Of a stretch of 64,000 bases of DNA, positions 1 through 64,000 are shown piece by piece (the first letter of the stretch is position 1; each line of letters opens with the position of its first letter). Source of the stretch: Bdellovibrionales bacterium Ga0074139. GTDB taxonomy: Bacteria > Bdellovibrionota > Bdellovibrionia > Bdellovibrionales > Bdellovibrionaceae. The position numbers were made by a program, and so were the translations under genes. The DNA lies in NCBI GenBank assembly GCA_001464795.1, contig LNEB01000013.1:124001-188000 (forward strand), given 5' to 3'. The notes under the pieces are model-generated. The model had not been told where the DNA came from, ran no database searches, and saw nothing but the letters and a program-made list of their open reading frames with translations.

Positions 1-781
1 ATAATTGAATGCCTAAACCCACGTTCCAATAGGTTTTTGAATCTCCCTGACGATTCTTTCGAAAATTAGGCTGTGAATACAGTAAATAAAGATCTGCTGA
101 AGTTCTTGCGTTCAAAAAGCTTTCGCTGTGAATTTTTTTACTTTTATTATTATCGATTAACTGATGAATATGTTTGTGGTTAGAAATAAAGCCAAGATCA
201 CCCGTGAATCGATCAATTCTTTTCTTCGATACCACACCCACGATCTGTCCTTTTTGATCAAACACAGGCCCACCGGAATTACCAGGACTGACTGACATGT
301 CTGATACGAAACCACTTTTACCAACTTTTGAAATAAGACCACTTGAAATGACATGTAAATAATCAGAGCGTAACAGGCTGGAGATTCTAAATATTGATCC
401 CCCAATCGGGTGACCAATGGTTGCAATACTTTGGCCTTCAACAAGCAATTGATCTTGAGGAAAAATTTTTAATACAGGCAACTGCACATCTTTTTCAATT
501 TGAATCAGTGCCAAATCTGAAGATTCAAGAAGTTGCACCCGGCTGGCTGATAAGCGAATCCATTCTGATAAATAAAAGTAGACAGAAATGCTTCTGTAAT
601 GATCTACACAATGGGCTGAAGTTAAAATTAAATTTTTTTCGATCAAAGCGCCCGAGCAAATGGCACCAGAAGAGACGATGATGGGTATGCTGCTTTTATT
701 TTGCTGATAAACTGATGACCAATTTTGAGCATCGGCTTGAAAGGCAAAAACAAAAAATAAAAAATTAACGATGAAATTCAT
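1..781 (-). CDS. Trypsin-like secreted serine protease (3' end outside window)
   Basis: Reading the minus strand from an ATG at 781 gives an open frame of 260 codons that reaches the window edge without a stop, so the C-terminus is missing. Residues 1-18 are a signal peptide ending near 'FQADA'. A chymotrypsin-fold catalytic triad is visible: His57 in 'TSAHC', Asp89 in 'SSDLALI' and Ser169 in 'SPGNSGGPV'. The product should be an exported S1-family endopeptidase acting in the periplasm or outside the cell; the substrate is unknown. The start overlaps the last 17 nt of cysE in another frame, so translation is probably coupled to the upstream operon. Catalysis is very likely because all three triad motifs are intact; the exact subfamily cannot be judged. 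Confidence 0.85.
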   Translation of the reverse strand, partial: MNFIVNFLFFVFAFQADAQNWSSVYQQNKSSIPIIVSSGAICSGALIEKNLILTSAHCVDHYRSISVYFYLSEWIRLSASRVQLLESSDLALIQIEKDVQLPVLKIFPQDQLLVEGQSIATIGHPIGGSIFRISSLLRSDYLHVISSGLISKVGKSGFVSDMSVSPGNSGGPVFDQKGQIVGVVSKKRIDRFTGDLGFISNHKHIHQLIDNNKSKKIHSESFLNARTSADLYLLYSQPNFRKNRQGDSKTYWNVGLGIQL

Positions 782-1265
782 TGAGCTTAACTGTTGTGTT
801 GGGTTCTACATTTTTTGTGACGACAGCATTAGCTCCGATTCTTGCATCATCACCGACAGTCACTGGTCCTAAAATTTTAGCACCTGTTCCAATCAAAACT
901 CGGCTGCCAACAGTCGGGTGCCTTTTGACGGGGTCAAATTTTAATCCGCCAAGTGTCACTCCATGGAAAATAATACAGTTATCACCAATTTCAGCCGTTT
1001 CACCAATGACCACACCCATACCATGATCGATCACTAAACATTTACCTATTTTAGCCCCTGGGTGAATTTCAATGCCGGTTAAAAATCTTCCACACTCGGA
1101 CATCCAGCGTGCTATAAAATAAAATTTCTTATTATAAAAACAGTGAGCTAAACAATAAAGCCCCACAGCTTTGGGACCGGGGTACAGTAGTAGAACTTCC
1201 CAAAAAGACTTCGCAGCCGGATCATAATTGAGATAGGCCTGAATGTGGGTTTTAATACTGCTCAC
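765..1265 (-). CDS. cysE: Serine O-acetyltransferase, short form
   Basis: The product transfers acetyl from acetyl-CoA to L-serine, the first step of cysteine synthesis, in the cytosol. Its 166 residues carry an N-terminal helical part and then a left-handed beta-helix of hexapeptide repeats. The family signature is clear: 'HPGAKIG', 'IDHGMGVVIGETAEIGD' and 'HGVTLGG'. It is shorter than Bacillus-type CysE (about 215) and enteric CysE (about 270). The usual closing segment with a V-G-x-P-A motif is replaced by 'TTVKLNEFHR', and the C-terminal tail that carries cysteine feedback and CysK binding in enteric enzymes is absent. Its start overlaps the upstream lipoprotein stop by 4 nt (ATGA), and its end overlaps the protease start by 17 nt. 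Confidence 0.9.
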   Translation of the reverse strand: MSSIKTHIQAYLNYDPAAKSFWEVLLLYPGPKAVGLYCLAHCFYNKKFYFIARWMSECGRFLTGIEIHPGAKIGKCLVIDHGMGVVIGETAEIGDNCIIFHGVTLGGLKFDPVKRHPTVGSRVLIGTGAKILGPVTVGDDARIGANAVVTKNVEPNTTVKLNEFHR

Positions 1266-1912
1266 TTTTTTTCCTCAACTTTGCGAAATCCTGAACAAAA
1301 TAGATCTTGGCGTTTTGAATCGTAAAAAGTCACCTGACTTACGATCCAAGATGTTTCTGTTTCAAGCAAAAATATAAAATGACCACCTAACACAGATAGA
1401 TGGCGGTCCCGAGTTGTATTTAAAGTAATTAAATCTTTAAATTCTAAACTTCCTAAGCTGGAACTCAAATCAAGAAGCTTATTACAACCAGAGCCTAAAA
1501 TTTCATTATCTACTTTTCTTTGCCGACTTTGGCTAATGAAGTAGATTTTCTTATTTAGAAGTTTATCTTTGACGGGAACATTGAAGCCAAGAAAAAAAGT
1601 ACCTGGCTGTCCAGTGACAACTTTTGATAAATCAATTTCTCCGCCTCCGCTGGGTAAATTAAAAATCGCCGCACTTTCAAGCAATATACCTTTATTTTTT
1701 TCACTCAATTTAAGAGATAAAGGTCCGTAGGTGATGGGCTTAGGCTTTGCAGGTTCAATCACATCTTCAGTAATAGCCCATATCTGACTGGGGATTTGAA
1801 AATCCATAGGTAAGTCTTCAACTTCGAAAGTGACAATATCTGACTTTTCAGCTGGTGATTTATTTTCACAACCCAAAAGAAACAGAATTAAAATAAGTCC
1901 TAGAGTCTTCAA
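1262..1912 (-). CDS. Lipoprotein of unknown function
   Basis: A 216-residue protein with a lipoprotein signal peptide: hydrophobic residues 3-13 followed by the lipobox 'LLGC' with Cys15 as the lipidation site. The rest is polar and mostly predicted beta or loop, with two further Cys pairs. I recognise no family. It overlaps its upstream neighbour (GYF/TPR protein) and its downstream neighbour (cysE) by 4 nt each, so all three are probably translated from one mRNA. Whether it sits in the inner or outer membrane cannot be decided; the residues after the Cys are 'ENKS', with no Asp at +2. Confidence 0.7.
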   Translation of the reverse strand: MKTLGLILILFLLGCENKSPAEKSDIVTFEVEDLPMDFQIPSQIWAITEDVIEPAKPKPITYGPLSLKLSEKNKGILLESAAIFNLPSGGGEIDLSKVVTGQPGTFFLGFNVPVKDKLLNKKIYFISQSRQRKVDNEILGSGCNKLLDLSSSLGSLEFKDLITLNTTRDRHLSVLGGHFIFLLETETSWIVSQVTFYDSKRQDLFCSGFRKVEEKK

Positions 1913-3600
1913 AGAGCTTCCTCGATATCATAACGAATATTAAGCAGCTCTGTGGATAAAGGATCTTGTGCTAAACCCTGCCCGATCACAAAGCGACAAC
2001 TTTCTGAAGATCCATCACGGCAGCTTAGTTTTGCTTTTAGCTCATAGACAAAAGTTTTAACTTTATTTTTTTGTAACATGGGACCTAGATAACTTTCTAC
2101 GCAAGCTTCCTGCTTTTCTTCCAAACAACCTTTTGCAAAATAATAATGAGAGGACTCTTCTTGTACCAAAGTTGGAAGCCTTTTTAAGGCACGAACTTCA
2201 GGCCATCTTTGCATAGAGGATAAAAGGTGCAATTGAGATAGCAGAATTCGACTGTTATTCGGGAATCGCACAAGGCCTTCAGCTAAAATCTTTTCAGCTT
2301 CAGTCCATCTTTGAACCTTAGCCATACATACCACTTGAATGGCGACTGCTTCTGGAGATCGATCTAAAATGGTATTGAACTCGGAACAAAACTGAAACAA
2401 AAAATTCCAGTCTTTCCATCTTTGATCAATGACAGGATCTTCACTGAATTGCATGGCAAAAACTGGCAATTCCATAAAAAAATCATCCAAGGCCTGCTGC
2501 ACCTCTGCTGCGGATCCTGATGTACTAGCTAAACGCAAACGCATGAGTTTCATCTCGGCTTTTAAGTAAGAGGAATTATCAGACGTAGATTTTAAAGCAC
2601 TTAACAAATTGGGAACTTCATCTTTAAATTTTCCCGACAATTCAACAAGAATAGCCTGAATGAGATAGGATTTTCTGGGCTCTTGGACAGAAATTTGCTG
2701 AGCTAATTTTAGTGCTTCTGACCAGTTGGATCTGGACATATAAACTGCTATTTGATTAATTTTTGTAGCAATGTTGGATGGCTCTAAAGTCAGAGCTTTT
2801 TCTAAATAATTTCTTGCGACTGAGGTGTCTCCATCATAAAGAGAATAAAGGGCTAACCCATTTAGATTTTGTAGCATTAATTCTTTATTGTTCGGATCTA
2901 ACTGAACTGACTTATCAAAAAATCTTTTGGCTTTCACAAGCTCACGGCCCTGAATAAGATGCAAAAACCCAAGCCTCATTAAAGCTAGAGGCTGCTCTGG
3001 AGTTTCAAGTTGATAATCTTTAAAGCTTTGAAAAGCTCTTTCATAAAGTTTGGCAGCATAAAGCTGTTGAATCTGAGTCCAGGTTTTCTTCTGCTGATTT
3101 TGCCAATTTTGTTTTTGAAAGAAAGCAAATACAGCCAGTAAAAAGCTGACTGCAAAAACAGCTGATAACAGCCATTTTCCAATGGGTATTTTTGCAGCTG
3201 GTGCTTGTGTACCATAGGTTTTGACCTTCACTTCACTTTGAATGTGTGGTTTCGCTGTTGGATGCGTCAAAGTGGGTTTTGCTTGAGGCGGTAAAATGGG
3301 CGTTGGCGTGGGAGTCATGCCATCATCTATTCGACGAGTCACACTGACTTGAGTATGGGCCGAAGTAAAAGTTTTCTCGATGGTCTCTGACTCGTTGGCG
3401 AGTTCTAAAACAGCGGTTTGTAATTCCGGCAAATCCCGAATGAACATCCATCGTGAGTTCGGACTTTTAGCTTCATCTAAAAGTCCCACTTGCTTGGTGC
3501 GAACAGCAACAGCTAAATCTGCAATCGTATAGGGCCCCATCAAACTTTCTGAGGCTTTAACGATCCAAATATGATCAGGGTTTTGAATGGTCTTTTTCAT
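1909..3600 (-). CDS. GYF_2-domain, single-TM, TPR-repeat protein
   Basis: A 563-residue protein with three parts. Residues 11-61 resemble the bacterial GYF_2 domain ('IWIVKASESLMGPYTIADL', then 'SRWMFIRDLPEL'), a peptide-binding fold usually read from the cytosolic side. A proline/threonine-rich linker (about 95-135) leads to one membrane helix at about 141-161. The remainder, about 175-560, is helical TPR-like repeats, for example 'AKRFFDKSVQLDPNNKE' and 'ARNYLEKALTLEPSN'. The likely topology is GYF inside and TPR in the periplasm, which suits an assembly or scaffold role; the partner is not known. It starts 18 nt after purH stops and overlaps the downstream lipoprotein gene by 4 nt. Confidence 0.75.
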   Translation of the reverse strand: MKKTIQNPDHIWIVKASESLMGPYTIADLAVAVRTKQVGLLDEAKSPNSRWMFIRDLPELQTAVLELANESETIEKTFTSAHTQVSVTRRIDDGMTPTPTPILPPQAKPTLTHPTAKPHIQSEVKVKTYGTQAPAAKIPIGKWLLSAVFAVSFLLAVFAFFQKQNWQNQQKKTWTQIQQLYAAKLYERAFQSFKDYQLETPEQPLALMRLGFLHLIQGRELVKAKRFFDKSVQLDPNNKELMLQNLNGLALYSLYDGDTSVARNYLEKALTLEPSNIATKINQIAVYMSRSNWSEALKLAQQISVQEPRKSYLIQAILVELSGKFKDEVPNLLSALKSTSDNSSYLKAEMKLMRLRLASTSGSAAEVQQALDDFFMELPVFAMQFSEDPVIDQRWKDWNFLFQFCSEFNTILDRSPEAVAIQVVCMAKVQRWTEAEKILAEGLVRFPNNSRILLSQLHLLSSMQRWPEVRALKRLPTLVQEESSHYYFAKGCLEEKQEACVESYLGPMLQKNKVKTFVYELKAKLSCRDGSSESCRFVIGQGLAQDPLSTELLNIRYDIEEAL

Positions 3601-3618
3601 TGTTCTCTCAATCTCTTA

Positions 3619-5136
3619 CTAATGCCGAAAGTGTCTTTGACCTGTTAAAATCATATGAATACCTAATTCTTGAGCCTTTTGAATCACTTCAGGATCTTTA
3701 ATGGATCCTCCAGGTTGTAAAATCCATCGGATTCCAGACTCAAAACATTTTTCAATGGAATCAGGAAAGGGGAAAAAAGCATCACTGACCAGTAAAACTT
3801 CTTTTACATCGGCATGATTTTTTTTCCATCTTTGTACAGCCTGCTCAACAGCATCCACCCGGTTGACTTGCCCCATGCCTAAACCTAAAGTTTGTCCGTT
3901 TCCAACAATCGCGATGGCATTACTTTTTAATACTGCACAAACTTTTTCACCAAATAGAGCTAATTCTTCTGGCACTAGTTCCGTTGCTGCACCTGTTCGT
4001 TTCCAACCTTTAGGATTAGATGTGAACACATCTTTATCTTGCAGTAAAAATCCACCGGAAATAGAACGAACTTCTTTTAAGTCTAATGTTTGAAAAACTG
4101 TCATTGGAGCTTTTATAAGTCTTAAATTCTTTTTACTTTTTAATAAAGCCAAACCATCATTTGAAAAATCAGTTGCCATCACACACTCGATAAATAAAGA
4201 GTTTAACAATTCAGCGTGTGCTGCCGTAATTAAAAAATTAGTGACTATGATACCACCAAAAACACTTACCGGATCTGATTGTAAGGTCTTTTTCAATACG
4301 ACTAAAGTGTCATTTCCGAAAGCAGCACCACAAGGATTATTGTGTTTTAATGCAATGGCCACCGGAGATTGAAATTGAGTTACAAACTGTAAAGCAGCAT
4401 CTAAATCTAATAGATTGTTGTAGGAAAGTTCTTTACCACCCAATTGTTCAATTTGTGAAAGCCCTTCTAATCGACCAGAGTTTTGAAACCACTGGGCCGA
4501 TTGCTGTTCATTTTCACCGTATCTTAACTTCTGCTTCAATTTTCCTGAGAAAGAATGAATATCAGAAACATTGGGATTAAGACTTGTCGCAATCATTTGA
4601 TCATAATCACTGATCAGCCTGAACACTCGAGAGGCCAAAAGTTTTCTGTCTTCAATCATCAATTGGTAATTTTTATTTTGAATCCAAGAGTAATCCTTAG
4701 GATCACAAACCACAGTGAGACTTGCAAAGTTTTTTGCGGCTGACCTTAGAAAGGAAGGACCGCCAATATCAATTTTTTCAATTAAATCCATACCAGTTAA
4801 TTGATCTTGCAGGGCTTTTTCGAACGGATACAAATTACCTACCACTAAGTCAAAAGCCTGAACTTGATGCTGTTTTAATGTGCTTTGATGCTCGGGTGAA
4901 TCAGCTTTAGCTAATAATCCCATATGGACGAAAGGATGCAGTGTTTTCACTCGGCCATCTAAAACTTCGGGAAACTTTGTGACTTCGCTGATGTCAGTGA
5001 TTTTCCAATTTTGTTTTTTTAAATACTTGGCTGTTCCACCAGTCGACACGATTTCAAGGCCTGCACGCACCAGGGGCTCGAGAAACTCGATGAGCCCTGT
5101 TTTATCACTGACGCTCACGAGTGCTCTTTTGAACAT
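3619..5136 (-). CDS. purH: Bifunctional AICAR formyltransferase / IMP cyclohydrolase
   Basis: This enzyme performs the last two steps of de novo purine synthesis: AICAR is formylated from 10-formyl-THF and then cyclised to IMP. The N-terminal MGS-like cyclohydrolase half shows 'SVSDKTGLIEFL', 'STGGTAKYL', 'DGRVKTLHP' and 'IDIGGPSFLRSAAKN'. The formyltransferase half shows 'LRYGENEQQSAQW', 'ALKHNNPCGAAFG' and the C-terminal 'QPGGSIKD' with 'TGQRHFRH'. At 505 residues it is near the usual length and looks intact. It shares one base with the mlaD stop (TAATG), so it is co-transcribed with the lipid transporter genes, an unusual neighbour for purH. Confidence 0.97.
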   Translation of the reverse strand: MFKRALVSVSDKTGLIEFLEPLVRAGLEIVSTGGTAKYLKKQNWKITDISEVTKFPEVLDGRVKTLHPFVHMGLLAKADSPEHQSTLKQHQVQAFDLVVGNLYPFEKALQDQLTGMDLIEKIDIGGPSFLRSAAKNFASLTVVCDPKDYSWIQNKNYQLMIEDRKLLASRVFRLISDYDQMIATSLNPNVSDIHSFSGKLKQKLRYGENEQQSAQWFQNSGRLEGLSQIEQLGGKELSYNNLLDLDAALQFVTQFQSPVAIALKHNNPCGAAFGNDTLVVLKKTLQSDPVSVFGGIIVTNFLITAAHAELLNSLFIECVMATDFSNDGLALLKSKKNLRLIKAPMTVFQTLDLKEVRSISGGFLLQDKDVFTSNPKGWKRTGAATELVPEELALFGEKVCAVLKSNAIAIVGNGQTLGLGMGQVNRVDAVEQAVQRWKKNHADVKEVLLVSDAFFPFPDSIEKCFESGIRWILQPGGSIKDPEVIQKAQELGIHMILTGQRHFRH

Positions 5137-6518
5137 TAAAAAGGAGCCCTTGTAAGTAAGAGTTTTAGATCATCATTGGTAAGAAATAATCCTGCGCCTA
5201 AATACCCTGACTGAAGATCTTGATTGTCCAAAGCATCGTCGAAACCGGCAATAACATAAAGTCCCCATAGAACTTCATACCGAGCTGATAATCTTAAATT
5301 TGTTTGATCAAAATCAAAAGCATCTATGGAAAATTTAAGTTTCTTACGGAAAAAGTGATAGTCAATACCAAGGCCTCCAGAACTTTCAATGATTCCACCT
5401 CGCAAAGTTAAATCCCAAAAATTCATGCCGTAGAGAGCTGTGAATTTAGTTCTACTTTTATAGGTTTTCTTTTCATCAAGGTCTGAAACTACGCTGCCGT
5501 CGGGATTGGTGATCAAAGAATTTGTTTCACGAACAAGCCCCACTGGATCATCGACAATTCCTAAAAAGTAAAACCGATCAGGACCCGGCTGAACATGCAC
5601 ACCTATGGTGGTGCGAGTCTCACCAATTTCACCCAAGTAAGCTCCGTGAAAATCAAAGGCTGTTTGTAAACGATTAGCAGATTCAAATAAACCTGACACA
5701 CCTTGAATGGCTGTATTCAACTCGTCGACAGTGGTTTCATCATTAATCAGTTTACCAATGGAACCCTCGCCCCGATTCACTTTGCCTGTGATTTCATCGA
5801 TGTTTTTCATCGTTGAATCAAGACGAGCCATTGTGTTTTTCCAGGTTTTTTTAAAACCCTTATCCGATTCATCATTAATGAGTTCATCTAAGGTTGTGGT
5901 GATGTTATTAACCTGGTCCACAATTTCGCCAATTTGTTCTTTGTTTTCACTGGTCATCTGGGATAGATCAGATGTTAACTTTTCGATATTTTGAACGATT
6001 CGGCCTAGGATGTGTTTGTTTGTTCCGTCTTCACTGACAGCATCAGCCAAGTTGTCCGTGACTTTTTTTAATGAGTCCGCGATTTCCCCAACTTTTGCTA
6101 ATACATTGTCCAAAGCCCCTTGATCGTTCACGTTCAGAATCTGAGCTCCATCTGGAAGTGGAGGATCCGATTCCCCACCTGGATAAACTTCTACGTGTTT
6201 ATCACCTAAAATTCCTGCTGATTTAATGGCCACTGCAGCAGATGTCTTCAAAGCTAATTCTGAATCTACAGAAATTTCCACTCGTGCTTGACCATTTTGC
6301 AGTTTGATATCTTTAATCACGCCGACTGGAATTCCAGCAGTTTTAACAGTGCTTCCTTTTATTAACCCAGTGGCAGAGGGAATAATGAAGTGAGCTTTTT
6401 GTTTAGTGGAAAAAAAGGCAGGATCATCACTGACTTGCATAGACATGGCGCCAAGAAGACCACCAATGAAAACGACCAATGCCCCAACTTTAAATTCCAT
6501 TGTGCTTAACCAACTCAT
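5136..6518 (-). CDS. mlaD: MlaD-type MCE protein with C-terminal barrel-like domain
   Basis: This is the substrate-binding MCE subunit of a Mla-type phospholipid ABC transporter. One membrane helix lies at about 8-27 and an MCE domain at about 40-118 ('GLIKGSTVKTAGIPVGVIKD', 'SAGILGDKHVEVYPGG'). A long helical or coiled-coil stretch with DUF-like heptads follows at about 135-285. The last ~170 residues are unlike ordinary MlaD (about 180 residues in E. coli). They are rich in alternating strands with aromatic girdle residues ('LYGMNFWDLTLRGGIIE', 'YLGAGLFLTNDDLKLLL'), as in outer-membrane barrels. A barrel-tailed MlaD that bridges the envelope is known in Veillonella; this protein has the same layout. 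It overlaps mlaF by 4 nt and purH by 1 nt. Confidence 0.88.
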   Translation of the reverse strand: MSWLSTMEFKVGALVVFIGGLLGAMSMQVSDDPAFFSTKQKAHFIIPSATGLIKGSTVKTAGIPVGVIKDIKLQNGQARVEISVDSELALKTSAAVAIKSAGILGDKHVEVYPGGESDPPLPDGAQILNVNDQGALDNVLAKVGEIADSLKKVTDNLADAVSEDGTNKHILGRIVQNIEKLTSDLSQMTSENKEQIGEIVDQVNNITTTLDELINDESDKGFKKTWKNTMARLDSTMKNIDEITGKVNRGEGSIGKLINDETTVDELNTAIQGVSGLFESANRLQTAFDFHGAYLGEIGETRTTIGVHVQPGPDRFYFLGIVDDPVGLVRETNSLITNPDGSVVSDLDEKKTYKSRTKFTALYGMNFWDLTLRGGIIESSGGLGIDYHFFRKKLKFSIDAFDFDQTNLRLSARYEVLWGLYVIAGFDDALDNQDLQSGYLGAGLFLTNDDLKLLLTRAPF

Positions 6519-7273
6519 TTTCGCTTCATTCCTTTTGAAACGAACCGTTTCACCAGTTCAATTTCTGAATTGTAAAAATCTTCAGCTGTTCCATAAAGCA
6601 ATACTCGCCCTGAATCTAGCATAGCGATTTTATTGGCAATACGGAAAGCGGCATACAAATCATGACTCACCATGATACTCGTCGTACCAGGACGAGCATT
6701 ATGAGTTTCTACGATTAGATTATCTACCATTTCTGTTAAAATGGGATCCAAGCCTGTCGTTGGCTCGTCATAGATGATTATTTCTGGATCTAAGGCCAGG
6801 GCCCGAGCTAATCCACAGCGCTTTTGCATTCCCCCTGATATTTCACTGGGAAGTTTTTGATAGTGCTTGGATTCCAGACCCACCTGTTGCAATTTTTTTT
6901 CTGCAATTTCATAAACTTTGGCTGGTTTAAGATTGCGTCTGTGTTCAAAAAGTGGAAATGCCACATTTTCTAACACTGACATATCATCAAAAAGTGCCGC
7001 CGATTGAAAAAGGACTCCAAATTTTTGTCGAAATTGCGTGAGCTCTTCAGAACTCATGGGGCCTAAATCTTGACCAAGAACTTCAATGCTTCCTGAAGTG
7101 GGTCGGAAAATTCCAAGAATATGCTTCAAGCAAACAGATTTTCCTGTTCCCGAAAAACCAATGATAGCAGTCAGCGATCCTTTTTCAACTTCCAAGTCTA
7201 AACCTTTTAGAACAAATTCTTTTCCATCAAAGGTTTTTTTTACGTCCCGGAATTTAACTGCTGCTTCAGACAT
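6515..7273 (-). CDS. mlaF: Mla-type lipid transporter ATPase
   Basis: The cytosolic ATPase of the Mla-type transporter, 252 residues. It shows Walker A 'GFSGTGKS', signature 'SGGMQKRCGLARAL', Walker B 'IIIYDEPTTGLDP' and H-loop 'MVSHDL'. 'SGGMQKR' is the form of the ABC signature typical of the MlaF/Mkl branch. It hydrolyses ATP to drive lipid movement through MlaE. Its start shares one base with the mlaE stop, and its stop overlaps mlaD, giving the order mlaE-mlaF-mlaD. No mlaB (STAS) or mlaC gene lies nearby. Confidence 0.95.
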   Translation of the reverse strand: MSEAAVKFRDVKKTFDGKEFVLKGLDLEVEKGSLTAIIGFSGTGKSVCLKHILGIFRPTSGSIEVLGQDLGPMSSEELTQFRQKFGVLFQSAALFDDMSVLENVAFPLFEHRRNLKPAKVYEIAEKKLQQVGLESKHYQKLPSEISGGMQKRCGLARALALDPEIIIYDEPTTGLDPILTEMVDNLIVETHNARPGTTSIMVSHDLYAAFRIANKIAMLDSGRVLLYGTAEDFYNSEIELVKRFVSKGMKRK

Positions 7274-8046
7274 TAAACATTCCCCATCACAACATCATAA
7301 AGCCTAATTAAATTTGCTAAAAAATAATCAAGTACAATAATCATAACCATGCTTATGACAACTCCACGATTAGTGGCCTCACCCACACCTTTAGCTCCAC
7401 CTTTTGTGTGATAACCTTTGTAAGAACAAACCAAAGCGAAAACGATTCCAAACACACTGGATTTGATCAAACCCTCCATGATATGTTTCAGCTCGACAGT
7501 TTGATTGATGCGATCAAAAAATACAGCTTGGTCCAACTCAACAAGCTGAACGACAAGAATCCAACTTCCTACCATCGCGACAAAGTCAAATACGACTGTT
7601 AGCAAGGGCATACAAATAAAAGCAGCTACAATCCTAGGAGAGATTAAATACTGGATTGTATTGACTCCCATCACATCGAGAGCATCGATTTGCTCGTTGA
7701 CCCTCATTGTTCCTAAGCGAGCTGCCATAGCTCCACCTGCACGCGCTGAAACAATAAGACCCGTTAGCACAGGTCCCAATTCACGAAAAATTCCCAAAGC
7801 TACAACCGGTCCTACTAAATTTGTGGCGTTCACAATTTTAAAACCCAGATAAACTTGAAGACTTAGTGCAAGTCCTGTGAATAAACTTGTTAAAGAAATA
7901 ATTCCAACCGACTGATTGCCTATAAATTCCATATGCTTCAAGATTTCAACTGTTCTTGAAGGTGGCTTAAATATAAGCCTGATGGATTGGGCCAACATAA
8001 TTGACATCTGCCCAACTTCATTAATGAAAGATTTAAGTTTACTCAT
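7273..8046 (-). CDS. mlaE: Mla-type lipid transporter permease
   Basis: A 257-residue inner-membrane permease of the MlaE/Ttg2B family with about five or six hydrophobic segments. Family motifs include 'GLALSLQVYLGFKI', 'FRELGPVLTGLIVSARAGGAMAA' and 'GTMRVNEQIDALDVMGVN' (given in pieces; the stretch is residues 87-128). The last of these contacts the ATPase. A short ribosome site (AGGA) lies directly before the ATG. The gene opens the transporter cluster and lies 58 nt after the alr stop on the same strand, so it may be expressed with alr or from a weak promoter in that gap. Confidence 0.94.
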   Translation of the reverse strand: MSKLKSFINEVGQMSIMLAQSIRLIFKPPSRTVEILKHMEFIGNQSVGIISLTSLFTGLALSLQVYLGFKIVNATNLVGPVVALGIFRELGPVLTGLIVSARAGGAMAARLGTMRVNEQIDALDVMGVNTIQYLISPRIVAAFICMPLLTVVFDFVAMVGSWILVVQLVELDQAVFFDRINQTVELKHIMEGLIKSSVFGIVFALVCSYKGYHTKGGAKGVGEATNRGVVISMVMIIVLDYFLANLIRLYDVVMGNV

Positions 8047-8104
8047 TCCTATAAAAGATTAGGTCTTGGGATCTAGAATAGCAACTGACAAATCAAGCGA
8101 TTTT

Positions 8105-9238
8105 CTAGAGATAAATTCGTGGAACTCTTTCGCCGATGCTTGTTAATATTTCCCATGGAATTGTTTGAGCTTTTTTTGCGACTTCAAAGGCAGAAATAAA
8201 TTCACCCGAGCTGGATTCACCTAAGAATAGGACTTCATTTTCACTTTTCACTGCAAAACCTGTTACATCCACCATTAAATAATCCATACAAATATTGCCT
8301 ACAATGGGAGCGCGCTGACCATTCCATAACACTTCAGACTGATTGGATAGCAGACGGTGCCATCCATCCGCATAACCAATAGGAACAACTGCAATGGAGG
8401 AATCTTTTTCAGCCACCCATCTATGATTATAACTGACGCCCTCGCCTTTTTTGACCTGACGAACAACTGAGGTGTGAGACTTTAAAGTTAAGGCTGGTTT
8501 AAATTCAAAACTTGAATTGACCACTGGATTGTATCCATACATCAGCAAACCTGGGCGAAGCCCCCAATTTTTTTCAAACAGAAAACCTGATTTTTGATTT
8601 TTCTTAAGCATTTCCATTTTGCAAACAATGCCACCACTGTTCAGCACATGATATTGATCTGTAACGGATTTCAATTGCTCTATGATAAGATGCAGCTTTT
8701 CAATTTGAATTTTACTTTGTGAGTTTTCAAGCAGTGAGTCTTCACTTTGATAAAGATGAGTCAGCAGACCTTGAACATGCAATTGAGGATTTTGTTTTAA
8801 AATTTGTAAGATTTCGAATGTTTGCTCAAAAGAAAGCCCCAGTCGGTTCATTCCCGTATCAAATTTAAGATGCAAATCTATGGATTGATTTAATTCACCT
8901 AATATTTTGAGCTGATCCAAATGGCTGACCACAGGGGTCAGTCGATGTTCAAGCATGGCGGCTGCCCCTTTTTTGTCAAAGCCCCGGAAAACAAGAATGG
9001 GAATATGAATTCCTAATTTCCTGAGCAGCAGACCTTCTTCAATCAGGCATACACCGATGTTTTGCACACCCCACTCTTGAAACTGTTTTGCCAAAAATGC
9101 ATCCCCATGGCCGTAGGCATTGGCTTTCACCATAGGACAAAGAAAAGTATCTGATGAAAATTGAGACCTAATTAAATCTAAATTGTGAAGCAGGTGATTT
9201 TTTTTAATTTCAGCCCAGGTTTTGCGGTAAATCTCCAC
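8105..9238 (-). CDS. alr: Alanine racemase
   Basis: A PLP enzyme that interconverts L- and D-alanine for peptidoglycan. The PLP lysine is in 'CPMVKANAYGHG' and the catalytic tyrosine in 'GEGVSYNHRW'; 'DTGMNRLG' and 'GNICMDYLMVDVT' are further family motifs. I chose a GTG at 9238, giving 377 residues, because it follows an AGAAGGA ribosome site by about six bases. A GTG at 9283 would add 15 residues with no family counterpart and a weaker site. Either start overlaps the end of the upstream gene. The position between a signalling pair and a lipid transporter fits a cell-envelope theme. Confidence 0.93.
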   Translation of the reverse strand: MEIYRKTWAEIKKNHLLHNLDLIRSQFSSDTFLCPMVKANAYGHGDAFLAKQFQEWGVQNIGVCLIEEGLLLRKLGIHIPILVFRGFDKKGAAAMLEHRLTPVVSHLDQLKILGELNQSIDLHLKFDTGMNRLGLSFEQTFEILQILKQNPQLHVQGLLTHLYQSEDSLLENSQSKIQIEKLHLIIEQLKSVTDQYHVLNSGGIVCKMEMLKKNQKSGFLFEKNWGLRPGLLMYGYNPVVNSSFEFKPALTLKSHTSVVRQVKKGEGVSYNHRWVAEKDSSIAVVPIGYADGWHRLLSNQSEVLWNGQRAPIVGNICMDYLMVDVTGFAVKSENEVLFLGESSSGEFISAFEVAKKAQTIPWEILTSIGERVPRIYL

Positions 9239-10166
9239 GGTGGTCCTTCTTGAGGGGTTTGGGAACTCCAACTCTTCCGCCACCTTTAAGCTGCATATTT
9301 TGACAAGCCTCGATGGCCAACGGCTTCAAATTTTGCAAGTGGTCAGAATGAACATTCCACTCGCTTATCCCACCACTAATAGAAAATTGAAAACCAAACT
9401 TTTCACGTCCCTGAGTTTGAATCTCGGATTGAAGACTTTGAATTTCAGATAACAACTTTGCAGTGGATTGATTAATTGTCAAAAATACGAATTGATCAAT
9501 TTGATGAGTATTTTCATGCTTCCACTTCTGTTGACACAGTGTCATTAAAAGCTCTTGGGATTTTTTTAATATTTCTTCACCCCAAAAATCTTGAATCTCT
9601 GATCGGTCATCGAGTTTTAAAGCGAGAATCGAAAAGGGAAGACTTTTTATACCAGCCTCACGAATACGCAGTTCTAGGTAGGTCTCCATATTAAAAGAAT
9701 CAATAACAATTGGAATTTTTTGATTCACTGTTTCGATGAAATCTAAAGTGCTCTGATTTTTTAGCTGATGAGTTTCCAGTTGACGATCCAATGCCCAAAG
9801 AGCTCTTTCTTTGAAGTAGGGCTGATCAATAGAGATAAAATCTTTTAAAAATCGATTTTGATAAGTCGACAGGATCGGATACTGATCAATGGGGGCCATG
9901 ACCAACCAATGTTGATCAGGTCTTAGACTTAACATATTCGTCACCCACTGACTGAGCTTCGATCTAAGCGCACTGGTTTCAAGAACAACAAGAAAGGGTT
10001 TAAATTCTTTTAAGTAATCAAACAAGACAGATGGGTTTTTGAAAACTTGAATATTGTATCCAGCCTGCTCAAAAAACTGAGCCCAATCTTGACGATCATG
10101 ATCGGGACCGATCAAAAAGCAAACTGTCTGCTGAGCTCTTAACTTATTGGTTAGGATTTTCATCAA
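9210..10166 (-). CDS. Degenerate receiver plus GGDEF-like protein
   Basis: A 318-residue cytosolic protein. Residues 13-130 have the strand/helix pattern of a response-regulator receiver ('VCFLIGPDHDRQDWAQFFEQ', 'PFLVVLETSA') but lack the acidic pocket and a clear phospho-Asp. Residues 140-300 follow a GGDEF domain in outline: 'FSILALKLDDRSEIQDF' for the first strand and helix, 'FQFSISGGISEW' and 'ACQNMQLKGGGRVGV' for the last elements. The place of the GGDEF loop is taken by 'HQIDQFVFLT', so diguanylate cyclase activity is not expected. It overlaps the kinase-like gene upstream by 23 nt, so the two probably work together. The assignment rests on pattern, not on a profile search. Confidence 0.6.
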   Translation of the reverse strand: MMKILTNKLRAQQTVCFLIGPDHDRQDWAQFFEQAGYNIQVFKNPSVLFDYLKEFKPFLVVLETSALRSKLSQWVTNMLSLRPDQHWLVMAPIDQYPILSTYQNRFLKDFISIDQPYFKERALWALDRQLETHQLKNQSTLDFIETVNQKIPIVIDSFNMETYLELRIREAGIKSLPFSILALKLDDRSEIQDFWGEEILKKSQELLMTLCQQKWKHENTHQIDQFVFLTINQSTAKLLSEIQSLQSEIQTQGREKFGFQFSISGGISEWNVHSDHLQNLKPLAIEACQNMQLKGGGRVGVPKPLKKDHRGDLPQNLG

Positions 10167-11985
10167 GATAGCTTTCTTTCACATCAAAGTTTTGTTTTTT
10201 TACTGTTTCAGTTGGTTTTTCAATAAAATCAAGGTCAGACAAATCGAGTAGCTGTTCAATTTCCTGATCCACAGCTTGCAATTCTACTTTTACTACTTCT
10301 TCTTCTGGCTGAGCTTCTAATGGGCGGGGTAAATCAAGAGGTACAATCACCCTGAGAGACTCATTGGCCGCTTGCCTTCGAGATTCAGAAAGTTCAATCA
10401 CTCGCTTCGCTTCTTCTTTATCGAAGCGAATCTCGAAGGTCGTACCTTCTCCGAGCTGCGAGGACACAGCAATGATAGCGTGATGCTGTTTTAATAATCC
10501 GAAAGCCTCTGTCAATCCCAGACCCATCCTGGCTAAATGAGATTTTGTGGTGAAAAAAGGATCTGAAATTTGTGATAAAATGGAGGCCTCAATACCGCAC
10601 CCGTTGTCAGTCACCGTTAATAAAATTGAATCATTGGCATCCACCAGGGAAATTCGAAGGATCTTTTCGACCTGACGGCTCATGGATTCCACAGCATTTT
10701 GAAAAATATGATCCAGTGCTTTTTCAATGGCATCAGAATGTAAAGGATAAAAGCTTGTGTCCCCGATGACCTTTTCAACGGTAATCAGTTCGGATTGAAA
10801 TTCATTTTCCCAGCGTTTAAGGGCTCGTAAAACCGGAGTTTCTAGCTTCATAGGAACTTTCACTAGGTCCGCTTCCCCTGCAACGGAAAGTAATTTATCC
10901 AAAAGTTCTTTTGAAGCACGAGATTCTCTGACAATGGCAATCAAGGCCGATTTTTCTTCTTTGTTTTCTAGTTTAGCAACACTTAATAGCCACTGAGAAT
11001 AGCCCAGAATACTGACAAAGGCGGGTTGTAACTGTCTACCTAACGAAGAAGCCACCCGGTTGGACAAGTCTTTGAAAAATAATTTTTGAGCCTCTGGCTT
11101 GTAGGATTTTGATTTTTTTTCGAGCTCTTGCAACTGCTCGAGATACTGATCATGAAGAGTTTTTTTAAGTTCAGCTGCCTGCTGCAAAAGCTCTGACTTT
11201 TCAGAACGTATCAACTGAGAGATCAACACAAAAGCGATGACAAAAAATCCTAAGGTCACAAATAGAATTTGAGCGATGAAGCCTTGACTGGTTTTAGACT
11301 GAGGATAGGAAAGAGTTGCAACTAAGTTAGTTGACGATAGCGGCAATTGCTTTTCAGAATTTTTTATTGATTTTTTTTGCCCCACGTACCGCACATCAGA
11401 ATGAAATAAAATAGTTCCCGCTTGGTTCACTAAAGTCCATCCGCTATCAGATGAAAGTAATGATAAACTTCTTCCCCAATCAGAGGCTTGCGCTAAAAAA
11501 ACCTGTGAGCCAAAGTTTCTTGAAACGTAGGCCACAATAAAGGGAGTTCCGTTCCATTGAAAAGCCTCCCAATGAGTGCCACTGATGGCACCTGCAGGTT
11601 GCTTTTCAATTAATTTTTTTAAAAGCATTTCCCGTTGTGCAGGAGGCATCATTTTTTCAAAGGGCCCATACACTTGTGCATTTTTGTTTTTCAAATAGGC
11701 AATGCCTTTCCAAGGCGAAAGACTTTCCCATTCATTTTTTGAGTATCTAGAGACGACTGGCTCATCATCTTTTAAAGATTTAAGTGCTAAGGTTCTTTCT
11801 TGGAAAAACCACTGAATCACTTCACCTTGATCTTGAATTTTTTCTTCTATTCGTTGAGTCCGAGACGTGCGAATTTGTGAGTTCACACTCACAACAACAT
11901 ATCCTCCCCAGAGGATCCCGACAAAAAATAGCAAAATCAAAGGCTTAATTCGCATATATAGAATTGTGAACTGAAACTCCCTCAA
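10144..11985 (-). CDS. Histidine-kinase-like sensor lacking the phospho-acceptor His
   Basis: A membrane sensor with a helix at about 13-33, an extracytoplasmic region at about 35-235, a second helix at about 237-259, a coiled coil and a kinase core. The HATPase part is complete: N-box with Asn430, 'DNGCGI' (460-465), 'FFTTK' (477-481) and 'GLGL' (488-491). The dimerisation helix reads 'SSLGRQLQPAFVSILGYSQ', where ordinary kinases have H-E-I-x-N-P; no His falls in the expected place. An acidic tail covers about 530-613. The first possible start is a TTG at 11985; the ATG at 11955 is an alternative that keeps the signal-anchor intact. Downstream lies the degenerate receiver/GGDEF gene. It may act by binding ATP or by regulating another kinase. 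Confidence 0.75.
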   Translation of the reverse strand: MREFQFTILYMRIKPLILLFFVGILWGGYVVVSVNSQIRTSRTQRIEEKIQDQGEVIQWFFQERTLALKSLKDDEPVVSRYSKNEWESLSPWKGIAYLKNKNAQVYGPFEKMMPPAQREMLLKKLIEKQPAGAISGTHWEAFQWNGTPFIVAYVSRNFGSQVFLAQASDWGRSLSLLSSDSGWTLVNQAGTILFHSDVRYVGQKKSIKNSEKQLPLSSTNLVATLSYPQSKTSQGFIAQILFVTLGFFVIAFVLISQLIRSEKSELLQQAAELKKTLHDQYLEQLQELEKKSKSYKPEAQKLFFKDLSNRVASSLGRQLQPAFVSILGYSQWLLSVAKLENKEEKSALIAIVRESRASKELLDKLLSVAGEADLVKVPMKLETPVLRALKRWENEFQSELITVEKVIGDTSFYPLHSDAIEKALDHIFQNAVESMSRQVEKILRISLVDANDSILLTVTDNGCGIEASILSQISDPFFTTKSHLARMGLGLTEAFGLLKQHHAIIAVSSQLGEGTTFEIRFDKEEAKRVIELSESRRQAANESLRVIVPLDLPRPLEAQPEEEVVKVELQAVDQEIEQLLDLSDLDFIEKPTETVKKQNFDVKESYLDENPNQ

Positions 11986-12040
11986 GAATCAAGACAAAGG
12001 GCTTTGCCATAAAGGTTAAAAATGAGTAAACCCATAGGGC

Positions 12041-13639
12041 ATGGCAATTTTTAAATCGGACATTTTAATTATTGGAACAGGTCTAGCTGGTTTAGCCACC
12101 AGTTTAAAACTCGCACCTCAGCGAAAAGTCACACTTTTAGCTAAGGAATCCACAGTCCAAACGAATACATCCTGGGCTCAGGGTGGAATAGCAGCGGTCA
12201 TGGCCAAGTCCGATTCTTTCGAAAGTCATATTCAAGATACCCTGGTCGCAGGAGCGGGTCTTTGCAACACCGCAGCAGTTGAGGACGTAGTGCGTCAAGC
12301 ACCTGATAGGATTCAGGACCTTATCAATTGGGGGGCTCAACTGAACCGCGAAGATTTGACTCGCGAAGGGGGCCACAGTGAGCGAAGAATTTTGCATTTT
12401 GAAGATCATACGGGAGCTCACTTACAAGACGCCCTGACAAAACAGGTGCTGAATCATACTAACATTGAAATCAAAGAAAACAGTTTTGCCATTGATCTGA
12501 TTTTGAATCGCCAAGTGGACCCCAGGGACACGTCGGCACCTAAATGTATTGGTGTTTATGTCCTCAACAGAGAATCTCAAGAAGTAGACATTTACTTAGC
12601 CAATGAAATCATTTTAGCCACCGGCGGAGCAGGCAAAGTCTATCGTTACACTTCCAACTGGAGTGGTGCCACCGGAGACGGTGTTGCCATGGCCTACAGA
12701 GCAGGCGCCCGAGTTTCCAACTTGGAATTTATGCAATTTCACCCCACCTGTCTTTATCATAGGGAATCTCGAAATTTTTTAATTTCAGAAGCTCTTCGCG
12801 GAGAAGGCGGAGAATTGATTGATGGCCAAGGCAATGCTTTTATGAAAAAATATCACCCCCTTGGATCTTTAGCACCCCGAGATATTGTGGCCCGATGTAT
12901 TGATGCTGAAATGAAAAAATCAGGGGCTTCTTCTGTGTTTTTAGATATGACTCATTTACCAAAGGGCTTTATCGAAAGTCACTTCCCCGCCATTCATCAA
13001 AAATGTATGGAATTTGGAATTGATATGCGTTTGACTCCCATTCCGGTGGTTCCAGCGGCCCATTACTTATGCGGCGGCGTGGTAACAGACCTGGCTGGCC
13101 AAACAGATATCCAACATCTTTGGGCCCTCGGAGAAACCGCTTGCACTGGACTTCACGGAGCGAATCGTTTGGCTTCAAATTCATTGCTTGAGTGTCTAGC
13201 CATGGCAGAAAACTGTTCACAAAAAATATTAAACTCTGCAGTTATGCAAAATAAAGATTATTCACCTGCTGAATGGATTCATCCCGACCAAAGAGATGAA
13301 GATGAAATGATTGTGATTCATCACATGTGGGACGAAATCCGCACATTGATGTGGAATTATGTGGGAATCGTAAGATCCAACAAACGATTGCACCGGGCTC
13401 AGCATCGACTCGAAAATGTTTTGCAAGAAGTGAAGGACTATTACTCAAATTTTAGAATTCATCCCGACATTTTAGAGCTTAGAAATATTGCCCTTGTTGC
13501 AAGCCTAACCGTTGAATGTGCTCTACAAAGAAAAGAATCTCGAGGTATCCACTACAATTTGGATTACCCTTTTGAGCAAGGATTAGAGGAAAACACCGTC
13601 TTTTTGCCACCTGCCAAAGATACGATCTTGATCCGTTAA
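12041..13639 (+). CDS. nadB: L-aspartate oxidase
   Basis: A flavoprotein that oxidises L-aspartate to iminoaspartate, the first step of de novo NAD synthesis. The FAD-binding start 'DILIIGTGLAGLATSLKLA' is clear. 'NTSWAQGGIAAV', 'EFMQFHPTCL', 'SEALRGEGGELID', 'ARCIDAEM' and 'ASNSLLECLAMAE' are family motifs. At 532 residues it has the expected length and looks complete. No nadA or nadC is next to it. It opens a rightward group divergent from the kinase-like gene, with only about 55 nt between them. A short overlapping frame (12022-12054) with a better ribosome site precedes the ATG. Confidence 0.96.
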   Translation: MAIFKSDILIIGTGLAGLATSLKLAPQRKVTLLAKESTVQTNTSWAQGGIAAVMAKSDSFESHIQDTLVAGAGLCNTAAVEDVVRQAPDRIQDLINWGAQLNREDLTREGGHSERRILHFEDHTGAHLQDALTKQVLNHTNIEIKENSFAIDLILNRQVDPRDTSAPKCIGVYVLNRESQEVDIYLANEIILATGGAGKVYRYTSNWSGATGDGVAMAYRAGARVSNLEFMQFHPTCLYHRESRNFLISEALRGEGGELIDGQGNAFMKKYHPLGSLAPRDIVARCIDAEMKKSGASSVFLDMTHLPKGFIESHFPAIHQKCMEFGIDMRLTPIPVVPAAHYLCGGVVTDLAGQTDIQHLWALGETACTGLHGANRLASNSLLECLAMAENCSQKILNSAVMQNKDYSPAEWIHPDQRDEDEMIVIHHMWDEIRTLMWNYVGIVRSNKRLHRAQHRLENVLQEVKDYYSNFRIHPDILELRNIALVASLTVECALQRKESRGIHYNLDYPFEQGLEENTVFLPPAKDTILIR

Positions 13640-13663
13640 GAATAATAGACTTAAGATAGCTGC

Positions 13664-14518
13664 ATGACATACACACGGCATGAAGGTTTTTTCGAGTCTT
13701 TTGATCACACACGACTTTTTTATCAAAGTTGGACCCAACCTGATTCTGTTGCAACGATTCTTATCACCCATGGACAGGGTGAACACTCGGATTGTTACAA
13801 TCGTCTGATTGATTACTTTGAAAAATCAAAATTTGATTTTTATGCTTATGACCTTAGGGGACATGGCAAATCGGCAGGTCTCAGAGGTTATGCCGAAAGT
13901 TTTGATCATTACGTTCATGACACACAAAAATTTTACGAATTGATTGAAAAAAAAGAAACTTTAAAAAAACCTATGATTGCTTTAGGTCATTCCATGGGTG
14001 GATTAATTCAAACACTTACATTACTACAAACAGATCAAAAGCGCTTTGCTTTACAAGTATTAAGTGCACCTCTTTTTGGTGTTGCGGTTCATGTTCCTGC
14101 CTTTAAAAAACATGGAGCACAAATTCTAGAAAAGTATTTACCAAAGCTGACTTTGGGAAATGAAGTGGACTACGAAATGTTAACTCGTGAACCTGCCATT
14201 CTTCGCGAGTACGAAAAAGATTCCTTAAGGCACGACCGAATTTCTTCAGGTGTTTATAATGGTTTTGTAAAACACTTTGAAACTGTCAAACACAGAGCCC
14301 GAGAAATTCTTTTACCCACACTGCTTGTTTGCTCAGAAAATGATCCCATTATTAGTTCTGAAGCTTGCCAGTCCATCTTTACTGAATTCAGTTCAGAAAT
14401 TAAAAAATCCCATTTCTACGGACAAGGGGCTAAGCACGAACTTTTCAACGATACCATTCGCAATGAAGTTTATGCTGATATGGCCCGATTTTTAGATAGC
14501 CAATTAGGAGCATTATAA
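13664..14518 (+). CDS. Alpha/beta hydrolase, monoacylglycerol-lipase-like
   Basis: A 284-residue serine hydrolase of the Hydrolase_4 / lysophospholipase type. The nucleophile is Ser110 in 'GHSMGG'. The oxyanion region is 'LITHGQGEHS', followed by 'YDLRGHGKSAG', which is characteristic of monoglyceride lipases. The acid is in 'SENDPI' and the catalytic His in 'GAKHELFND'. There is no signal peptide, so it probably acts in the cytosol on monoacylglycerol or lysophospholipid, for example in lipid salvage. It starts 24 nt after nadB and shares one base with the next gene (TAATG). The precise substrate is unknown. Confidence 0.88.
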   Translation: MTYTRHEGFFESFDHTRLFYQSWTQPDSVATILITHGQGEHSDCYNRLIDYFEKSKFDFYAYDLRGHGKSAGLRGYAESFDHYVHDTQKFYELIEKKETLKKPMIALGHSMGGLIQTLTLLQTDQKRFALQVLSAPLFGVAVHVPAFKKHGAQILEKYLPKLTLGNEVDYEMLTREPAILREYEKDSLRHDRISSGVYNGFVKHFETVKHRAREILLPTLLVCSENDPIISSEACQSIFTEFSSEIKKSHFYGQGAKHELFNDTIRNEVYADMARFLDSQLGAL

Positions 14519-15096
14519 TGAAATCCATTTTCTTTTTATCGTTTATTCTTATGGGTTGTGCCACCACTCCTATTAATTCCAACGGTGTCCAGGTTGTTTC
14601 ACAAACGGAATATGAAAATAGAATAAAACCCTTTTCTAAAAACATCGAAACATACCGTGGATTGGTGAACACCCTTCATATGAATGCCACATTACTTAAT
14701 TCACAAGTGATTGATTCTCAAATTTTACAAAAAGCCAGGCTCTACCAATGGAATGCCGAGCAACTGCAATCTGAGCGTGATAAACAACTTCAAGAGGCCT
14801 CTCAACAAACAGTTGTTTTCGTAAGTCTTTATACTCCTGATAGAAAGCACGATGATCTTCATAAGAATAAAACTTTATGGAAGATTTTTTTAGATGTGCA
14901 GGGACGAAGGCTGGAAGGCAAAGCAGAAAAAATGAAACTTCTGACAAACGAAATTCAAGCTTTGTATCCGGATCACACTCGGTTTGCGACTCCTTATTTA
15001 GTTCGCTTCCCAGTGTCCACAAAAGACGTGGATTCACAAAAGGTGAAATTCACAATTACAGGCACTGTGTCTTCTGCCACCTTAGAGTGGCAGTAA
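14518..15096 (+). CDS. Lipoprotein of unknown function
   Basis: A 192-residue protein whose signal peptide ends in the lipobox 'LMGC' (Cys14). The mature part is helical early on, with basic and glutamine-rich segments, and ends in a beta-rich section ('YLVRFPVSTKDVD'). I recognise no family. It is translationally coupled to the hydrolase gene by a one-base overlap. The last codons form a perfect 7-bp hairpin (15074-15093), and only 2 nt separate its stop from that of the convergent SDR gene. Confidence 0.75.
   Translation: MKSIFFLSFILMGCATTPINSNGVQVVSQTEYENRIKPFSKNIETYRGLVNTLHMNATLLNSQVIDSQILQKARLYQWNAEQLQSERDKQLQEASQQTVVFVSLYTPDRKHDDLHKNKTLWKIFLDVQGRRLEGKAEKMKLLTNEIQALYPDHTRFATPYLVRFPVSTKDVDSQKVKFTITGTVSSATLEWQ
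15074..15093 (+). repeat. Hairpin within the 3' end of the lipoprotein gene
   Basis: The arms CTGCCAC (15074-15080) and GTGGCAG (15087-15093) pair perfectly across a six-base loop and end at the stop codon. A T-rich but interrupted stretch follows on the plus strand. It may serve as a weak terminator for the nadB group, with no intergenic space left for one. Confidence 0.4.
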
Positions 15097-15098
15097 GA

Positions 15099-15872
15099 TT
15101 ACCTTTTAAATTTTAATGAAACAGCGAAGTCAAAAAGACGAGGCACATGGCGAGCCATACCCAGCGCAAAACCTGTTGTTCCACTAGGGCTTAGTTCTGT
15201 TAGATCTTCCACAATCGCTTCACGAATCATTTCAGCGTAGCGCTCGGGGGTGATGGTGTCTTTGGGAACTTCAATATTTTTTCCATACAAGGGTTCAATT
15301 TGATCAAACATTCGAGTCTTAACCCCTGGAGTAATCAGGACAAGAGTGGATACGCCCGAATCTTTCAGTTCCTGCTTCAAACAATTGGAAAAGGCCAGCA
15401 CAGCCGCTTTAGAAGCTGCGTAAGTGCTTGCACATGGTAGATGCATAATTCCTGAAACACTTGAGTGATTGATAATTTTACCGCGCTTACGTGATAACAT
15501 ACCTGGCAACAAGCCATGGGTCAGATGTATCAAAGCATCCACGTTCACCTGTAGCATGGATAAAATATCATCAATGGGTTGTTCTTCAAAAAGACCACCC
15601 GTTAAAAGCCCTGCGTTGTTAAACAAGATATCAATGTTAAGCCCTTGAGTTTGCTGAATCAGCTTTTCCACGCCGGCCCTTGAAGACAGATCCGATTCAA
15701 TAATTTGCACTGAGGCAGCCCCCGCTTTTTTCATTTCTTCCACAAGTTGAGGATCATTTTTTCGAATTGCTAAATACAAATGAGCTTGATCTTCAGCTAA
15801 TCTTTTTGCAACGGCTTTACCGATTCCTCGATTAGCACCTGTGATCAGGACTTTTGCATTTTTAGTTTCCAT
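15099..15872 (-). CDS. Short-chain dehydrogenase/reductase
   Basis: A 257-residue classical SDR. It has the nucleotide-binding glycine motif 'TGANRGIGKAVA', 'NNAG' for the central sheet, and catalytic Ser-Tyr-Lys in 'HSSVSG' and 'YAASKAA'. The cofactor is NAD(P)H; the substrate cannot be read from the sequence. It overlaps the end of rnhA by 11 nt with a G-rich ribosome site inside rnhA, so the two are probably co-translated. It faces the lipoprotein gene tail to tail with a 2-nt gap. Confidence 0.9.
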   Translation of the reverse strand: METKNAKVLITGANRGIGKAVAKRLAEDQAHLYLAIRKNDPQLVEEMKKAGAASVQIIESDLSSRAGVEKLIQQTQGLNIDILFNNAGLLTGGLFEEQPIDDILSMLQVNVDALIHLTHGLLPGMLSRKRGKIINHSSVSGIMHLPCASTYAASKAAVLAFSNCLKQELKDSGVSTLVLITPGVKTRMFDQIEPLYGKNIEVPKDTITPERYAEMIREAIVEDLTELSPSGTTGFALGMARHVPRLFDFAVSLKFKR

Positions 15873-16587
15873 TTGTATATCCCCACTTTTTTATAATCGC
15901 TTGGTATTCTTCTTCAGAACTTACTTTTTTAAATAAAGCCTTGGACTGACCCTTGACTGATTTTTCGCAAGAGCCCCAATCATTATGTCGATGAAGCACA
16001 CCATTGACAAGACTGACATAAAAAGAGTGTCGAGTTTCAGTTTTTTTTGCTTTCATTTCAGGAATGGGTTCACCTGCTGGAATAGCAAAAATATCAAAGC
16101 GATACTCAGCTGGACTTAAGCCGTAGTCTAAATGAATCAAATCATTTTTTGAAAAAGCCACAGCAATTTTATCGACCCTTTCATTCCCAGGAGTTCCTTG
16201 GTGTCCACGAACATAACGCCACTCAATTTTAAAGCCCAAAGCGGCGTCTTCTAATTTTTTCCATAGATCTTGATTTAAAACAGGCTGACCTTCAGCATTG
16301 GTCCAACCACGTTTTTTCCAGCCGTGTCGCCACTGCGTGAATCCCCGAATCACGTAGGTCGAATCAGTTAGGATAAGAATAGATTTTAATTTTTGTTTAG
16401 ACGCAAGCTTTAGACCTTCAATGATGGCAAGCATTTCCATTCGATTATTGGTCGTTCCACTTTCGGCTCCGCCTAATTCATAAACCTGATTTATTTTATA
16501 ATTAAAGAGTACACTGCCCCAGCCTCCAGGACCTGGATTTCCAGAGCAAGCACCATCGGTGTAAAGAAGCGATTCCCATGAATTCAT
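15862..16587 (-). CDS. rnhA: Ribonuclease HI with C-terminal hybrid-binding-like domain
   Basis: RNase HI cleaves the RNA strand of RNA-DNA hybrids. The catalytic domain fills residues 5-145, with carboxylates Asp11 ('YTDGACSGNPG'), Glu51 ('NNRMEML'), Asp75 ('LTDSTYV') and Asp139 ('NERVDKIA'). Residues about 187-237 resemble the Cauli_VI / RNase H1 hybrid-binding domain: 'HSFYVSLVNGVLHRHNDWGS', then Cys, then 'KSVKGQSKALFKKVSSEEEY'. In eukaryotic and most bacterial two-domain enzymes that domain is N-terminal; here it follows the catalytic part. I chose the ATG at 16587; a TTG at 16608 would add seven residues, and neither has a good ribosome site. The gene lies 23 nt after the V8-like protease gene. 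Confidence 0.93.
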   Translation of the reverse strand: MNSWESLLYTDGACSGNPGPGGWGSVLFNYKINQVYELGGAESGTTNNRMEMLAIIEGLKLASKQKLKSILILTDSTYVIRGFTQWRHGWKKRGWTNAEGQPVLNQDLWKKLEDAALGFKIEWRYVRGHQGTPGNERVDKIAVAFSKNDLIHLDYGLSPAEYRFDIFAIPAGEPIPEMKAKKTETRHSFYVSLVNGVLHRHNDWGSCEKSVKGQSKALFKKVSSEEEYQAIIKKWGYTNGN

Positions 16588-16610
16588 GATGGTGACATTA
16601 GCAGACAAAT

Positions 16611-17954
16611 TTAAGGCTTACAAACTTCCCAAACATCAAAACCCTGTTTCTGCTGACCTTGAGAGTCAATACACGAAGAACCTGAAAGTTGCACTGAGCC
16701 TTTTTTACGTCTGTAAAATTCCTCGTAGGATAAAGTGATATTACAAAATCTTTCAAAGCGATTGAGATCTTTGACCTCTGGCTTCATGCGCGTTGTGACT
16801 TTTATATTGGGCATCCAAACCGAAATGGCGGCTTCAATGGAAATGGGATAATCAGCACCGTAGAAAGTAGGCTCTGATAATTTCACACAGAAAGGTGCTA
16901 AGTAAAAGCCACGAGTTTTAGGTTCAAATTGGACGCGATATCCAAAAGAATTATCTGCAACTAAAGTTTCTGATTCATCAATAACAGTCTGTAAAAAACT
17001 GCTTTTTATTTTATCTGCATCCAAAGAGTCAGAAATTTTGAACGCTTGAGTCATGTATTGAATACACAATTTTTCATCACGCCTAGGAACGCCCGGAAAA
17101 GAATGATTCATACACGTGGTGTTCGCAACAAAAGAGACTTTGTCCTGAACGGCTTGGTTGAGTACCTGTCGCTCAAAGGACGTTCTCGGTGCCCTAGAGC
17201 TGGTGCCAATTCCTTGATAAAGAACTCCACGAATTTTTCCAGCATCATCAACTACTGAAGATCCTGAATTTCCCAATTGAGTTTCACAACCCACGACAAG
17301 GTGTACGTGATAATGAGGGGTTGTGGCCATCGGTGTTAATAGTGTTTGAAACTGGGCCGAACACTGCTTGACTTCAAGCTCACCCAATCCGGTACGAATG
17401 GGATTTACTTTTCGCATGGTCAGTTGCATTTCATTTTCGATCCCTAAGCGAGTGATGGGATCAAATGACCGAGTGGTCGCTTTTTCAAGCTGAATCACTG
17501 CATAGTCAGGATATAAAATATTAGGTGTTCCACCTAGAAAAGATTTGGTCAGAATTTTTTTACATTTAATTTGCTCATGCCCCGAAGCACTTTGACTAGC
17601 AAAAACAATTCGAGTTCCTGATCGACAAATGAGATTGGGGTCTATTAATTCTCTGGTTTGAGGATTTCGTAAATCAAAACAGTGGCTGTTTGTAAGAATG
17701 GTATCAGAACTAATCAGAGTCGCCGTGCAAGCCCCTAATGTTCGCCCGTCAGTCACTAAAAGCTGTCCCACGCTATCGGGACAGTTTTTGGGATCGACAC
17801 AATTCACTTTCCAAAGGCTCAATTGTCTTTCTGTCTGCGCATTCGAGGCAAAGGCATCAATGATATCCACTTGCTGAAGACCCAAATTTTTATTTTCAGC
17901 CTGGCAGGCCGTTAATAAAAATACAACAAAAGGCAGTGATAGTAAGCGAATCAT
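16611..17954 (-). CDS. Lipid-anchored V8/trypsin-like serine protease
   Basis: A 447-residue exported protease. The ATG at 17954 follows GGGGGGAG and begins a lipoprotein signal peptide with the lipobox 'LTAC' (Cys17); an ATG at 18014 would add 20 residues and bury the signal, so I reject it. The triad is His91 ('LTNSHCF'), Asp150 ('YPDYAVI') and Ser230 ('LGNSGSSV'), which is the glutamyl-endopeptidase/V8 style of S1B peptidase. About 200 residues after the protease domain contain several Cys and are unassigned. It leads a unit with rnhA and the SDR gene. An inverted repeat lies upstream in the divergent spacer. Confidence 0.87.
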   Translation of the reverse strand: MIRLLSLPFVVFLLTACQAENKNLGLQQVDIIDAFASNAQTERQLSLWKVNCVDPKNCPDSVGQLLVTDGRTLGACTATLISSDTILTNSHCFDLRNPQTRELIDPNLICRSGTRIVFASQSASGHEQIKCKKILTKSFLGGTPNILYPDYAVIQLEKATTRSFDPITRLGIENEMQLTMRKVNPIRTGLGELEVKQCSAQFQTLLTPMATTPHYHVHLVVGCETQLGNSGSSVVDDAGKIRGVLYQGIGTSSRAPRTSFERQVLNQAVQDKVSFVANTTCMNHSFPGVPRRDEKLCIQYMTQAFKISDSLDADKIKSSFLQTVIDESETLVADNSFGYRVQFEPKTRGFYLAPFCVKLSEPTFYGADYPISIEAAISVWMPNIKVTTRMKPEVKDLNRFERFCNITLSYEEFYRRKKGSVQLSGSSCIDSQGQQKQGFDVWEVCKP

Positions 17955-18019
17955 GAACTCCCCCCAGAGTGCTGGGGTTATCTCTTGTTCATGGGGAAGA
18001 ATCCAGTGTCTCATTTTTA

Positions 18020-18056
18020 GACAGTAATCCTTACAGCCCCTATTAGGCTTACTGTC
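18020..18056. repeat. Inverted repeat in divergent spacer
   Basis: GACAGTAA (18020-18027) pairs with TTACTGTC (18049-18056). The 21-nt centre holds a smaller GCC...GGC stem. It lies between the divergent V8-like protease and barrel-like protein genes, where an operator would be expected. It could also fold as an attenuator-like hairpin. No regulator is identified. Confidence 0.45.
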
Positions 18057-18156
18057 ATAATTTTTGACATCTTAAAGGCTTTAACTGCGATCAATACTAT
18101 CTGAATGGAAACCAGAATCGACCAGGCTGGCACTTGGCGTGCAAAATCAATCTATA

Positions 18157-19089
18157 ATGGTCACAATCCGTCTGGTTATCTTATTTATATTCTCAATCAC
18201 TTCATCCCTTGGATGGACCCAGTCTCGTGCTCAAACACAACCTAAAAACTTAAAATCCATGACGGTGGCATCTTATAAAGTATCTTCTTATTCCGCTAGC
18301 AGCAGTTTGACTCAAATCACCAGCGGAGACTACCTCAGACGCAATAACGAACAAGATCAAAAACTTGTGACAGGTAGACTGAATTTTTCCCATGGCCAAA
18401 GTTTAATTGATCAAAATGATGGGACTCAGCAAGCCTCCCAAACTGTGGTGGCAGCTGTCAGCACCCGTGTGAATTCCAATTGGTCAGTGATCGCTATTAC
18501 ATCTTTAAGTCAGGATCAAAAAGATACAGAATCTTTGGATGACGGATTTTCTGATCTTGTATTAAGATTGGCTCATTCGAATCAATCATTAGTAGATTGG
18601 TTGCAAGGCAGCGCTTCTTACACTGCTGTTGTTCCCACGTCGGAAAGATCCACTCGGATACAAGAGCTGCAGACTTCATTGCAAGCGGGGTACACATTTA
18701 CATTAACTGATATTGTTCTTAAAAAAGGCTTTGGGCTTTCACTGAACATCAACGGTGGACGTAACTTTCATAAATTCGAAGAAGATATTAATGGCAATAT
18801 TTTAAATGAGTACACATTTCGTGAAACACTGTCAGGGTCCTATTCATTTAAAAAAGTATCACTGTCAGCTGATCTCATTCTACGTCATGGTATTAATTAT
18901 CAGGGCGGAGCCACTCAAAGTTTCGAACATTCTCAAGAAGTCAGCTATGGATTTTCAAAAACATGGAGTGCTTCATTGGGTCATACCAATTCGGGTGCCT
19001 GGTTCAGACCGAACGGACAAGATTCCAATTTAAGATTAATAAATGAAAATGATTCAATAATTTACGTTTCTACATCTGCGGTATTTTAG
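18157..19089 (+). CDS. Exported, probably outer-membrane protein of unknown function
   Basis: About 310 residues with a signal peptide ('LVILFIFSITSSLGWTQSRA'). The mature part alternates short strands and turns ('VVAAVSTRVNSNWSVIAITS', 'TLTDIVLKKGFGLSLNINGG') and ends in a hydrophobic residue pattern finishing with Phe ('IIYVSTSAVF'), as many barrels do. I recognise no family beyond a general resemblance to transporter-like OM barrels. The ATG at 18157 is preferred; a GTG at 18139 is possible, and neither has a clear ribosome site. It precedes the large metalloprotease by 12 nt and is probably co-transcribed with it. Confidence 0.65.
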   Translation: MVTIRLVILFIFSITSSLGWTQSRAQTQPKNLKSMTVASYKVSSYSASSSLTQITSGDYLRRNNEQDQKLVTGRLNFSHGQSLIDQNDGTQQASQTVVAAVSTRVNSNWSVIAITSLSQDQKDTESLDDGFSDLVLRLAHSNQSLVDWLQGSASYTAVVPTSERSTRIQELQTSLQAGYTFTLTDIVLKKGFGLSLNINGGRNFHKFEEDINGNILNEYTFRETLSGSYSFKKVSLSADLILRHGINYQGGATQSFEHSQEVSYGFSKTWSASLGHTNSGAWFRPNGQDSNLRLINENDSIIYVSTSAVF

Positions 19090-19101
19090 GAGGAATGGGA
19101 T

Positions 19102-22100
19102 ATGAAAAAACTGACAACACTCACACAAGCTCTTGTATTGGTACTTGGCGTGTCAGCTTCAATGATCGGTTGCCAAAAGACTCGTAAGGCGGAACTGCCC
19201 TACGGAGCTGACCGTGAACTTTTGACCCTTTCCACTTTTGATAAAAAAGAATATGAAATTCAAACTAAAGATTTAATCAAAAAATCTCAAACGGCCAATC
19301 AAGTGGCCATTGAAGACAACAGGTCATCAGTTGCTAACCGAGTGAAAAACTTTGATTATGTTGATTACACAGCCAATGATCCCTTGAATTTAACAGACAG
19401 CACATTGATGCTTGGCAGACCTAATCACAAGTATGGTTTAAAATATGAATTCGAAGGAAATCTATTAAAAGTTATGAAGGTTGCAAAGCCCGAAGATTTG
19501 GCCACCGACGAAATGGCTAGCAGTCAGGATGCCGGTCAAGGCTTAAGAATGGTACCCATTGTATCCTATGCTGTGAGTTACTTTTCTTTAGATCACACAC
19601 GAAATGAGAGAAACGAAAAATCAGCCAGACTGGAATTAGTCGGACAGCAATCTAAAGGGGCTGCAACTCACTTCAAAGTGGATTTGAATTCAAAGACTCG
19701 AGCTTTATTTTTAAGTAAAACTACAGTGTTGTCTGCCAACTATTTTACAAGTGAAGAATTAGGTTCTGACTGGTACTACGCTTTAACTGTGGTCAGTCAA
19801 AACTATAACGAAAAAGGCATGTTACTAGGTTCAATCAATTCTTTCGATAAGTACGGTAAAACAGCTTCAAAAGTGCGCGCCAAAAAAACTGAAGATAAAT
19901 TTGAGTTCTACAACTTAGGGATTGATGACAGGCTGGTCGATCAAATCAGCACAAGACAAGAGATTCAGGCATTAGCCATCACCATTCCTGCTGATCTTGT
20001 TGACTACAGAATGGGTGAAACAGGAAAAACATCCACTGTGAAGGAAGAAAGCCACAAAGAACAGGCCTGGGAAAAACGTGCTTTTGCGATACTAAAATTA
20101 AAGGAAATTAAAATTCCTGGATTTGATCTTAAAGTCAGTGAACTTAAAGATATCCAAATCGATGATGGCTATTTTAGTTTTTCTGTTCACTCTGATGCTG
20201 TGGGTGGACTCGTCCGAATCAGCTTAATGAATGCTAAACACTACCAGCAACAACAGATCAAAATGGGTGCAAAACCCTACGCGGAAAAAATTTACTTCAA
20301 AGAAGATCAAAATATTTTTGGCTTCTTTGAAACAACTAAAAATAGTTTTAATACCTTTGATCGATCTAAAACTTCCCAGGCTGAAAAACTGACCGTGGTG
20401 AATCGCTACAATCCCACCAGGCAGTCCATTGAATTTAGACTGAATCATTCAGCTCCTCAATGGATTGAAGAAATTGCTAAACATGCTGCCTCTGCTTGGA
20501 ATGCTTCGTTCAATGCAGCTGGTTCACCCATCCGGATTCAATTACTTGATAAAGAAGGAAAAGTTCTTCGTGGTCACGCAGGTGATTTAAGATATTCATT
20601 GATGAACTTCTACTCTGACATTGATGGTGCAGGCCCTTGGGGCGGTTACGGTCCAAGACTTGTGGATTCCACCACAGGTGAAATTATCATGGCCACTTCT
20701 AATATGAATCTTGCTGATTTTGTCACCAGCATGGAATCAACTCTTAACCATTACTTATTAGCACAACGAGGAAAATTGGATACTAAATACATCCAAGGAG
20801 TTCCCTTATCATCTTTGCAGTCTGTTCAAGATACGGCTAACAAAATGATTTCTTTTGTAGGTCATGCTTTGGGCATCAAGTCCTCGATTAATAAGTTTGA
20901 TCCAAAAACAAAATCATTTGCTGGAGCCGTCGTTCCTTACTACGACCAGTTCAGCAAAAAAATCGTAACAGACATGAAGTTACATAAATCGACAGCTCAA
21001 GATTCCATTCATTTTGGCAATCAAGCAGTCAATGAGAATCGCTTCAATCAAATCAATGGCAATATCCAAAAACAAGTCGAATTGGCCTGCCCTGCATTGC
21101 TAGCCCAATCCAAGTTGCAAGAAAATGAAGAGGCTGATCTTCCACTTATTAAAGAATGCGCTGTAGTACTGGTTAAGCCTATTTTAATTTCTGTATTACT
21201 TCATGAAATGGGACATAACTTAGGTTTACGTCACAATTTTTATGGGTCCACTGATTACAAAAACTTTTACGGCAAAGTGGACCTGAAAGTGGGAGATAAA
21301 TCCATTGAAACACAGTGGAAATCCAGCACTGTGATGGATTATTTGCCTTTGGATCAAGAGAATCTGACTCAACCCGGTCTTTATGATATCGCAGCCCTTC
21401 GTTGGGGTTATGAAGATTCCATTGAAGACGCCAGTGGAAATGTCGTAAAGTTAAAAACTGATGTTTCCACTTTGAAACAAATTGGAAAAAATCGAAAGCC
21501 TTATAAGTATTGCACCGATGAAAACGTAGATCTTTATCAAGTGGATCCACTGTGTGCAAGACAAGACACAGCAGTTTCACCGCCTTTAACAAAAGAAGAA
21601 ATTGACCAAAAGAAGGAAGAGCCTAACCGAATTCTTGAAATTGTACAGGGTCATATCAATTCCTACGAAGCCAATGTGGCATTAAGAAACAATCGCATGG
21701 GCCGCGATGCTGAACGAGATATGTTCGATCTCGCTTTAGCAAGGTACAAAAATTTCATTCAACCTATGAAAGGTTTGTACGATCAGTGGAGATACAAACT
21801 TGGTAATGTGGCAGGACCCGGTAATGAATACCTCGAGCGTTTTGACACACCTGAAAAGTATAATGCTTTAGTAATGCGTGCCATTGATCCTGCTGTTGTC
21901 GGTCGAGACAACGCCATTGAAAACAAGCATTACTTTGAAGCTTCACAAAAGATCTATGACTTTTTAACTCATATTGCTTTTATACCTGATTACAGTTGCA
22001 TCACGAAAAGACAAGTTGAGGGTGGTGAATACTTAAAAATGTTTTCTTTTTCTAAGATTCAGCAGGTGATTTTTAACCAGTCCCAGTATACAGCCCAGTC

Positions 22101-23205
22101 TTGCCAAGATGAAAAGGTCATCGAGTATTTAAAAAAGCAGTTCAATGCTTCTGTTATCGCAGAGGGCGGACAGGCCTTTGAAAATATTTATAGTGATTTC
22201 GGTCAACTTGAAACTTCAAACACTTATTACCGTCTTGCACAGAAGCCTGAAGTTGTGGGCTTTGCCCAGGACCGTGCCTTTGCATTAAGTGCTTTAACGT
22301 CTAGAGGTCTTGGGTTGTACTACAACAACCTTAAATTGTTCTTACCCAATTTTATGGATGAAGTTCGCTTTAGAACAGATCTTATTAATAAGACTTCTGA
22401 AAGATTAGAGCTAGGCGCATCCCTTGATTACTTTGGTGTTAAAGGTGGAGCCATCAGTAGCTATGAATCAGAAAAGCCCATTTTATCCTATATGATGGAA
22501 TTTATTAAAGAAGGTTTATTCATTCCAAATAAGGAAAATGAATCTTTGAAAAATACAAACTCTTTATCCATTGCTCCTTACTATGTGGTAGATGCGACTG
22601 AAAATACAAAATGTACTGTTCTTTATGGAATGAGATACTGTGCCATTGATGATAACGGCCAGGCTGCAAAGCTGATCAAAGCCTATGAAAATGTGCAAAA
22701 CATTAAGTTATCAGAAGAGATTCCACAGAACTTTGCTGCAACGATTAGTCAGTTAACTAAAGGACTTGTAGAAGAAAAGTCTGAAGACTTAACTGTTGGA
22801 TTCTTGTTCACCATTTCTGATATTGCAGAGAAGTATAAAGGCAATAAAGATGTTGAGAATGGTCTTCTTATTTTGCAACAGGTACTAGAGCAGGAAATCA
22901 TGATCGTGAGCCGTGCATTGAATAAGAAAATTGGAAAATTAAGATCTGAAGATATTTATCAAAAGGAAATTAATGCACGAAGAGATGAATTAAGAAAAAT
23001 TAAATTCAGTGATGCTTTAGAATACTTAGGTGAAACTGATAAGTACAAAGGAGGCTTAAATAAAGCCACTTTAGAAAAAAGAATTCAGCAAAAGATTCTT
23101 GAAATTCAAAGCCAAAAAATGCTTTATTCTTTAGAAAAGAATGAAATTGATGCGAAAGCAGATATTTTATTACAAACACTGATGAGAAGTATCACATACC
23201 GCTAA
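19102..23205 (+). CDS. Giant zinc metalloprotease lipoprotein (HExxHxxGxxH)
   Basis: A 1367-residue exported protein. The lipobox 'MIGC' (Cys24) follows a good AGGAGG ribosome site and signal peptide. The metzincin-type zinc motif 'HEMGHNLGLRH' gives His701, Glu702, His705 and His711, and a likely Met-turn 'STVMDYLPLD' lies about 40 residues later. This resembles the DUF4953/DUF5117-type zinc metalloproteases of bacteria. The approximately 650 residues before the motif and 550 after it are unassigned. It should be anchored to a membrane and may act on external protein. It shares its stop-codon bases with addA (4-nt convergent overlap). Protease activity is likely; location and substrate are not known. 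Confidence 0.85.
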   Translation: MKKLTTLTQALVLVLGVSASMIGCQKTRKAELPYGADRELLTLSTFDKKEYEIQTKDLIKKSQTANQVAIEDNRSSVANRVKNFDYVDYTANDPLNLTDSTLMLGRPNHKYGLKYEFEGNLLKVMKVAKPEDLATDEMASSQDAGQGLRMVPIVSYAVSYFSLDHTRNERNEKSARLELVGQQSKGAATHFKVDLNSKTRALFLSKTTVLSANYFTSEELGSDWYYALTVVSQNYNEKGMLLGSINSFDKYGKTASKVRAKKTEDKFEFYNLGIDDRLVDQISTRQEIQALAITIPADLVDYRMGETGKTSTVKEESHKEQAWEKRAFAILKLKEIKIPGFDLKVSELKDIQIDDGYFSFSVHSDAVGGLVRISLMNAKHYQQQQIKMGAKPYAEKIYFKEDQNIFGFFETTKNSFNTFDRSKTSQAEKLTVVNRYNPTRQSIEFRLNHSAPQWIEEIAKHAASAWNASFNAAGSPIRIQLLDKEGKVLRGHAGDLRYSLMNFYSDIDGAGPWGGYGPRLVDSTTGEIIMATSNMNLADFVTSMESTLNHYLLAQRGKLDTKYIQGVPLSSLQSVQDTANKMISFVGHALGIKSSINKFDPKTKSFAGAVVPYYDQFSKKIVTDMKLHKSTAQDSIHFGNQAVNENRFNQINGNIQKQVELACPALLAQSKLQENEEADLPLIKECAVVLVKPILISVLLHEMGHNLGLRHNFYGSTDYKNFYGKVDLKVGDKSIETQWKSSTVMDYLPLDQENLTQPGLYDIAALRWGYEDSIEDASGNVVKLKTDVSTLKQIGKNRKPYKYCTDENVDLYQVDPLCARQDTAVSPPLTKEEIDQKKEEPNRILEIVQGHINSYEANVALRNNRMGRDAERDMFDLALARYKNFIQPMKGLYDQWRYKLGNVAGPGNEYLERFDTPEKYNALVMRAIDPAVVGRDNAIENKHYFEASQKIYDFLTHIAFIPDYSCITKRQVEGGEYLKMFSFSKIQQVIFNQSQYTAQSCQDEKVIEYLKKQFNASVIAEGGQAFENIYSDFGQLETSNTYYRLAQKPEVVGFAQDRAFALSALTSRGLGLYYNNLKLFLPNFMDEVRFRTDLINKTSERLELGASLDYFGVKGGAISSYESEKPILSYMMEFIKEGLFIPNKENESLKNTNSLSIAPYYVVDATENTKCTVLYGMRYCAIDDNGQAAKLIKAYENVQNIKLSEEIPQNFAATISQLTKGLVEEKSEDLTVGFLFTISDIAEKYKGNKDVENGLLILQQVLEQEIMIVSRALNKKIGKLRSEDIYQKEINARRDELRKIKFSDALEYLGETDKYKGGLNKATLEKRIQQKILEIQSQKMLYSLEKNEIDAKADILLQTLMRSITYR

Positions 23206-26150
23206 ACTGTTTTTGTAACAGCCTTTTGTTCTAAAGGATAAAGGGCTGCTAAAATAATTTTCTTCTGAGGGTCAATGACCCTCATTTTTTTTAAAGCATC
23301 CGCATAAATTTGCATCTGACTGATGGCAGAATCAGAATAGCGATGACTTCCTGTTTTATAGTCCACTATGTAGACGGCATCATCTAAGTCAGCCCATAGA
23401 TCGATGGTACCTTGAAGGACATATTGATCCATTTGTACTGAAAAACCCCACTCTGGAAATCCCTGTTGAAGAATAAGCTTCATAGGAACTTCTTTCAGAT
23501 TCAATAGGTAGTCCACGGACTGTTTCCACTTATCATCCACTTCTAAGTTGTCTTGATTCAAAGCTAAAGATTCAAAGACACGATGAAGGTAAGTTCCCAA
23601 TTGAGCCTTTTTTAAAGCTTCTATTTTATTACTCTTAATACCTGCGACATTTTCATAGCTTTTATTTTCTTCTAAAACCTGGGTCACCGATTTTCTAACA
23701 AGAGTTTCTGATAATTCATAATTTAAAGGAAACAAAGACTTTATATCCCCAACATTGGGATCTTGATAAACTTTTGGAGTTTCAAAAATTTCCTGCACAA
23801 TGTAATTTTCATGGGTCCCTAGTTGTTGTGACAAGGGCCACATTCCCCACCACGAATTTTTCTTGAACTGGGATTTGGTGCTTAACCAGAGCGATTTTTT
23901 AGCTCGGGTGGCTGCCACATATAAGACCCGTAAGGATTCTTCTTTTTCCCGTGTTCTTAAAGTATCCCGAACCTTTTCTGATAAAGGTGAATACATCCAT
24001 TTTCCATTATCATCACGAATGGCCACAGAAACAGTTTTTGATATTTCATCAAAACTTAAGATCTGATTCTGACTTAGAGCCGATTCTTGGCCGATACTTA
24101 ATAAAAACACATAGTCAAACTCAAGTCCCTTAGAAGCATGCACTGTCATGAGGTGCACTCGGTTGGGTTCAATCAGAGGTGGAGCTTCTTGGCTTTGCAC
24201 ATCCACATCAATATTTTCACCCAGCATAATTTCATCTAAAAATTCTAAAAGATTCACCCCTGGCTGCTTTTCTTTTATTCTTAGTTCAGTTAAAAATTTC
24301 CAAATATTAGCTTCTCTGCGACCCGTGGAATCAATTAATTGACTTGCTAAAAGGAAGTCAGATTCTGTTAAAAATTGAAAAATAGCTTGGCTGATACCCC
24401 ACTGGCTTGCCACTTTCATCAATTTTTGCAGCTCAGTTGTAACCTTTTTAAAATCCTGATCAGACGACTGACAGGCCTGAAGCCAATAAGAATTGGATCC
24501 ATGAAGATTTAGCAATAATTCGTCTTCAACAAAAAAACCAGGGGAACGCAGAAGACCAAAAAAATTAATGTTGTTGTGAGGATTAATCAAAAACTGAGTT
24601 AAAAAAATAAGGTCTAATATTTCTCGACGCTTCCAAAAATCAGATAAATTAGGTGATTCCAGACCTATCTTGTATTTTTGAGACAACTTCAAACAGCTTT
24701 TCAATTTTGCATTACTTCTTGCAAGTATGGCAATACTTTGTGGTTGAACACCAGATTCGATTAATTTTTGGATCTGTGCTAACACAGTTAAAATTTCAGA
24801 ATCTTCTAGGCTATCAACTTCTGGAACTACGGAAATTTGTACTGCAGTTGTCGAATGAATTTCTGGTTTTTTAAAAGCTTGCATCTGCATAAACTGAGTT
24901 GAAAAACCGGTAAATAAGGAATTGAAAAATTGAACAAGTTCGAAGCTAGATCGATAATTGTAATTCATTTGCTCGAAGCTTTGATTACGGCTTATCAGAT
25001 CCTGTACCTTTTCTTGGAAAACTTCAGTCCGAGCTCCACGAAACAAGTAAATGCTTTGCTGAGGGTCCCCTACTATAAAGTGTGGTGAATTCTGCATAAA
25101 AGCTTTTAGTAACTGAACTTGCACTGGAGCTGTGTCCTGATACTCATCAATCATCCAAAAATCCCAATCACGAGAAAAAGACTGAGCCACACTTGGATCT
25201 CTGCGAATGACTTCCAAGCTTAAATTTTCTAAATCTGATAAAGAAAGTTTTCCTGTAGCAAGTTGAGTCTCTAGTAATTGTTGGGAAAATAAATCAAAAA
25301 TTTTGCAAAATATTTTTTGAACTTGATCGAAGCGAGCCCAATTTTTAGAAAAAATTAGGGACTGGCTGATACGCTTTTCAGCTAATTCTTTAACTTCAAT
25401 CAGTCGATCATGAAGATCGGTGGAAAAGGCTGGTTTGTCTGCTTTAAAAGGGGGCTTTCGTCCTAGAAAATCAAGCCAATCTGAAACTTCATTCCAATTT
25501 TCCACATGGCGAAAAAAATCCTGTAAGTAATTGATCCAGGATTCCGAAAGTTGAATACCTTCAAAAGAAGTTTTTAAAATTTGTCGTGAATGAATCCAAT
25601 TGGAAAATTCACTTTCTGACCACTTTTTAATTTCTTCAGCTGAATCAAAATTCAAAACCCCATGCTCACTTTTTTTGTTGTAACAAATTAATAAATTTTG
25701 AATTAATTCATCCCAACTTAATTCATCTAAAATTTCTAGATGATCAGGATTTGCTGTTAGAATTTTTTTTACAATTTTTCTGTATAACTTGTTTAGATCC
25801 AGTTGGCTTATAATTTTAATTTCAGGATTGAGTCCACAGGAATTTCCATAGCGACTTAAGAAAGGAACTAATAAACCATGTAAAGTCGATATGTGAACCT
25901 GTGAAGGCCGCCCGATCCAACGAACCATTTCGAGGTCATTAAGTTCATAGGCCTTTGAAATCAATCTTTCCTTAAGCTCTTGAGTGGCCTTCTTAGTGAA
26001 TGTACTAACAACAATTCTGGGATATTTTCCATGTTCATTTTTATAGTCATTGGCGAAATCGATGAAAGTCTGAATCAAACGGGTAGTTTTACCAGCACCA
26101 GCACCAGCTTGTATAATTTTTGATTTTACGAAAGATGCTGTGCTCTGCAT
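23202..26150 (-). CDS. addA: UvrD-type helicase-nuclease of AddAB-like repair complex
   Basis: A 982-residue superfamily 1A helicase with a C-terminal RecB-type nuclease. Walker A 'AGAGAGKTT' has its Lys at residue 21, motif II is 'DEYQDT', and 'NYRSSFELV' and 'VHASKGLEFDYVF' are later helicase motifs; the nuclease centre is 'IVDYKTG'. It processes DNA double-strand ends for RecA loading. The ATG at 26150 follows GGAGG by five bases; a TTG at 26162 would start in that ribosome site. It overlaps the end of the AddB-like gene by 25 nt, so both subunits are made together. AddA is the best name, although a proteobacterial AddA variant or a RecB-like enzyme cannot be excluded. Confidence 0.9.
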   Translation of the reverse strand: MQSTASFVKSKIIQAGAGAGKTTRLIQTFIDFANDYKNEHGKYPRIVVSTFTKKATQELKERLISKAYELNDLEMVRWIGRPSQVHISTLHGLLVPFLSRYGNSCGLNPEIKIISQLDLNKLYRKIVKKILTANPDHLEILDELSWDELIQNLLICYNKKSEHGVLNFDSAEEIKKWSESEFSNWIHSRQILKTSFEGIQLSESWINYLQDFFRHVENWNEVSDWLDFLGRKPPFKADKPAFSTDLHDRLIEVKELAEKRISQSLIFSKNWARFDQVQKIFCKIFDLFSQQLLETQLATGKLSLSDLENLSLEVIRRDPSVAQSFSRDWDFWMIDEYQDTAPVQVQLLKAFMQNSPHFIVGDPQQSIYLFRGARTEVFQEKVQDLISRNQSFEQMNYNYRSSFELVQFFNSLFTGFSTQFMQMQAFKKPEIHSTTAVQISVVPEVDSLEDSEILTVLAQIQKLIESGVQPQSIAILARSNAKLKSCLKLSQKYKIGLESPNLSDFWKRREILDLIFLTQFLINPHNNINFFGLLRSPGFFVEDELLLNLHGSNSYWLQACQSSDQDFKKVTTELQKLMKVASQWGISQAIFQFLTESDFLLASQLIDSTGRREANIWKFLTELRIKEKQPGVNLLEFLDEIMLGENIDVDVQSQEAPPLIEPNRVHLMTVHASKGLEFDYVFLLSIGQESALSQNQILSFDEISKTVSVAIRDDNGKWMYSPLSEKVRDTLRTREKEESLRVLYVAATRAKKSLWLSTKSQFKKNSWWGMWPLSQQLGTHENYIVQEIFETPKVYQDPNVGDIKSLFPLNYELSETLVRKSVTQVLEENKSYENVAGIKSNKIEALKKAQLGTYLHRVFESLALNQDNLEVDDKWKQSVDYLLNLKEVPMKLILQQGFPEWGFSVQMDQYVLQGTIDLWADLDDAVYIVDYKTGSHRYSDSAISQMQIYADALKKMRVIDPQKKIILAALYPLEQKAVTKTV

Positions 26151-28792
26151 ACTTTCCTCCAATCACATCTTTCACAGGTTTCTTCTTTAAAGGGAGCCGG
26201 ATTGATCTCTCCGGATTGTATTCGCTTGATTGTTTCTTTCAAATAGATTTCAAAGTCTTGCATCAGCTGATTTTGATCTAATTTTTGCTTCTTCTTAGAA
26301 CTTGGTTGATAAAAGCCCTCGATGGCTTCATTGGATTCGAGACCTATTGTTCGATCAAAGTCTTTCACGACATAATACAGAGCTGCTACCACTTCTCCTT
26401 GAATGTCTGCCACCCAATTTTGTTGAAGAGCCCAAACATAAAACAACATTTGAATATTACGAGCTTCTAGCCACTGGTGGGCTCCCTTCAATTGTGACTT
26501 TGAGTTTTTGTAGTCAAGAATGATTAAATGACCCATTTTTGACTGATCAATTCGGTCAATTTGCCCACTGATTGAGATTCCTTCAAGCTGACCTTTCCAT
26601 TTCACCTCTAAATGATGTTTTTCAGTTTGATTAAACTTTGTATTCCAATTTTTCTCAAACTCGACAAAGCGATTAAGCAGCTGAACAAATTTCTTTTTCA
26701 TGACAGGCCACAGTGCAGGATCAATGACCAATTTTAGCTCTTCAACAGCAGAATCAACGATTTCATCAAAACCTCGAGAATCATGATTCAAAACTTTTTC
26801 AAAAATTTTGTGAATAATTTGCCCTTTATCACGAGGATCCTGTTCAAGATTGAGCTCAGGATAAACTTTCAAACCCACTGACTGTCTTGCATAATAAATA
26901 AAAGGACAATTAAGAAAGGATTCGATGGCTGAAGGTGATAGTTTCTGAACATTGATACTTTTTAAATTTTCAAGCGGCACTTTGTTTATATCTTGCTGAA
27001 ACCTTATATTTAGTCGATTGATGTCTTTTATCATTTTTGCATCCACAACTGTAGGAAAAACCTGAGTCCCATCAATTTTTTTAAGTCTTTGTGCCCATGA
27101 TATCCATGTTGAGCAGGCCGTTTGAAGCTCACCCGAAAGTGAAACTTCAGAAAAGTAAAATCTCGTTTGTTTGGTTTTTTTTTGTAATAACCAAGCAAGT
27201 TCGTATTCAAGATGACTTGTATCAGGATCCTGCAACCAAAAACCAAGCTGTTTTGATATCAATTGAGCAGCTGATGAAGGTAAACCTCTTCGCCCTGAAT
27301 TTTTGAGATTTTCTTCAGTCATTTCTAAGAGAATAAGATAATCAGCTTTTAAAAAGTGAGTGGCAGCTAAACTTGTTATAACAATTCCGTCTGGATGGCC
27401 TATACTTTCTGTGGATTCTGTTGATGATATTAAGCCCTCAGTCAGTAACACCCACTCTGACCATGGCACTAATAGAGGAGTTTGAAATTGAGCTAAAATT
27501 TGTTTCAGCAGTGATTCCAGCCAGTAAGGAATTTCTTGAGTGTTCCAAACTTGAATCATTCTAATTAAAAATTCATCAGCTGTTATCGGATTTAAAGGAT
27601 TAAATTCTTGTTGAATCACTTCCAATGCCAATTGATGACGGGAGTAATCGGACTCTTCATAAAGATGAGTAAAAAGAGACACAAATTTTTCAAATTGAAT
27701 TTCAGTTTTTTCATTGCCTGTAAAAAGACTTAATTCAAGGTCTCGGCTTGAAAGATTTCGTCCAATGGATCTGAGTCTTGCTAAATAGGCTTGAACCTCT
27801 GGTAGGCTTTGCAAAGAAATTTTTGTTTCTCTGGCAAAAGGAATTCCTTCACTATCTAAATAAAAACGTAAGCATGGCCAAGTTTCTTCAACATCAGGCA
27901 TAACAAGGGCAATCTCAGAAGGCTTGACCCCAGATTCAATCCACTGCCTGATTTGTGAAACAGCTGACTGAAATGAACTTAAAGTCGAACTTAATCTTAT
28001 TACTTTCAAATCTGTTTCTACTTTATTTGTATTTTTAAGCGAACTTTGAATTTGTGAAAAACCTTGGAGTTCTTCATAAGGTCTAAGTAAATTATCGAAT
28101 TGAGATTTTTCATCCAGCTGTGGCCTTAAAATTAATACATCCTGAGATTTTGCAAGATTTTGAAAGAGTCCGGCCTCCACAGACGAAAATTGACCTCCAA
28201 GATCGATCACCAAAGGCCTGCTCCAATATTTTTCGATTTTATTTTCATTCTGTAAATAACTTGGAATCCACTGTGAAATTAATAGCTGCTGGCTTTCAAA
28301 GTAGGAAAAGGCCGCCCTAGCGCGAAACCACCAATTTTTCCAATTCAAAGATTCATCTGGAAATTCACTCCAAAATTCCTCTACTTTAGAAATTCCCTCT
28401 GGATGAAAATACAAAGGTGCAAAATCATTCATCCATTTCAATAGGGTGGGCTCACTACCTAAAGGAATTTGTAATTCCTCAGAGTAACGTTTTATAAAAA
28501 ATCGAATGTGCACCAGTAACGCCTGATGAGAAAGGATCTGAATGGAAGGATGAGCCCGAAATAAAATTTTCTTCCATAAATCAGATGCTCTTAAAACAGC
28601 TTCTTCTGGATAATACCCATAGGTTTTTAAAAAATAATCCTGAATGGATTTTTTTGTTCTTAGATCTGATAAAATCCATGTTTCTGATTTTAAATCCATT
28701 TTTTCTAAAACTTGCAAAACGGATTGGGAATCAGAAATGATTTGGGTTTTTAACATTTTGTTATTTTGATCGACAACAGTGACATTGGTCAC
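26126..28792 (-). CDS. addB: AddB-like nuclease subunit with Fe-S cluster cysteines
   Basis: An 888-residue partner of the helicase. The C-terminal RecB-like nuclease has 'LIILDYKNSKS' and 'QMLFYVWALQQ'. One Cys in 'FLNCPFIYYARQ' and three in 'CERCDWRKVC' match the four cysteines that hold the iron-sulfur cluster in AddB. No functional Walker A is visible at the N-terminus, as in many AddB proteins. The GTG at 28792 starts 8 nt after the upstream barrel gene ends; an ATG 36 nt further is an alternative. It is downstream of the barrel/lipoprotein operon on the same strand with no room for a terminator, so it is probably transcribed with it. Confidence 0.85.
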   Translation of the reverse strand: MTNVTVVDQNNKMLKTQIISDSQSVLQVLEKMDLKSETWILSDLRTKKSIQDYFLKTYGYYPEEAVLRASDLWKKILFRAHPSIQILSHQALLVHIRFFIKRYSEELQIPLGSEPTLLKWMNDFAPLYFHPEGISKVEEFWSEFPDESLNWKNWWFRARAAFSYFESQQLLISQWIPSYLQNENKIEKYWSRPLVIDLGGQFSSVEAGLFQNLAKSQDVLILRPQLDEKSQFDNLLRPYEELQGFSQIQSSLKNTNKVETDLKVIRLSSTLSSFQSAVSQIRQWIESGVKPSEIALVMPDVEETWPCLRFYLDSEGIPFARETKISLQSLPEVQAYLARLRSIGRNLSSRDLELSLFTGNEKTEIQFEKFVSLFTHLYEESDYSRHQLALEVIQQEFNPLNPITADEFLIRMIQVWNTQEIPYWLESLLKQILAQFQTPLLVPWSEWVLLTEGLISSTESTESIGHPDGIVITSLAATHFLKADYLILLEMTEENLKNSGRRGLPSSAAQLISKQLGFWLQDPDTSHLEYELAWLLQKKTKQTRFYFSEVSLSGELQTACSTWISWAQRLKKIDGTQVFPTVVDAKMIKDINRLNIRFQQDINKVPLENLKSINVQKLSPSAIESFLNCPFIYYARQSVGLKVYPELNLEQDPRDKGQIIHKIFEKVLNHDSRGFDEIVDSAVEELKLVIDPALWPVMKKKFVQLLNRFVEFEKNWNTKFNQTEKHHLEVKWKGQLEGISISGQIDRIDQSKMGHLIILDYKNSKSQLKGAHQWLEARNIQMLFYVWALQQNWVADIQGEVVAALYYVVKDFDRTIGLESNEAIEGFYQPSSKKKQKLDQNQLMQDFEIYLKETIKRIQSGEINPAPFKEETCERCDWRKVCRAQHLS

Positions 28793-28800
28793 TCTCTGAC

Positions 28801-29940
28801 TCAGCGTCTCTGCTTGAGTTTCGCCCTTTTACCGTTGGCTCCAGTTTTCGAAGTAAAATTAAAATCAGCATCCACAGATAAATCAATTGTAACAGACAAT
28901 TGAAGCCTGGTTTCGGGAGTTTGCCCTGGATAGGCTCCAAATTCCTCGGTGAATTGAGCCGCCTCGACACGTAATATCCAAAGATCAATTCCTGCACCGT
29001 AGGTCATATAACCTTGACTTAATCCCGCTCTTAAATCGATCAAAGGCAATGAAAACTCAATTCCAGTATGAATTTTATTACCAAATTGAACTTCAGAAGT
29101 TAATAAATGACGAAACTCAAGACCTGTCTTAAAGCCAAAACCAGGGCCATCCCAAACATATCCCAAACCGAGTATTAGATTATCGCGAATTGAAGGTGGA
29201 TTTTTTAAACCCCCTTCTTTTTGAAAAGTCGTTCTCCCCACATCTTTCCACACCAGAGTGGTAATGGTGGGGCTTGAATCTGTCGTCATATTCAACAAGG
29301 AAAGATCAACTCCGTAACCGATTCCTTTATTATTAACTAAATCAAGAATTATATCCTGATCATCATCTGAATCAATATACTCTTGAATTTTATCCAAGCC
29401 AACTGTGACATCACCACCCGTTCGATTGATTCTTTTTAAAGCAATGCCTACCGATAATTCAGGGGATAATTCTTTTGCAAAAGCCACTGTGAGGCCATAG
29501 TCGTTTAAATAGTTAACATACCATTCGGGAACCAAAGGATTGCTGAAGTAAGTTCTTATATAAACATTGGTGAAACCGGAAAATCCAAAGTTAGGTGCCA
29601 CTATTGAAAGTCTGCCATCACCACCCGTTTGAAAGGGCTTTCCATAAAGAGTTTCTAAATCTTCAAGACCATCAATATCAGGTAGATCTTCAAAGTTTTC
29701 TAAATCTTTTAAACCTGAAGATTTAACTTCCAGGTTCAAAAGTTCCAGACTGATTTCTTTTACTTTTGATAAGTAGGCAGGATTGGCTGTGGGAATATCG
29801 CCGGTTCTAGGAAAAGGCGTATAAACACCGCCCATACCCAAAGCCCACGCTGGCCTTTGATACTCAAATATATCTCGAGCAAAGGAATTTTGGCCGAATA
29901 AAAGAAAAACTAAGGAGGACAGCATGAGACAAAAGCGCAC
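28801..29940 (-). CDS. Outer-membrane barrel protein, first of three (module end)
   Basis: A 379-residue exported protein with a signal peptide ending near 'NSFA'. The start 'YQRPAWALGMGGVYTPFPRT' and 'IPTANPAYLSKV' match the N-terminus of PorV/UPF0164-type barrels; the rest is amphipathic strands with turns. It is the most diverged of three related barrels in the operon and lacks the shared C-terminal motif 'YGEEIGT' seen in the others. Its start overlaps the upstream lipoprotein stop by 31 nt. The role is not known; FadL-like transport or a surface platform are possibilities. Confidence 0.7.
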   Translation of the reverse strand: MRFCLMLSSLVFLLFGQNSFARDIFEYQRPAWALGMGGVYTPFPRTGDIPTANPAYLSKVKEISLELLNLEVKSSGLKDLENFEDLPDIDGLEDLETLYGKPFQTGGDGRLSIVAPNFGFSGFTNVYIRTYFSNPLVPEWYVNYLNDYGLTVAFAKELSPELSVGIALKRINRTGGDVTVGLDKIQEYIDSDDDQDIILDLVNNKGIGYGVDLSLLNMTTDSSPTITTLVWKDVGRTTFQKEGGLKNPPSIRDNLILGLGYVWDGPGFGFKTGLEFRHLLTSEVQFGNKIHTGIEFSLPLIDLRAGLSQGYMTYGAGIDLWILRVEAAQFTEEFGAYPGQTPETRLQLSVTIDLSVDADFNFTSKTGANGKRAKLKQRR

Positions 29941-30743
29941 CCACCGACCCCACTTTCATTACTTGCAATAAGCTTTCTAAAATTTAAAATATCAGCCTCA
30001 ACACTGGGAACAGATTCATCAATTGCTGAGGGATCTGTTTGTAGGCATGAATCCCCGCAAGCTGTTTGAATAGCGCTAAGACTTGTTCCTAAGCTAGTCC
30101 CTAAATAGGTCGTTAAATTCGGTGAAGTCTGCAACATCATAGCTAGTCCTGACATCATATCTTTCACGTCCTCTAGTGGTAAACCCGTTGCTGTGCTAGT
30201 AGTACAAGCATTAAATCCACCATCGACTGTTCCAAACGGTGCCACTTTATCAGCAGATTCTTTTAAAAAAGTTCCAAATTTCGAGAAACCTAACAGAAAA
30301 AGAGCTAAATTTTCACTGAGTGTTCGACTATTTACATCGCCAATACTTTCAATAATTGTTTGTGCTCTTGAACAATCATTTGCATTCGTCGTAATCGCTG
30401 AAAATGAAGTCATCGTGTAAAGAACAACTGTCCCCGATATCATATTATTTGCGATCACATCAACAAGGCCAGTAAAGGTAACTCCACAATTTCCAGCCAG
30501 TGCACTTCCAAAGATCATTTTTTCTTCACGTGTTGATGGAACAACACCTGGATTATTATTTATAAAGGCTACAGCTGCTGCATAATCTCCATCATTTGTT
30601 GCTCTTTGCACAGCTTCAAAAATAGCATCATCAGTGGATTGACTGGCCGATTCTTGAAAGACATTTCCACCGCATGAAGTATTCACAAAACAAAAAATAA
30701 GAATGAAAATCTTTAGAAGCGATATACGAGTTTGATGGCCCAT
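29910..30743 (-). CDS. Cys-containing helical lipoprotein, barrel partner
   Basis: A 277-residue lipoprotein with lipobox 'NTSC' and a very good ribosome site (AAAGGAGG) placed inside the upstream barrel gene, which supports the ATG at 30743 despite the 31-nt overlap. The mature part is Ala/Thr/Asn-rich and helical, with a TPR-like start ('FEAVQRATNDGDYAAAVAFI') and paired Cys residues, including 'GGCAFVSCCPP' at the C-terminus. No named family is recognised. It sits between two barrel genes and resembles the other lipoprotein of the operon in size and composition, so a partner role in the outer membrane is inferred. Confidence 0.7.
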   Translation of the reverse strand: MGHQTRISLLKIFILIFCFVNTSCGGNVFQESASQSTDDAIFEAVQRATNDGDYAAAVAFINNNPGVVPSTREEKMIFGSALAGNCGVTFTGLVDVIANNMISGTVVLYTMTSFSAITTNANDCSRAQTIIESIGDVNSRTLSENLALFLLGFSKFGTFLKESADKVAPFGTVDGGFNACTTSTATGLPLEDVKDMMSGLAMMLQTSPNLTTYLGTSLGTSLSAIQTACGDSCLQTDPSAIDESVPSVEADILNFRKLIASNESGVGGCAFVSCCPP

Positions 30744-31801
30744 CGTCGATCCTCCTTTGGATTGTCTTTTGTGCCAATTTCTTCACCGTAGGATGAAAAT
30801 TGCAGTTGTGCTCGTTCAGATGCGATCTCAAAACCTGCTGTCCAGTATCTTTGATGATAACCAGCTCTAAAAAACATGAAGTCATTGTAATTGGCTTCAT
30901 AACCGGCATACATCAATTTTGCTTTGTCTTCTTGATCGGATTGGGTCATTAGGCCTCGGTACTCAAGAGCAAAAGTCGAGCGGACACTATTACTATGAAT
31001 GGGAAATAATGATACACCCACATCAAGGTCACTTTTCACTTGTGAAGGTTCACCCGCTCCATCAAGGGGTAACAAAGCATCTTGAGTGAAACTCATTCCA
31101 CCCACGTCTCTGTAGACTGCTGCTATTGTGGGAAGCCATGTCCAAGGAGCTGTCATAATAATACCTGTATCAAAACCAAAACCCATTCCCGATGTGGCAA
31201 GTCCTGCTGTTGCTAATGACTTTAAACTTAAAGATTGTGTGGTGGGATCCAATGCCAGTTGGTCCACTTCATTTCTAGAAATTAATTTTCCAGTCACACC
31301 AATTTTGATGCGACCTTCAAAAAGTCGCAAATTGTAACCCAGTAGAACTCCTACATCATCTCGGTAAAAAGCATCAACGGAAGTGGCTGAATTGGCTCGA
31401 ACTTGTAAATCTGTTTTCTTTAGCAGTGCGATACCAAAATTTTTCGCAACAAAGGAAGGCATGATTTGCTGTCTGGCTGTATAGATTTCACCTGGCTGAG
31501 CTAACATGGAATCAGAAATATCTTTTAAGCTTAAAGGTTCCGTGAAAGCTTTTTTATTATAAGCTTTTATAGCAGTATTGCTCATTTCCAATTCAGGATC
31601 GATCAATGTTCCATAAACATCACGAAGACGCCCAAGACCTGCTGGGTTAGCAAGAAGTGCAGTTTCGTCATTGGCAACGGCGACCATCGCGCCTCCCATG
31701 GCTTGATAGCGAAGTCCTTTATAGAATTCACGGCGCTCATTAAATTGAGCCTGTGCCACGTTAAAGAATATCAAAATTATGAAGAAACCAATACGAGTCA
31801 T
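30713..31801 (-). CDS. Outer-membrane barrel protein, second of three
   Basis: A 362-residue exported protein with signal peptide ('FFIILIFFNVAQA'). 'QAMGGAMVAVANDETALLAN' followed by 'PAGL' matches the N-terminus of UPF0164/PorV barrels. The C-terminal region 'AGYHQRYWTAGFEI' and 'SYGEEIGTKDNPKEDRRW' closely matches the third barrel of the same operon, ending in 'LVYRF'. The two are therefore paralogues. It overlaps the downstream lipoprotein gene by 31 nt and lies about 80 nt after the upstream lipoprotein gene. Confidence 0.75.
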   Translation of the reverse strand: MTRIGFFIILIFFNVAQAQFNERREFYKGLRYQAMGGAMVAVANDETALLANPAGLGRLRDVYGTLIDPELEMSNTAIKAYNKKAFTEPLSLKDISDSMLAQPGEIYTARQQIMPSFVAKNFGIALLKKTDLQVRANSATSVDAFYRDDVGVLLGYNLRLFEGRIKIGVTGKLISRNEVDQLALDPTTQSLSLKSLATAGLATSGMGFGFDTGIIMTAPWTWLPTIAAVYRDVGGMSFTQDALLPLDGAGEPSQVKSDLDVGVSLFPIHSNSVRSTFALEYRGLMTQSDQEDKAKLMYAGYEANYNDFMFFRAGYHQRYWTAGFEIASERAQLQFSSYGEEIGTKDNPKEDRRWAIKLVYRF

Positions 31802-31881
31802 TTCCGTCGACTCCTTTATAGTTTCTTATCGGCAGATTCAGCCTCAGATTGAGACATATTGATAGAAACTGGACTTATGTA

Positions 31882-32607
31882 TTAGAGGGTAGCGATGTAC
31901 TGGGCGAATTCAACACCGACAGCTGTGGGATTTGATGTTCCCCCAGCATTCGCTACGGCGTTGTCGACGATGTCACACAAAGTTTCATTAGTAGCACCTG
32001 AAGAACAACTGACTGTTTTAGCTTGAATAACAGCAGCACCAATTAATGCAGCCGTTGCATTTTCTGATCCAAGTCCTACAAGTACAAGACTTGTTCCAAT
32101 ATCTGCGGCTTGTTGATTACAGTTGCCTGCATTATTGTCACAAGCTGTTTTATAAAGCGTATTGGTGATATAAGAATAGGTTGATAATATTGTTGCCCCT
32201 TTTGCAAAAGATTTTGCACAGTTATTATTTGTTTCTCCTGCTGATGCAAAATTGGCATTCACTCCAACAGAAGTTCCGGTGACGGCAGCATCAAATGAAA
32301 TGGCGTCCAGAAAACTTTCTATTGAAGAAGCACTCACAGTTTCGATAAGCGCAAAAGCATTCACTAGGGTGGTTGTTGTGATGCCTTCACCAATATATCC
32401 CACCGAACAACGAATGTTATAAGCCGCCGGAGTTTCAAGTCCCTCTACTTTTTGAAGGCAGACATTCAGATCACCCGAATTATTAACTGTGTATTGATCC
32501 AAACACTCTTGAGCATCTATGATTTTATCTAGATCCGTGGTTTTTTCACTGCAAGAAGATGCAAAAATTAAAGTTATAATTAGAAAAAAAATCTTCATAG
32601 CCAACAC
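31882..32607 (-). CDS. Cys-containing helical lipoprotein, barrel partner
   Basis: A 241-residue lipoprotein with the lipobox 'ASSC'. The mature part is Ala/Thr/Asn-rich with eight or more Cys residues, likely disulfide-bonded in the periplasm ('ACDNNAGNCNQQ', 'VSCSSGATNETLC'). I recognise no family. It starts 2 nt after the third barrel gene stops, so translation is probably coupled. The second lipoprotein of this operon has the same size class and composition, which suggests that barrel and lipoprotein were duplicated as a unit. Confidence 0.7.
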   Translation of the reverse strand: MLAMKIFFLIITLIFASSCSEKTTDLDKIIDAQECLDQYTVNNSGDLNVCLQKVEGLETPAAYNIRCSVGYIGEGITTTTLVNAFALIETVSASSIESFLDAISFDAAVTGTSVGVNANFASAGETNNNCAKSFAKGATILSTYSYITNTLYKTACDNNAGNCNQQAADIGTSLVLVGLGSENATAALIGAAVIQAKTVSCSSGATNETLCDIVDNAVANAGGTSNPTAVGVEFAQYIATL

Positions 32608-32609
32608 TC

Positions 32610-33779
32610 CTAAAAATTCATACTTGCTTTAAGCATGTAATATCGATTTTCAATGGGAGTACTTTTTGTTCCCATTTCTTCTGCATAAGAAGCAAGATCA
32701 AGATTAAAAATAGTGAAAAGAGCGGACAAACCTGCCGTCCAGTATCCTTGGCTGTAACCCACTCGGTACTGACCCTTCCACCATGAGGCCACAGTCCAAT
32801 CAAACTCAAATCCTAAATGGAGGCCCTTCATGAAGGTGTATTCGGGGTGCAGAATATTTTTAAAATCCATGACTCCACGCCCACCGAACAACCAAAAACT
32901 GGGGTACTCCCACTTCGTGCCAATATCAATGACGCGAAAAAGTCTTTCAGGTTCTAACTCATTAGACTTATCACCTAAAAATCCGGGCCCATTAAAACCA
33001 AGTTCCAATGCATTTCTAACTACCAGTCCAAATGTAGGTTCAGCCAATTGAAACACGGAAAAGAATCCTTCATCAGGAACTGTTGGTTTCCACAGAAGAC
33101 CTAAATCTGCATCCACAGTGTATCCAGAGCTTAAATCTTTTTCGGAGATAAGATTGGGATCTGCTGCGAGTTCGACCACATTCACATTTTGACTGAAATA
33201 ACCTCGGTGAACAGCCTTAGCGGTCACTCCCCAGCTGAGCTGTCCATATTCAAAGCCTTTAACTTTATCGCCGTAACCATAGGCCACGGTAGTATCGGCA
33301 TAGGCTGTTGCATTGATCGATGTACCCACACTGCTATGAATACTGGTGCGTAAAGTAAAATCCATGGGAATAACAGCGATGGCCCAACCTGGTCTGGCCC
33401 AGATCGCCTGGGGTGCACCCACGCGAACTCCCATTCTTTTTCCGTAATAATCTTCTAGTACGTTTGCGATGGCCTGTTGTTTATCTGAATCAGATCCAAC
33501 AGTGGCTTGAGCATCATCAATATCTTTTAAAAGCTTAGCTAATTCAGGTGAGCCGCCCACATCAAAGCTCATATCCAAATGATTTTCATCCAAATTTGCA
33601 AGACCTGCAGGATTGTAAAAAAGCGCTGAGTAATCATTAGCAACGGCAACGAATGCATTTCCCATTCCTAGTGCTCGACTGGATTGATAATGTTGATGGA
33701 TGACATTGGTGTATTTTGCCGCTTCTTCAGCAACAACTATTTGTGAAAATAAAAACACATAAAGTAAAAATCGAAACAC
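32610..33779 (-). CDS. Outer-membrane barrel protein, third of three (operon start)
   Basis: A 389-residue exported protein with signal peptide ending near 'VVAEEA'. 'SRALGMGNAFVAVANDYSAL' and 'FYNPAGLANL' are the UPF0164/PorV start motif. 'VGYSQGYWTAGLSALF' and 'SYAEEMGTKSTPIENRYY' form the conserved end shared with the second barrel, finishing in 'KASMNF' with a C-terminal Phe as in barrels inserted by BamA. It is the first gene of the leftward operon; its promoter should lie in the 46-nt spacer to the divergent gene at 33826. Confidence 0.75.
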   Translation of the reverse strand: MFRFLLYVFLFSQIVVAEEAAKYTNVIHQHYQSSRALGMGNAFVAVANDYSALFYNPAGLANLDENHLDMSFDVGGSPELAKLLKDIDDAQATVGSDSDKQQAIANVLEDYYGKRMGVRVGAPQAIWARPGWAIAVIPMDFTLRTSIHSSVGTSINATAYADTTVAYGYGDKVKGFEYGQLSWGVTAKAVHRGYFSQNVNVVELAADPNLISEKDLSSGYTVDADLGLLWKPTVPDEGFFSVFQLAEPTFGLVVRNALELGFNGPGFLGDKSNELEPERLFRVIDIGTKWEYPSFWLFGGRGVMDFKNILHPEYTFMKGLHLGFEFDWTVASWWKGQYRVGYSQGYWTAGLSALFTIFNLDLASYAEEMGTKSTPIENRYYMLKASMNF

Positions 33780-33825
33780 TTGAAGTCTCCTAAAACAGGC
33801 CTACCCAAGATTGTAAAAACAAAAC

Positions 33826-34431
33826 ATGATAGAGGATATGCTTCATTTTCAAATGCCAATCTTTTTGACCTTTGTCGTGATGTTGTCACTCTCAGTTTCA
33901 ATGGCAGCTCCGCAATTAGAAAATCTTAATTCTGATAATAAAATAGAGCCTTTGTCAGAGGTCTCTGATCCTTTGCTAGAAAGTGCAGCCCTATCACCAA
34001 CAAGTTCTCATTTTAATGCTATTAAAGGCACACTGAGTTGGCTGGTCGGAGATGTGGGTCAAACAGGTTCATCAGATCAACAAACAGCATGGGGTATTTC
34101 CTATAGCCATACCTATGAACATTTATTATCAAGAGAATACCAAGCCCATTGGCTGTCAGGTGACTTGGCTTGGTTTCAATGGTCCGAGCGTCAATTGATT
34201 GATCAGTACGCTTTGTTTGAACCTTATTTTAAATATGGATTGTCATTTTTTGCTGATCCCGAGGACGGATTATCATCAATCACTCGACTTGAAAACTTTA
34301 GGGGATCAGCTGCTGTTGGGATGTTAGACATTGGACCTTGGAACAGTGGAATTACATTTGAGATGGGGTTGCACTTAGGTTTACCCGGCTTGGCATTTCA
34401 TGTCCAAACCGGATGGCAAACAGAATTTTAA
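33826..34431 (+). CDS. Exported protein of unknown function
   Basis: A 201-residue protein with a signal-peptide-like start ('IFLTFVVMLSLSVSMAA'). The second half has strand-rich and aromatic segments ('YLDIGPW'-like 'MLDIGPWNSGITFEMGLHLG'), possibly a small barrel. No family is recognised. The ATG at 33826 is the first possible start; ATGs at 33838 and 33853 would give a tighter signal peptide, so the N-terminus is uncertain. It is divergent from the barrel operon, and its stop is directly next to that of the convergent gene at 34432. Confidence 0.6.
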   Translation: MIEDMLHFQMPIFLTFVVMLSLSVSMAAPQLENLNSDNKIEPLSEVSDPLLESAALSPTSSHFNAIKGTLSWLVGDVGQTGSSDQQTAWGISYSHTYEHLLSREYQAHWLSGDLAWFQWSERQLIDQYALFEPYFKYGLSFFADPEDGLSSITRLENFRGSAAVGMLDIGPWNSGITFEMGLHLGLPGLAFHVQTGWQTEF

Positions 34432-34848
34432 TTAAATACCTTCACCGCGTAAATCAACTACGATTGTATTGTTTCCTGAGAAAGAAATTGTGAAGCGTCC
34501 AAAATCAAGACCAGGAGAAAAAGGGCGATAACTAATTTCAAAAATACATTGTTGACGAGGAACAAGACCGTTTGAACAGTTGTGATATCCATCAAAATCA
34601 AAAGATCCTGAAATGTCAGCACCATTAAATTGCAAGGGTACAGTGCCAGTGTTTGTTACGTCGTAGCGAACATAGCGAGTTGAATTCGTAAAAATTGAAC
34701 CGAAATTATAAAACAAAAATGTAGAATCCAAGGGTTGAATAAACGCTTGGGGCTGAGATTGAGAAGTGGATAGGGAAACGGAAACGTTAGCGTAAGCCTG
34801 ATTGGTCATTAAAAACGAGAATATAAGAAAAGCAAATTTAGTTAGCAT
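34432..34848 (-). CDS. Secreted Ig-like (ASH/choice-of-anchor-type) protein
   Basis: A 138-residue exported protein with signal peptide ending at 'QAYA'. 'VTNTGTVPLQFNGADISGSF', then 'LVPRQQCIFEISYRPFSPG' and 'RFTISFSGNN', match the beta-sandwich repeat of ASH/DUF1573-type domains, which mark surface or periplasmic adhesion modules. One pair of Cys residues is present. It lies in the 15-nt neighbourhood of coaE on the same strand and is tail to tail with the gene at 33826. Confidence 0.7.
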   Translation of the reverse strand: MLTKFAFLIFSFLMTNQAYANVSVSLSTSQSQPQAFIQPLDSTFLFYNFGSIFTNSTRYVRYDVTNTGTVPLQFNGADISGSFDFDGYHNCSNGLVPRQQCIFEISYRPFSPGLDFGRFTISFSGNNTIVVDLRGEGI

Positions 34849-34863
34849 AGGTAAACTCCTTGT

Positions 34864-35463
34864 TTAGACTTGATCATTCAGCAACTCGACCAATGTCGCA
34901 ACTTTTTTTTCAAGTTCTGCCATGGAACCGTTATTTTCAATAACATGATGACTCAGTGCTATTTTATTCTGCAATGGCCATTGTGCTTTAATACGTTTGT
35001 TGATTTCGTCATCATTCCAATGGTTTCTGAGCTTCAAGCGCTGAAGCTGTTTGTCAAAAGAACTGGTGACTAAAATAATTTGATCGAATTGACCTTGAAG
35101 ATTTTTTTCAAACAAAAGGGGCACATCATAAACAGCCCAATTCGTCCCCTGATCTTCTAACCATTGTTTTTGATTTTTGACTTCCAACTGGACCAAAGGA
35201 TGGACGATGGATTCCAATTTTAAAAGTTTTTCTGGGCTCGAGAAAACTTGATCTGCCAAAAGTTTTCTATTTAACGAACCATCGGCTTGAACGAATTCTG
35301 GACCAAAGGCAAGTTTGACTTGATTCAAACCTGGTGTTCCAGGTTCCAGAACTTGTTTGGCCAGCTTATCAGCGTCTATAACTGGGATTCCCATTTTTAA
35401 AAAAAAGTGGGTGACAGTGGATTTACCTGTCCCTAGACCACCCGTTAGTCCAATCCAACGCAT
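34864..35463 (-). CDS. coaE: Dephospho-CoA kinase
   Basis: Phosphorylates dephospho-CoA with ATP, the last step of coenzyme A synthesis, in the cytosol. The P-loop is 'GLTGGLGTGKST' and the lid and substrate motifs include 'VIDADKLAKQVLEPGTPGL', 'VYDVPLLFEK' and 'ILVTSS'. At 199 residues it is the usual length. It is divergent from the Ser/Thr kinase gene, with a 70-nt spacer between the start codons. Confidence 0.95.
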   Translation of the reverse strand: MRWIGLTGGLGTGKSTVTHFFLKMGIPVIDADKLAKQVLEPGTPGLNQVKLAFGPEFVQADGSLNRKLLADQVFSSPEKLLKLESIVHPLVQLEVKNQKQWLEDQGTNWAVYDVPLLFEKNLQGQFDQIILVTSSFDKQLQRLKLRNHWNDDEINKRIKAQWPLQNKIALSHHVIENNGSMAELEKKVATLVELLNDQV

Positions 35464-35533
35464 AGAAAACCCCTTGTATTCATTAAGAAATTTTTCCGAT
35501 CAACCGATAAATAAATTGAAATGGAATTCATTC

Positions 35534-36562
35534 ATGTCACATAAGTTTGAACAGTTTGGCAAATTTATTCTTCTAGAAAGACTCGCCGCCGGCGGTATGG
35601 CCGAGGTGTTTCTTGCGAAGTCGCTAGGTGCAAGCGGTGTTAATAAATTTTTAGCTGTTAAAAGAATCTTGCCTCAATATTCAGATAAACGAGAATTCAT
35701 TGACATGTTTAAAGAAGAGGCCAAGATCGCTGTTAATCTTAATCATGGTAGCGTGGTTTCAATTTATGAATTTGGTATCGAACAAGGTCAGTTTTTCCTT
35801 GTTATGGAATATGTTGAAGGCCGAAACCTCAGACAGGTTCTTAACGAAATCAAAAAAAGAAATATTCAATTTTCAATCGAACAAATCGTCTACATGATCA
35901 AAGAAGTGGCTGCTGGTCTTGATCACGCCCATCGTTTGATCAACGGGACTACAGGACGACCTCTCAATTTAGTGCACCGAGATATGAGCCCTCAAAACAT
36001 CATGCTGAGCTTTGAAGGCGAAGTAAAAGTCATCGACTTTGGAATCGCAAAAGCAGAAAGCCAGATGGAGGCCACCCAGGCTGGAACTTTAAAAGGTAAA
36101 TTTGGCTATATGAGCCCTGAACAAGCCGATGGCCAGGTCGTTGATAGCCGAACTGACTTGTTTTCCTTGGGTATTGTCCTTTGGGAAATGTTAGCCAACG
36201 ATCGACTTTTCACTTCCAACAGCGAAGCTGCTATTTTAAGAAAAATTCGAGAGTGCCAAATTCCTTCTATACGAAAAATTAATCCTAGTATTCCTGTGGA
36301 ATTGGAAAACATTGTTCTTAAAGCTTTAGCAAAAGATAAAACACAGCGTTTTCAAACAGCAGCTGCATTTCAAAAAGATTTGAATCGCTTTTTGAATGTG
36401 CAGTATCCTGATTTTTCTCCGCAGGATTTTTCTGTTTTTATCAAAAATACTTTCTCAGAGTTCTACACAGAGTCTAAAAAGAAGCTGGTTGATTATTCCA
36501 AAGTCACTTCACTTATGCACCAGACAACGATAGTGACAGCGAGTCCAGTCATTCTTTTTTAA
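35534..36562 (+). CDS. Ser/Thr protein kinase domain (probably 5' half of a split kinase-PEGA gene)
   Basis: A Hanks-type kinase of 342 residues. The glycine-rich loop is 'LAAGGMAEVFLAK', ATP Lys43 is in 'LAVKRIL', the catalytic loop 'HRDMSPQNIM' has Asp150, the metal-binding 'DFG' has Asp168, and the activation segment ends in 'GYMSPEQA'. I chose the ATG at 35534 because it begins just before the kinase fold; an upstream frame from 35357 lies over coaE and is not credible. After residue ~320 the reading frame leaves kinase-like sequence and stops at 36562. The other frame continues as an acidic linker into the TM-PEGA gene, so the two look like one protein separated by a one-base shift. Confidence 0.88.
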   Translation: MSHKFEQFGKFILLERLAAGGMAEVFLAKSLGASGVNKFLAVKRILPQYSDKREFIDMFKEEAKIAVNLNHGSVVSIYEFGIEQGQFFLVMEYVEGRNLRQVLNEIKKRNIQFSIEQIVYMIKEVAAGLDHAHRLINGTTGRPLNLVHRDMSPQNIMLSFEGEVKVIDFGIAKAESQMEATQAGTLKGKFGYMSPEQADGQVVDSRTDLFSLGIVLWEMLANDRLFTSNSEAAILRKIRECQIPSIRKINPSIPVELENIVLKALAKDKTQRFQTAAAFQKDLNRFLNVQYPDFSPQDFSVFIKNTFSEFYTESKKKLVDYSKVTSLMHQTTIVTASPVILF

Positions 36563-36606
36563 ATCCCAGCCAAATTTCAGGGCTGCCTCCTGTCCCTAAT
36601 GATTCT

Positions 36607-37434
36607 GTGGCTAATGAAAAGTTAAACATAGAAACTGATTCTGAAATCAAAATCAGCCTTTCTGATGGTGATGAAAGAAAAACAACTGCTAAAGTTAAAA
36701 AAGCAAAAATGAATACGAACACTTCAGCTGGTGGAACTCGTACTCACATTCCAATATCGACTCGAACTCGAATACCCGCCAACTCACAAAGCAGTTTCGA
36801 TTCTTTAACAATGATCATTGTTTTAATTCTGGTCGCAGGCGGTGGATTTTATGCTTATAAAAATCCAAAAGTTATCGCTCAAATTCTTAACATGGGATTA
36901 AAAACAAAAGCGGCAGGTGTAAAAACCGAAACCACATCAAATCCACCTGAATCAGGAAGCGCTGATCTTTCTGCCACTGGACTTGTGACTGTTACAATCA
37001 CTTCAGAACCTTTAGGTGCCCAAATCTATATCGATGGAAATAGTATTGGTTCCCTGACCCCTGCTCAAGCGCAAATTCCAGCCAATAAAGACGTTAAACT
37101 ACGTTTAGAAAAATCGGGATATCAGCTTTATGAGGCCTCTTTTATGGCTCAAGAAAATGGGAAAACGTTTAGAGCCACACTCATGTCAGGCCGTGTAGGA
37201 GTTCTTAATTTATCACTTATTAATGGTGGTGCGTCGCCTGAGATTGAAATCAATGGAACAAAGATTTCAGAGCCCTTACCCCTTCGAAATTATCGATTGC
37301 CTGCAGGCATTCCAGTTATCATCAAAGTTCAAAACTCATTTTTGGGCCTTAAAGCCGAGCGAACAGTTGTTCTAGGCGAAAATGAATCCAAAAGTGTCGA
37401 GTTGATTCTTCGCCCCGAGAAAAATCAGCCCTGA
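36607..37434 (+). CDS. TM-PEGA protein, probable C-terminal half of the split kinase
   Basis: A 275-codon frame starting at a GTG with no ribosome site. It has a basic region, one membrane helix ('MIIVLILVAGGGFYAY') and a PEGA domain ('VTVTITSEPLGAQIYIDGN', 'LRLEKSGYQLYEASF'), an extracytoplasmic module found at the C-terminus of bacterial Ser/Thr kinases. The same frame is open back to 36493, and the added residues (Asp/Ser/Pro-rich, 'PDNDSDSESSHSFLNPS') look like a natural linker. This suggests that the kinase and this segment were one gene. It is followed by the acyl-CoA synthetase gene 2 nt later. Confidence 0.75.
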   Translation: MANEKLNIETDSEIKISLSDGDERKTTAKVKKAKMNTNTSAGGTRTHIPISTRTRIPANSQSSFDSLTMIIVLILVAGGGFYAYKNPKVIAQILNMGLKTKAAGVKTETTSNPPESGSADLSATGLVTVTITSEPLGAQIYIDGNSIGSLTPAQAQIPANKDVKLRLEKSGYQLYEASFMAQENGKTFRATLMSGRVGVLNLSLINGGASPEIEINGTKISEPLPLRNYRLPAGIPVIIKVQNSFLGLKAERTVVLGENESKSVELILRPEKNQP

Positions 37435-37436
37435 TC

Positions 37437-39122
37437 ATGAGACAACCATCTCAAGTGTTACCAGAGAAAATAATATCAATGAGTTCCCACACAGGTACTG
37501 CGGTTATTTTTTATAAAAATAACCAACGCTTCGAAATTTCCTGGACTGACTATCAAAAGCAAATTGGTAAAACGGCATTAGCATTGCAAAAGTTGGGTCT
37601 TAAAAAAGGCAGTCGTATTGCCATCCACGCCAATTCCTGCCTCGAGTGGTTACTGCTGGATTTTGCATCACAATTGATCAAACTGGTCACAGTTCCCATT
37701 TATAGCTCATCAACGGCAGCTGAAGTGACTCATATTTTAAATGACTCTGAGTCTGAAGTTTTATTCACTGACCAAAAATCACTACATTTACAAACTCAAA
37801 AAAAGTGTGAAAAATTGAAGCTGATCATTGATATCACGACTTCAGAGTGGGAGCAGTTTTTAGCGATCAAGCAAAATCAAGATTTTGATTTCCAGAGTAA
37901 AATAGTTTATGAAAAAAAAGATTTAGCCACTTTGGTTTATACTTCAGGCACCACTGGATTGCCAAAAGGAGTTTGTATAACTCAAGAGCAAATCCAGTCC
38001 GAAGTTGTTGAGGCCTTTGAATGGGCTATGACTTCTCTGGACAGAACTCTTAGCTTTTTACCGCTTTCACATATTCTAGGTCGTGTTGAAATTTGGGCGC
38101 ATTTATATTGGGGTTCCACTATCGCTATTGCTGAAAAAATTGAAAAACTTCGTGATCACTTACAAGACGTGAAGCCTACATTATTAGTTTCAGTACCACG
38201 AATTTTTGAAAAATTTTATGAATCCATCCTTTCTCAAATGGAAACTTTTGGTTTAAAACGAAAAGTTTTTCATTGGGCCCTCGAGGTAGGAAAAGAAGTT
38301 AGTTTTTACAGGTTGGCCAAAAGAAAAGTCCCCTTAGAATTAGCTCTTAAAAATAAATTGGCTGACGAACTTGTTTTTTCTAAAATTCGCAATCTTTTTG
38401 GTGGTCAGTTACGCTTTGCTATCAGCGGCGGAGCCCCATTATCAAAAGAAATTGCAGAATTTTTTTATTTTTGCGGAGTTTTAATTTTAGAGGGTTATGG
38501 CTTAACTGAAACCACAGCTGCTATTACAGTGAACCGTGATTATGATTACAAAATTGGTACGGTGGGAAAGCCCATCGGAGATGTACAAATTAAAATAGCA
38601 GCCGATGGTGAGATTTTAATTAAAAGTAAAAAAGTGATGACTGAGTACTACAATTTGCCCGCAGAAACAGAATCAGCTTTTGAAAAAGGCTGGTTTAAAA
38701 CTGGAGATATCGGAGAAGTTTTACCATCAGGTGAGTTGATCATAACGGACAGAAAAAAGGACTTAATAAAAACCTCAGGTGGAAAATACGTAGCCCCCCA
38801 AAAACTTGAAACACTTTTAAAAGAAAGTCCCATGATTTCGCAAGCTCTAGTCCTTGGAGACCAAAGAAAGTACGTTGTAGCTTTGTTACAAGTGGATCAA
38901 CAGCTTCATCAAGACAAAAACAGTGCAGTCATAAAGGAAGCGATCCGATCACAAGTGGCAAAAGTGAATGCAGAATTGGCAAGCTTTGAAAGTATCAAAA
39001 AATTTGAAATCACTTTTGATACTTGGACTGTCGAAGGCGGAGAACTGACTCCATCTTTGAAATTAAAAAGAAAAAAGTTAATTGAAAAGTATCAACTTAC
39101 TATTGATGAAATGTACGATTAG
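37437..39122 (+). CDS. Long-chain acyl-CoA synthetase
   Basis: A 561-residue AMP-binding enzyme that activates fatty acids with ATP and CoA. Core motifs are 'LVYTSGTTGLPKGV' (A3), 'GYGLTETTAAIT' (A5), 'FKTGDIGE' (A7) and 'DRKKDLIKTSGGKYVAP' (A8-A10), a pattern of the FadD15-like branch. There is no signal peptide. It follows the PEGA frame by 2 nt, so transcription with the kinase is likely. Its stop shares bases with the stop of the convergent gene at 39119. Confidence 0.93.
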   Translation: MRQPSQVLPEKIISMSSHTGTAVIFYKNNQRFEISWTDYQKQIGKTALALQKLGLKKGSRIAIHANSCLEWLLLDFASQLIKLVTVPIYSSSTAAEVTHILNDSESEVLFTDQKSLHLQTQKKCEKLKLIIDITTSEWEQFLAIKQNQDFDFQSKIVYEKKDLATLVYTSGTTGLPKGVCITQEQIQSEVVEAFEWAMTSLDRTLSFLPLSHILGRVEIWAHLYWGSTIAIAEKIEKLRDHLQDVKPTLLVSVPRIFEKFYESILSQMETFGLKRKVFHWALEVGKEVSFYRLAKRKVPLELALKNKLADELVFSKIRNLFGGQLRFAISGGAPLSKEIAEFFYFCGVLILEGYGLTETTAAITVNRDYDYKIGTVGKPIGDVQIKIAADGEILIKSKKVMTEYYNLPAETESAFEKGWFKTGDIGEVLPSGELIITDRKKDLIKTSGGKYVAPQKLETLLKESPMISQALVLGDQRKYVVALLQVDQQLHQDKNSAVIKEAIRSQVAKVNAELASFESIKKFEITFDTWTVEGGELTPSLKLKRKKLIEKYQLTIDEMYD

Positions 39123-39853
39123 AAAATCCAAATTCTCATGGATAAATTAACAAAATACCCCGAAAAGTTATAATCTAAAGCAGACCCGTCTAATTTATTT
39201 AAACGAGTGCCTTTCGTTATGGCCCCTTGAAATGAAGACGCCACATCTGTCGCTGCTTTAATTTTTTTGAAATGCAAAGCTCTGTAGCCCACCTGTAATT
39301 GAAGGGCTGTATTATCAATCCAATGCCACTCGGAACCCAAACTGACATTGAGTAAATTAGCGGCCCCTTTGCCTTCTATGGTAAAATCAGAGTTAGGCGC
39401 AATGGTCACTGCTGAATAATCTGTTTTTGTCGAAAGACTGGCTGTCCCCACAGATCCTTGCAGTGAAATTCGCTGAGAATTATCGTTATAAAGAAAAAGC
39501 TCAAGACCCACTTTCGGTGCCAGATAACTAATCTCAGAGGAATAATTGTAATTCTGAGTTCCTGCTGTGGAGGCCACAGCATTTTTTAACTTATCAGGTT
39601 TGATAAATTCAAAACCAAAAATCCAAGCAAAATAATGGGTTCGGTAAATCAAACCAAAATCGGTTCCGATATTTTTTTTGAAACCTTTCGAATAGTCAGT
39701 GGCTGAACTTTCACCTTCAAAGAAATCAGTTCCCACACTGGACTCGGCGTACTGGGCCGTCAAATAGCCTGCTAGTGTGGTGTCTTTCATATTAAAAATT
39801 TTTGCTGAAGCTAGAGACCACCCAAAAAGAATCAGAACCGCGAGACACTTCAT
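39119..39853 (-). CDS. Small outer-membrane-type protein
   Basis: A 244-residue exported protein with signal peptide ending near 'SLASA'. Strand-rich and aromatic segments alternate with turns ('FGLIYRTHYFAWIFGFEFIK', 'LQLQVGYRALHFKKI') and the chain ends in 'VNLSMRIWIF', an OM-barrel-like terminus. I recognise no named family. It starts in a 4-nt overlap (ATGA) with the gene at 39850, and its stop overlaps that of the acyl-CoA synthetase by 4 nt. Confidence 0.65.
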   Translation of the reverse strand: MKCLAVLILFGWSLASAKIFNMKDTTLAGYLTAQYAESSVGTDFFEGESSATDYSKGFKKNIGTDFGLIYRTHYFAWIFGFEFIKPDKLKNAVASTAGTQNYNYSSEISYLAPKVGLELFLYNDNSQRISLQGSVGTASLSTKTDYSAVTIAPNSDFTIEGKGAANLLNVSLGSEWHWIDNTALQLQVGYRALHFKKIKAATDVASSFQGAITKGTRLNKLDGSALDYNFSGYFVNLSMRIWIF

Positions 39854-40323
39854 TTTTTTACAATATCAAGAACAAGGCGTGCCGTTTGTTTCTCGCCTTT
39901 GATGGGAGTCAGCTTAATTTTAGCTTGTTGGTGCAAATGTAATACAACTGATAAACTTTGATCCATGGGATCTTTGATCAGCTGAGTTTTTTTTATAAGA
40001 TTGGAATTTTTAAAAATTTCTTGCACAGATTTTTCACTGAGTTTCGAAAATGGCATTTGAGAAAAATCCAGAATGATTCTTTTATCTTTATTAAGAGCAT
40101 TGAAATAACCTGGAGTTCCCTTAAGAAAATAACCCTCTTTAGTGCCTATGTGAAAAACCACTCTTTCGATACCCTTTTTACTTGGCACCATGTGTTGAAT
40201 TTTAAGCAAACTAAATCCAGGGCCAGCCGTTCCACCGATTTGTCTTTGAACCACAGGCTTTGCTGGCAGTGCTGACCAAGAATGTGAGTAACTTAACAAT
40301 AATATTAATAAAATTATTTTCAT
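39850..40323 (-). CDS. Exported protein, possibly AMIN-like
   Basis: A 157-residue exported protein with signal peptide ('LILLLSYSHSWSA'). The alternation of short strands, 'ERVVFHIG', 'KRIILDFSQ' and 'ARLVLDIV', resembles the AMIN domain that targets proteins to peptidoglycan or secretin periplasmic parts. That resemblance is by eye only. It is coupled by ATGA to the barrel-like gene downstream, so a pair that works in the envelope is plausible. Confidence 0.55.
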   Translation of the reverse strand: MKIILLILLLSYSHSWSALPAKPVVQRQIGGTAGPGFSLLKIQHMVPSKKGIERVVFHIGTKEGYFLKGTPGYFNALNKDKRIILDFSQMPFSKLSEKSVQEIFKNSNLIKKTQLIKDPMDQSLSVVLHLHQQAKIKLTPIKGEKQTARLVLDIVKK

Positions 40324-40473
40324 TTAAAAATCGTAGACCAATAAACAAGTTGTGGTCAGCAATTTCAAAAAAATTATAATGCTTAGCTTCATGAGCTTGG
40401 CCTCAAGCTTGCTAATACCTCAGCTGACCTCAATTTCGGGGACCTTTCGCCACCACATCCTAAGGGGGAATTT

Positions 40474-40959
40474 ATGAAATCATTTTTTTCTGCATTGATA
40501 CTAGCAACCACTGCATTAAGCCTAACCGCCTGTACTGACTCACAAATTTCATTTGGAGCAGGTCTTGTCGTTGGTGCCATAATTGCCGATGATGACCATC
40601 ATCATAACTATCGACCCAACCCTCCACGTTACCGACCGGGGCGAAGACGCTACCACTCTGAAGTTAACTTAAGCCAATTATCACCCGTTGAAAGAGTCGC
40701 GGTTAAGTATGACCTCACAGCCACTCAAGCTCATTTATTAACCAATGAACTTGTGAAGGCTCAAAAAGGCGATCTTTCTGGTCTTACAAAATTAGGTATT
40801 GAAGCCCAAGATCTGATTTTGATGTCAAAAGGTCAAAACCCTTCCGCTTCTACCCTTACTCAAATGGGTCAATTTCTAGGCCTCGAGATTCACCAAACCC
40901 ATGAATTGACACAAAACATCAAAGCCGATGTCGTTGCCGCACAAAGTTCTATGATGTAG
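40474..40959 (+). CDS. His-rich small lipoprotein
   Basis: A 161-residue lipoprotein with a strong GGGGG ribosome site and a lipobox 'LTAC'. Soon after the anchor there is a short hydrophobic segment ('FGAGLVVGAIIA') and then an acidic-His motif ('DDDHHHNYR') and an Arg/Pro-rich stretch ('RYRPGRRRYH'), followed by a helical C-terminal half. The His cluster could bind metal, but nothing else supports that. The upstream spacer (40324-40473) is 150 nt; I see no further feature in it. It is followed 10 nt later by another exported protein. Confidence 0.7.
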   Translation: MKSFFSALILATTALSLTACTDSQISFGAGLVVGAIIADDDHHHNYRPNPPRYRPGRRRYHSEVNLSQLSPVERVAVKYDLTATQAHLLTNELVKAQKGDLSGLTKLGIEAQDLILMSKGQNPSASTLTQMGQFLGLEIHQTHELTQNIKADVVAAQSSMM

Positions 40960-40969
40960 TTTTGAGGGC

Positions 40970-41446
40970 ATGAAGAAACTAATGCCCTTATTACTATTAT
41001 TATCTTATCAACTCTCCGCTGAAACAAATCTCAAAGCGACTGATTTCAGCGGAGATTATTTTTTCACTCAAAATGTATTTGTCACATCTGAAAACAAGAC
41101 AGTCAAAAACGTTGAAAACCGATTAAAGATCAATGCGATCAATGATTCAGAAGCTCAGGTTCTGATCGAAACGCACACGAAAAATATGCAGTCTTGTCAG
41201 TTAGTGGGCAAAGCCACACTGGAAAAAAACCAACTGGTTTTTCGTAGTCAGATCAGTCCGCAACTCAACCGTGGCAAAAAAGCACAATGTGTTTTGAAGA
41301 TCTCGAAGGTCAGTGCAACTGATGGCACTGCTTCTTTCCAAGTCAATGATCAAGAAGGTCTTTGCCGCTTACAATTTTGTGGATTTCAAGCGGAACTTCA
41401 GGGGAGCTTCAAAGCGAAATCCCCCGATGTTAAAGATAAAAATTAA
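40970..41446 (+). CDS. Exported protein of unknown function
   Basis: A 158-residue protein with signal peptide ('LMPLLLLLSYQLSA'). The mature chain is polar and strand-rich with four Cys residues. I recognise no family. It is probably co-transcribed with the lipoprotein gene 10 nt upstream. Its stop overlaps the stop of the convergent gene at 41443 by 4 nt. Confidence 0.6.
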   Translation: MKKLMPLLLLLSYQLSAETNLKATDFSGDYFFTQNVFVTSENKTVKNVENRLKINAINDSEAQVLIETHTKNMQSCQLVGKATLEKNQLVFRSQISPQLNRGKKAQCVLKISKVSATDGTASFQVNDQEGLCRLQFCGFQAELQGSFKAKSPDVKDKN

Positions 41447-42216
41447 AAACCGATTGATAGTTTAGCTCCGACACGGTCGTTACCAAAAGCTGAACTGTAT
41501 TCCACACCTAATTTAATAAGCAGTAAGTTCACTTCCACACCTGCTAAAATCTGAGTGCCAGAAACTGATTTTGATTTACTATCAGCCACCGAATAAGCAG
41601 GGTCAAAAATTCCAGCAATCGTAGCAGACAATTTATTTTCAGAGTTTAACAATCCAATTCCAACGTAGGGCTCTACTAAAGGAATCATAGGGCTGAATAA
41701 TAATTGAGCACCTGTAATGGTAGTTTCGTTTTTAATTTTACCGCCACTTTGATCAAAGGATAATTCAGCTGTCGAGGCAATTCCACGGATCGCTAGGTTA
41801 ACTGGTAATATGGGGATCACTTCGTTAATATTCATTTTAATAGCACCAGAAGTGGCTGATATTTTTGTACCATCCGCTTTCATAGTGGGGATGACTACAG
41901 CTTCAAATGAAATACCAAAAGGAATTCCAACAGAGGCCATCAATCCTGCATTATAAATCGAATCCAACTTGGATCCACCTTCTCGCTCGACGATTTCTCC
42001 AATTTTTTTCACATTGGTTTGAGCTGCTGTGAGTCCCACTTGGAAACCGAAAATCGTGCCTAATTTGGAGGCTCCCATCAAGGAGTTGTGGGCAAAATTA
42101 GCGCCAAATCCACCCGCGATATCCTTCATATCTTCGTCGGTAATATCATCAAAAATAGGGGCCGCAATCGCCAGTGTGGGAACCATAAAAAGACCTAGTA
42201 AAAATTTAACTATCAT
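41443..42216 (-). CDS. Exported, barrel-like protein of unknown function
   Basis: A 257-residue protein with signal peptide ('LLGLFMVPTLAIAAP'). The mature chain is strand-rich with small residues and ends in 'DRVGAKLSIGF', a barrel-like C-terminus with terminal Phe. I recognise no named family. It is divergent from the iron-uptake operon, and the 176-nt spacer between them holds the Fur-like sequences. Confidence 0.6.
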   Translation of the reverse strand: MIVKFLLGLFMVPTLAIAAPIFDDITDEDMKDIAGGFGANFAHNSLMGASKLGTIFGFQVGLTAAQTNVKKIGEIVEREGGSKLDSIYNAGLMASVGIPFGISFEAVVIPTMKADGTKISATSGAIKMNINEVIPILPVNLAIRGIASTAELSFDQSGGKIKNETTITGAQLLFSPMIPLVEPYVGIGLLNSENKLSATIAGIFDPAYSVADSKSKSVSGTQILAGVEVNLLLIKLGVEYSSAFGNDRVGAKLSIGF

Positions 42217-42281
42217 GTGTTTTCTCCTCTGAAATTAGATCTCAAGTAGGATACGAGAGAAATCGTGGAATAACCAGTCTG

Positions 42282-42291
42282 GATTATCAAT
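42282..42291 (+). promoter_or_regulatory. GATTATCAAT, partner of the Fur-like box
   Basis: This decamer recurs exactly at 42357-42366, inside the Fur-box-like site 75 bp further on. It lies in the same spacer and could be a second Fur half-site or chance in AT-rich DNA. Nothing more supports it. Confidence 0.3.
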
Positions 42292-42344
42292 TGGCTTTCA
42301 GTTGCTCATCATTGGGTTTTCAATCTGTCCTTTAGGATGGACTG

Positions 42345-42350
42345 TATAAA
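42345..42350 (+). promoter_or_regulatory. -10-like element TATAAA
   Basis: TATAAA lies just before the Fur-like box (42351-42369) and about 43 nt before the start of the iron-binding protein gene. A repressor bound at the box would cover the promoter's start site. No good -35 is seen at the usual spacing. Confidence 0.35.
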
Positions 42351-42369
42351 GAAAATGATTATCAATACA
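42351..42369. promoter_or_regulatory. Fur-box-like operator
   Basis: The 19 bases match the classical enteric Fur consensus (GATAATGATAATCATTATC) at 14 positions, including an unbroken ATGAT and ATCA. It sits between the -10-like element and the AGGAGG ribosome site of an iron-uptake-type operon, which is the expected place for iron repression. The match is by eye, against the E. coli consensus. Confidence 0.6.
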
Positions 42370-42392
42370 GACTTCAATCCAGGAGGATTTCA

Positions 42393-43370
42393 ATGTTAAA
42401 AGCTTTTACCTTGTTACTAAGTCTAATAACCTCGGTGTCTCATGCAGATTTAGTGGTCATGACAGACCGACCTCAGGCTCGCTACCAAAATGCAGCGCAA
42501 ATATTTTTGAATCAAACGGGTGAAAAAATAGTCTTCATCGAGGCCCAGTATCCACAGTTATTGGCACAACTTGAAGCCGGTGCGGTTGCAGATTTAATTT
42601 TGTTGAAAGATTTAGTTTTAGTTGCCGACATTCAAAACAAAAATCTTTTAAAAGCATTTCCTAATTTTACTGTTTTCAATAACCGAATTCCCAGCTCCAT
42701 GCGTGACACTCAAAATCAATGGGCGGCGCTGACTTACCGTGCTCGAACTTTGGTTTATAACCCCTCAACAGCGAATCCAAACGATATTAAAAATTATTCT
42801 GATCTTGCAGATTCTCAGTGGACAGGGCGCCTGTGTTTGCGAACTTCGAAATCTGATTATAATGTGGCACTCACTGGAAATTTGCTGCTTAAATACGGTG
42901 AAAATAAAACAACAGAAATTTTAACAGGTTGGATGAACAATCTTGCAATGGATCTATTTCCTAACGACACCTCATTGCTGGAAAACATTGCCAATGGGAA
43001 TTGCGATGTGGGCATCGCCAATCACTATTATCTAGCACAAATTCTAGCCCAAAAACCGACTTTTCCAGTGAAGATTCACTTCTTATCACAAGCTGAAGAC
43101 GGTGTGCATACCAATGGCTCGGCGGCTGCATTACTTAAAGTTTCAACCAATGATCAATTGGCACAAAGATTTGTTAATATTCTTCACTCTCCAGTTATTC
43201 AGGAAGAAATTTCAGCCGCTCACTTTGAATTTCCAGCCGTTGTTGATGTGCTGCCTACGACTTTAATTAAAAACTGGGGTTCATTTTATTTAAGTCCCTT
43301 GAATTGGTCGGCCATAGGTTCTCAAGCTCCACTGGCTAAAGAAGTGATGAAAGAAGTAGGTTACTTATAA
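42393..43370 (+). CDS. Ferric-ion periplasmic binding protein (FbpA/FutA-like)
   Basis: A 325-residue exported protein with signal peptide ('LLLSLITSVSHA') and an AGGAGG ribosome site 7 nt before ATG. It has the family layout of FbpA: 'DLVVMTDRPQARYQNAAQIF', then 'AALTYRARTLVYNPS', 'GRLCLRTSKSDYNVAL' and 'GIANHYYLAQIL', with the paired tyrosine region 'NHYY' expected to bind ferric iron. It should bind iron in the periplasm, but no permease or ATPase gene is next to it. It heads the iron-uptake operon. The iron ligand assignment is inferred from the family. Confidence 0.88.
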   Translation: MLKAFTLLLSLITSVSHADLVVMTDRPQARYQNAAQIFLNQTGEKIVFIEAQYPQLLAQLEAGAVADLILLKDLVLVADIQNKNLLKAFPNFTVFNNRIPSSMRDTQNQWAALTYRARTLVYNPSTANPNDIKNYSDLADSQWTGRLCLRTSKSDYNVALTGNLLLKYGENKTTEILTGWMNNLAMDLFPNDTSLLENIANGNCDVGIANHYYLAQILAQKPTFPVKIHFLSQAEDGVHTNGSAAALLKVSTNDQLAQRFVNILHSPVIQEEISAAHFEFPAVVDVLPTTLIKNWGSFYLSPLNWSAIGSQAPLAKEVMKEVGYL

Positions 43371-43399
43371 TAACTTCGGTTAAAACAATTCCATTTTTA

Positions 43400-43942
43400 A
43401 TGGCCTCAGGCTCACTCCATGTGGGCCTTTTCGCTTTAGCGTTGGCATGGGGACAAAAATCATTAGTGACCCCCTCTGAACCCATGCAAATTGAAATTTT
43501 TGAATCTTCAATGCCAATCAAAAGTCATCAGATCCGCTCACAAAATTTAACACCTACAGTTGTTCAGGATGACTCTAATTTGATCACAAAAACTGAAGCC
43601 CTAAGCGTACCATCTGCTTCCGAGCCCCAATCCACAGGAGTGTCACAATCCGGAACAAAAGATTCTTATACTAAGGATTTACTGGTGCTCATTCATCAGC
43701 GAAAAGTTTATCCCAGGCTTGCACAAAAGATGGGACAAAAAGGACGACTGATGGCTTTATTAAGGGTCGCTAGTGATGGCAGAATCCTAGAGTCCCAAAT
43801 CGTAGAAAAAACACCCTATGTTGCACTTAATGAAGCAGCTGAAAAATTAGTAAAAAGTTTACCAACATTAAAACCCTTTCCAAATTCAATTCACGAAAAA
43901 GAATGGGTTTTTCATATTCCCATTGATTACAGAATTGAATAA
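43400..43942 (+). CDS. TonB-like energy transducer
   Basis: A 180-residue protein whose C-terminal 90 residues resemble the TonB C-terminal domain ('YPRLAQKMGQKGRLMALLRV', 'DGRILESQIVEKT', 'FHIPIDYRIE'). The N-terminus holds the hydrophobic anchor 'SLHVGLFALALAWG', then a polar linker. It couples the proton motive force to the outer-membrane receptor downstream. No exbB or exbD is nearby. The ATG at 43400 lacks a ribosome site, and the hydrophobic segment continues upstream in the same frame, so the true start may be an unusual codon near 43367. Confidence 0.75.
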   Translation: MASGSLHVGLFALALAWGQKSLVTPSEPMQIEIFESSMPIKSHQIRSQNLTPTVVQDDSNLITKTEALSVPSASEPQSTGVSQSGTKDSYTKDLLVLIHQRKVYPRLAQKMGQKGRLMALLRVASDGRILESQIVEKTPYVALNEAAEKLVKSLPTLKPFPNSIHEKEWVFHIPIDYRIE

Positions 43943-43951
43943 AGGATTCCT

Positions 43952-45247
43952 ATGAAAACAATATTTCTTACACTGACTGCCATTTTTTTTCTTCTAAGCG
44001 CTTCCTGCACTGATTTCTTTAATTCAAAAAACTTAACACCCACTAATGATTCAATTAATTTTGAAAAAACAGAAAATTTTCCATTCCCTGAGGGATACAA
44101 TCCTCACCAAGGAAGTTTTAGCAAAGAAAAAATGCTGGCGAACATCGGAGTTTATGTATTGTATCCAATCACAACTCAACTTCGTCTGAACTCTGAACTT
44201 TTATCACTCAGCATACAACAGTGGTTGCAATCACCTGATCTCATGGCACGGGCTAACCAAGCTCAGCTGAATTGGAAAAACACCATGCTCAGTTACCACT
44301 TTTTAGATGCAGCACCCCTGGGTCCATTGTCAGATCCTGGGCTTCGATTGGGAGAAAAAATTTACTCATGGCCTTACATGAATCTTTGTGGAGTGGATCA
44401 TGAAGTCTTAAAAGCGAAAGAACTAAAAAATCAGTATCAAGTTCCAGAGCTTTTTACTCTGAAGGGACTTGCTGTTTTAGAATATCTTTTATTTGATGAA
44501 GCTTTGCAATCGGCATGCAATCCACGTAACCCACGAAACCAAGTTGTTATTGATTGGACTTCACTGCCCGATTTAGTAAAAAAGCAAGATAGACTTTTTT
44601 ATGCAAAATTGATCTCTGACGATTTGATTAAAAACACAAAAGCATTAGAAAAATACTTTGATCCCAATCAATACAATTTTACTTACCGATTGATTCAAGG
44701 ACAATTGAACTTAACTCTTAAAGAGGCTGTTAATTCTTTAAGTGATGCCATGTTCAGCATTGAAAGAATTAAAGACCAAAAAGTGGGAAAACCGCTGGGG
44801 CTTTACAAAGAATGCCTCAGCGAAGATAAAAAATGTCCCGAAGCCATCGAACATCCTTGGTCAGATATTTCCTTTGAGGCCATCGATGCTCAGCTGCGAG
44901 GTTTTGAAAGTTTGTTTTTAGGTCGTGATCTGGGACAAAATTATAATGGCTTTGGCTTTGATGATTTTTTAATAGAAATGAATAGACCCAATGTTTCAGA
45001 AGAAATTCAACAAAGTTTACAACAAATTTATATTTCTCTTAAACAAGTTCAAGAATTAGGTTCATTCGATACTCAAGTGAAAAGCATGGATGTGATCAGC
45101 TGTCAAAATTCAACATCATCATCAAGAATTGTGCCTGTTTGTTCGTTGTTTCATGACATTAGAAATTTAGCTAATTTAATGAAGACAGATTTTCTCATCG
45201 CTTTGTCATTAAGATCACCTCCTACTTATCAAGGTGATAACGACTAA
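43952..45247 (+). CDS. Imelysin-like (M75-type) lipoprotein
   Basis: A 431-residue lipoprotein with the lipobox 'LSASC' (Cys19). The conserved imelysin core is visible: 'LNWKNTMLSYHFLDAAPLGP' and 'KGLAVLEYLLFDEALQ'. In most imelysins the second motif contains GxHxxE; here Ala174 stands in place of the His, Glu177 is kept. The family is linked to iron uptake and was first described as a putative peptidase. Here the operon context (FbpA, TonB, receptor) supports an iron role in the periplasm. Confidence 0.8.
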   Translation: MKTIFLTLTAIFFLLSASCTDFFNSKNLTPTNDSINFEKTENFPFPEGYNPHQGSFSKEKMLANIGVYVLYPITTQLRLNSELLSLSIQQWLQSPDLMARANQAQLNWKNTMLSYHFLDAAPLGPLSDPGLRLGEKIYSWPYMNLCGVDHEVLKAKELKNQYQVPELFTLKGLAVLEYLLFDEALQSACNPRNPRNQVVIDWTSLPDLVKKQDRLFYAKLISDDLIKNTKALEKYFDPNQYNFTYRLIQGQLNLTLKEAVNSLSDAMFSIERIKDQKVGKPLGLYKECLSEDKKCPEAIEHPWSDISFEAIDAQLRGFESLFLGRDLGQNYNGFGFDDFLIEMNRPNVSEEIQQSLQQIYISLKQVQELGSFDTQVKSMDVISCQNSTSSSRIVPVCSLFHDIRNLANLMKTDFLIALSLRSPPTYQGDND

Positions 45248-45258
45248 AAAGGTAAGTT

Positions 45259-47412
45259 ATGCTATTGGCTGTAAGTCTATTATTTGTTTTATCTGCTAAG
45301 GCCGAGGTTCGTGAAACTTGGCTTGCACCTGTGGAAATTTTTGGCACCCAAGCGGAAATGATTGAATACCCCACACAGCCCCAGCGAATCACGAAAAAGA
45401 AATTGGAAAGTTTGCAAACCACCGATGTCACGAAGGTGCTAAAACAAGTCAGCGGAGCCTACGTCAGAGAAGAAGATGGTTTGGGTTTAAGGCCTAATAT
45501 TGGTTTACGCGGTACAAATCCCGATCGTTCAAAAAAAATAAGTCTTTATCAAGACGGGATTTTGATTGGTCCTGCCCCCTATTCAGCTCCAGCAGCCTAT
45601 TTTACACCTTCACTGGTCCTGTCTGAATCCATGGAAGTTTATAAAGGTTTTGCAGCTCTTCCCTTTGGACCTAATTCTGTAGGGGGTGCCGTTCAGTATT
45701 TAACAAGACCACTTCCTGAAAAATCAGCAGCCCATGCCAAGGTTTCTGTCGGTTCATTTAATACCCAATTATACAAACTCAGATTCGAAAAAGCAGGTGA
45801 GCAAAATTCATTTTCAATGCAGGTCGCAAGATTACAATCCGATGGTTTCAAAAAAATCGATCGAGGAGGATCTACTGGATACACTCAAAATCATTTTCAA
45901 CTGAATTGGGGAAGAAAACTTCAGCATCCTCAGCAGTTGTCACATTCTATCAGGGCTTACTTTTCCTATGAAGATGAAAAATCCAACGAAACTTATTTGG
46001 GACTGACACAAAATGATTTTTCAAAGTCTTTTAAGCGAAGATACAACGCTTCACAATTGGATCAAATGCAGTGGTCCCATCAAGCCTTGCAGCTTCATCA
46101 TGATTATCAACTGTCTCCTGAATCAGCACTCCAATCCAAAATTTATTTTCATCAGTTTCAAAGAACTTGGTTCAGACTTGATGGATTTAATGACAATGCG
46201 GTCAACCTTCGAGACATTCTCAATCAGCCTGGAAGTTTTACGAATTATTATAATATTTTAAAAGGTGATCAGGATTCCACTTCACTGGGTGTGAATGGTC
46301 AGCTTCGTTTGGTCAATAACGATAGAAACTACTACAGCCAAGGTGTGCAATCCGCCTACAGCCAGGTTATCAATTACCCAACTGTCAGCCATGAAATCGA
46401 AATCTCTGCAAGAATTCATAAAGATCAAATTAAGCGTGATCACACTGAAAATTTGCATGAGATGGTTTCTAATCAACTTCTACCAGTAGCAGCTGCCACA
46501 CAAAGCACACTCAACCAAGATCAAGCGACAGCACTGACCACCACTTTTTTAGATCACATCAAATATCAGGATTGGACTCTGACGCCAGCCTTCCGATTCG
46601 AGAATGTGGAATTTAAATATGAAGATCATTTGGGATCCACACAGAAAAATCGCAATGATGATATTATGGTCTCGGGATTAAGTTTGATGAGAAAAATAAA
46701 TTCCAATTCCTCAATTAGAACAAGTTTGAATCAGGCTGCCACGTTATCAGGGTTGACTTCTGATGGCCGTGAAAAAAATGAAGAAGCCACTCTTTATGAA
46801 ATCGAATGGAATTATGTATCAAGTCAGATCGAAATGCAGGCCACTTATTTTTACAATGATTATCAAAACTTAACTGGAACCTGCACCGTATCATCTGGGT
46901 GCACGAATTCTCAGCTTGATGTTCAGTTCAATGGTGGAAAAGCCATCATTGATGGTACTGAAATTAAATTAGGAAAAAACTATCAGGTGGCAGCTGTTGA
47001 TTTTCCAGTCACACTGAATTTGACCTATTTAAACTCTCGGTTTGACTCTGAGTTTACCTCCACTTCACCAGAGTGGGGAATTGGCACCATAAAGAAAGGG
47101 GACCCCCTTCCTTACGTTCCAAGCCTTATTTCAAGTCTTAATTTTGGCACCCGCAAAGGTCGATACTACCAAGAAATTTCCATTTTTCATCAGTCTTCCG
47201 TTTATGATCAAAGTGCAGCCGCCGACCGAGTTAAAATTCCCGCCTATGGAATCATCGATTTCTCGGCCCAGTATAAGTACTCTGAAAAAGGACAAATTCT
47301 TTTTAAATGGGATAACGTCTTAGCTCGAGAGTACACAGTCGCTGCAAGACCCTTTGGACTTCGCCCGGGCAAACCACAAAGTTTCCAAGTGGGACTTCAG
47401 CATGACTTTTGA
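45259..47412 (+). CDS. TonB-dependent outer-membrane receptor
   Basis: A 717-residue receptor. The signal peptide 'LLAVSLLFVLSAKA' is followed by a plug domain ('GLGLRPNIGLRGTNPDRSKK', 'YQDGILIGPAPYSAPAAYF', 'ESMEVYKGFAALPFGPNSVG') typical of the FecA-like branch. The rest is a 22-strand barrel by pattern, with C-terminal 'FQVGLQHDF' ending in Phe. It probably takes up a ferric chelate with TonB energy. Its last bases overlap the start of the next gene by 11 nt. Confidence 0.92.
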   Translation: MLLAVSLLFVLSAKAEVRETWLAPVEIFGTQAEMIEYPTQPQRITKKKLESLQTTDVTKVLKQVSGAYVREEDGLGLRPNIGLRGTNPDRSKKISLYQDGILIGPAPYSAPAAYFTPSLVLSESMEVYKGFAALPFGPNSVGGAVQYLTRPLPEKSAAHAKVSVGSFNTQLYKLRFEKAGEQNSFSMQVARLQSDGFKKIDRGGSTGYTQNHFQLNWGRKLQHPQQLSHSIRAYFSYEDEKSNETYLGLTQNDFSKSFKRRYNASQLDQMQWSHQALQLHHDYQLSPESALQSKIYFHQFQRTWFRLDGFNDNAVNLRDILNQPGSFTNYYNILKGDQDSTSLGVNGQLRLVNNDRNYYSQGVQSAYSQVINYPTVSHEIEISARIHKDQIKRDHTENLHEMVSNQLLPVAAATQSTLNQDQATALTTTFLDHIKYQDWTLTPAFRFENVEFKYEDHLGSTQKNRNDDIMVSGLSLMRKINSNSSIRTSLNQAATLSGLTSDGREKNEEATLYEIEWNYVSSQIEMQATYFYNDYQNLTGTCTVSSGCTNSQLDVQFNGGKAIIDGTEIKLGKNYQVAAVDFPVTLNLTYLNSRFDSEFTSTSPEWGIGTIKKGDPLPYVPSLISSLNFGTRKGRYYQEISIFHQSSVYDQSAAADRVKIPAYGIIDFSAQYKYSEKGQILFKWDNVLAREYTVAARPFGLRPGKPQSFQVGLQHDF

Positions 47413-48331
47413 TGCCTATTTTCAAATTTGGAAAGAGCGCTTCTTAGTGCCTTTGGATGATCCAGGATCCAGGCTCTTTCATTTAAATTTAATTCTTTCC
47501 CTTGTTCTTATCTTAGGTTGGGTTTTAATTTCGAAAAAAGATTTTCATTTTTCAGATGTTAAAAAATTAGTATTAAGAAAAAAGTACTGGTGGAACAGAT
47601 CTACAAAAGTGGATTATCAAATCTACTTTCTAAATTCATTTTTAAAAGTTTTTCTTTTTATTCCCTTTTTGGATTTTAGTTTTTTTATTTCCAAGTCTGT
47701 GGCGGCTACACTTGTTAATATTCACGGTGATTTTTTAGAATTTTCTAGCACAGGCTTTCATTTATTGTTGTTTACAATCTTCAGCTTTGTCGTAGATGAT
47801 TTCCTAAGATTCATTCAGCATTTCAGTATGCATAAAATCCCCTTTCTTTGGAAAATTCATGCCACCCATCATTCAGCGCGAATTATGACACCCATGACAT
47901 TGTTCAGAAATCATCCTTTGGAATCAGGTATTGCAACCATCAGAAACAGCCTAAGCCTGGGGCTTTCCACGGGCCTGTTCATTTTTTTATTTCAAGCTCA
48001 ATTGAATGTGGTGACCTTGCTTGGTGTTAATATTTTTGGATTTTTATTTAACTTATTAGGTGCGAACTTAAGGCACAGTCATATTCCCATTTCATTGCCT
48101 TTGTTTTTAGAAAAAATTGTGATCAGTCCATTGCAGCACCAAATTCACCATTCGAAACTGGAAGAACACTGGGATAAAAATATGGGAGTCAGTCTTTCCA
48201 TTTGGGACCGACTTGCAGGCACCTGGTTACCATCAAAGAATGTAAGCAATCTAAAATTTGGACTTAGCGATAGAAAACGACAAAGCTTTATTCAGGAACT
48301 AAAAGCACCTTTGTCCACCAAAGGTGCTTAA
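47402..48331 (+). CDS. Sterol desaturase / fatty acid hydroxylase family protein
   Basis: A 309-residue polytopic membrane protein with the diiron histidine signature of the family: 'FSMHK', 'HATHHSARIMTP', 'HSHIP' and 'HQIHHSKLEEH'. Members hydroxylate or desaturate lipid chains. I start at the ATG at 47402, which overlaps the receptor end by 11 nt; an earlier ATG at 47354 lies inside the receptor gene. Its last codons form a strong hairpin at 48303-48329. As the last gene of an iron operon, it may be an iron-dependent enzyme whose expression follows iron state. Confidence 0.87.
   Translation: MTFDAYFQIWKERFLVPLDDPGSRLFHLNLILSLVLILGWVLISKKDFHFSDVKKLVLRKKYWWNRSTKVDYQIYFLNSFLKVFLFIPFLDFSFFISKSVAATLVNIHGDFLEFSSTGFHLLLFTIFSFVVDDFLRFIQHFSMHKIPFLWKIHATHHSARIMTPMTLFRNHPLESGIATIRNSLSLGLSTGLFIFLFQAQLNVVTLLGVNIFGFLFNLLGANLRHSHIPISLPLFLEKIVISPLQHQIHHSKLEEHWDKNMGVSLSIWDRLAGTWLPSKNVSNLKFGLSDRKRQSFIQELKAPLSTKGA
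48303..48329 (-). terminator. Hairpin terminator shared by convergent operons
   Basis: AAGCACCTTTG and CAAAGGTGCTT pair perfectly over 11 bp around a five-base loop. On the minus strand the stem is followed by TTTTAG, so it can terminate the leftward 50.9-48.3 kb operon. On the plus strand it overlaps the last codons of the hydroxylase gene and lacks a T run. Confidence 0.65.
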
Positions 48332-48340
48332 TAAGTAGTA

Positions 48341-48676
48341 TTACTTAGCTGATTGCTGAAGATCAGCAATAAAAGCCACGATCTCTTCATCAGTTGCAGC
48401 TGCGAACTGAGCATCTGATGCTTTCAACTTTTCAATGACTGAAGCTAAATCATTAGAAATAAAACCTGTTTCTAATGCAATCACTGCATCATTGCTGACC
48501 ATGATCATATCATTGCTTTGTGAAAGACCTGCTAAAGTTGCAGATGGTGCAGACGTAATCAAAAAGGGTGAGAATGTAGAAGCTGCATACTTCAAATCAT
48601 CCAGACCTCTAAGATCAGGTCCACCGGCAAAAGATAAACTAGATGCTAAAAATACCACTGTTAAAATTGTTTTCAT
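48341..48676 (-). CDS. Small secreted protein A (tandem paralogue)
   Basis: A 111-residue protein with AGGAG ribosome site and signal peptide ('LTVVFLASSLSFAG'). The mature helical part shares its centre with its neighbour: 'NDMIMVSNDAVIALETGFIS' and 'DLASVIEKLKASDA' align with 'NDLLMVKEDAYIALETGVVS' and 'NLASVMEKMKSVDS'. It is the last gene of a leftward three-gene unit with the secreted peptidase-like protein. No family is recognised. Confidence 0.7.
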   Translation of the reverse strand: MKTILTVVFLASSLSFAGGPDLRGLDDLKYAASTFSPFLITSAPSATLAGLSQSNDMIMVSNDAVIALETGFISNDLASVIEKLKASDAQFAAATDEEIVAFIADLQQSAK

Positions 48677-48694
48677 AAAATCTCCTATTGTTTG

Positions 48695-49012
48695 TTAGTT
48701 AGTTTGAATAATGACTAATAAAAGTTGTTCGTCAGATAATCCTGCTTGCATTGAATCTACAGATTTCATTTTTTCCATGACTGATGCCAAATTCTCAGAA
48801 ACAACACCCGTTTCTAATGCGATATAGGCGTCCTCTTTCACCATCAAAAGATCATTTTGATTGGAAGCAGAAATATTCGAAGATCCTTGCGAACTAAGAG
48901 CTGTGGGAACCATCGTTGAAGTGGCTTTTGATAGCACTCCGAATTGCAACTGGGCCTGTGACAGACTGCCTGCAATACTTAAAGCCAAAACAAGCACTGT
49001 TTGTTTTTTCAT
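48695..49012 (-). CDS. Small secreted protein B (tandem paralogue)
   Basis: A 105-residue secreted protein with signal peptide ending near 'SLSQA'. The start overlaps the stop of the large peptidase-like gene by 4 nt (ATGA) with a GGAG ribosome site just upstream. It shares about half of its mature residues with protein A by eye. Small paired secreted proteins next to a secreted hydrolase may be its substrates, partners or inhibitors; this is inference only. Confidence 0.7.
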   Translation of the reverse strand: MKKQTVLVLALSIAGSLSQAQLQFGVLSKATSTMVPTALSSQGSSNISASNQNDLLMVKEDAYIALETGVVSENLASVMEKMKSVDSMQAGLSDEQLLLVIIQTN

Positions 49013-50940
49013 ATTTTTTCTCCTTTTTTAGTTTTTTGTTCATTCACTAATTTTTGCTTTATTTCATTAATCATTCGCGTTTGCTCATTGATATCTTTTA
49101 GGAAATCCTCACCTAAAATCTGGATAGTCAAAGCCTCATAGGTTTTTAAAAGATCGTCGATTTTGCTTTTTGAGTTTTTAAAATTCTCTTCGAGGGCTAA
49201 CCTGACAGTGTAGATTTCTTCATCAGAAGGAATACCGTAAGAGCCTTTGAAGTATTCAGCACCGTGATGCATGTCTTTTTTAAGCATGTCTTTTGCAAGC
49301 TGGGTCACTTCTGAATCCGTCTTTTTCAGTTCATGGTTCATAATGTGAGCATTTCGAATCATAGATAGACGCTCATAAGTCTGCCGGTTCAGCACAAACA
49401 TGGATGATAAAAATTTTCCAGAATTCATAACTTTACTAAAGATAATTTGTCTTTCACTCAAAGAAAGCTTGAAATAAGAAGCCATGTCTTTGATGACCAC
49501 ACCTGATGCAAGGCTCACTTGATCGATATGCCTTTGGAAAAGTTTCTTTTTAGAGGACCAATAGTAAGGTCCGTTTTCAGTCTTTAGGTTTTCTGGGATT
49601 TCATGGCTAAGACCAGCTTTAATCAGTGCATCTCTTACACCTTTTGGAGTATGGATCTGCAGCTCGGAGATTTGAATATTTTCAGGAACTACATTTCTAA
49701 ACAGATTAAAAGTTTCAGAGGCACAATTGTTATTAGAAAAATAATACTTTCCACGGTAAGTCCAATTTTGCTCGGTGACCCTTTGTACGAAGTTGGAAAT
49801 TTGTGCTCTATTAAGTTTTACAGGATAACTATAAAGTTCACGCAGTTCCAACTGTGTGTACTCGTGAATCACGTTCAATAAAGGCATGATATAAAGCCTT
49901 GATGGATAACCACCCGTGATTCCCTTCATAGTACTGATCGCAAGATCTGTAACACCTGCTCTGTAGCTCACGACTCGGTGATAAGCCGTGTCTTTCAAGC
50001 ACTCTTCATCTAAAACTTTTCGGTGAGGGGCACAAATAACCAGTCGAATCATGGAGTGACCCCACTGAGACATCATGGAATCTCCGTCACCTGCTAGAAG
50101 ATAATGAACAGCGGCAATCCGGGAAGCATCTAAAGGTTCATAAATATGACCCATAATTTCAGAAGAGTTAATTGTGGTCAGAATATGCTGACCCTTTTTA
50201 CAGTTATAATTTTGAAAGGGTTGATGCTGAAAGTGCTTGGCTAAAAACGCGTATCCTGAAGGTCTTCGACATTGATACTCAGGATCCATCAGAAAAAACT
50301 CAAGATTGACAGCAAAGGCTTCATCTGGACTTTTAAATTCGTAAGCATAGGGTGACCTGGCGGTCGAGTCATCTTCTTCAAGTATCTGCCGACCCTTCAT
50401 TTCTTTTTTGGACCAGGAAATAGAATACAAAAACTGAGGGTTATCAGAAATGTTTTTGCTAAATGAATACCAAGCACAATGTGATGGTTTGGTGTCACTT
50501 TCATTTGATGGAGCTGCGCACTCGTGTCTATAGGGATTGGTTTCATGAACCAAATGATGATCGTACTGATGAGCTAATTCATGAACAAGTGTTCCAAGCG
50601 CAAGATCATAAACAGTTTTATGCCGACTGGATGTTGTCGTATTTGGAACTGAGCGCTCGGGTCCCGCGACTATATGAGCTTTCAATTGGTCTGATAGCTG
50701 TATCGTACTAAAATAAGTTCGACCCAGTTCATCTAATTTTTTATATTCAATTTTGACAGTTTTATTCAGTCGCGTTTTAAGCAGTGGTGGCAGCAACTCC
50801 ACAGCTTTTTCAATTAGCCTGTTGGTGGCTTGGATTTCAGATTGATTTAAATTTGCAGAATTAAAGTCCACTTTCAAAGCAAAGGCTTTGAAGCTCAAAC
50901 TCAATATTAATAGATAAAGACCATACTTTAATTTTTGCAC
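49009..50940 (-). CDS. Secreted protein joining an HExxH metallopeptidase-like region and a DUF4105/Lnb-type domain
   Basis: A 643-residue exported protein (signal peptide 'GLYLLILSLSFKAFA'). Residues about 60-245 hold 'TLVHELAHQYDHH' with His120, Glu121, His124 and a later His, followed by 'YEFKSPDEAFAVN', a pattern of zinc peptidases. Residues about 275-430 match DUF4105, related to Lnb: 'SQWGHSMIRL' with His295, 'GGYPSRLYIMPLLNVIHEYT', 'YSYPVKLNRAQI' and 'YYFSNNNCASETFNLF' with Cys406, a likely His-Cys pair. The last 200 residues are helical and unassigned. The two small secreted paralogues follow directly. Both activities are inferred from motifs. Confidence 0.78.
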   Translation of the reverse strand: MQKLKYGLYLLILSLSFKAFALKVDFNSANLNQSEIQATNRLIEKAVELLPPLLKTRLNKTVKIEYKKLDELGRTYFSTIQLSDQLKAHIVAGPERSVPNTTTSSRHKTVYDLALGTLVHELAHQYDHHLVHETNPYRHECAAPSNESDTKPSHCAWYSFSKNISDNPQFLYSISWSKKEMKGRQILEEDDSTARSPYAYEFKSPDEAFAVNLEFFLMDPEYQCRRPSGYAFLAKHFQHQPFQNYNCKKGQHILTTINSSEIMGHIYEPLDASRIAAVHYLLAGDGDSMMSQWGHSMIRLVICAPHRKVLDEECLKDTAYHRVVSYRAGVTDLAISTMKGITGGYPSRLYIMPLLNVIHEYTQLELRELYSYPVKLNRAQISNFVQRVTEQNWTYRGKYYFSNNNCASETFNLFRNVVPENIQISELQIHTPKGVRDALIKAGLSHEIPENLKTENGPYYWSSKKKLFQRHIDQVSLASGVVIKDMASYFKLSLSERQIIFSKVMNSGKFLSSMFVLNRQTYERLSMIRNAHIMNHELKKTDSEVTQLAKDMLKKDMHHGAEYFKGSYGIPSDEEIYTVRLALEENFKNSKSKIDDLLKTYEALTIQILGEDFLKDINEQTRMINEIKQKLVNEQKTKKGEKI

Positions 50941-51081
50941 ACAGTCTTGGTAGCTAGAAATGGACCGTTCCCAATTTTATTCAATTGGAGTTGGTAAAGT
51001 TTACCTGCATAAGGATTAGTCAAAGTGCTTAATTTAGGGTGGCATGAAAATGGCTTAGTATTTATGCAACAGAGGTAATTT

Positions 51082-51477
51082 ATGAAAAAATTGTTTGTGA
51101 TGACTTGTCTATTTTTATTTTCTTTTCCTGCTTTCGCCGGTGACAATGGAAGTTTCGTATCTTGCTTGTCTAATTCCGGGCGTACAGCCATGGTGTTTGG
51201 CCATATCTTGTCTTTAGCGAATGCTGAAACAGTTCAGCTTTCCATCGATAATCAGTCTTTAGGGGTTCTTGAGGTTGATAACTCTGTCTTTAAGAAACCA
51301 ATTGACGAGGAAACGATTCAATTCCTAGAGGCTGATGGTAGCCAAACCGATATACTAACAATTCGAATTTTATCACCCAAACGAATTGATATTTTAAGTG
51401 GAATCGATCCCCGTACCAATGAAGCTCTTACCCATCAAATTAAGCTCAACTGCAAAACAGTTTATAATCCCATTTAA
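51082..51477 (+). CDS. Small exported protein of unknown function
   Basis: A 131-residue exported protein with signal peptide ('FVMTCLFLFSFPAFAG') and a GAGGT ribosome site. Two Cys residues flank a strand-rich middle. I recognise no family. The spacer to the divergent gene (50941-51081, 141 nt) should contain both promoters; I see no certain elements in it. Confidence 0.6.
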   Translation: MKKLFVMTCLFLFSFPAFAGDNGSFVSCLSNSGRTAMVFGHILSLANAETVQLSIDNQSLGVLEVDNSVFKKPIDEETIQFLEADGSQTDILTIRILSPKRIDILSGIDPRTNEALTHQIKLNCKTVYNPI

Positions 51478-51584
51478 GCTGCCTTTGGACGGCACTGTCT
51501 AAAGTTGAGACACTTGAAATCCATTGCAAACCCATTAGGCAAGGCCCTGGCTTTGCTTCACCCAACAGCAGTTGAGGAGTTGTT

Positions 51585-52157
51585 ATGACTAAAATTCTAG
51601 GTCTTATTATCATGCTGTTTGCGGTTGTGGGTTGTGATCAAAAATCCAGCTCAAATAGTAGTGGCACTTCAACTCAATGCTTAGCAAACCCCTACACAGG
51701 AGTTTGTGACAATTCGGTTTATAATTCTGCTAATGGTTTTCAAGCTTATCCAGGAGCTCCAGGATATTCTTCAGACCCCAATAGTGTGTTTCGTTACCAA
51801 TTGGATCAGTACTACTTTTCACAAAATGGTTCCCTATCTGCACTCTGTGCATGCCCAGTGGGAAGTCGCCCTGTTTACAATGGATCTCTAGGAATTGGCT
51901 GTGCTCAAAGTGCGCTTGTCCCCACTTGGGCTCCTATTTATTTTCACGCTTTGAACACAGTGTCGGGCTCTAATATTAACTCTCATTATGTGAACATTCC
52001 CCAAATGTCGAACATCAACAATCAGTTTCAAAACGGCTGCTATTCCAATGTGGCTTGGAGCTGCCTCATCGGGCAAAATAACCAATGCCCCGGTGGCTCA
52101 GCTTGTCAGGCTTCCGCAAGCAATTCCCCCATCGGAATTTGTGTAAGAACTCAGTAA
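51585..52157 (+). CDS. Cysteine-rich lipoprotein of unknown function
   Basis: A 190-residue lipoprotein with GAGGAG ribosome site and lipobox 'VVGC' (Cys17). The mature part has eight or more Cys in motifs such as 'QCLANPYTGVC', 'LCACPVGS' and 'QNNQCPGGSACQ', and is rich in Asn, Ser and Tyr. This suggests a disulfide-held extracellular domain. The hairpins and terminator after its stop are at 52158-52230. No family is recognised. Confidence 0.65.
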   Translation: MTKILGLIIMLFAVVGCDQKSSSNSSGTSTQCLANPYTGVCDNSVYNSANGFQAYPGAPGYSSDPNSVFRYQLDQYYFSQNGSLSALCACPVGSRPVYNGSLGIGCAQSALVPTWAPIYFHALNTVSGSNINSHYVNIPQMSNINNQFQNGCYSNVAWSCLIGQNNQCPGGSACQASASNSPIGICVRTQ

Positions 52158-52198
52158 TAGCCAATACCAACAAGGCTAACGCGCCGTTACGGCTAATG

Positions 52199-52230
52199 TA
52201 CCACTCCTTCCAGAGTGGTATTTTTTTTTC
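52199..52230 (+). terminator. Rho-independent terminator abutting the next start codon
   Basis: TACCACTC (52199-52206) pairs with GAGTGGTA (52213-52220) across a six-base loop, followed by nine T and a C. It is a textbook terminator for the lipoprotein gene. The M3 peptidase ATG follows at once at 52231. TATTTT at 52219-52224 is also placed like a -10 element for a leaderless start near 52231. Confidence 0.85.
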
Positions 52231-54270
52231 ATGAAAAATACAAATCCTTTACTCGAAAAATTCGCTGGAACTGATGCCTGTGTCCCTTTTGATTTGATTA
52301 AACTCGAGCACTTCAAACCTGCTTTGGCTGAATCCATTCAAATCGCAAAAGCCAATGTTGAAAAAATTAAAACCTCAACGGCTGCACCTAATTTTAATAA
52401 TGTCATTGAAGCCTTAGAAGCTTCCAGTGATCTAATGGAATCCATTTCTTCTGTTTTTGGGAACTTAGAATCGGCCAATGGATCTGATGAAATGATGAAG
52501 CTAGCACCCGAGATCTATCAAAGCCTAGCTGCTTTTTCTTCTGATGTTTCTTTAGATTCAGAATTATTTAAAAAAATAAAGTCTGTTTATGACCAGAAAT
52601 CTCAACTTCATTTATCCACTGAACAAAATATGCTTCTTGATAAGACTTATAAATCTTTTGTGCGCAACGGAGCCCTTCTGTCGCCTGAAGTGAAAGACAA
52701 AGTCCGGGCCATCGATCAAAAACTAGCGGCCTTAAGTCCTCAGTACTCAGAAAATTTATTAAAATCCACCAATGCTTTTGAAATGGTTTTAGATAATAAA
52801 TCCGATCTTGATGGCTTACCCGATTCAGCCATTGAAGCCGCTTCGCAAGCAGCTGAAAAAAAAGGCTACTCTGGAAAATGGCTATTTAATCTTCAAGTGC
52901 CTTCTTATTTAGCTTATGTGACTTACGCAAAGAATCGAAGTTTACGTGAAAAAATGTCCCGTGCATTCGCGACTCGAGCTTTCAAAGATTCCTTTGATAA
53001 TCAAAAAATTGTTTTAGAAACTGTGAAGCTTCGTCATGAACGGGCTCAGCTTTTAGGATTTAAAACCCACGCTGATTTTGTGTTGGAAGAACGAATGGCT
53101 CAAACTCCACAAACAGTACAAAAATTTTTAGACCGCCTCAGTGTAGCTGGAAAGCCAGCGGGACTTCGCGACATTGAAGAATTAAAAGCTTTTGCAATGT
53201 CGACTGATGGCCTCGATGACATCAAACCTTGGGATATTGCTTATTACTCTGAAAAATTAAAAGAATCTAAATATGCTTTTAATGAAGAAGACCTACGCCC
53301 CTATTTCAAATTAGAAAATGTGGTGGATGGAGTGTTTGAACACGCAAGAAGACTTTATGGGTTAGTCTTCAAAGAAAACTCAAAAATTCCCGTTTACCAC
53401 GAAGAAGTGAAGGCCTACGAGATTCACGAAGAAGTGAGCGGAAAGTTCATGGGACTTTTTTATGCGGACTACTTTCCTCGTGAAACTAAAAAATCAGGCG
53501 CATGGATGACGACCTTTAGGAACCAAGGCCTTCATGACGGTGAAATACGAAGACCCCATGTTTCCATTGTTTGTAACTTTACAAAACCCACGGCCACAAA
53601 ACCCAGCTTGCTGACCTACGATGAAGTGAAAACATTATTTCACGAATTTGGTCACGCACTACACGGAATGCTAGCGAACAGCACTTACAAATCCTTGGCG
53701 GGCACTAATGTTTATTGGGATTTTGTCGAACTTCCTTCACAGATCATGGAAAATTGGGTCGGTGAAAAAGAAGGCCTCGATGTTTTTGCGAAACATTACG
53801 AAACGGGTGCCCCCATCCCCACTGAGTTAGTTGCAAAACTAAAAAAAGCTCAAAAATTTCAATCGGGTTATATGATGATGCGCCAACTTCAATTTTCAAC
53901 TTTAGATATGAAGTGGCACTCGACAGATCCTTCAGCGATCACAGATGTGGATCAGTTCGAAACTTTAGCCACCGAACCCACAAGATTACTGCCAAAACTT
54001 GAAGGTACCAATTCATCGTGTTCTTTCGGGCATATTTTTGCTGGTGGATATTCGGCGGGTTACTATTCTTATAAATGGGCTGAGGTTTTAGATGCTGATG
54101 CTTTTGAATACTTTTTAGAAAAGGGAATTTTCAATTCTGAAGTGGCCAAGTCTTTTAAGGAAAACATTTTATCTCGTGGAGGCTCTGAACATCCCATGGA
54201 ACTTTATAAAAAGTTTCGTGGTCGTGAACCGGATCCTGATGCCCTACTACGAAGAGACGGATTGATTTAA
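52231..54270 (+). CDS. M3-family oligopeptidase (OpdA/Dcp-like)
   Basis: A 679-residue thimet-oligopeptidase-type zinc peptidase. The zinc motif is 'FHEFGHALHGML' with His471, Glu472 and His475, and 'LPSQIMENWV' supplies the third ligand. It degrades oligopeptides in the cytosol, including signal peptides in related enzymes; there is no signal peptide. The start codon follows directly after a terminator's T run and lacks any ribosome site, so it may be leaderless. The gene shares one base with nadK. Choice between OpdA and Dcp needs a tree. Confidence 0.92.
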   Translation: MKNTNPLLEKFAGTDACVPFDLIKLEHFKPALAESIQIAKANVEKIKTSTAAPNFNNVIEALEASSDLMESISSVFGNLESANGSDEMMKLAPEIYQSLAAFSSDVSLDSELFKKIKSVYDQKSQLHLSTEQNMLLDKTYKSFVRNGALLSPEVKDKVRAIDQKLAALSPQYSENLLKSTNAFEMVLDNKSDLDGLPDSAIEAASQAAEKKGYSGKWLFNLQVPSYLAYVTYAKNRSLREKMSRAFATRAFKDSFDNQKIVLETVKLRHERAQLLGFKTHADFVLEERMAQTPQTVQKFLDRLSVAGKPAGLRDIEELKAFAMSTDGLDDIKPWDIAYYSEKLKESKYAFNEEDLRPYFKLENVVDGVFEHARRLYGLVFKENSKIPVYHEEVKAYEIHEEVSGKFMGLFYADYFPRETKKSGAWMTTFRNQGLHDGEIRRPHVSIVCNFTKPTATKPSLLTYDEVKTLFHEFGHALHGMLANSTYKSLAGTNVYWDFVELPSQIMENWVGEKEGLDVFAKHYETGAPIPTELVAKLKKAQKFQSGYMMMRQLQFSTLDMKWHSTDPSAITDVDQFETLATEPTRLLPKLEGTNSSCSFGHIFAGGYSAGYYSYKWAEVLDADAFEYFLEKGIFNSEVAKSFKENILSRGGSEHPMELYKKFRGREPDPDALLRRDGLI

Positions 54271-55166
54271 TGAAATCCACTCCCTTGCACCTTGATAACA
54301 AAAAAGGACTTTTCAAAGTTGCCATCGTTTACAGAATTCACACCGACAAGGCTGTCAGTTCTGCTTTACAATTGGCTGGGCAGCTTAAAAAGCAAGGTAT
54401 TGAAGTGTACACAGCTCCTGAACAGAAAAAAATTCCTGGCACTGTGCTAATGAAACAAGCCAGGGAATTTCAAAAAATTTCTTTGGTTGTGGTTCTTGGT
54501 GGCGACGGAACTTATTTGCGTTCTGTTAGGTTGATGCAAACCCACCAAGTTCCCATCATTGGATTTAATATGGGAACCCTTGGTTACTTAGCCCATCACT
54601 CTCCTGAAAAATTAACGGATACTGTTTTAAAAACTTTAAATGGACAGATGTGTAAGCAAAACAGATCCAGACTGCAGGTCAGTGCTTACCGTAAGGGTTC
54701 AAAAAAACCCATGGTCTTAACAGCACTCAATGATGTGGTCTTAGAACGTGGATCGCACTCTCAATTAATTCATATCTCCATTAAATTAGATCACGATGAA
54801 GTTCATGATGTAAAAGCCGATGGACTTATTTTAGCCACACCCACCGGATCAACAGCCTACAATTTAGCAGCTGGTGGACCTATTTTAGATCCTGAGGCTC
54901 CTGCTTTTGTGATCACTCCAGTGGCTCCCCATTCTTTAACCCATAGACCTTTGGTAGTGGCAGACAATAAAGTCATTACCTTTCGAATGGAAAGCTTTAA
55001 AGCCATTGCTCATTTAGTTGTGGATGGCCAAAAAGTCATGGATCTCAAATCTGGTGATGAATTGCATTTTGAAAAATCTGAGATTGATCATCAGCTTGTC
55101 GTTGCAAAAAGTCATAACGATTACAAATTACTTAGAAAAAAATTGCTCTTCGGTCATAAAGTTTAA
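54270..55166 (+). CDS. nadK: NAD kinase
   Basis: Phosphorylates NAD to NADP with ATP or polyphosphate. The motif 'VVLGGDGTYLRS' has the catalytic GGDG; 'GFNMGTLGYLAHHSPEK', 'NDVVLERG', 'ATPTGSTAYNLAAGGPI' and 'PHSLTHRPLVV' are further family motifs. At 298 residues it is the normal length. The ATG shares one base with the peptidase stop (TAATG). It is next to recN, a common neighbour in other bacteria. Confidence 0.96.
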   Translation: MKSTPLHLDNKKGLFKVAIVYRIHTDKAVSSALQLAGQLKKQGIEVYTAPEQKKIPGTVLMKQAREFQKISLVVVLGGDGTYLRSVRLMQTHQVPIIGFNMGTLGYLAHHSPEKLTDTVLKTLNGQMCKQNRSRLQVSAYRKGSKKPMVLTALNDVVLERGSHSQLIHISIKLDHDEVHDVKADGLILATPTGSTAYNLAAGGPILDPEAPAFVITPVAPHSLTHRPLVVADNKVITFRMESFKAIAHLVVDGQKVMDLKSGDELHFEKSEIDHQLVVAKSHNDYKLLRKKLLFGHKV

Positions 55167-55182
55167 ACGCTAGAGGTGTTAG

Positions 55183-56877
55183 ATGTTACTAGAAATCAAA
55201 GTGAATCATTTTGCAATTATTGATCAGCTTCATTTGCAATTCAAAGATGGACTTAATATTTTAAGTGGTGAAACGGGATCTGGAAAATCAGTTTTACTTA
55301 AATCTCTTGGATTATTAATGGGTGGCAAAGCTTCCTCTGATACCGTTAGAACTGGCAGTGCCCAAGCCATTGTAGAAGGTTCTTTTGATTTAAAAACCCG
55401 AGCCGATGTGAAATCTCGGCTGATTGATATGGGCATCGATGTCGAAGACGATAGACTTGTTGTTCGTCGACTGATTTCAGCGGATGAAAAATCTAAAATT
55501 TACTTGAATGGGTCATTAAGCACTTTACAGAATTTACGAGAAATTGTGGCTCCCTTGATTGAAGTCACAGGGCAAAGTGTACCCTTGATTGAAATGACAG
55601 GGCAGCACGAAAATCGCCACCTTATGAGTAAGTCCTATCACTTGGATTTACTTGATCAATACGTAGGAACCCTGGAAAAGCGTCAGGTCTTTGAAACCAA
55701 ATACAATCACATGCAAAGTTTACTGGCTGAAATTCAAACCCTTCAAGGTCAGTCTCAAACTTTAAATCAAAGGCTGGATTACCTCGAGTATCAGCGAAAA
55801 GAAATAACGGACCTTGATCTCAGCCCTGGCGAAGACATGGAAATCGAGCAAAAAGTTAAAAAACTGAAAAATTCAGCCAGACTGATTCAGTTTGTTGAAA
55901 CGGCAGAAAATATTCTAGATGGTGATGAAGGATCAGTTCTAGAAAGAATGAAAACTGTGCTTAAAAAGGGGCAAGATTTAAGCTCTGTAGATCCTGTGTT
56001 GTTTTCTAAGTTAAGCTTACTTGAACAGGCTCAAAACCTCGTGGGTGAAACTTTATTTGAATTGGGTCAGTATTTAAAGTCCATCGATGTGGATCCATCC
56101 GAACTTGAGCAAATGGAAACCAGACTGAGTGATCTTCGAAAAATTCAAAAAAAATTCGGACCCACAGTGGATGATATTCTAAAATCATTGATTGAAATCG
56201 AAATTGAGATTTCTAATCTTCAAAAATCAGAACAAACTTTAGAAGCCAATAAAAAAGAAGTGGAAGTCTTAAAAAAAGACCTCAGCAAAATGGCCGATGA
56301 TCTTCATTTGCGGCGCTCTAAAGGGGTTAAGCTTCTGATTGACTCTGTGAATGCTGAACTTGAAGAGCTGAATATGAAGGGTGTTACTTTTCAAATTAAA
56401 ATTGAAAAACTGACGGAACTTTCTTCTTCAGGCTTCAGTGATGTGGAATTTTTAAGCCAAACAAGTCCCAAAGATCCCGCTCGTCCCCTTTCAAAATTTG
56501 CCTCCGGTGGGGAATTAAGTCGAATACTCCTCTCATTAAAACGCGTGGTGGGATCTTCTCAGTACCCTCGAACTTATTTGTTTGATGAAGTGGACACTGG
56601 CGTATCTGGTCCTACTGCTGAAAAGGTGGGTAAAAAGTTAAAATCCATTGCAAAAGGTCAGCAGGTTATTTGTGTGACTCATCTACCACAGGTGGCTGCA
56701 TTCGGAGATTCCCATTTCTTAATCCAAAAGAATCAGAAAAAAGACCGAGTGCAAATGGAAGTTTTGGATCTGGATTTTAATGCCCGGGTCGATGAAATTG
56801 CTAGACTCATTTCAGGCGAAAAAATCACAAAAACCTCTAAAGCTCATGCCCATGAATTGTTAAAATCATGCGAATAA
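55183..56877 (+). CDS. recN: DNA repair ATPase RecN
   Basis: An SMC-like ATPase that acts at double-strand breaks. Walker A is 'GETGSGKSVLLKSL', the coiled-coil arms run over about 150-380, and 'FASGGELSRILLSLKRV' with 'FDEVDTGVSG' give the C-terminal ABC parts. A ribosome site GAGGTG precedes the ATG. Residues near 124-143 carry a tandem 10-residue duplication (55552-55611) within the 'GQHEN' region that is otherwise single in the family. At 564 residues the protein is close to the usual length. Its last bases overlap the next gene by 10 nt. Confidence 0.95.
   Translation: MLLEIKVNHFAIIDQLHLQFKDGLNILSGETGSGKSVLLKSLGLLMGGKASSDTVRTGSAQAIVEGSFDLKTRADVKSRLIDMGIDVEDDRLVVRRLISADEKSKIYLNGSLSTLQNLREIVAPLIEVTGQSVPLIEMTGQHENRHLMSKSYHLDLLDQYVGTLEKRQVFETKYNHMQSLLAEIQTLQGQSQTLNQRLDYLEYQRKEITDLDLSPGEDMEIEQKVKKLKNSARLIQFVETAENILDGDEGSVLERMKTVLKKGQDLSSVDPVLFSKLSLLEQAQNLVGETLFELGQYLKSIDVDPSELEQMETRLSDLRKIQKKFGPTVDDILKSLIEIEIEISNLQKSEQTLEANKKEVEVLKKDLSKMADDLHLRRSKGVKLLIDSVNAELEELNMKGVTFQIKIEKLTELSSSGFSDVEFLSQTSPKDPARPLSKFASGGELSRILLSLKRVVGSSQYPRTYLFDEVDTGVSGPTAEKVGKKLKSIAKGQQVICVTHLPQVAAFGDSHFLIQKNQKKDRVQMEVLDLDFNARVDEIARLISGEKITKTSKAHAHELLKSCE
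55552..55611 (+). repeat. 30-bp tandem duplication inside recN
   Basis: Units 55552-55581 and 55582-55611 match at 20 of their first 22 bases and encode 'PLIEVTGQSV' then 'PLIEMTGQHE'. The second copy carries the usual 'GQHE' of RecN; the first looks inserted. Confidence 0.75.
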
Positions 56878-59006
56878 AATTTCAGCTGCTGTTGGCTTTT
56901 GCTGTTACAGGGCTTTTACTCCAAGGATGCCAAATGAAAACCAAGCCCGATGCTTTTGCTGTAAACAAAATTGAATTTCCAGTGGCTGAAAAAAAAGTTA
57001 AAAAAATGCAGATCCATGGAGACCTAAGACAAGATCCTTATTACTGGATGAAGGATCGAAAGAATCCTAAGATTGTGTCTTATTTAAACGAAGAAAATTC
57101 AGTGTTCGAAAAGTTTATTCAGGCCAACAAAAAACAAACAGATCATATTTTCAATGAACTTAAAAAAAGAACGGCCGAAGACGACACCACCTATCCCGTT
57201 AAGGATAAGGACTTCTACTACTGGTCAGAAGTTAAAAAAGGCAAAGAGTATAGAATTTTTTATCGCAGCACGGATGAAGCTAAAAAGAAAAATGTTGAAA
57301 TCCTGATTGATGAAAATGAACTGGCGAAAGGACATCAATATTTAAGTACAACCGGGCCACGCATCAGTCCCGATCAAACGCTGATGTCCTACGCTATGGA
57401 TACTCAAGGTCGAAGATTCTACACTCACTATTTCAAGAATCTAAAATCGGGAAAGGTGTTAGATACGGTCATCGAATCTGTCAGTTCAAGTTTAGTTTGG
57501 TCCAATGACAATGAAACTGTTTTTTACGTTAAAATGGATCCTGAAACCCTTAGGGCTTATCAAGTTTACAGATTCCACGTTCCTTCTGGAAAAAATGAAT
57601 TAGTCTTTGAAGAAAAAGATTCTGAATTCAGTATTGGGATCGACAAAAGTTCCAATGACCAGTACATCATGCTTTATTCCTACCACCTGCAAACCATTGA
57701 AATTCGCTTCATGGATGCTGGAAATCCTCTGGCCAAATTTCAACTTTTCAGAAAAAGAAAAAAAGGTGTTCGAGATGTTCTAGAGGCAGGTAAAAATCAC
57801 TTCTATTTACTAACAAACGAAAATGATAAAAATTTTGAAGTTTTTCAGTTCTTACCAGAAGATTTTAAAAACCCTAAAAAATGGACTCTTTTAAAGAAAA
57901 AATCGAAAGATATTTACATCGAGGGCATTGAAACTCTTGATGGTTACGTTGTGTTCTTCCAAAAGCTCAATGGTCTTGATGAAGTTTTAGTTTTTGATGA
58001 AACTAAGAATAGTTCAAGACTTCTTAGTTTTGATGATGAATCTTATTCCATAGAATCTGCCATCGCTGGTGACTTCACACAGTCAAAATTTCGAATCTCT
58101 TACAATTCACTTAGGATTCCTGAAAGATTAATCGAAGTTGATTTCAAAACTTTAAAGCAAAAAACCCTTAAAGAAAGACCTGTTCCCAATTTTGATTCCA
58201 ATTCTTACCGCACCGAGCGCAAACTGATCAAATCTCGTGATGGAAAGTTAATTCCTGTTTCATTACTGATGAAAAAGAATTTCAACACAAAAAAACCAGG
58301 CCCTCTTATGGTTTATGGATATGGATCCTATGGTCATGCCATAAAGCCTGAACTCGCTTTATCGCCTTTAAGCTTAGTAGACCGAGGCTTTGTGTATGCC
58401 ATCGCTCACATCCGGGGCGGTGATGACCTTGGCCGTGAATGGTACGACGGTGGGCGCATGAAAAATAAGATGAATACTTTCAACGATTTTATTGATGTCA
58501 CCGATGGTCTTATAAGCCTTGGTTACGGAAAAAAAGGCCACATCTATGCACGCGGGGGAAGTGCCGGTGGACTTCTGATGGGGGCCATTGCGAACATTAG
58601 ACCAGAGCTTTACAGCGGCTTGGTTGCTGAAGTTCCCTTTGTGGATGTGCTAACAACCATGTTGGATGATACGATTCCTTTAACAACCTTTGAGTACCAA
58701 GAATGGGGTAATCCTAATATTAAATCTCAGTACAATTGGATGAAAGAATACTCACCCTACGATAATGTGGAAAAAAAGGCCTATCCCAATATGCTAGTCA
58801 GGTCTGGATTTCATGATTCTCAAGTACAGTACTGGGAACCTACAAAATGGGTTGCCAAATTACGCGAGCACAATACTGCTGATACATTAATTTTACTGCG
58901 CACCAATATGGAAGCTGGACATGGTGGTCTTTCAGGACGCTATCAAAGACTTCAAGAAGCAGCTGAAATGATCAGCTTTTTGTTGTGGTTAGAAAATAAA
59001 AAGTAA
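56868..59006 (+). CDS. Lipid-anchored prolyl oligopeptidase-family peptidase (oligopeptidase B-like)
   Basis: A 712-residue S9A serine peptidase with an N-terminal propeller region and a C-terminal alpha/beta hydrolase domain. The nucleophile is Ser565 in 'GGSAGG'; acid and His are in 'SGFHDSQVQYWEP' and 'MEAGHGGLSGR'. 'YGYGSYG' and 'HIRGGDDLGREWYDGGR' (in pieces) match oligopeptidase B. A lipobox 'LLQGC' near residue 21 indicates that this one is exported and anchored, whereas S9A enzymes are usually cytosolic. It overlaps recN by 10 nt. Its stop is 2 nt from that of the convergent gene. Confidence 0.9.
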   Translation: MRIKFQLLLAFAVTGLLLQGCQMKTKPDAFAVNKIEFPVAEKKVKKMQIHGDLRQDPYYWMKDRKNPKIVSYLNEENSVFEKFIQANKKQTDHIFNELKKRTAEDDTTYPVKDKDFYYWSEVKKGKEYRIFYRSTDEAKKKNVEILIDENELAKGHQYLSTTGPRISPDQTLMSYAMDTQGRRFYTHYFKNLKSGKVLDTVIESVSSSLVWSNDNETVFYVKMDPETLRAYQVYRFHVPSGKNELVFEEKDSEFSIGIDKSSNDQYIMLYSYHLQTIEIRFMDAGNPLAKFQLFRKRKKGVRDVLEAGKNHFYLLTNENDKNFEVFQFLPEDFKNPKKWTLLKKKSKDIYIEGIETLDGYVVFFQKLNGLDEVLVFDETKNSSRLLSFDDESYSIESAIAGDFTQSKFRISYNSLRIPERLIEVDFKTLKQKTLKERPVPNFDSNSYRTERKLIKSRDGKLIPVSLLMKKNFNTKKPGPLMVYGYGSYGHAIKPELALSPLSLVDRGFVYAIAHIRGGDDLGREWYDGGRMKNKMNTFNDFIDVTDGLISLGYGKKGHIYARGGSAGGLLMGAIANIRPELYSGLVAEVPFVDVLTTMLDDTIPLTTFEYQEWGNPNIKSQYNWMKEYSPYDNVEKKAYPNMLVRSGFHDSQVQYWEPTKWVAKLREHNTADTLILLRTNMEAGHGGLSGRYQRLQEAAEMISFLLWLENKK

Positions 59007-59008
59007 GA

Positions 59009-59908
59009 TTACTTTAAATACTTATTAAGAGGCCCATTTTTATCATCCACGATTCCGTTTAAGATTCTTAGCATCTCATCGGAATCAATGGGTCTTAGAA
59101 CAGATATCGTAGAAATAAATTTTTTGTGTTCATCAAATAATGCTGAAGTTGCAATATCACAACGAATCGTGGAACCATCTTTTTTTAATAGTGATGTATA
59201 AGTCAGATGATGAGAACCCGTTTCCATCACTTTTTTTAATCCTTCAACGGCTTCGGGATGCATGGGCTTGGTATAAAGATCAAAGATGGATTTTCCAATC
59301 AGTTCACTATCTGCATAGCCCAAAACATCGTGAGATCGTTTATTGGCCATTAAAATAATTCCTTTTTCATTCACAGCATGCATCATGTAAGGAGTTTCAT
59401 GAAAAACCTGGGCATAAACTTCAAGATGTTTTTCGATTTGAGTTACTTTTAATAAAGCAAGTCTCAATCTTGTTTCTGATTCTTTTAACTTTTCCTTTAA
59501 ATTAATTCCTGGATTATTTTGCCCGATCATAGCTCGCATTAGGTCTTTCGGGCTTATAATCCCTACGATTTGATCGGATTTGTTTTTAACTAAAATCCTG
59601 TGAGTGGGAGCAGCCACCATTTGTTTTAACACTTCACTGATCGGTGCTACTTCTTCGACAAAAATAATGGGATCCAATAAGTCAGTATGATGGGCCACTT
59701 TATCAGCTGCCGTCATTTTTGAACGGTGTAACATATAGGCTTTTGTTAAGCAGAGCTCTGACAGCATACCGATGGGTAAATGATTACTGCCAAGAACCGG
59801 ACTTGAGGTAATACCTTGTTCTAAAAAAAGTTTCATGACGTCTTCGAGTCGATCAGACCCAAGAACTGTTTTTGGTTTTGGAGTCATTATTTCTTGAGCT
59901 GTTCTCAT
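59009..59908 (-). CDS. CBS-pair and PAS-domain protein
   Basis: A 299-residue cytosolic protein. A tandem CBS pair covers about 1-125 ('AQEIMTPKPKTVLGSDRLED', 'HRILVKNKSDQIVGIISPKD'), and a PAS domain about 155-285 ('AVNEKGIILMANKRSHDVLG', 'IGKSIFDLY'). CBS pairs often bind adenine nucleotides and PAS domains sense small ligands; no output domain is visible. It may be a cytosolic signalling adaptor. A Fur-consensus-like sequence lies before its start. It is the last gene of a pair with the NUDIX gene. Confidence 0.85.
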   Translation of the reverse strand: MRTAQEIMTPKPKTVLGSDRLEDVMKLFLEQGITSSPVLGSNHLPIGMLSELCLTKAYMLHRSKMTAADKVAHHTDLLDPIIFVEEVAPISEVLKQMVAAPTHRILVKNKSDQIVGIISPKDLMRAMIGQNNPGINLKEKLKESETRLRLALLKVTQIEKHLEVYAQVFHETPYMMHAVNEKGIILMANKRSHDVLGYADSELIGKSIFDLYTKPMHPEAVEGLKKVMETGSHHLTYTSLLKKDGSTIRCDIATSALFDEHKKFISTISVLRPIDSDEMLRILNGIVDDKNGPLNKYLK

Positions 59909-59923
59909 GATTGATTACCTACC

Positions 59924-59942
59924 GATCATGATAATCCTAATT
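59924..59942. promoter_or_regulatory. Fur-consensus-like sequence before the CBS-PAS gene
   Basis: This 19-base stretch matches the classical Fur consensus at 15 positions by eye. It lies in the 32-nt gap before the CBS-PAS start, reaching the NUDIX stop. Neither neighbour has an iron role, so chance in AT-rich DNA is a real possibility. Confidence 0.3.
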
Positions 59943-60471
59943 ATTTATTGATGAAATTCCAATACCAAAAAAGTCCAACCAGGGTTTTCACATCTGTGAT
60001 CTCGCCTTTTTGTACCATTACTTTTAGTTTAGAAGATTCTAAACTTATGACCTCAAGCTCTTCACCTGGATCTAAGTTTGCAGGTCCTGCTTTTAGATTT
60101 GTCGCTAAATAAATATGCATTTCTTCATCTGCATAACCAATTACAGGGTGAATGATGGTCATCAGTTGCATTTGATCGGTTGTGTATCCGGTCTCTTCTT
60201 GTAACTCTCTGTGAGCTGTTTTGATGGGCTCTTCACCTGCATCTTTTTTTCCTGCAGGTAATTCATAAAATACTTTTCTTAATGCATGTCTGTACTGTTT
60301 AACTAAAAGAATTTCGCCGTTATCAAGAACAGGAAGAATAACAGCTGCTCCCGGATGCTTAATGTACTCTCGGTAGGATAGATGACCTTTTGCTGTTTTG
60401 ATTTGATCACGAGTGACTTTTAAAAACTGCCCTTGAAACACAATTTCACTTTTAAGAACTTTTTCTGACAT
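59941..60471 (-). CDS. NUDIX hydrolase, ADP-ribose pyrophosphatase-like
   Basis: A 176-residue NUDIX enzyme. The Nudix box is 'GKKDAGEEPIKTAHRELQ' followed by 'EETGY', which matches Gx5Ex7REUxEExGU. 'YREYIKHPGAAVILPVLD' upstream and the missing extra domains resemble ADP-ribose pyrophosphatases of the NudF type. It hydrolyses a nucleoside diphosphate sugar, probably ADP-ribose, with Mg. It has its own ATG and precedes the CBS-PAS gene; a short palindrome AGACTTTAGTCT lies just upstream of the start. Confidence 0.9.
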   Translation of the reverse strand: MSEKVLKSEIVFQGQFLKVTRDQIKTAKGHLSYREYIKHPGAAVILPVLDNGEILLVKQYRHALRKVFYELPAGKKDAGEEPIKTAHRELQEETGYTTDQMQLMTIIHPVIGYADEEMHIYLATNLKAGPANLDPGEELEVISLESSKLKVMVQKGEITDVKTLVGLFWYWNFINK

Positions 60472-60560
60472 AGACTTTAGTCTTTCATATTGACTGACTT
60501 AAATCGAGTCTTAGTTGTTATTTTTAGTTAATGCCTAGATCCTATACATTGGGAGGTTTT

Positions 60561-61304
60561 ATGAACAAATCCTTATTGTTACTTTTTAGCGTCACAATAT
60601 TTTTCATCAGTAACGTGGCTGAAGCACAACGACGGTCTGGTGGGTCATCACGAAGAGGTGTTTCTTTAAGTGGTGAACATTCCCTCTCTTTTGGTGTGGG
60701 TTTGATCACGGCAGAACAAAACAATCTTGATACTTTGATAGATAATGCCAACACGGGTGGTGGCAATGTTAAGAATTTTGAGAGTGGTCTAGAGCTATTT
60801 ACTCAATATGGTATTCGCTTTGATGGATCCTGGTGGGGAGTTGTGTTTCGCCCGTCCTACATGAGCCAATCAACAGATGGTACCTGCAACACAGGCCAGA
60901 GTTGTAAATACAGTGTAACTGGATATTCATTTTTTCCCATGATCAAAATGGTTCCATTAGAAAATGAATTGATAAAATTATTTTTTCAGTTCGGCCTTGG
61001 CTATGGAAGCATGAATGGTGAAATTAAACAGGGAACTGGATCCATGAAATTTAAAGGCTCTGCTTTTGGTACGATTGCTGGACTAGGAGTGGATTTTTGT
61101 TTAACAGAAAGTCACTGCGTAACCGTTGAAGGTAACTTGCGCTACTTACCCATCGAAAGAAATTTAGTGACCAGTACGAATGGCACATTCACCGCTGGAT
61201 TAACAGGTGCTAATTCTGGTGATGAAGTGGAGTACAATGGATCTGACTTATCAACAACCTTATCCGGTCTTCAAGGAATGGTTTCATACACAATTATGTT
61301 TTGA
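60561..61304 (+). CDS. Outer-membrane-type protein of unknown function
   Basis: A 247-residue exported protein with signal peptide ending near 'NVAEA'. The ATG at 60561 follows GGGAGG; an ATG at 60531 would add ten residues upstream of that site. The mature part is strand-rich with Gly and aromatic residues ('GLELFTQYGIRFDGSWWGVV', 'QFGLGYGSMNGEI'), typical of small OM barrels, ending in 'MVSYTIMF'. A disulfide-like Cys pair is present. It has no recognised family. The stop overlaps the convergent lpxH by 11 nt. Confidence 0.7.
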   Translation: MNKSLLLLFSVTIFFISNVAEAQRRSGGSSRRGVSLSGEHSLSFGVGLITAEQNNLDTLIDNANTGGGNVKNFESGLELFTQYGIRFDGSWWGVVFRPSYMSQSTDGTCNTGQSCKYSVTGYSFFPMIKMVPLENELIKLFFQFGLGYGSMNGEIKQGTGSMKFKGSAFGTIAGLGVDFCLTESHCVTVEGNLRYLPIERNLVTSTNGTFTAGLTGANSGDEVEYNGSDLSTTLSGLQGMVSYTIMF

Positions 61305-62046
61305 TCCAATGAATATCAGAGCCTTCAATACACAATATTGGGGGTTCTGTTTCTTCTCCGCGCCAAGTACCTAGATTAATGTTTCTAATAATTTTCCCAT
61401 CCACATCAAAGACTTCATCAACTTTAACATGCATATGACCTGTAATAATCAGATCAAAGGGTTTTTCTAAGAAGCTTCTTTTACCATGAATACGAATCAT
61501 GTCTTTAATTTCTTCTTCATTTTGAAGACGAAATTGATGACTTCTATCGCGTGATTTTTTTGATAATTGGGAACCTAGCCAATTCCAAAAAGATCCTGGC
61601 AAAGAATGTGCTAAAAACTGGCTGAAAGGATTTTGTGTAAAAGCTTTCCATTTTAAATATGCTTGATCATCAAGATTAATTAAATCTCCATGTTCTATTC
61701 TTACTTTCAATTCACCAATATTTTCGTAATGAGCTTTTTTATAAACGTGAAAGCCCATTTGATCTTTCCAAAAAGGCTTTAGATGCAGATCGTGATTGCC
61801 TTCAAAGTAGACTAACCTGGAACCTTTTTCCTTTAATTGTTTTAAAGGGACTAACAGGGGGGCAAATTTTTTAACAAAAACTTTATGATCGGATAGCCAA
61901 AGATCAAAGATATCACCTAATAAATAAAGGTCACAAGGCGTATCCTGCAAAGCTAAATAACGAAAAAAGCGTAATAGATTTTGTCCATTAAGCTCTTCCA
62001 TATTTTCTAAATGAATATCAGAAATGAAATAGGCTCTTCGCTGCAT
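61294..62046 (-). CDS. lpxH: UDP-2,3-diacylglucosamine diphosphatase (LpxH-like)
   Basis: A 250-residue calcineurin-like phosphoesterase that would cleave UDP-2,3-diacylglucosamine to lipid X and UMP in lipid A synthesis, at the inner membrane's cytosolic face. Metal motifs are 'YFISDIHLE', 'LYLLGDIFDLW', 'YFEGNHDLHL', 'IEHGDLI' and 'IITGHMHVKV'. The first is DIH rather than the DLH of enteric LpxH. It shares one base with the ftsZ stop (TAATG), so it is co-transcribed with ftsZ. An LpxH assignment over other phosphoesterases is likely by length and motif spacing. Confidence 0.85.
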   Translation of the reverse strand: MQRRAYFISDIHLENMEELNGQNLLRFFRYLALQDTPCDLYLLGDIFDLWLSDHKVFVKKFAPLLVPLKQLKEKGSRLVYFEGNHDLHLKPFWKDQMGFHVYKKAHYENIGELKVRIEHGDLINLDDQAYLKWKAFTQNPFSQFLAHSLPGSFWNWLGSQLSKKSRDRSHQFRLQNEEEIKDMIRIHGKRSFLEKPFDLIITGHMHVKVDEVFDVDGKIIRNINLGTWRGEETEPPILCIEGSDIHWIKT

Positions 62047-63467
62047 TACGGTTTACTGATATCGAAGCCCTGCTTTTTACGAATGAAAGCAGGAACATCA
62101 AGATTCTGAGGAAAAGGAGAAGTGGCCACTTCACGAGCCAGCCTTCTAGCTTCTTCCAATGACTCCCGCTCCATATCCACATTCATAGTCAGCTGTTCAG
62201 GCTGAGGCTGACGAGATTTCATTTCTTGATTTTCACGAAATGCTCGAGCTTTTGCTAAAAGTAAATCTCGTGCAGTCAAAGCTTCATCAGAATTTAGAAC
62301 TGCAGGAGCCGGCGTAGCTTGAGCCACTGGAGCAGGTGCTGGTGCTGGTTGCGTTTCAATCGATGGAGCTGTTGGCAAAACAACGGGATGTTCTTGAGTG
62401 AATTGTGCAATGGCTGATTGCACATTCATGATTGTGGGAACAGGTGCTTCCACTTTCATCATTTGAGCTTGCTGCTGAGAAATGATGCTGACTGGAGAAA
62501 TCTGCGCCTCTTCTTTTCCAAAACCAGTAGCAATAACTGTCACACGAACTTCATCACCCATGTTTTCATCGATAACAGCACCGAAGATGATTTCTGCATC
62601 TTCATGGGCCGCTTCTTTGATTAATGTGGAAGCTTCATCAACTTCAAACAAAGTGAGATCAGGGCCTGCGGTTACATTAATAATTATTCCAGTGGCACCG
62701 TCTATTTTAATACTATCAAGAAGTGGCGAAGAAATGGCTGCACTAGCCGCAATCAACGCACGGTTTTCACCGCGAGCAGCGCCAGTTCCCATGATAGCCA
62801 TACCTTTTTCTTTCATGATTGTGCGTACGTCAGCGAAATCCAAATTGATCAAACCACGGATGTTAATAAGATCAGAAATTCCTTTTACAGCTTGATGAAG
62901 AACGCTATCAGCTTTTTTAAAAGTTTCTATTAAGGGCATTTTATCGCCAGCAATTGAAAGAAGCTTTTGATTGGGCACAACAATCAGTGTGTCCACATTG
63001 TCTTTCAATTCTTGCAGACCTTGAAGAGCGTGCTTTTCACGTTTTTTACCTTCAAACATAAAAGGCTTTGTCACTACACCAATAGTAAGAGCTCCTAATT
63101 CACGTGCAATTTTTGCAACGATGGGAGCGCCACCAGTTCCAGTACCGCCACCCATTCCAGCTGTTACAAAAACCATGTCAGCGCCTTGTAGTTGCTCGAC
63201 GATTTCATTGTAAGATTCGATGGCTGCACGTCTACCGATATCAGGATTGGCGCCAGCGCCTAAACCTTTAGTCAATTCTTTACCTAATTGAATTTTTTGT
63301 CCCGCTTTGTGCGAATTCAGTGCTTGAATGTCAGTATTTGCAACTACGAACTCTACACCTGTCATTCCACCATCAATCATCGTAGTGACGGCATTGTTTC
63401 CACCACCGCCAACACCAACAACTTTGATGTTCGCCCCGATATTTATATTTTCTTCGAGCTCAAACAT
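62046..63467 (-). CDS. ftsZ: Cell division protein FtsZ
   Basis: The tubulin-like GTPase that forms the division ring. The N-terminal core has '[13 protein letters not shown]' and the tubulin signature '[13 protein letters not shown]' with '[11 protein letters not shown]'-type sequence in '[18 protein letters not shown]'. A Pro/Ala-rich linker ('[17 protein letters not shown]') covers about 370-390. The conserved C-terminal peptide is '[10 protein letters not shown]', followed by a short tail. At 473 residues it is long because of the linker. It has a GGGGGAAA ribosome site and follows ftsA by 39 nt. It is coupled to lpxH downstream. Confidence 0.97.
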
Positions 63468-63506
63468 ATTTCCCCCAGGTTTCTAATATTAAAAAAACTT
63501 TTAAAC

Positions 63507-64000
63507 TTAAAATAAATCCTTAAAAAAACTTTTCATTTTATCCGAGATACCAGCAAAGGATTGCGATAAATCAATTTCTGGATTTTGGATTAAACCATTC
63601 TGCTTCATCTCTTCAAATCCGTAACGAATCAATCCCGCAACAGTTGCGTGCTCGGCTGATTTTGAAATTTCCACTAATGGTCCCATGGGTTTTGCCATTC
63701 CTTTTCGAACTGGCAAATCCATAACGTATTCTCCCATTTCAACAAGGCCAGGAAGCTGCGAAGCTCCACCCGTTAAAATGATTCCTGAACCCAGTAAGGG
63801 TGAAAACCCACTGTTTTGTATGTTGTGTGCAATCAGCTGCAGAGTTTCTTCAGCACGAGCTTCTAAAATTGTGGCCAAATCCCTTCGCGGTAGTGTGCGA
63901 GATTTTCGTCCGCCCACACCTTCCACTTCAACCGTATCATGTTCTTCAACTAAACTTGGAAGCGAAGAGCCTGATCGTTTTTTTAATTCTTCAGCTGCCA
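63507..64000 (-). CDS. ftsA: Cell division protein FtsA, C-terminal part (5' end outside window)
   Basis: FtsA is the actin-like ATPase that tethers FtsZ to the membrane. The frame runs to the right window edge; translated from there it has 'AAEELKKRSGSSLPS', 'VEVEGVGGRKSRTLPRRDLA' and 'GSGIILTGGASQLPGLVEM', the last being the adenosine/phosphate motif. Residues 'EHATVAGLIRYGFEEM' and the amphipathic end 'ISDKMKSFFKDLF', expected to bind the membrane, close the protein. At least 164 residues are visible. The order ftsA-ftsZ is conserved. Confidence 0.95.
   Translation of the reverse strand, partial: AAEELKKRSGSSLPSLVEEHDTVEVEGVGGRKSRTLPRRDLATILEARAEETLQLIAHNIQNSGFSPLLGSGIILTGGASQLPGLVEMGEYVMDLPVRKGMAKPMGPLVEISKSAEHATVAGLIRYGFEEMKQNGLIQNPEIDLSQSFAGISDKMKSFFKDLF

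Follow-up and report, generated by a model that had tools for sequence, protein, structure and literature searches.

Within the window, by which we mean the whole stretch of 64,000 nucleotides analyzed, it is strongly supported that a large exported protein and the two small secreted proteins encoded beside it form one system, as indicated by an adjacency conserved over two phyla, by co-occurrence, and by a natural fusion. Overall, we see about an even chance that this system combines an exported, acyltransferase-like enzyme and small adaptor or regulatory subunits dedicated to it, a model in which we infer the binding, the docking, the chemistry, and the role of the components. The observed basis for it consists of the domains of the enzyme, the conservation of its active site, the operon, the homology of the small proteins, the conserved pairing, and one fusion.

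Operon organization and the large protein

The window comes from a genome of the Bdellovibrio family, to which Bdellovibrio genomes such as L095/G063 also belong. The operon lies on the minus strand and comprises three open frames of 643, 105, and 111 aa. The first (49009–50940) has a GTG start and encodes the large exported protein, in which a signal peptide is followed by DUF7844 (a putative MtfA-like zincin), Lnb_N (a permuted NlpC/P60 domain), and a long helical C-terminus. The 105-aa (48695–49012) and 111-aa (48341–48676) proteins are DUF2388-like as judged from their open frames and profile searches, and reading of the sequences revealed clear type I signal peptides without a lipobox in all three products. 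The stop of the large gene and the start of the 105-aa gene overlap as ATGA (49009–49012), while 18 bases separate the 105-aa stop from the 111-aa start, and GGAG precedes the start of each small gene. Together with the 41% identity of the two small paralogues, these features agree with the sequence-only reading, which had described two coupled, paralogous secreted proteins of this size. The single shared terminator that it also proposed is plausible, in that an 11-bp hairpin (48303–48329, minus strand; RNA folding z = −3.2) lies past the last stop, although the U-run of this putative element is weak and a consensus terminator scan did not list it. The hairpin sits within the 3′ end of a convergent gene (47354–48331), and an Rfam search of 47000–52500 matched no family. 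Elsewhere in the window (43952–47412), an imelysin-like (M75) lipoprotein gene is followed by that of a TonB-dependent receptor; the two likely serve together in iron uptake and are unlinked to the operon.

Pfam assigns residues 25–244 of the large protein (50209–50868, minus strand; 1.1e-42) to DUF7844 (PF25226), with 146.5 bits versus a curated cut-off of 27, and residues 269–420 (49681–50136, minus strand; 3.9e-24) to Lnb_N (PF13387), the current name of DUF4105, with 85.6 bits versus a curated cut-off of 22.2. The catalytic-type His295 (50056–50058) and Cys406 (49723–49725) of Lnb_N are invariant in 124/124 homologues. Within DUF7844, a zinc-peptidase-like HELAH motif occupies residues 120–124 (50569–50583), and Glu207 (50320–50322), which aligns with the SPxE/DPAE of MtfA, is the presumed third zinc ligand. 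The region downstream of the motif aligns with the zinc peptidase MtfA over 76 residues (E ~1e-3), and because of HELAH and this alignment DUF7844 appears to be zincin-like. The earlier description of an exported protein with a zinc-peptidase-like motif and a His–Cys DUF4105 domain is thus upheld by the Pfam matches, HELAH, His295, and Cys406. The predicted structure of the large protein is fair (mean pLDDT 76.7); its whole chain gave no match in the PDB at E ≤ 0.001, and Foldseek returned some zincins among its matches, every one with E above 1.

With respect to known enzymes, the DUF7844 region shares HExxH and SP/DPxE...EyF with MtfA (peptidase family M90). MtfA is cytosolic and single-domain, whereas DUF7844 resides in an exported two-domain protein. 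DUF4105 is reported to be Lnb, the lipoprotein N-acyltransferase of Bacteroides, and is placed among the lipid-acting permuted NlpC/P60 enzymes (PMC12994826). The large protein resembles Bacteroides Lnb (PF13387) in being exported and in its Lnb_N domain with the permuted NlpC/P60 His and Cys, but differs from it in having DUF7844 ahead of this domain, soluble helices without transmembrane segments behind it, and small secreted partners. Specifically, no transmembrane segment is evident past the signal peptide (highest 19-residue hydropathy 1.17). The Lnb of Bacteroides has a transmembrane C-terminal part. Since the large protein is without such a part and a canonical Lnt is encoded in the same genome (242.5 bits versus a cut-off of 132.9), it is a relative of Lnb and not an Lnb-type replacement for Lnt; with a canonical Lnt present, a housekeeping Lnb role is not needed.

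In terms of mechanism, the three genes would specify a single enzyme system that is exported and most likely resides in the periplasm. In it, the large protein would be a soluble relative of Lnb whose permuted NlpC/P60 center (His295/Cys406) may carry out acyl transfer or hydrolysis, with a membrane lipid or a lipoprotein as the target. DUF7844 would serve mainly as a docking module, and in many, not all, members it could also be a zinc peptidase. An acyl transferase system that likewise needs two proteins is LnsA/LnsB of Staphylococcus aureus, a two-component lipoprotein N-acylation system with noncontiguous genes (PMC7387801). In the present operon, the two DUF2388-like proteins would be exported with the enzyme and made in step with it by translational coupling. 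To our knowledge, no DUF2388-like protein is involved in the LnsA/LnsB system.

Family and structure of the small secreted proteins

The Pfam and NCBIfam models recognize neither of the small proteins in the window, with no match to DUF2388 or TIGR02448. We therefore turn to a test profile built from the small neighbors of the large gene in relatives, with the window sequences left out. Searched with this profile, the two small proteins rank 1 and 2 of the 193 window frames (4e-8 and 1.2e-5), and the best unrelated frame reaches an E of 0.56. The profile–profile (hhalign) probability for the window proteins is 94.6%, as compared with at most 5.4% for column-shuffled controls. Pairwise profile comparison connects the small-protein groups by a chain of links, and in three Bdellovibrio genomes (G007, G033, and G036) the gene beside the enzyme is itself a DUF2388 gene (2.5e-26 for the G036 copy). 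Taken together, the profiles place the window pair as divergent members of the DUF2388/TIGR02448 superfamily. As in Pseudomonas, the proteins of this superfamily in the window are secreted, about 100 aa long, encoded in tandem beside a DUF7844–Lnb_N gene, and characterized by the same C-terminal helical motif. They differ from Pseudomonas DUF2388 in being too divergent for the Pfam and NCBIfam models and in lying downstream, not upstream, of the enzyme gene. DUF3015, a negative control in these comparisons, showed no detectable sequence relation to the DUF2388-like groups (hhalign ≤0.3%), which leaves a common origin of the two unsupported. A BLAST-level search of 60 related genomes recovered only paralogues from the same genome and one weak match beside the enzyme in G037; taken alone, this result would wrongly refute the pairing, so that profile methods were needed.

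For the 111-aa protein, AlphaFold2 predicts an unstructured segment ahead of a three-helix C-terminal domain at residues 54–110 (48347–48517, minus strand), with pLDDT of about 85–93 over most of this domain. The small-protein model had no fold match in the PDB, and the small proteins have no recognizable catalytic residue. We consider that the three-helix domain may be the means by which the small proteins bind the enzyme, where they would act as dedicated adaptor or regulatory subunits.

Across the small family, a conserved C-terminal domain is preceded by a variable segment. TSAP-like motifs occur in this variable segment in the window (48341–48676), in L199, L202, and L203, and in the second DUF2388 of Pseudomonas loci (e.g., L127). 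The count of SAP in variable segments is 16, versus about 1 in shuffles, with many of the copies being related, and the motif is a possible cleavage or modification site. His/Gly-rich stretches, possibly metal-binding, directly follow the small-protein signal peptide at six loci (L072, L073, L075, L080, L198, and L201). Many small proteins have a hydrophobic stretch, but a general role as membrane anchors was rejected, as the window proteins, most Pseudomonas proteins, and the L184 and L195–L197 copies are without one.

Conservation of the pairing and possible roles of the small proteins

The pairing was evaluated in Bdellovibrionales by removing, for each locus, all training sequences at least 45% identical to anything in that locus and then searching every frame within 6 kb, with a match defined as E ≤ 0.01 beside the large gene. 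By this measure, a small gene of one superfamily adjoins the large gene at 35 of 47 loci, or 25 of 37 clusters at 60% identity, and three more matches are weak; only one match at E ≤ 0.01 within the searched 6 kb is not beside the large gene. The nine matchless clusters consist chiefly of enzymes that are longer and have diverged, several of them having lost HExxH; one locus (L204) stops at a contig edge. Other secreted genes (152–282 aa) lie directly upstream at L077, L084, L086, L087, and L089. In Pseudomonadaceae, DUF2388 genes adjoin the enzyme at 76 of 77 loci, the sole exception being a locus that stops at a contig edge. Only 4 of 274 gammaproteobacterial genomes contain DUF2388, and in all 4 a DUF7844–Lnb_N gene is adjacent. 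The small genes are accordingly not missing from most loci of the large gene, a point on which the sequence-only proposal of a joint system had depended, and co-occurrence, which it had proposed as a check, is supported both by adjacency over two phyla and by these four genomes. At L088 (G017:C128), the large gene is split over two frames and a small gene still adjoins it, which suggests a decaying or mis-assembled copy.

The natural fusion is found at L083 (5212–7981), where the last 67 residues of the large protein are a copy of the small domain, with 54% identity to the neighboring small protein over 67 aa (E 2e-19). Gene order and strand differ among loci, with small genes found upstream, downstream, or divergent. 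The DUF2388-like gene is divergent from the enzyme gene at L184 (6448–8012), L194 (3287–4840), L196 (3627–5281), and L197 (5818–7369); at these loci the gene after the small one encodes a conserved secreted protein (about 403 aa; YITA...RTHILIVG), whose L184 copy belongs to no Pfam family. Such variation in order and strand would be compatible with genes that share no function, in an old operon that chance or common regulation has preserved. We regard this as highly improbable, given that the adjacency persists over two phyla despite the varied order and is accompanied by the gammaproteobacterial co-occurrence and the fusion. As the same pairing recurs in Bdellovibrionales and Pseudomonas, it is probable that the small proteins are partners dedicated to the enzyme (or its substrates), which belongs to a family so far known for the attachment of fatty acids to lipoproteins.

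The partnership concerns the whole of the Lnb_N enzyme and not cleavage at the zinc site. HExxH is complete in 33 of 47 Bdellovibrionales and 77 of 77 Pseudomonadaceae homologues, and among the approximately 14 of 47 Bdellovibrionales homologues in which it is degenerate, at least 8 retain a small partner (e.g., L073, L075, L082, L198, and L201). Since the Lnb_N His and Cys are absolute, these losses argue that the partnership involves the Lnb_N enzyme, and the pairing is independent of the zinc protease. The earlier idea of a processing system survives as far as one joint system is concerned, with adjacency, co-occurrence, and fusion in its favor, and is not supported with regard to HExxH as its driver. 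Toxin activity, another role it had offered for the small proteins, was dropped because the flanks read show neither secretion-system nor immunity context.

With respect to what the small partners do, the fusion and the translational coupling favor a subunit or regulator, while the varied gene order and the orphan small genes, which exist away from any enzyme, fit substrates as well as subunits. One such orphan is a third paralogue of the window proteins in the same genome (L065:8591–8920, G000:C11), located away from any Lnb_N gene and flanked by two similar secreted proteins (431 and 449 aa) of no Pfam family. It is thus a real, if minority, possibility that the small proteins are acylated or cleaved in the periplasm, with the helical domain being recognized and the variable N-terminal segment acted upon. 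Tandem copies (exactly three at 68 of the 77 Pseudomonadaceae loci) and orphans elsewhere are typical of substrates, and the conserved C-terminal domain after a variable, unstructured segment, together with the recurrence of the TSAP-like motif in this segment in several groups, is consistent with such a role. That enzyme and small domain are fused at L083 argues against it, as do the survival of the pairing after HExxH loss, by which cleavage at that site could not be general, and the aligned family members, in which no conserved nucleophile or cleavage site is present throughout. By analogy, the small proteins might instead be specific inhibitors or folding helpers that hold an exported cysteine or zinc enzyme inactive until needed, comparable to the staphostatins, which inhibit staphopains. 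Small size, translational coupling, and tight locus association would suit this role, but two to four divergent copies plus orphans are unexpected for a simple inhibitor, and staphostatins are cytoplasmic whereas the small proteins are exported, which renders it improbable. Our preferred model remains that of dedicated adaptor or regulatory subunits.

DUF3015 and the wider pattern among Lnb_N enzymes

Building from the DUF7844 enzymes, a second pairing is apparent among Lnb_N genes that lack this domain. In 60 related genomes, 60 of 87 such genes have one or two genes for small secreted DUF3015 proteins next to them, and conversely 80 of 91 DUF3015 genes lie beside an Lnb_N gene; DUF3015 is found near none of 25 DUF7844–Lnb_N genes. 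DUF3015 genes, often in tandem, are seen beside DUF7844-less Lnb_N at G000:C14:309813–311634 (L090), G000:C13:26837–28080 (L091), L093, L220, L222, and L228. A Pseudomonas example of the DUF7844-less enzymes, when scanned, showed the arrangement DUF7843–Lnb_N–DUF7840. This second pairing resembles the window operon in placing one or more small secreted proteins beside an exported Lnb_N enzyme, and differs in that DUF3015 falls at hhalign ≤0.3% against the DUF2388-like proteins, with no relation detected. The partner family thus tracks the domain next to Lnb_N, with DUF2388-like proteins accompanying DUF7844 and DUF3015 accompanying DUF7843–Lnb_N–DUF7840, which suggests that the partner docks on that domain. 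It is a tentative and on balance doubtful extension that exported Lnb_N enzymes are generally two-part systems whose dedicated small proteins are covalently acylated or processed by the cognate enzyme, constituting an undescribed periplasmic pathway common in Pseudomonas and Bdellovibrionales.

The sequence-only reading had held that no such system was described. Among the open-access papers covered by the search, there is none with both DUF2388 and DUF4105, and none with TIGR02448 or DUF7844, so that within this literature the statement stands for the pairing; it does not hold for the parts, both of which belong to named families (DUF7844–Lnb_N and the DUF2388/TIGR02448 superfamily). Among the few expression notes found for DUF2388, the gene PP_3743 of Pseudomonas putida is reported to rise approximately fivefold when an amino-acid racemase (alr) is deleted (PMC6034422).

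For DUF2388 and DUF3015, two common families of small secreted proteins with no assigned function, the enzyme–partner rule provides a first testable role, and this rule can be tested in genetically tractable, non-pathogenic Pseudomonas. DUF4105/Lnb_N itself has only recently been tied to lipoprotein acylation, and our observations suggest that the uses of the Lnb fold extend past the replacement of Lnt, and that the partner changes with the neighboring domain.
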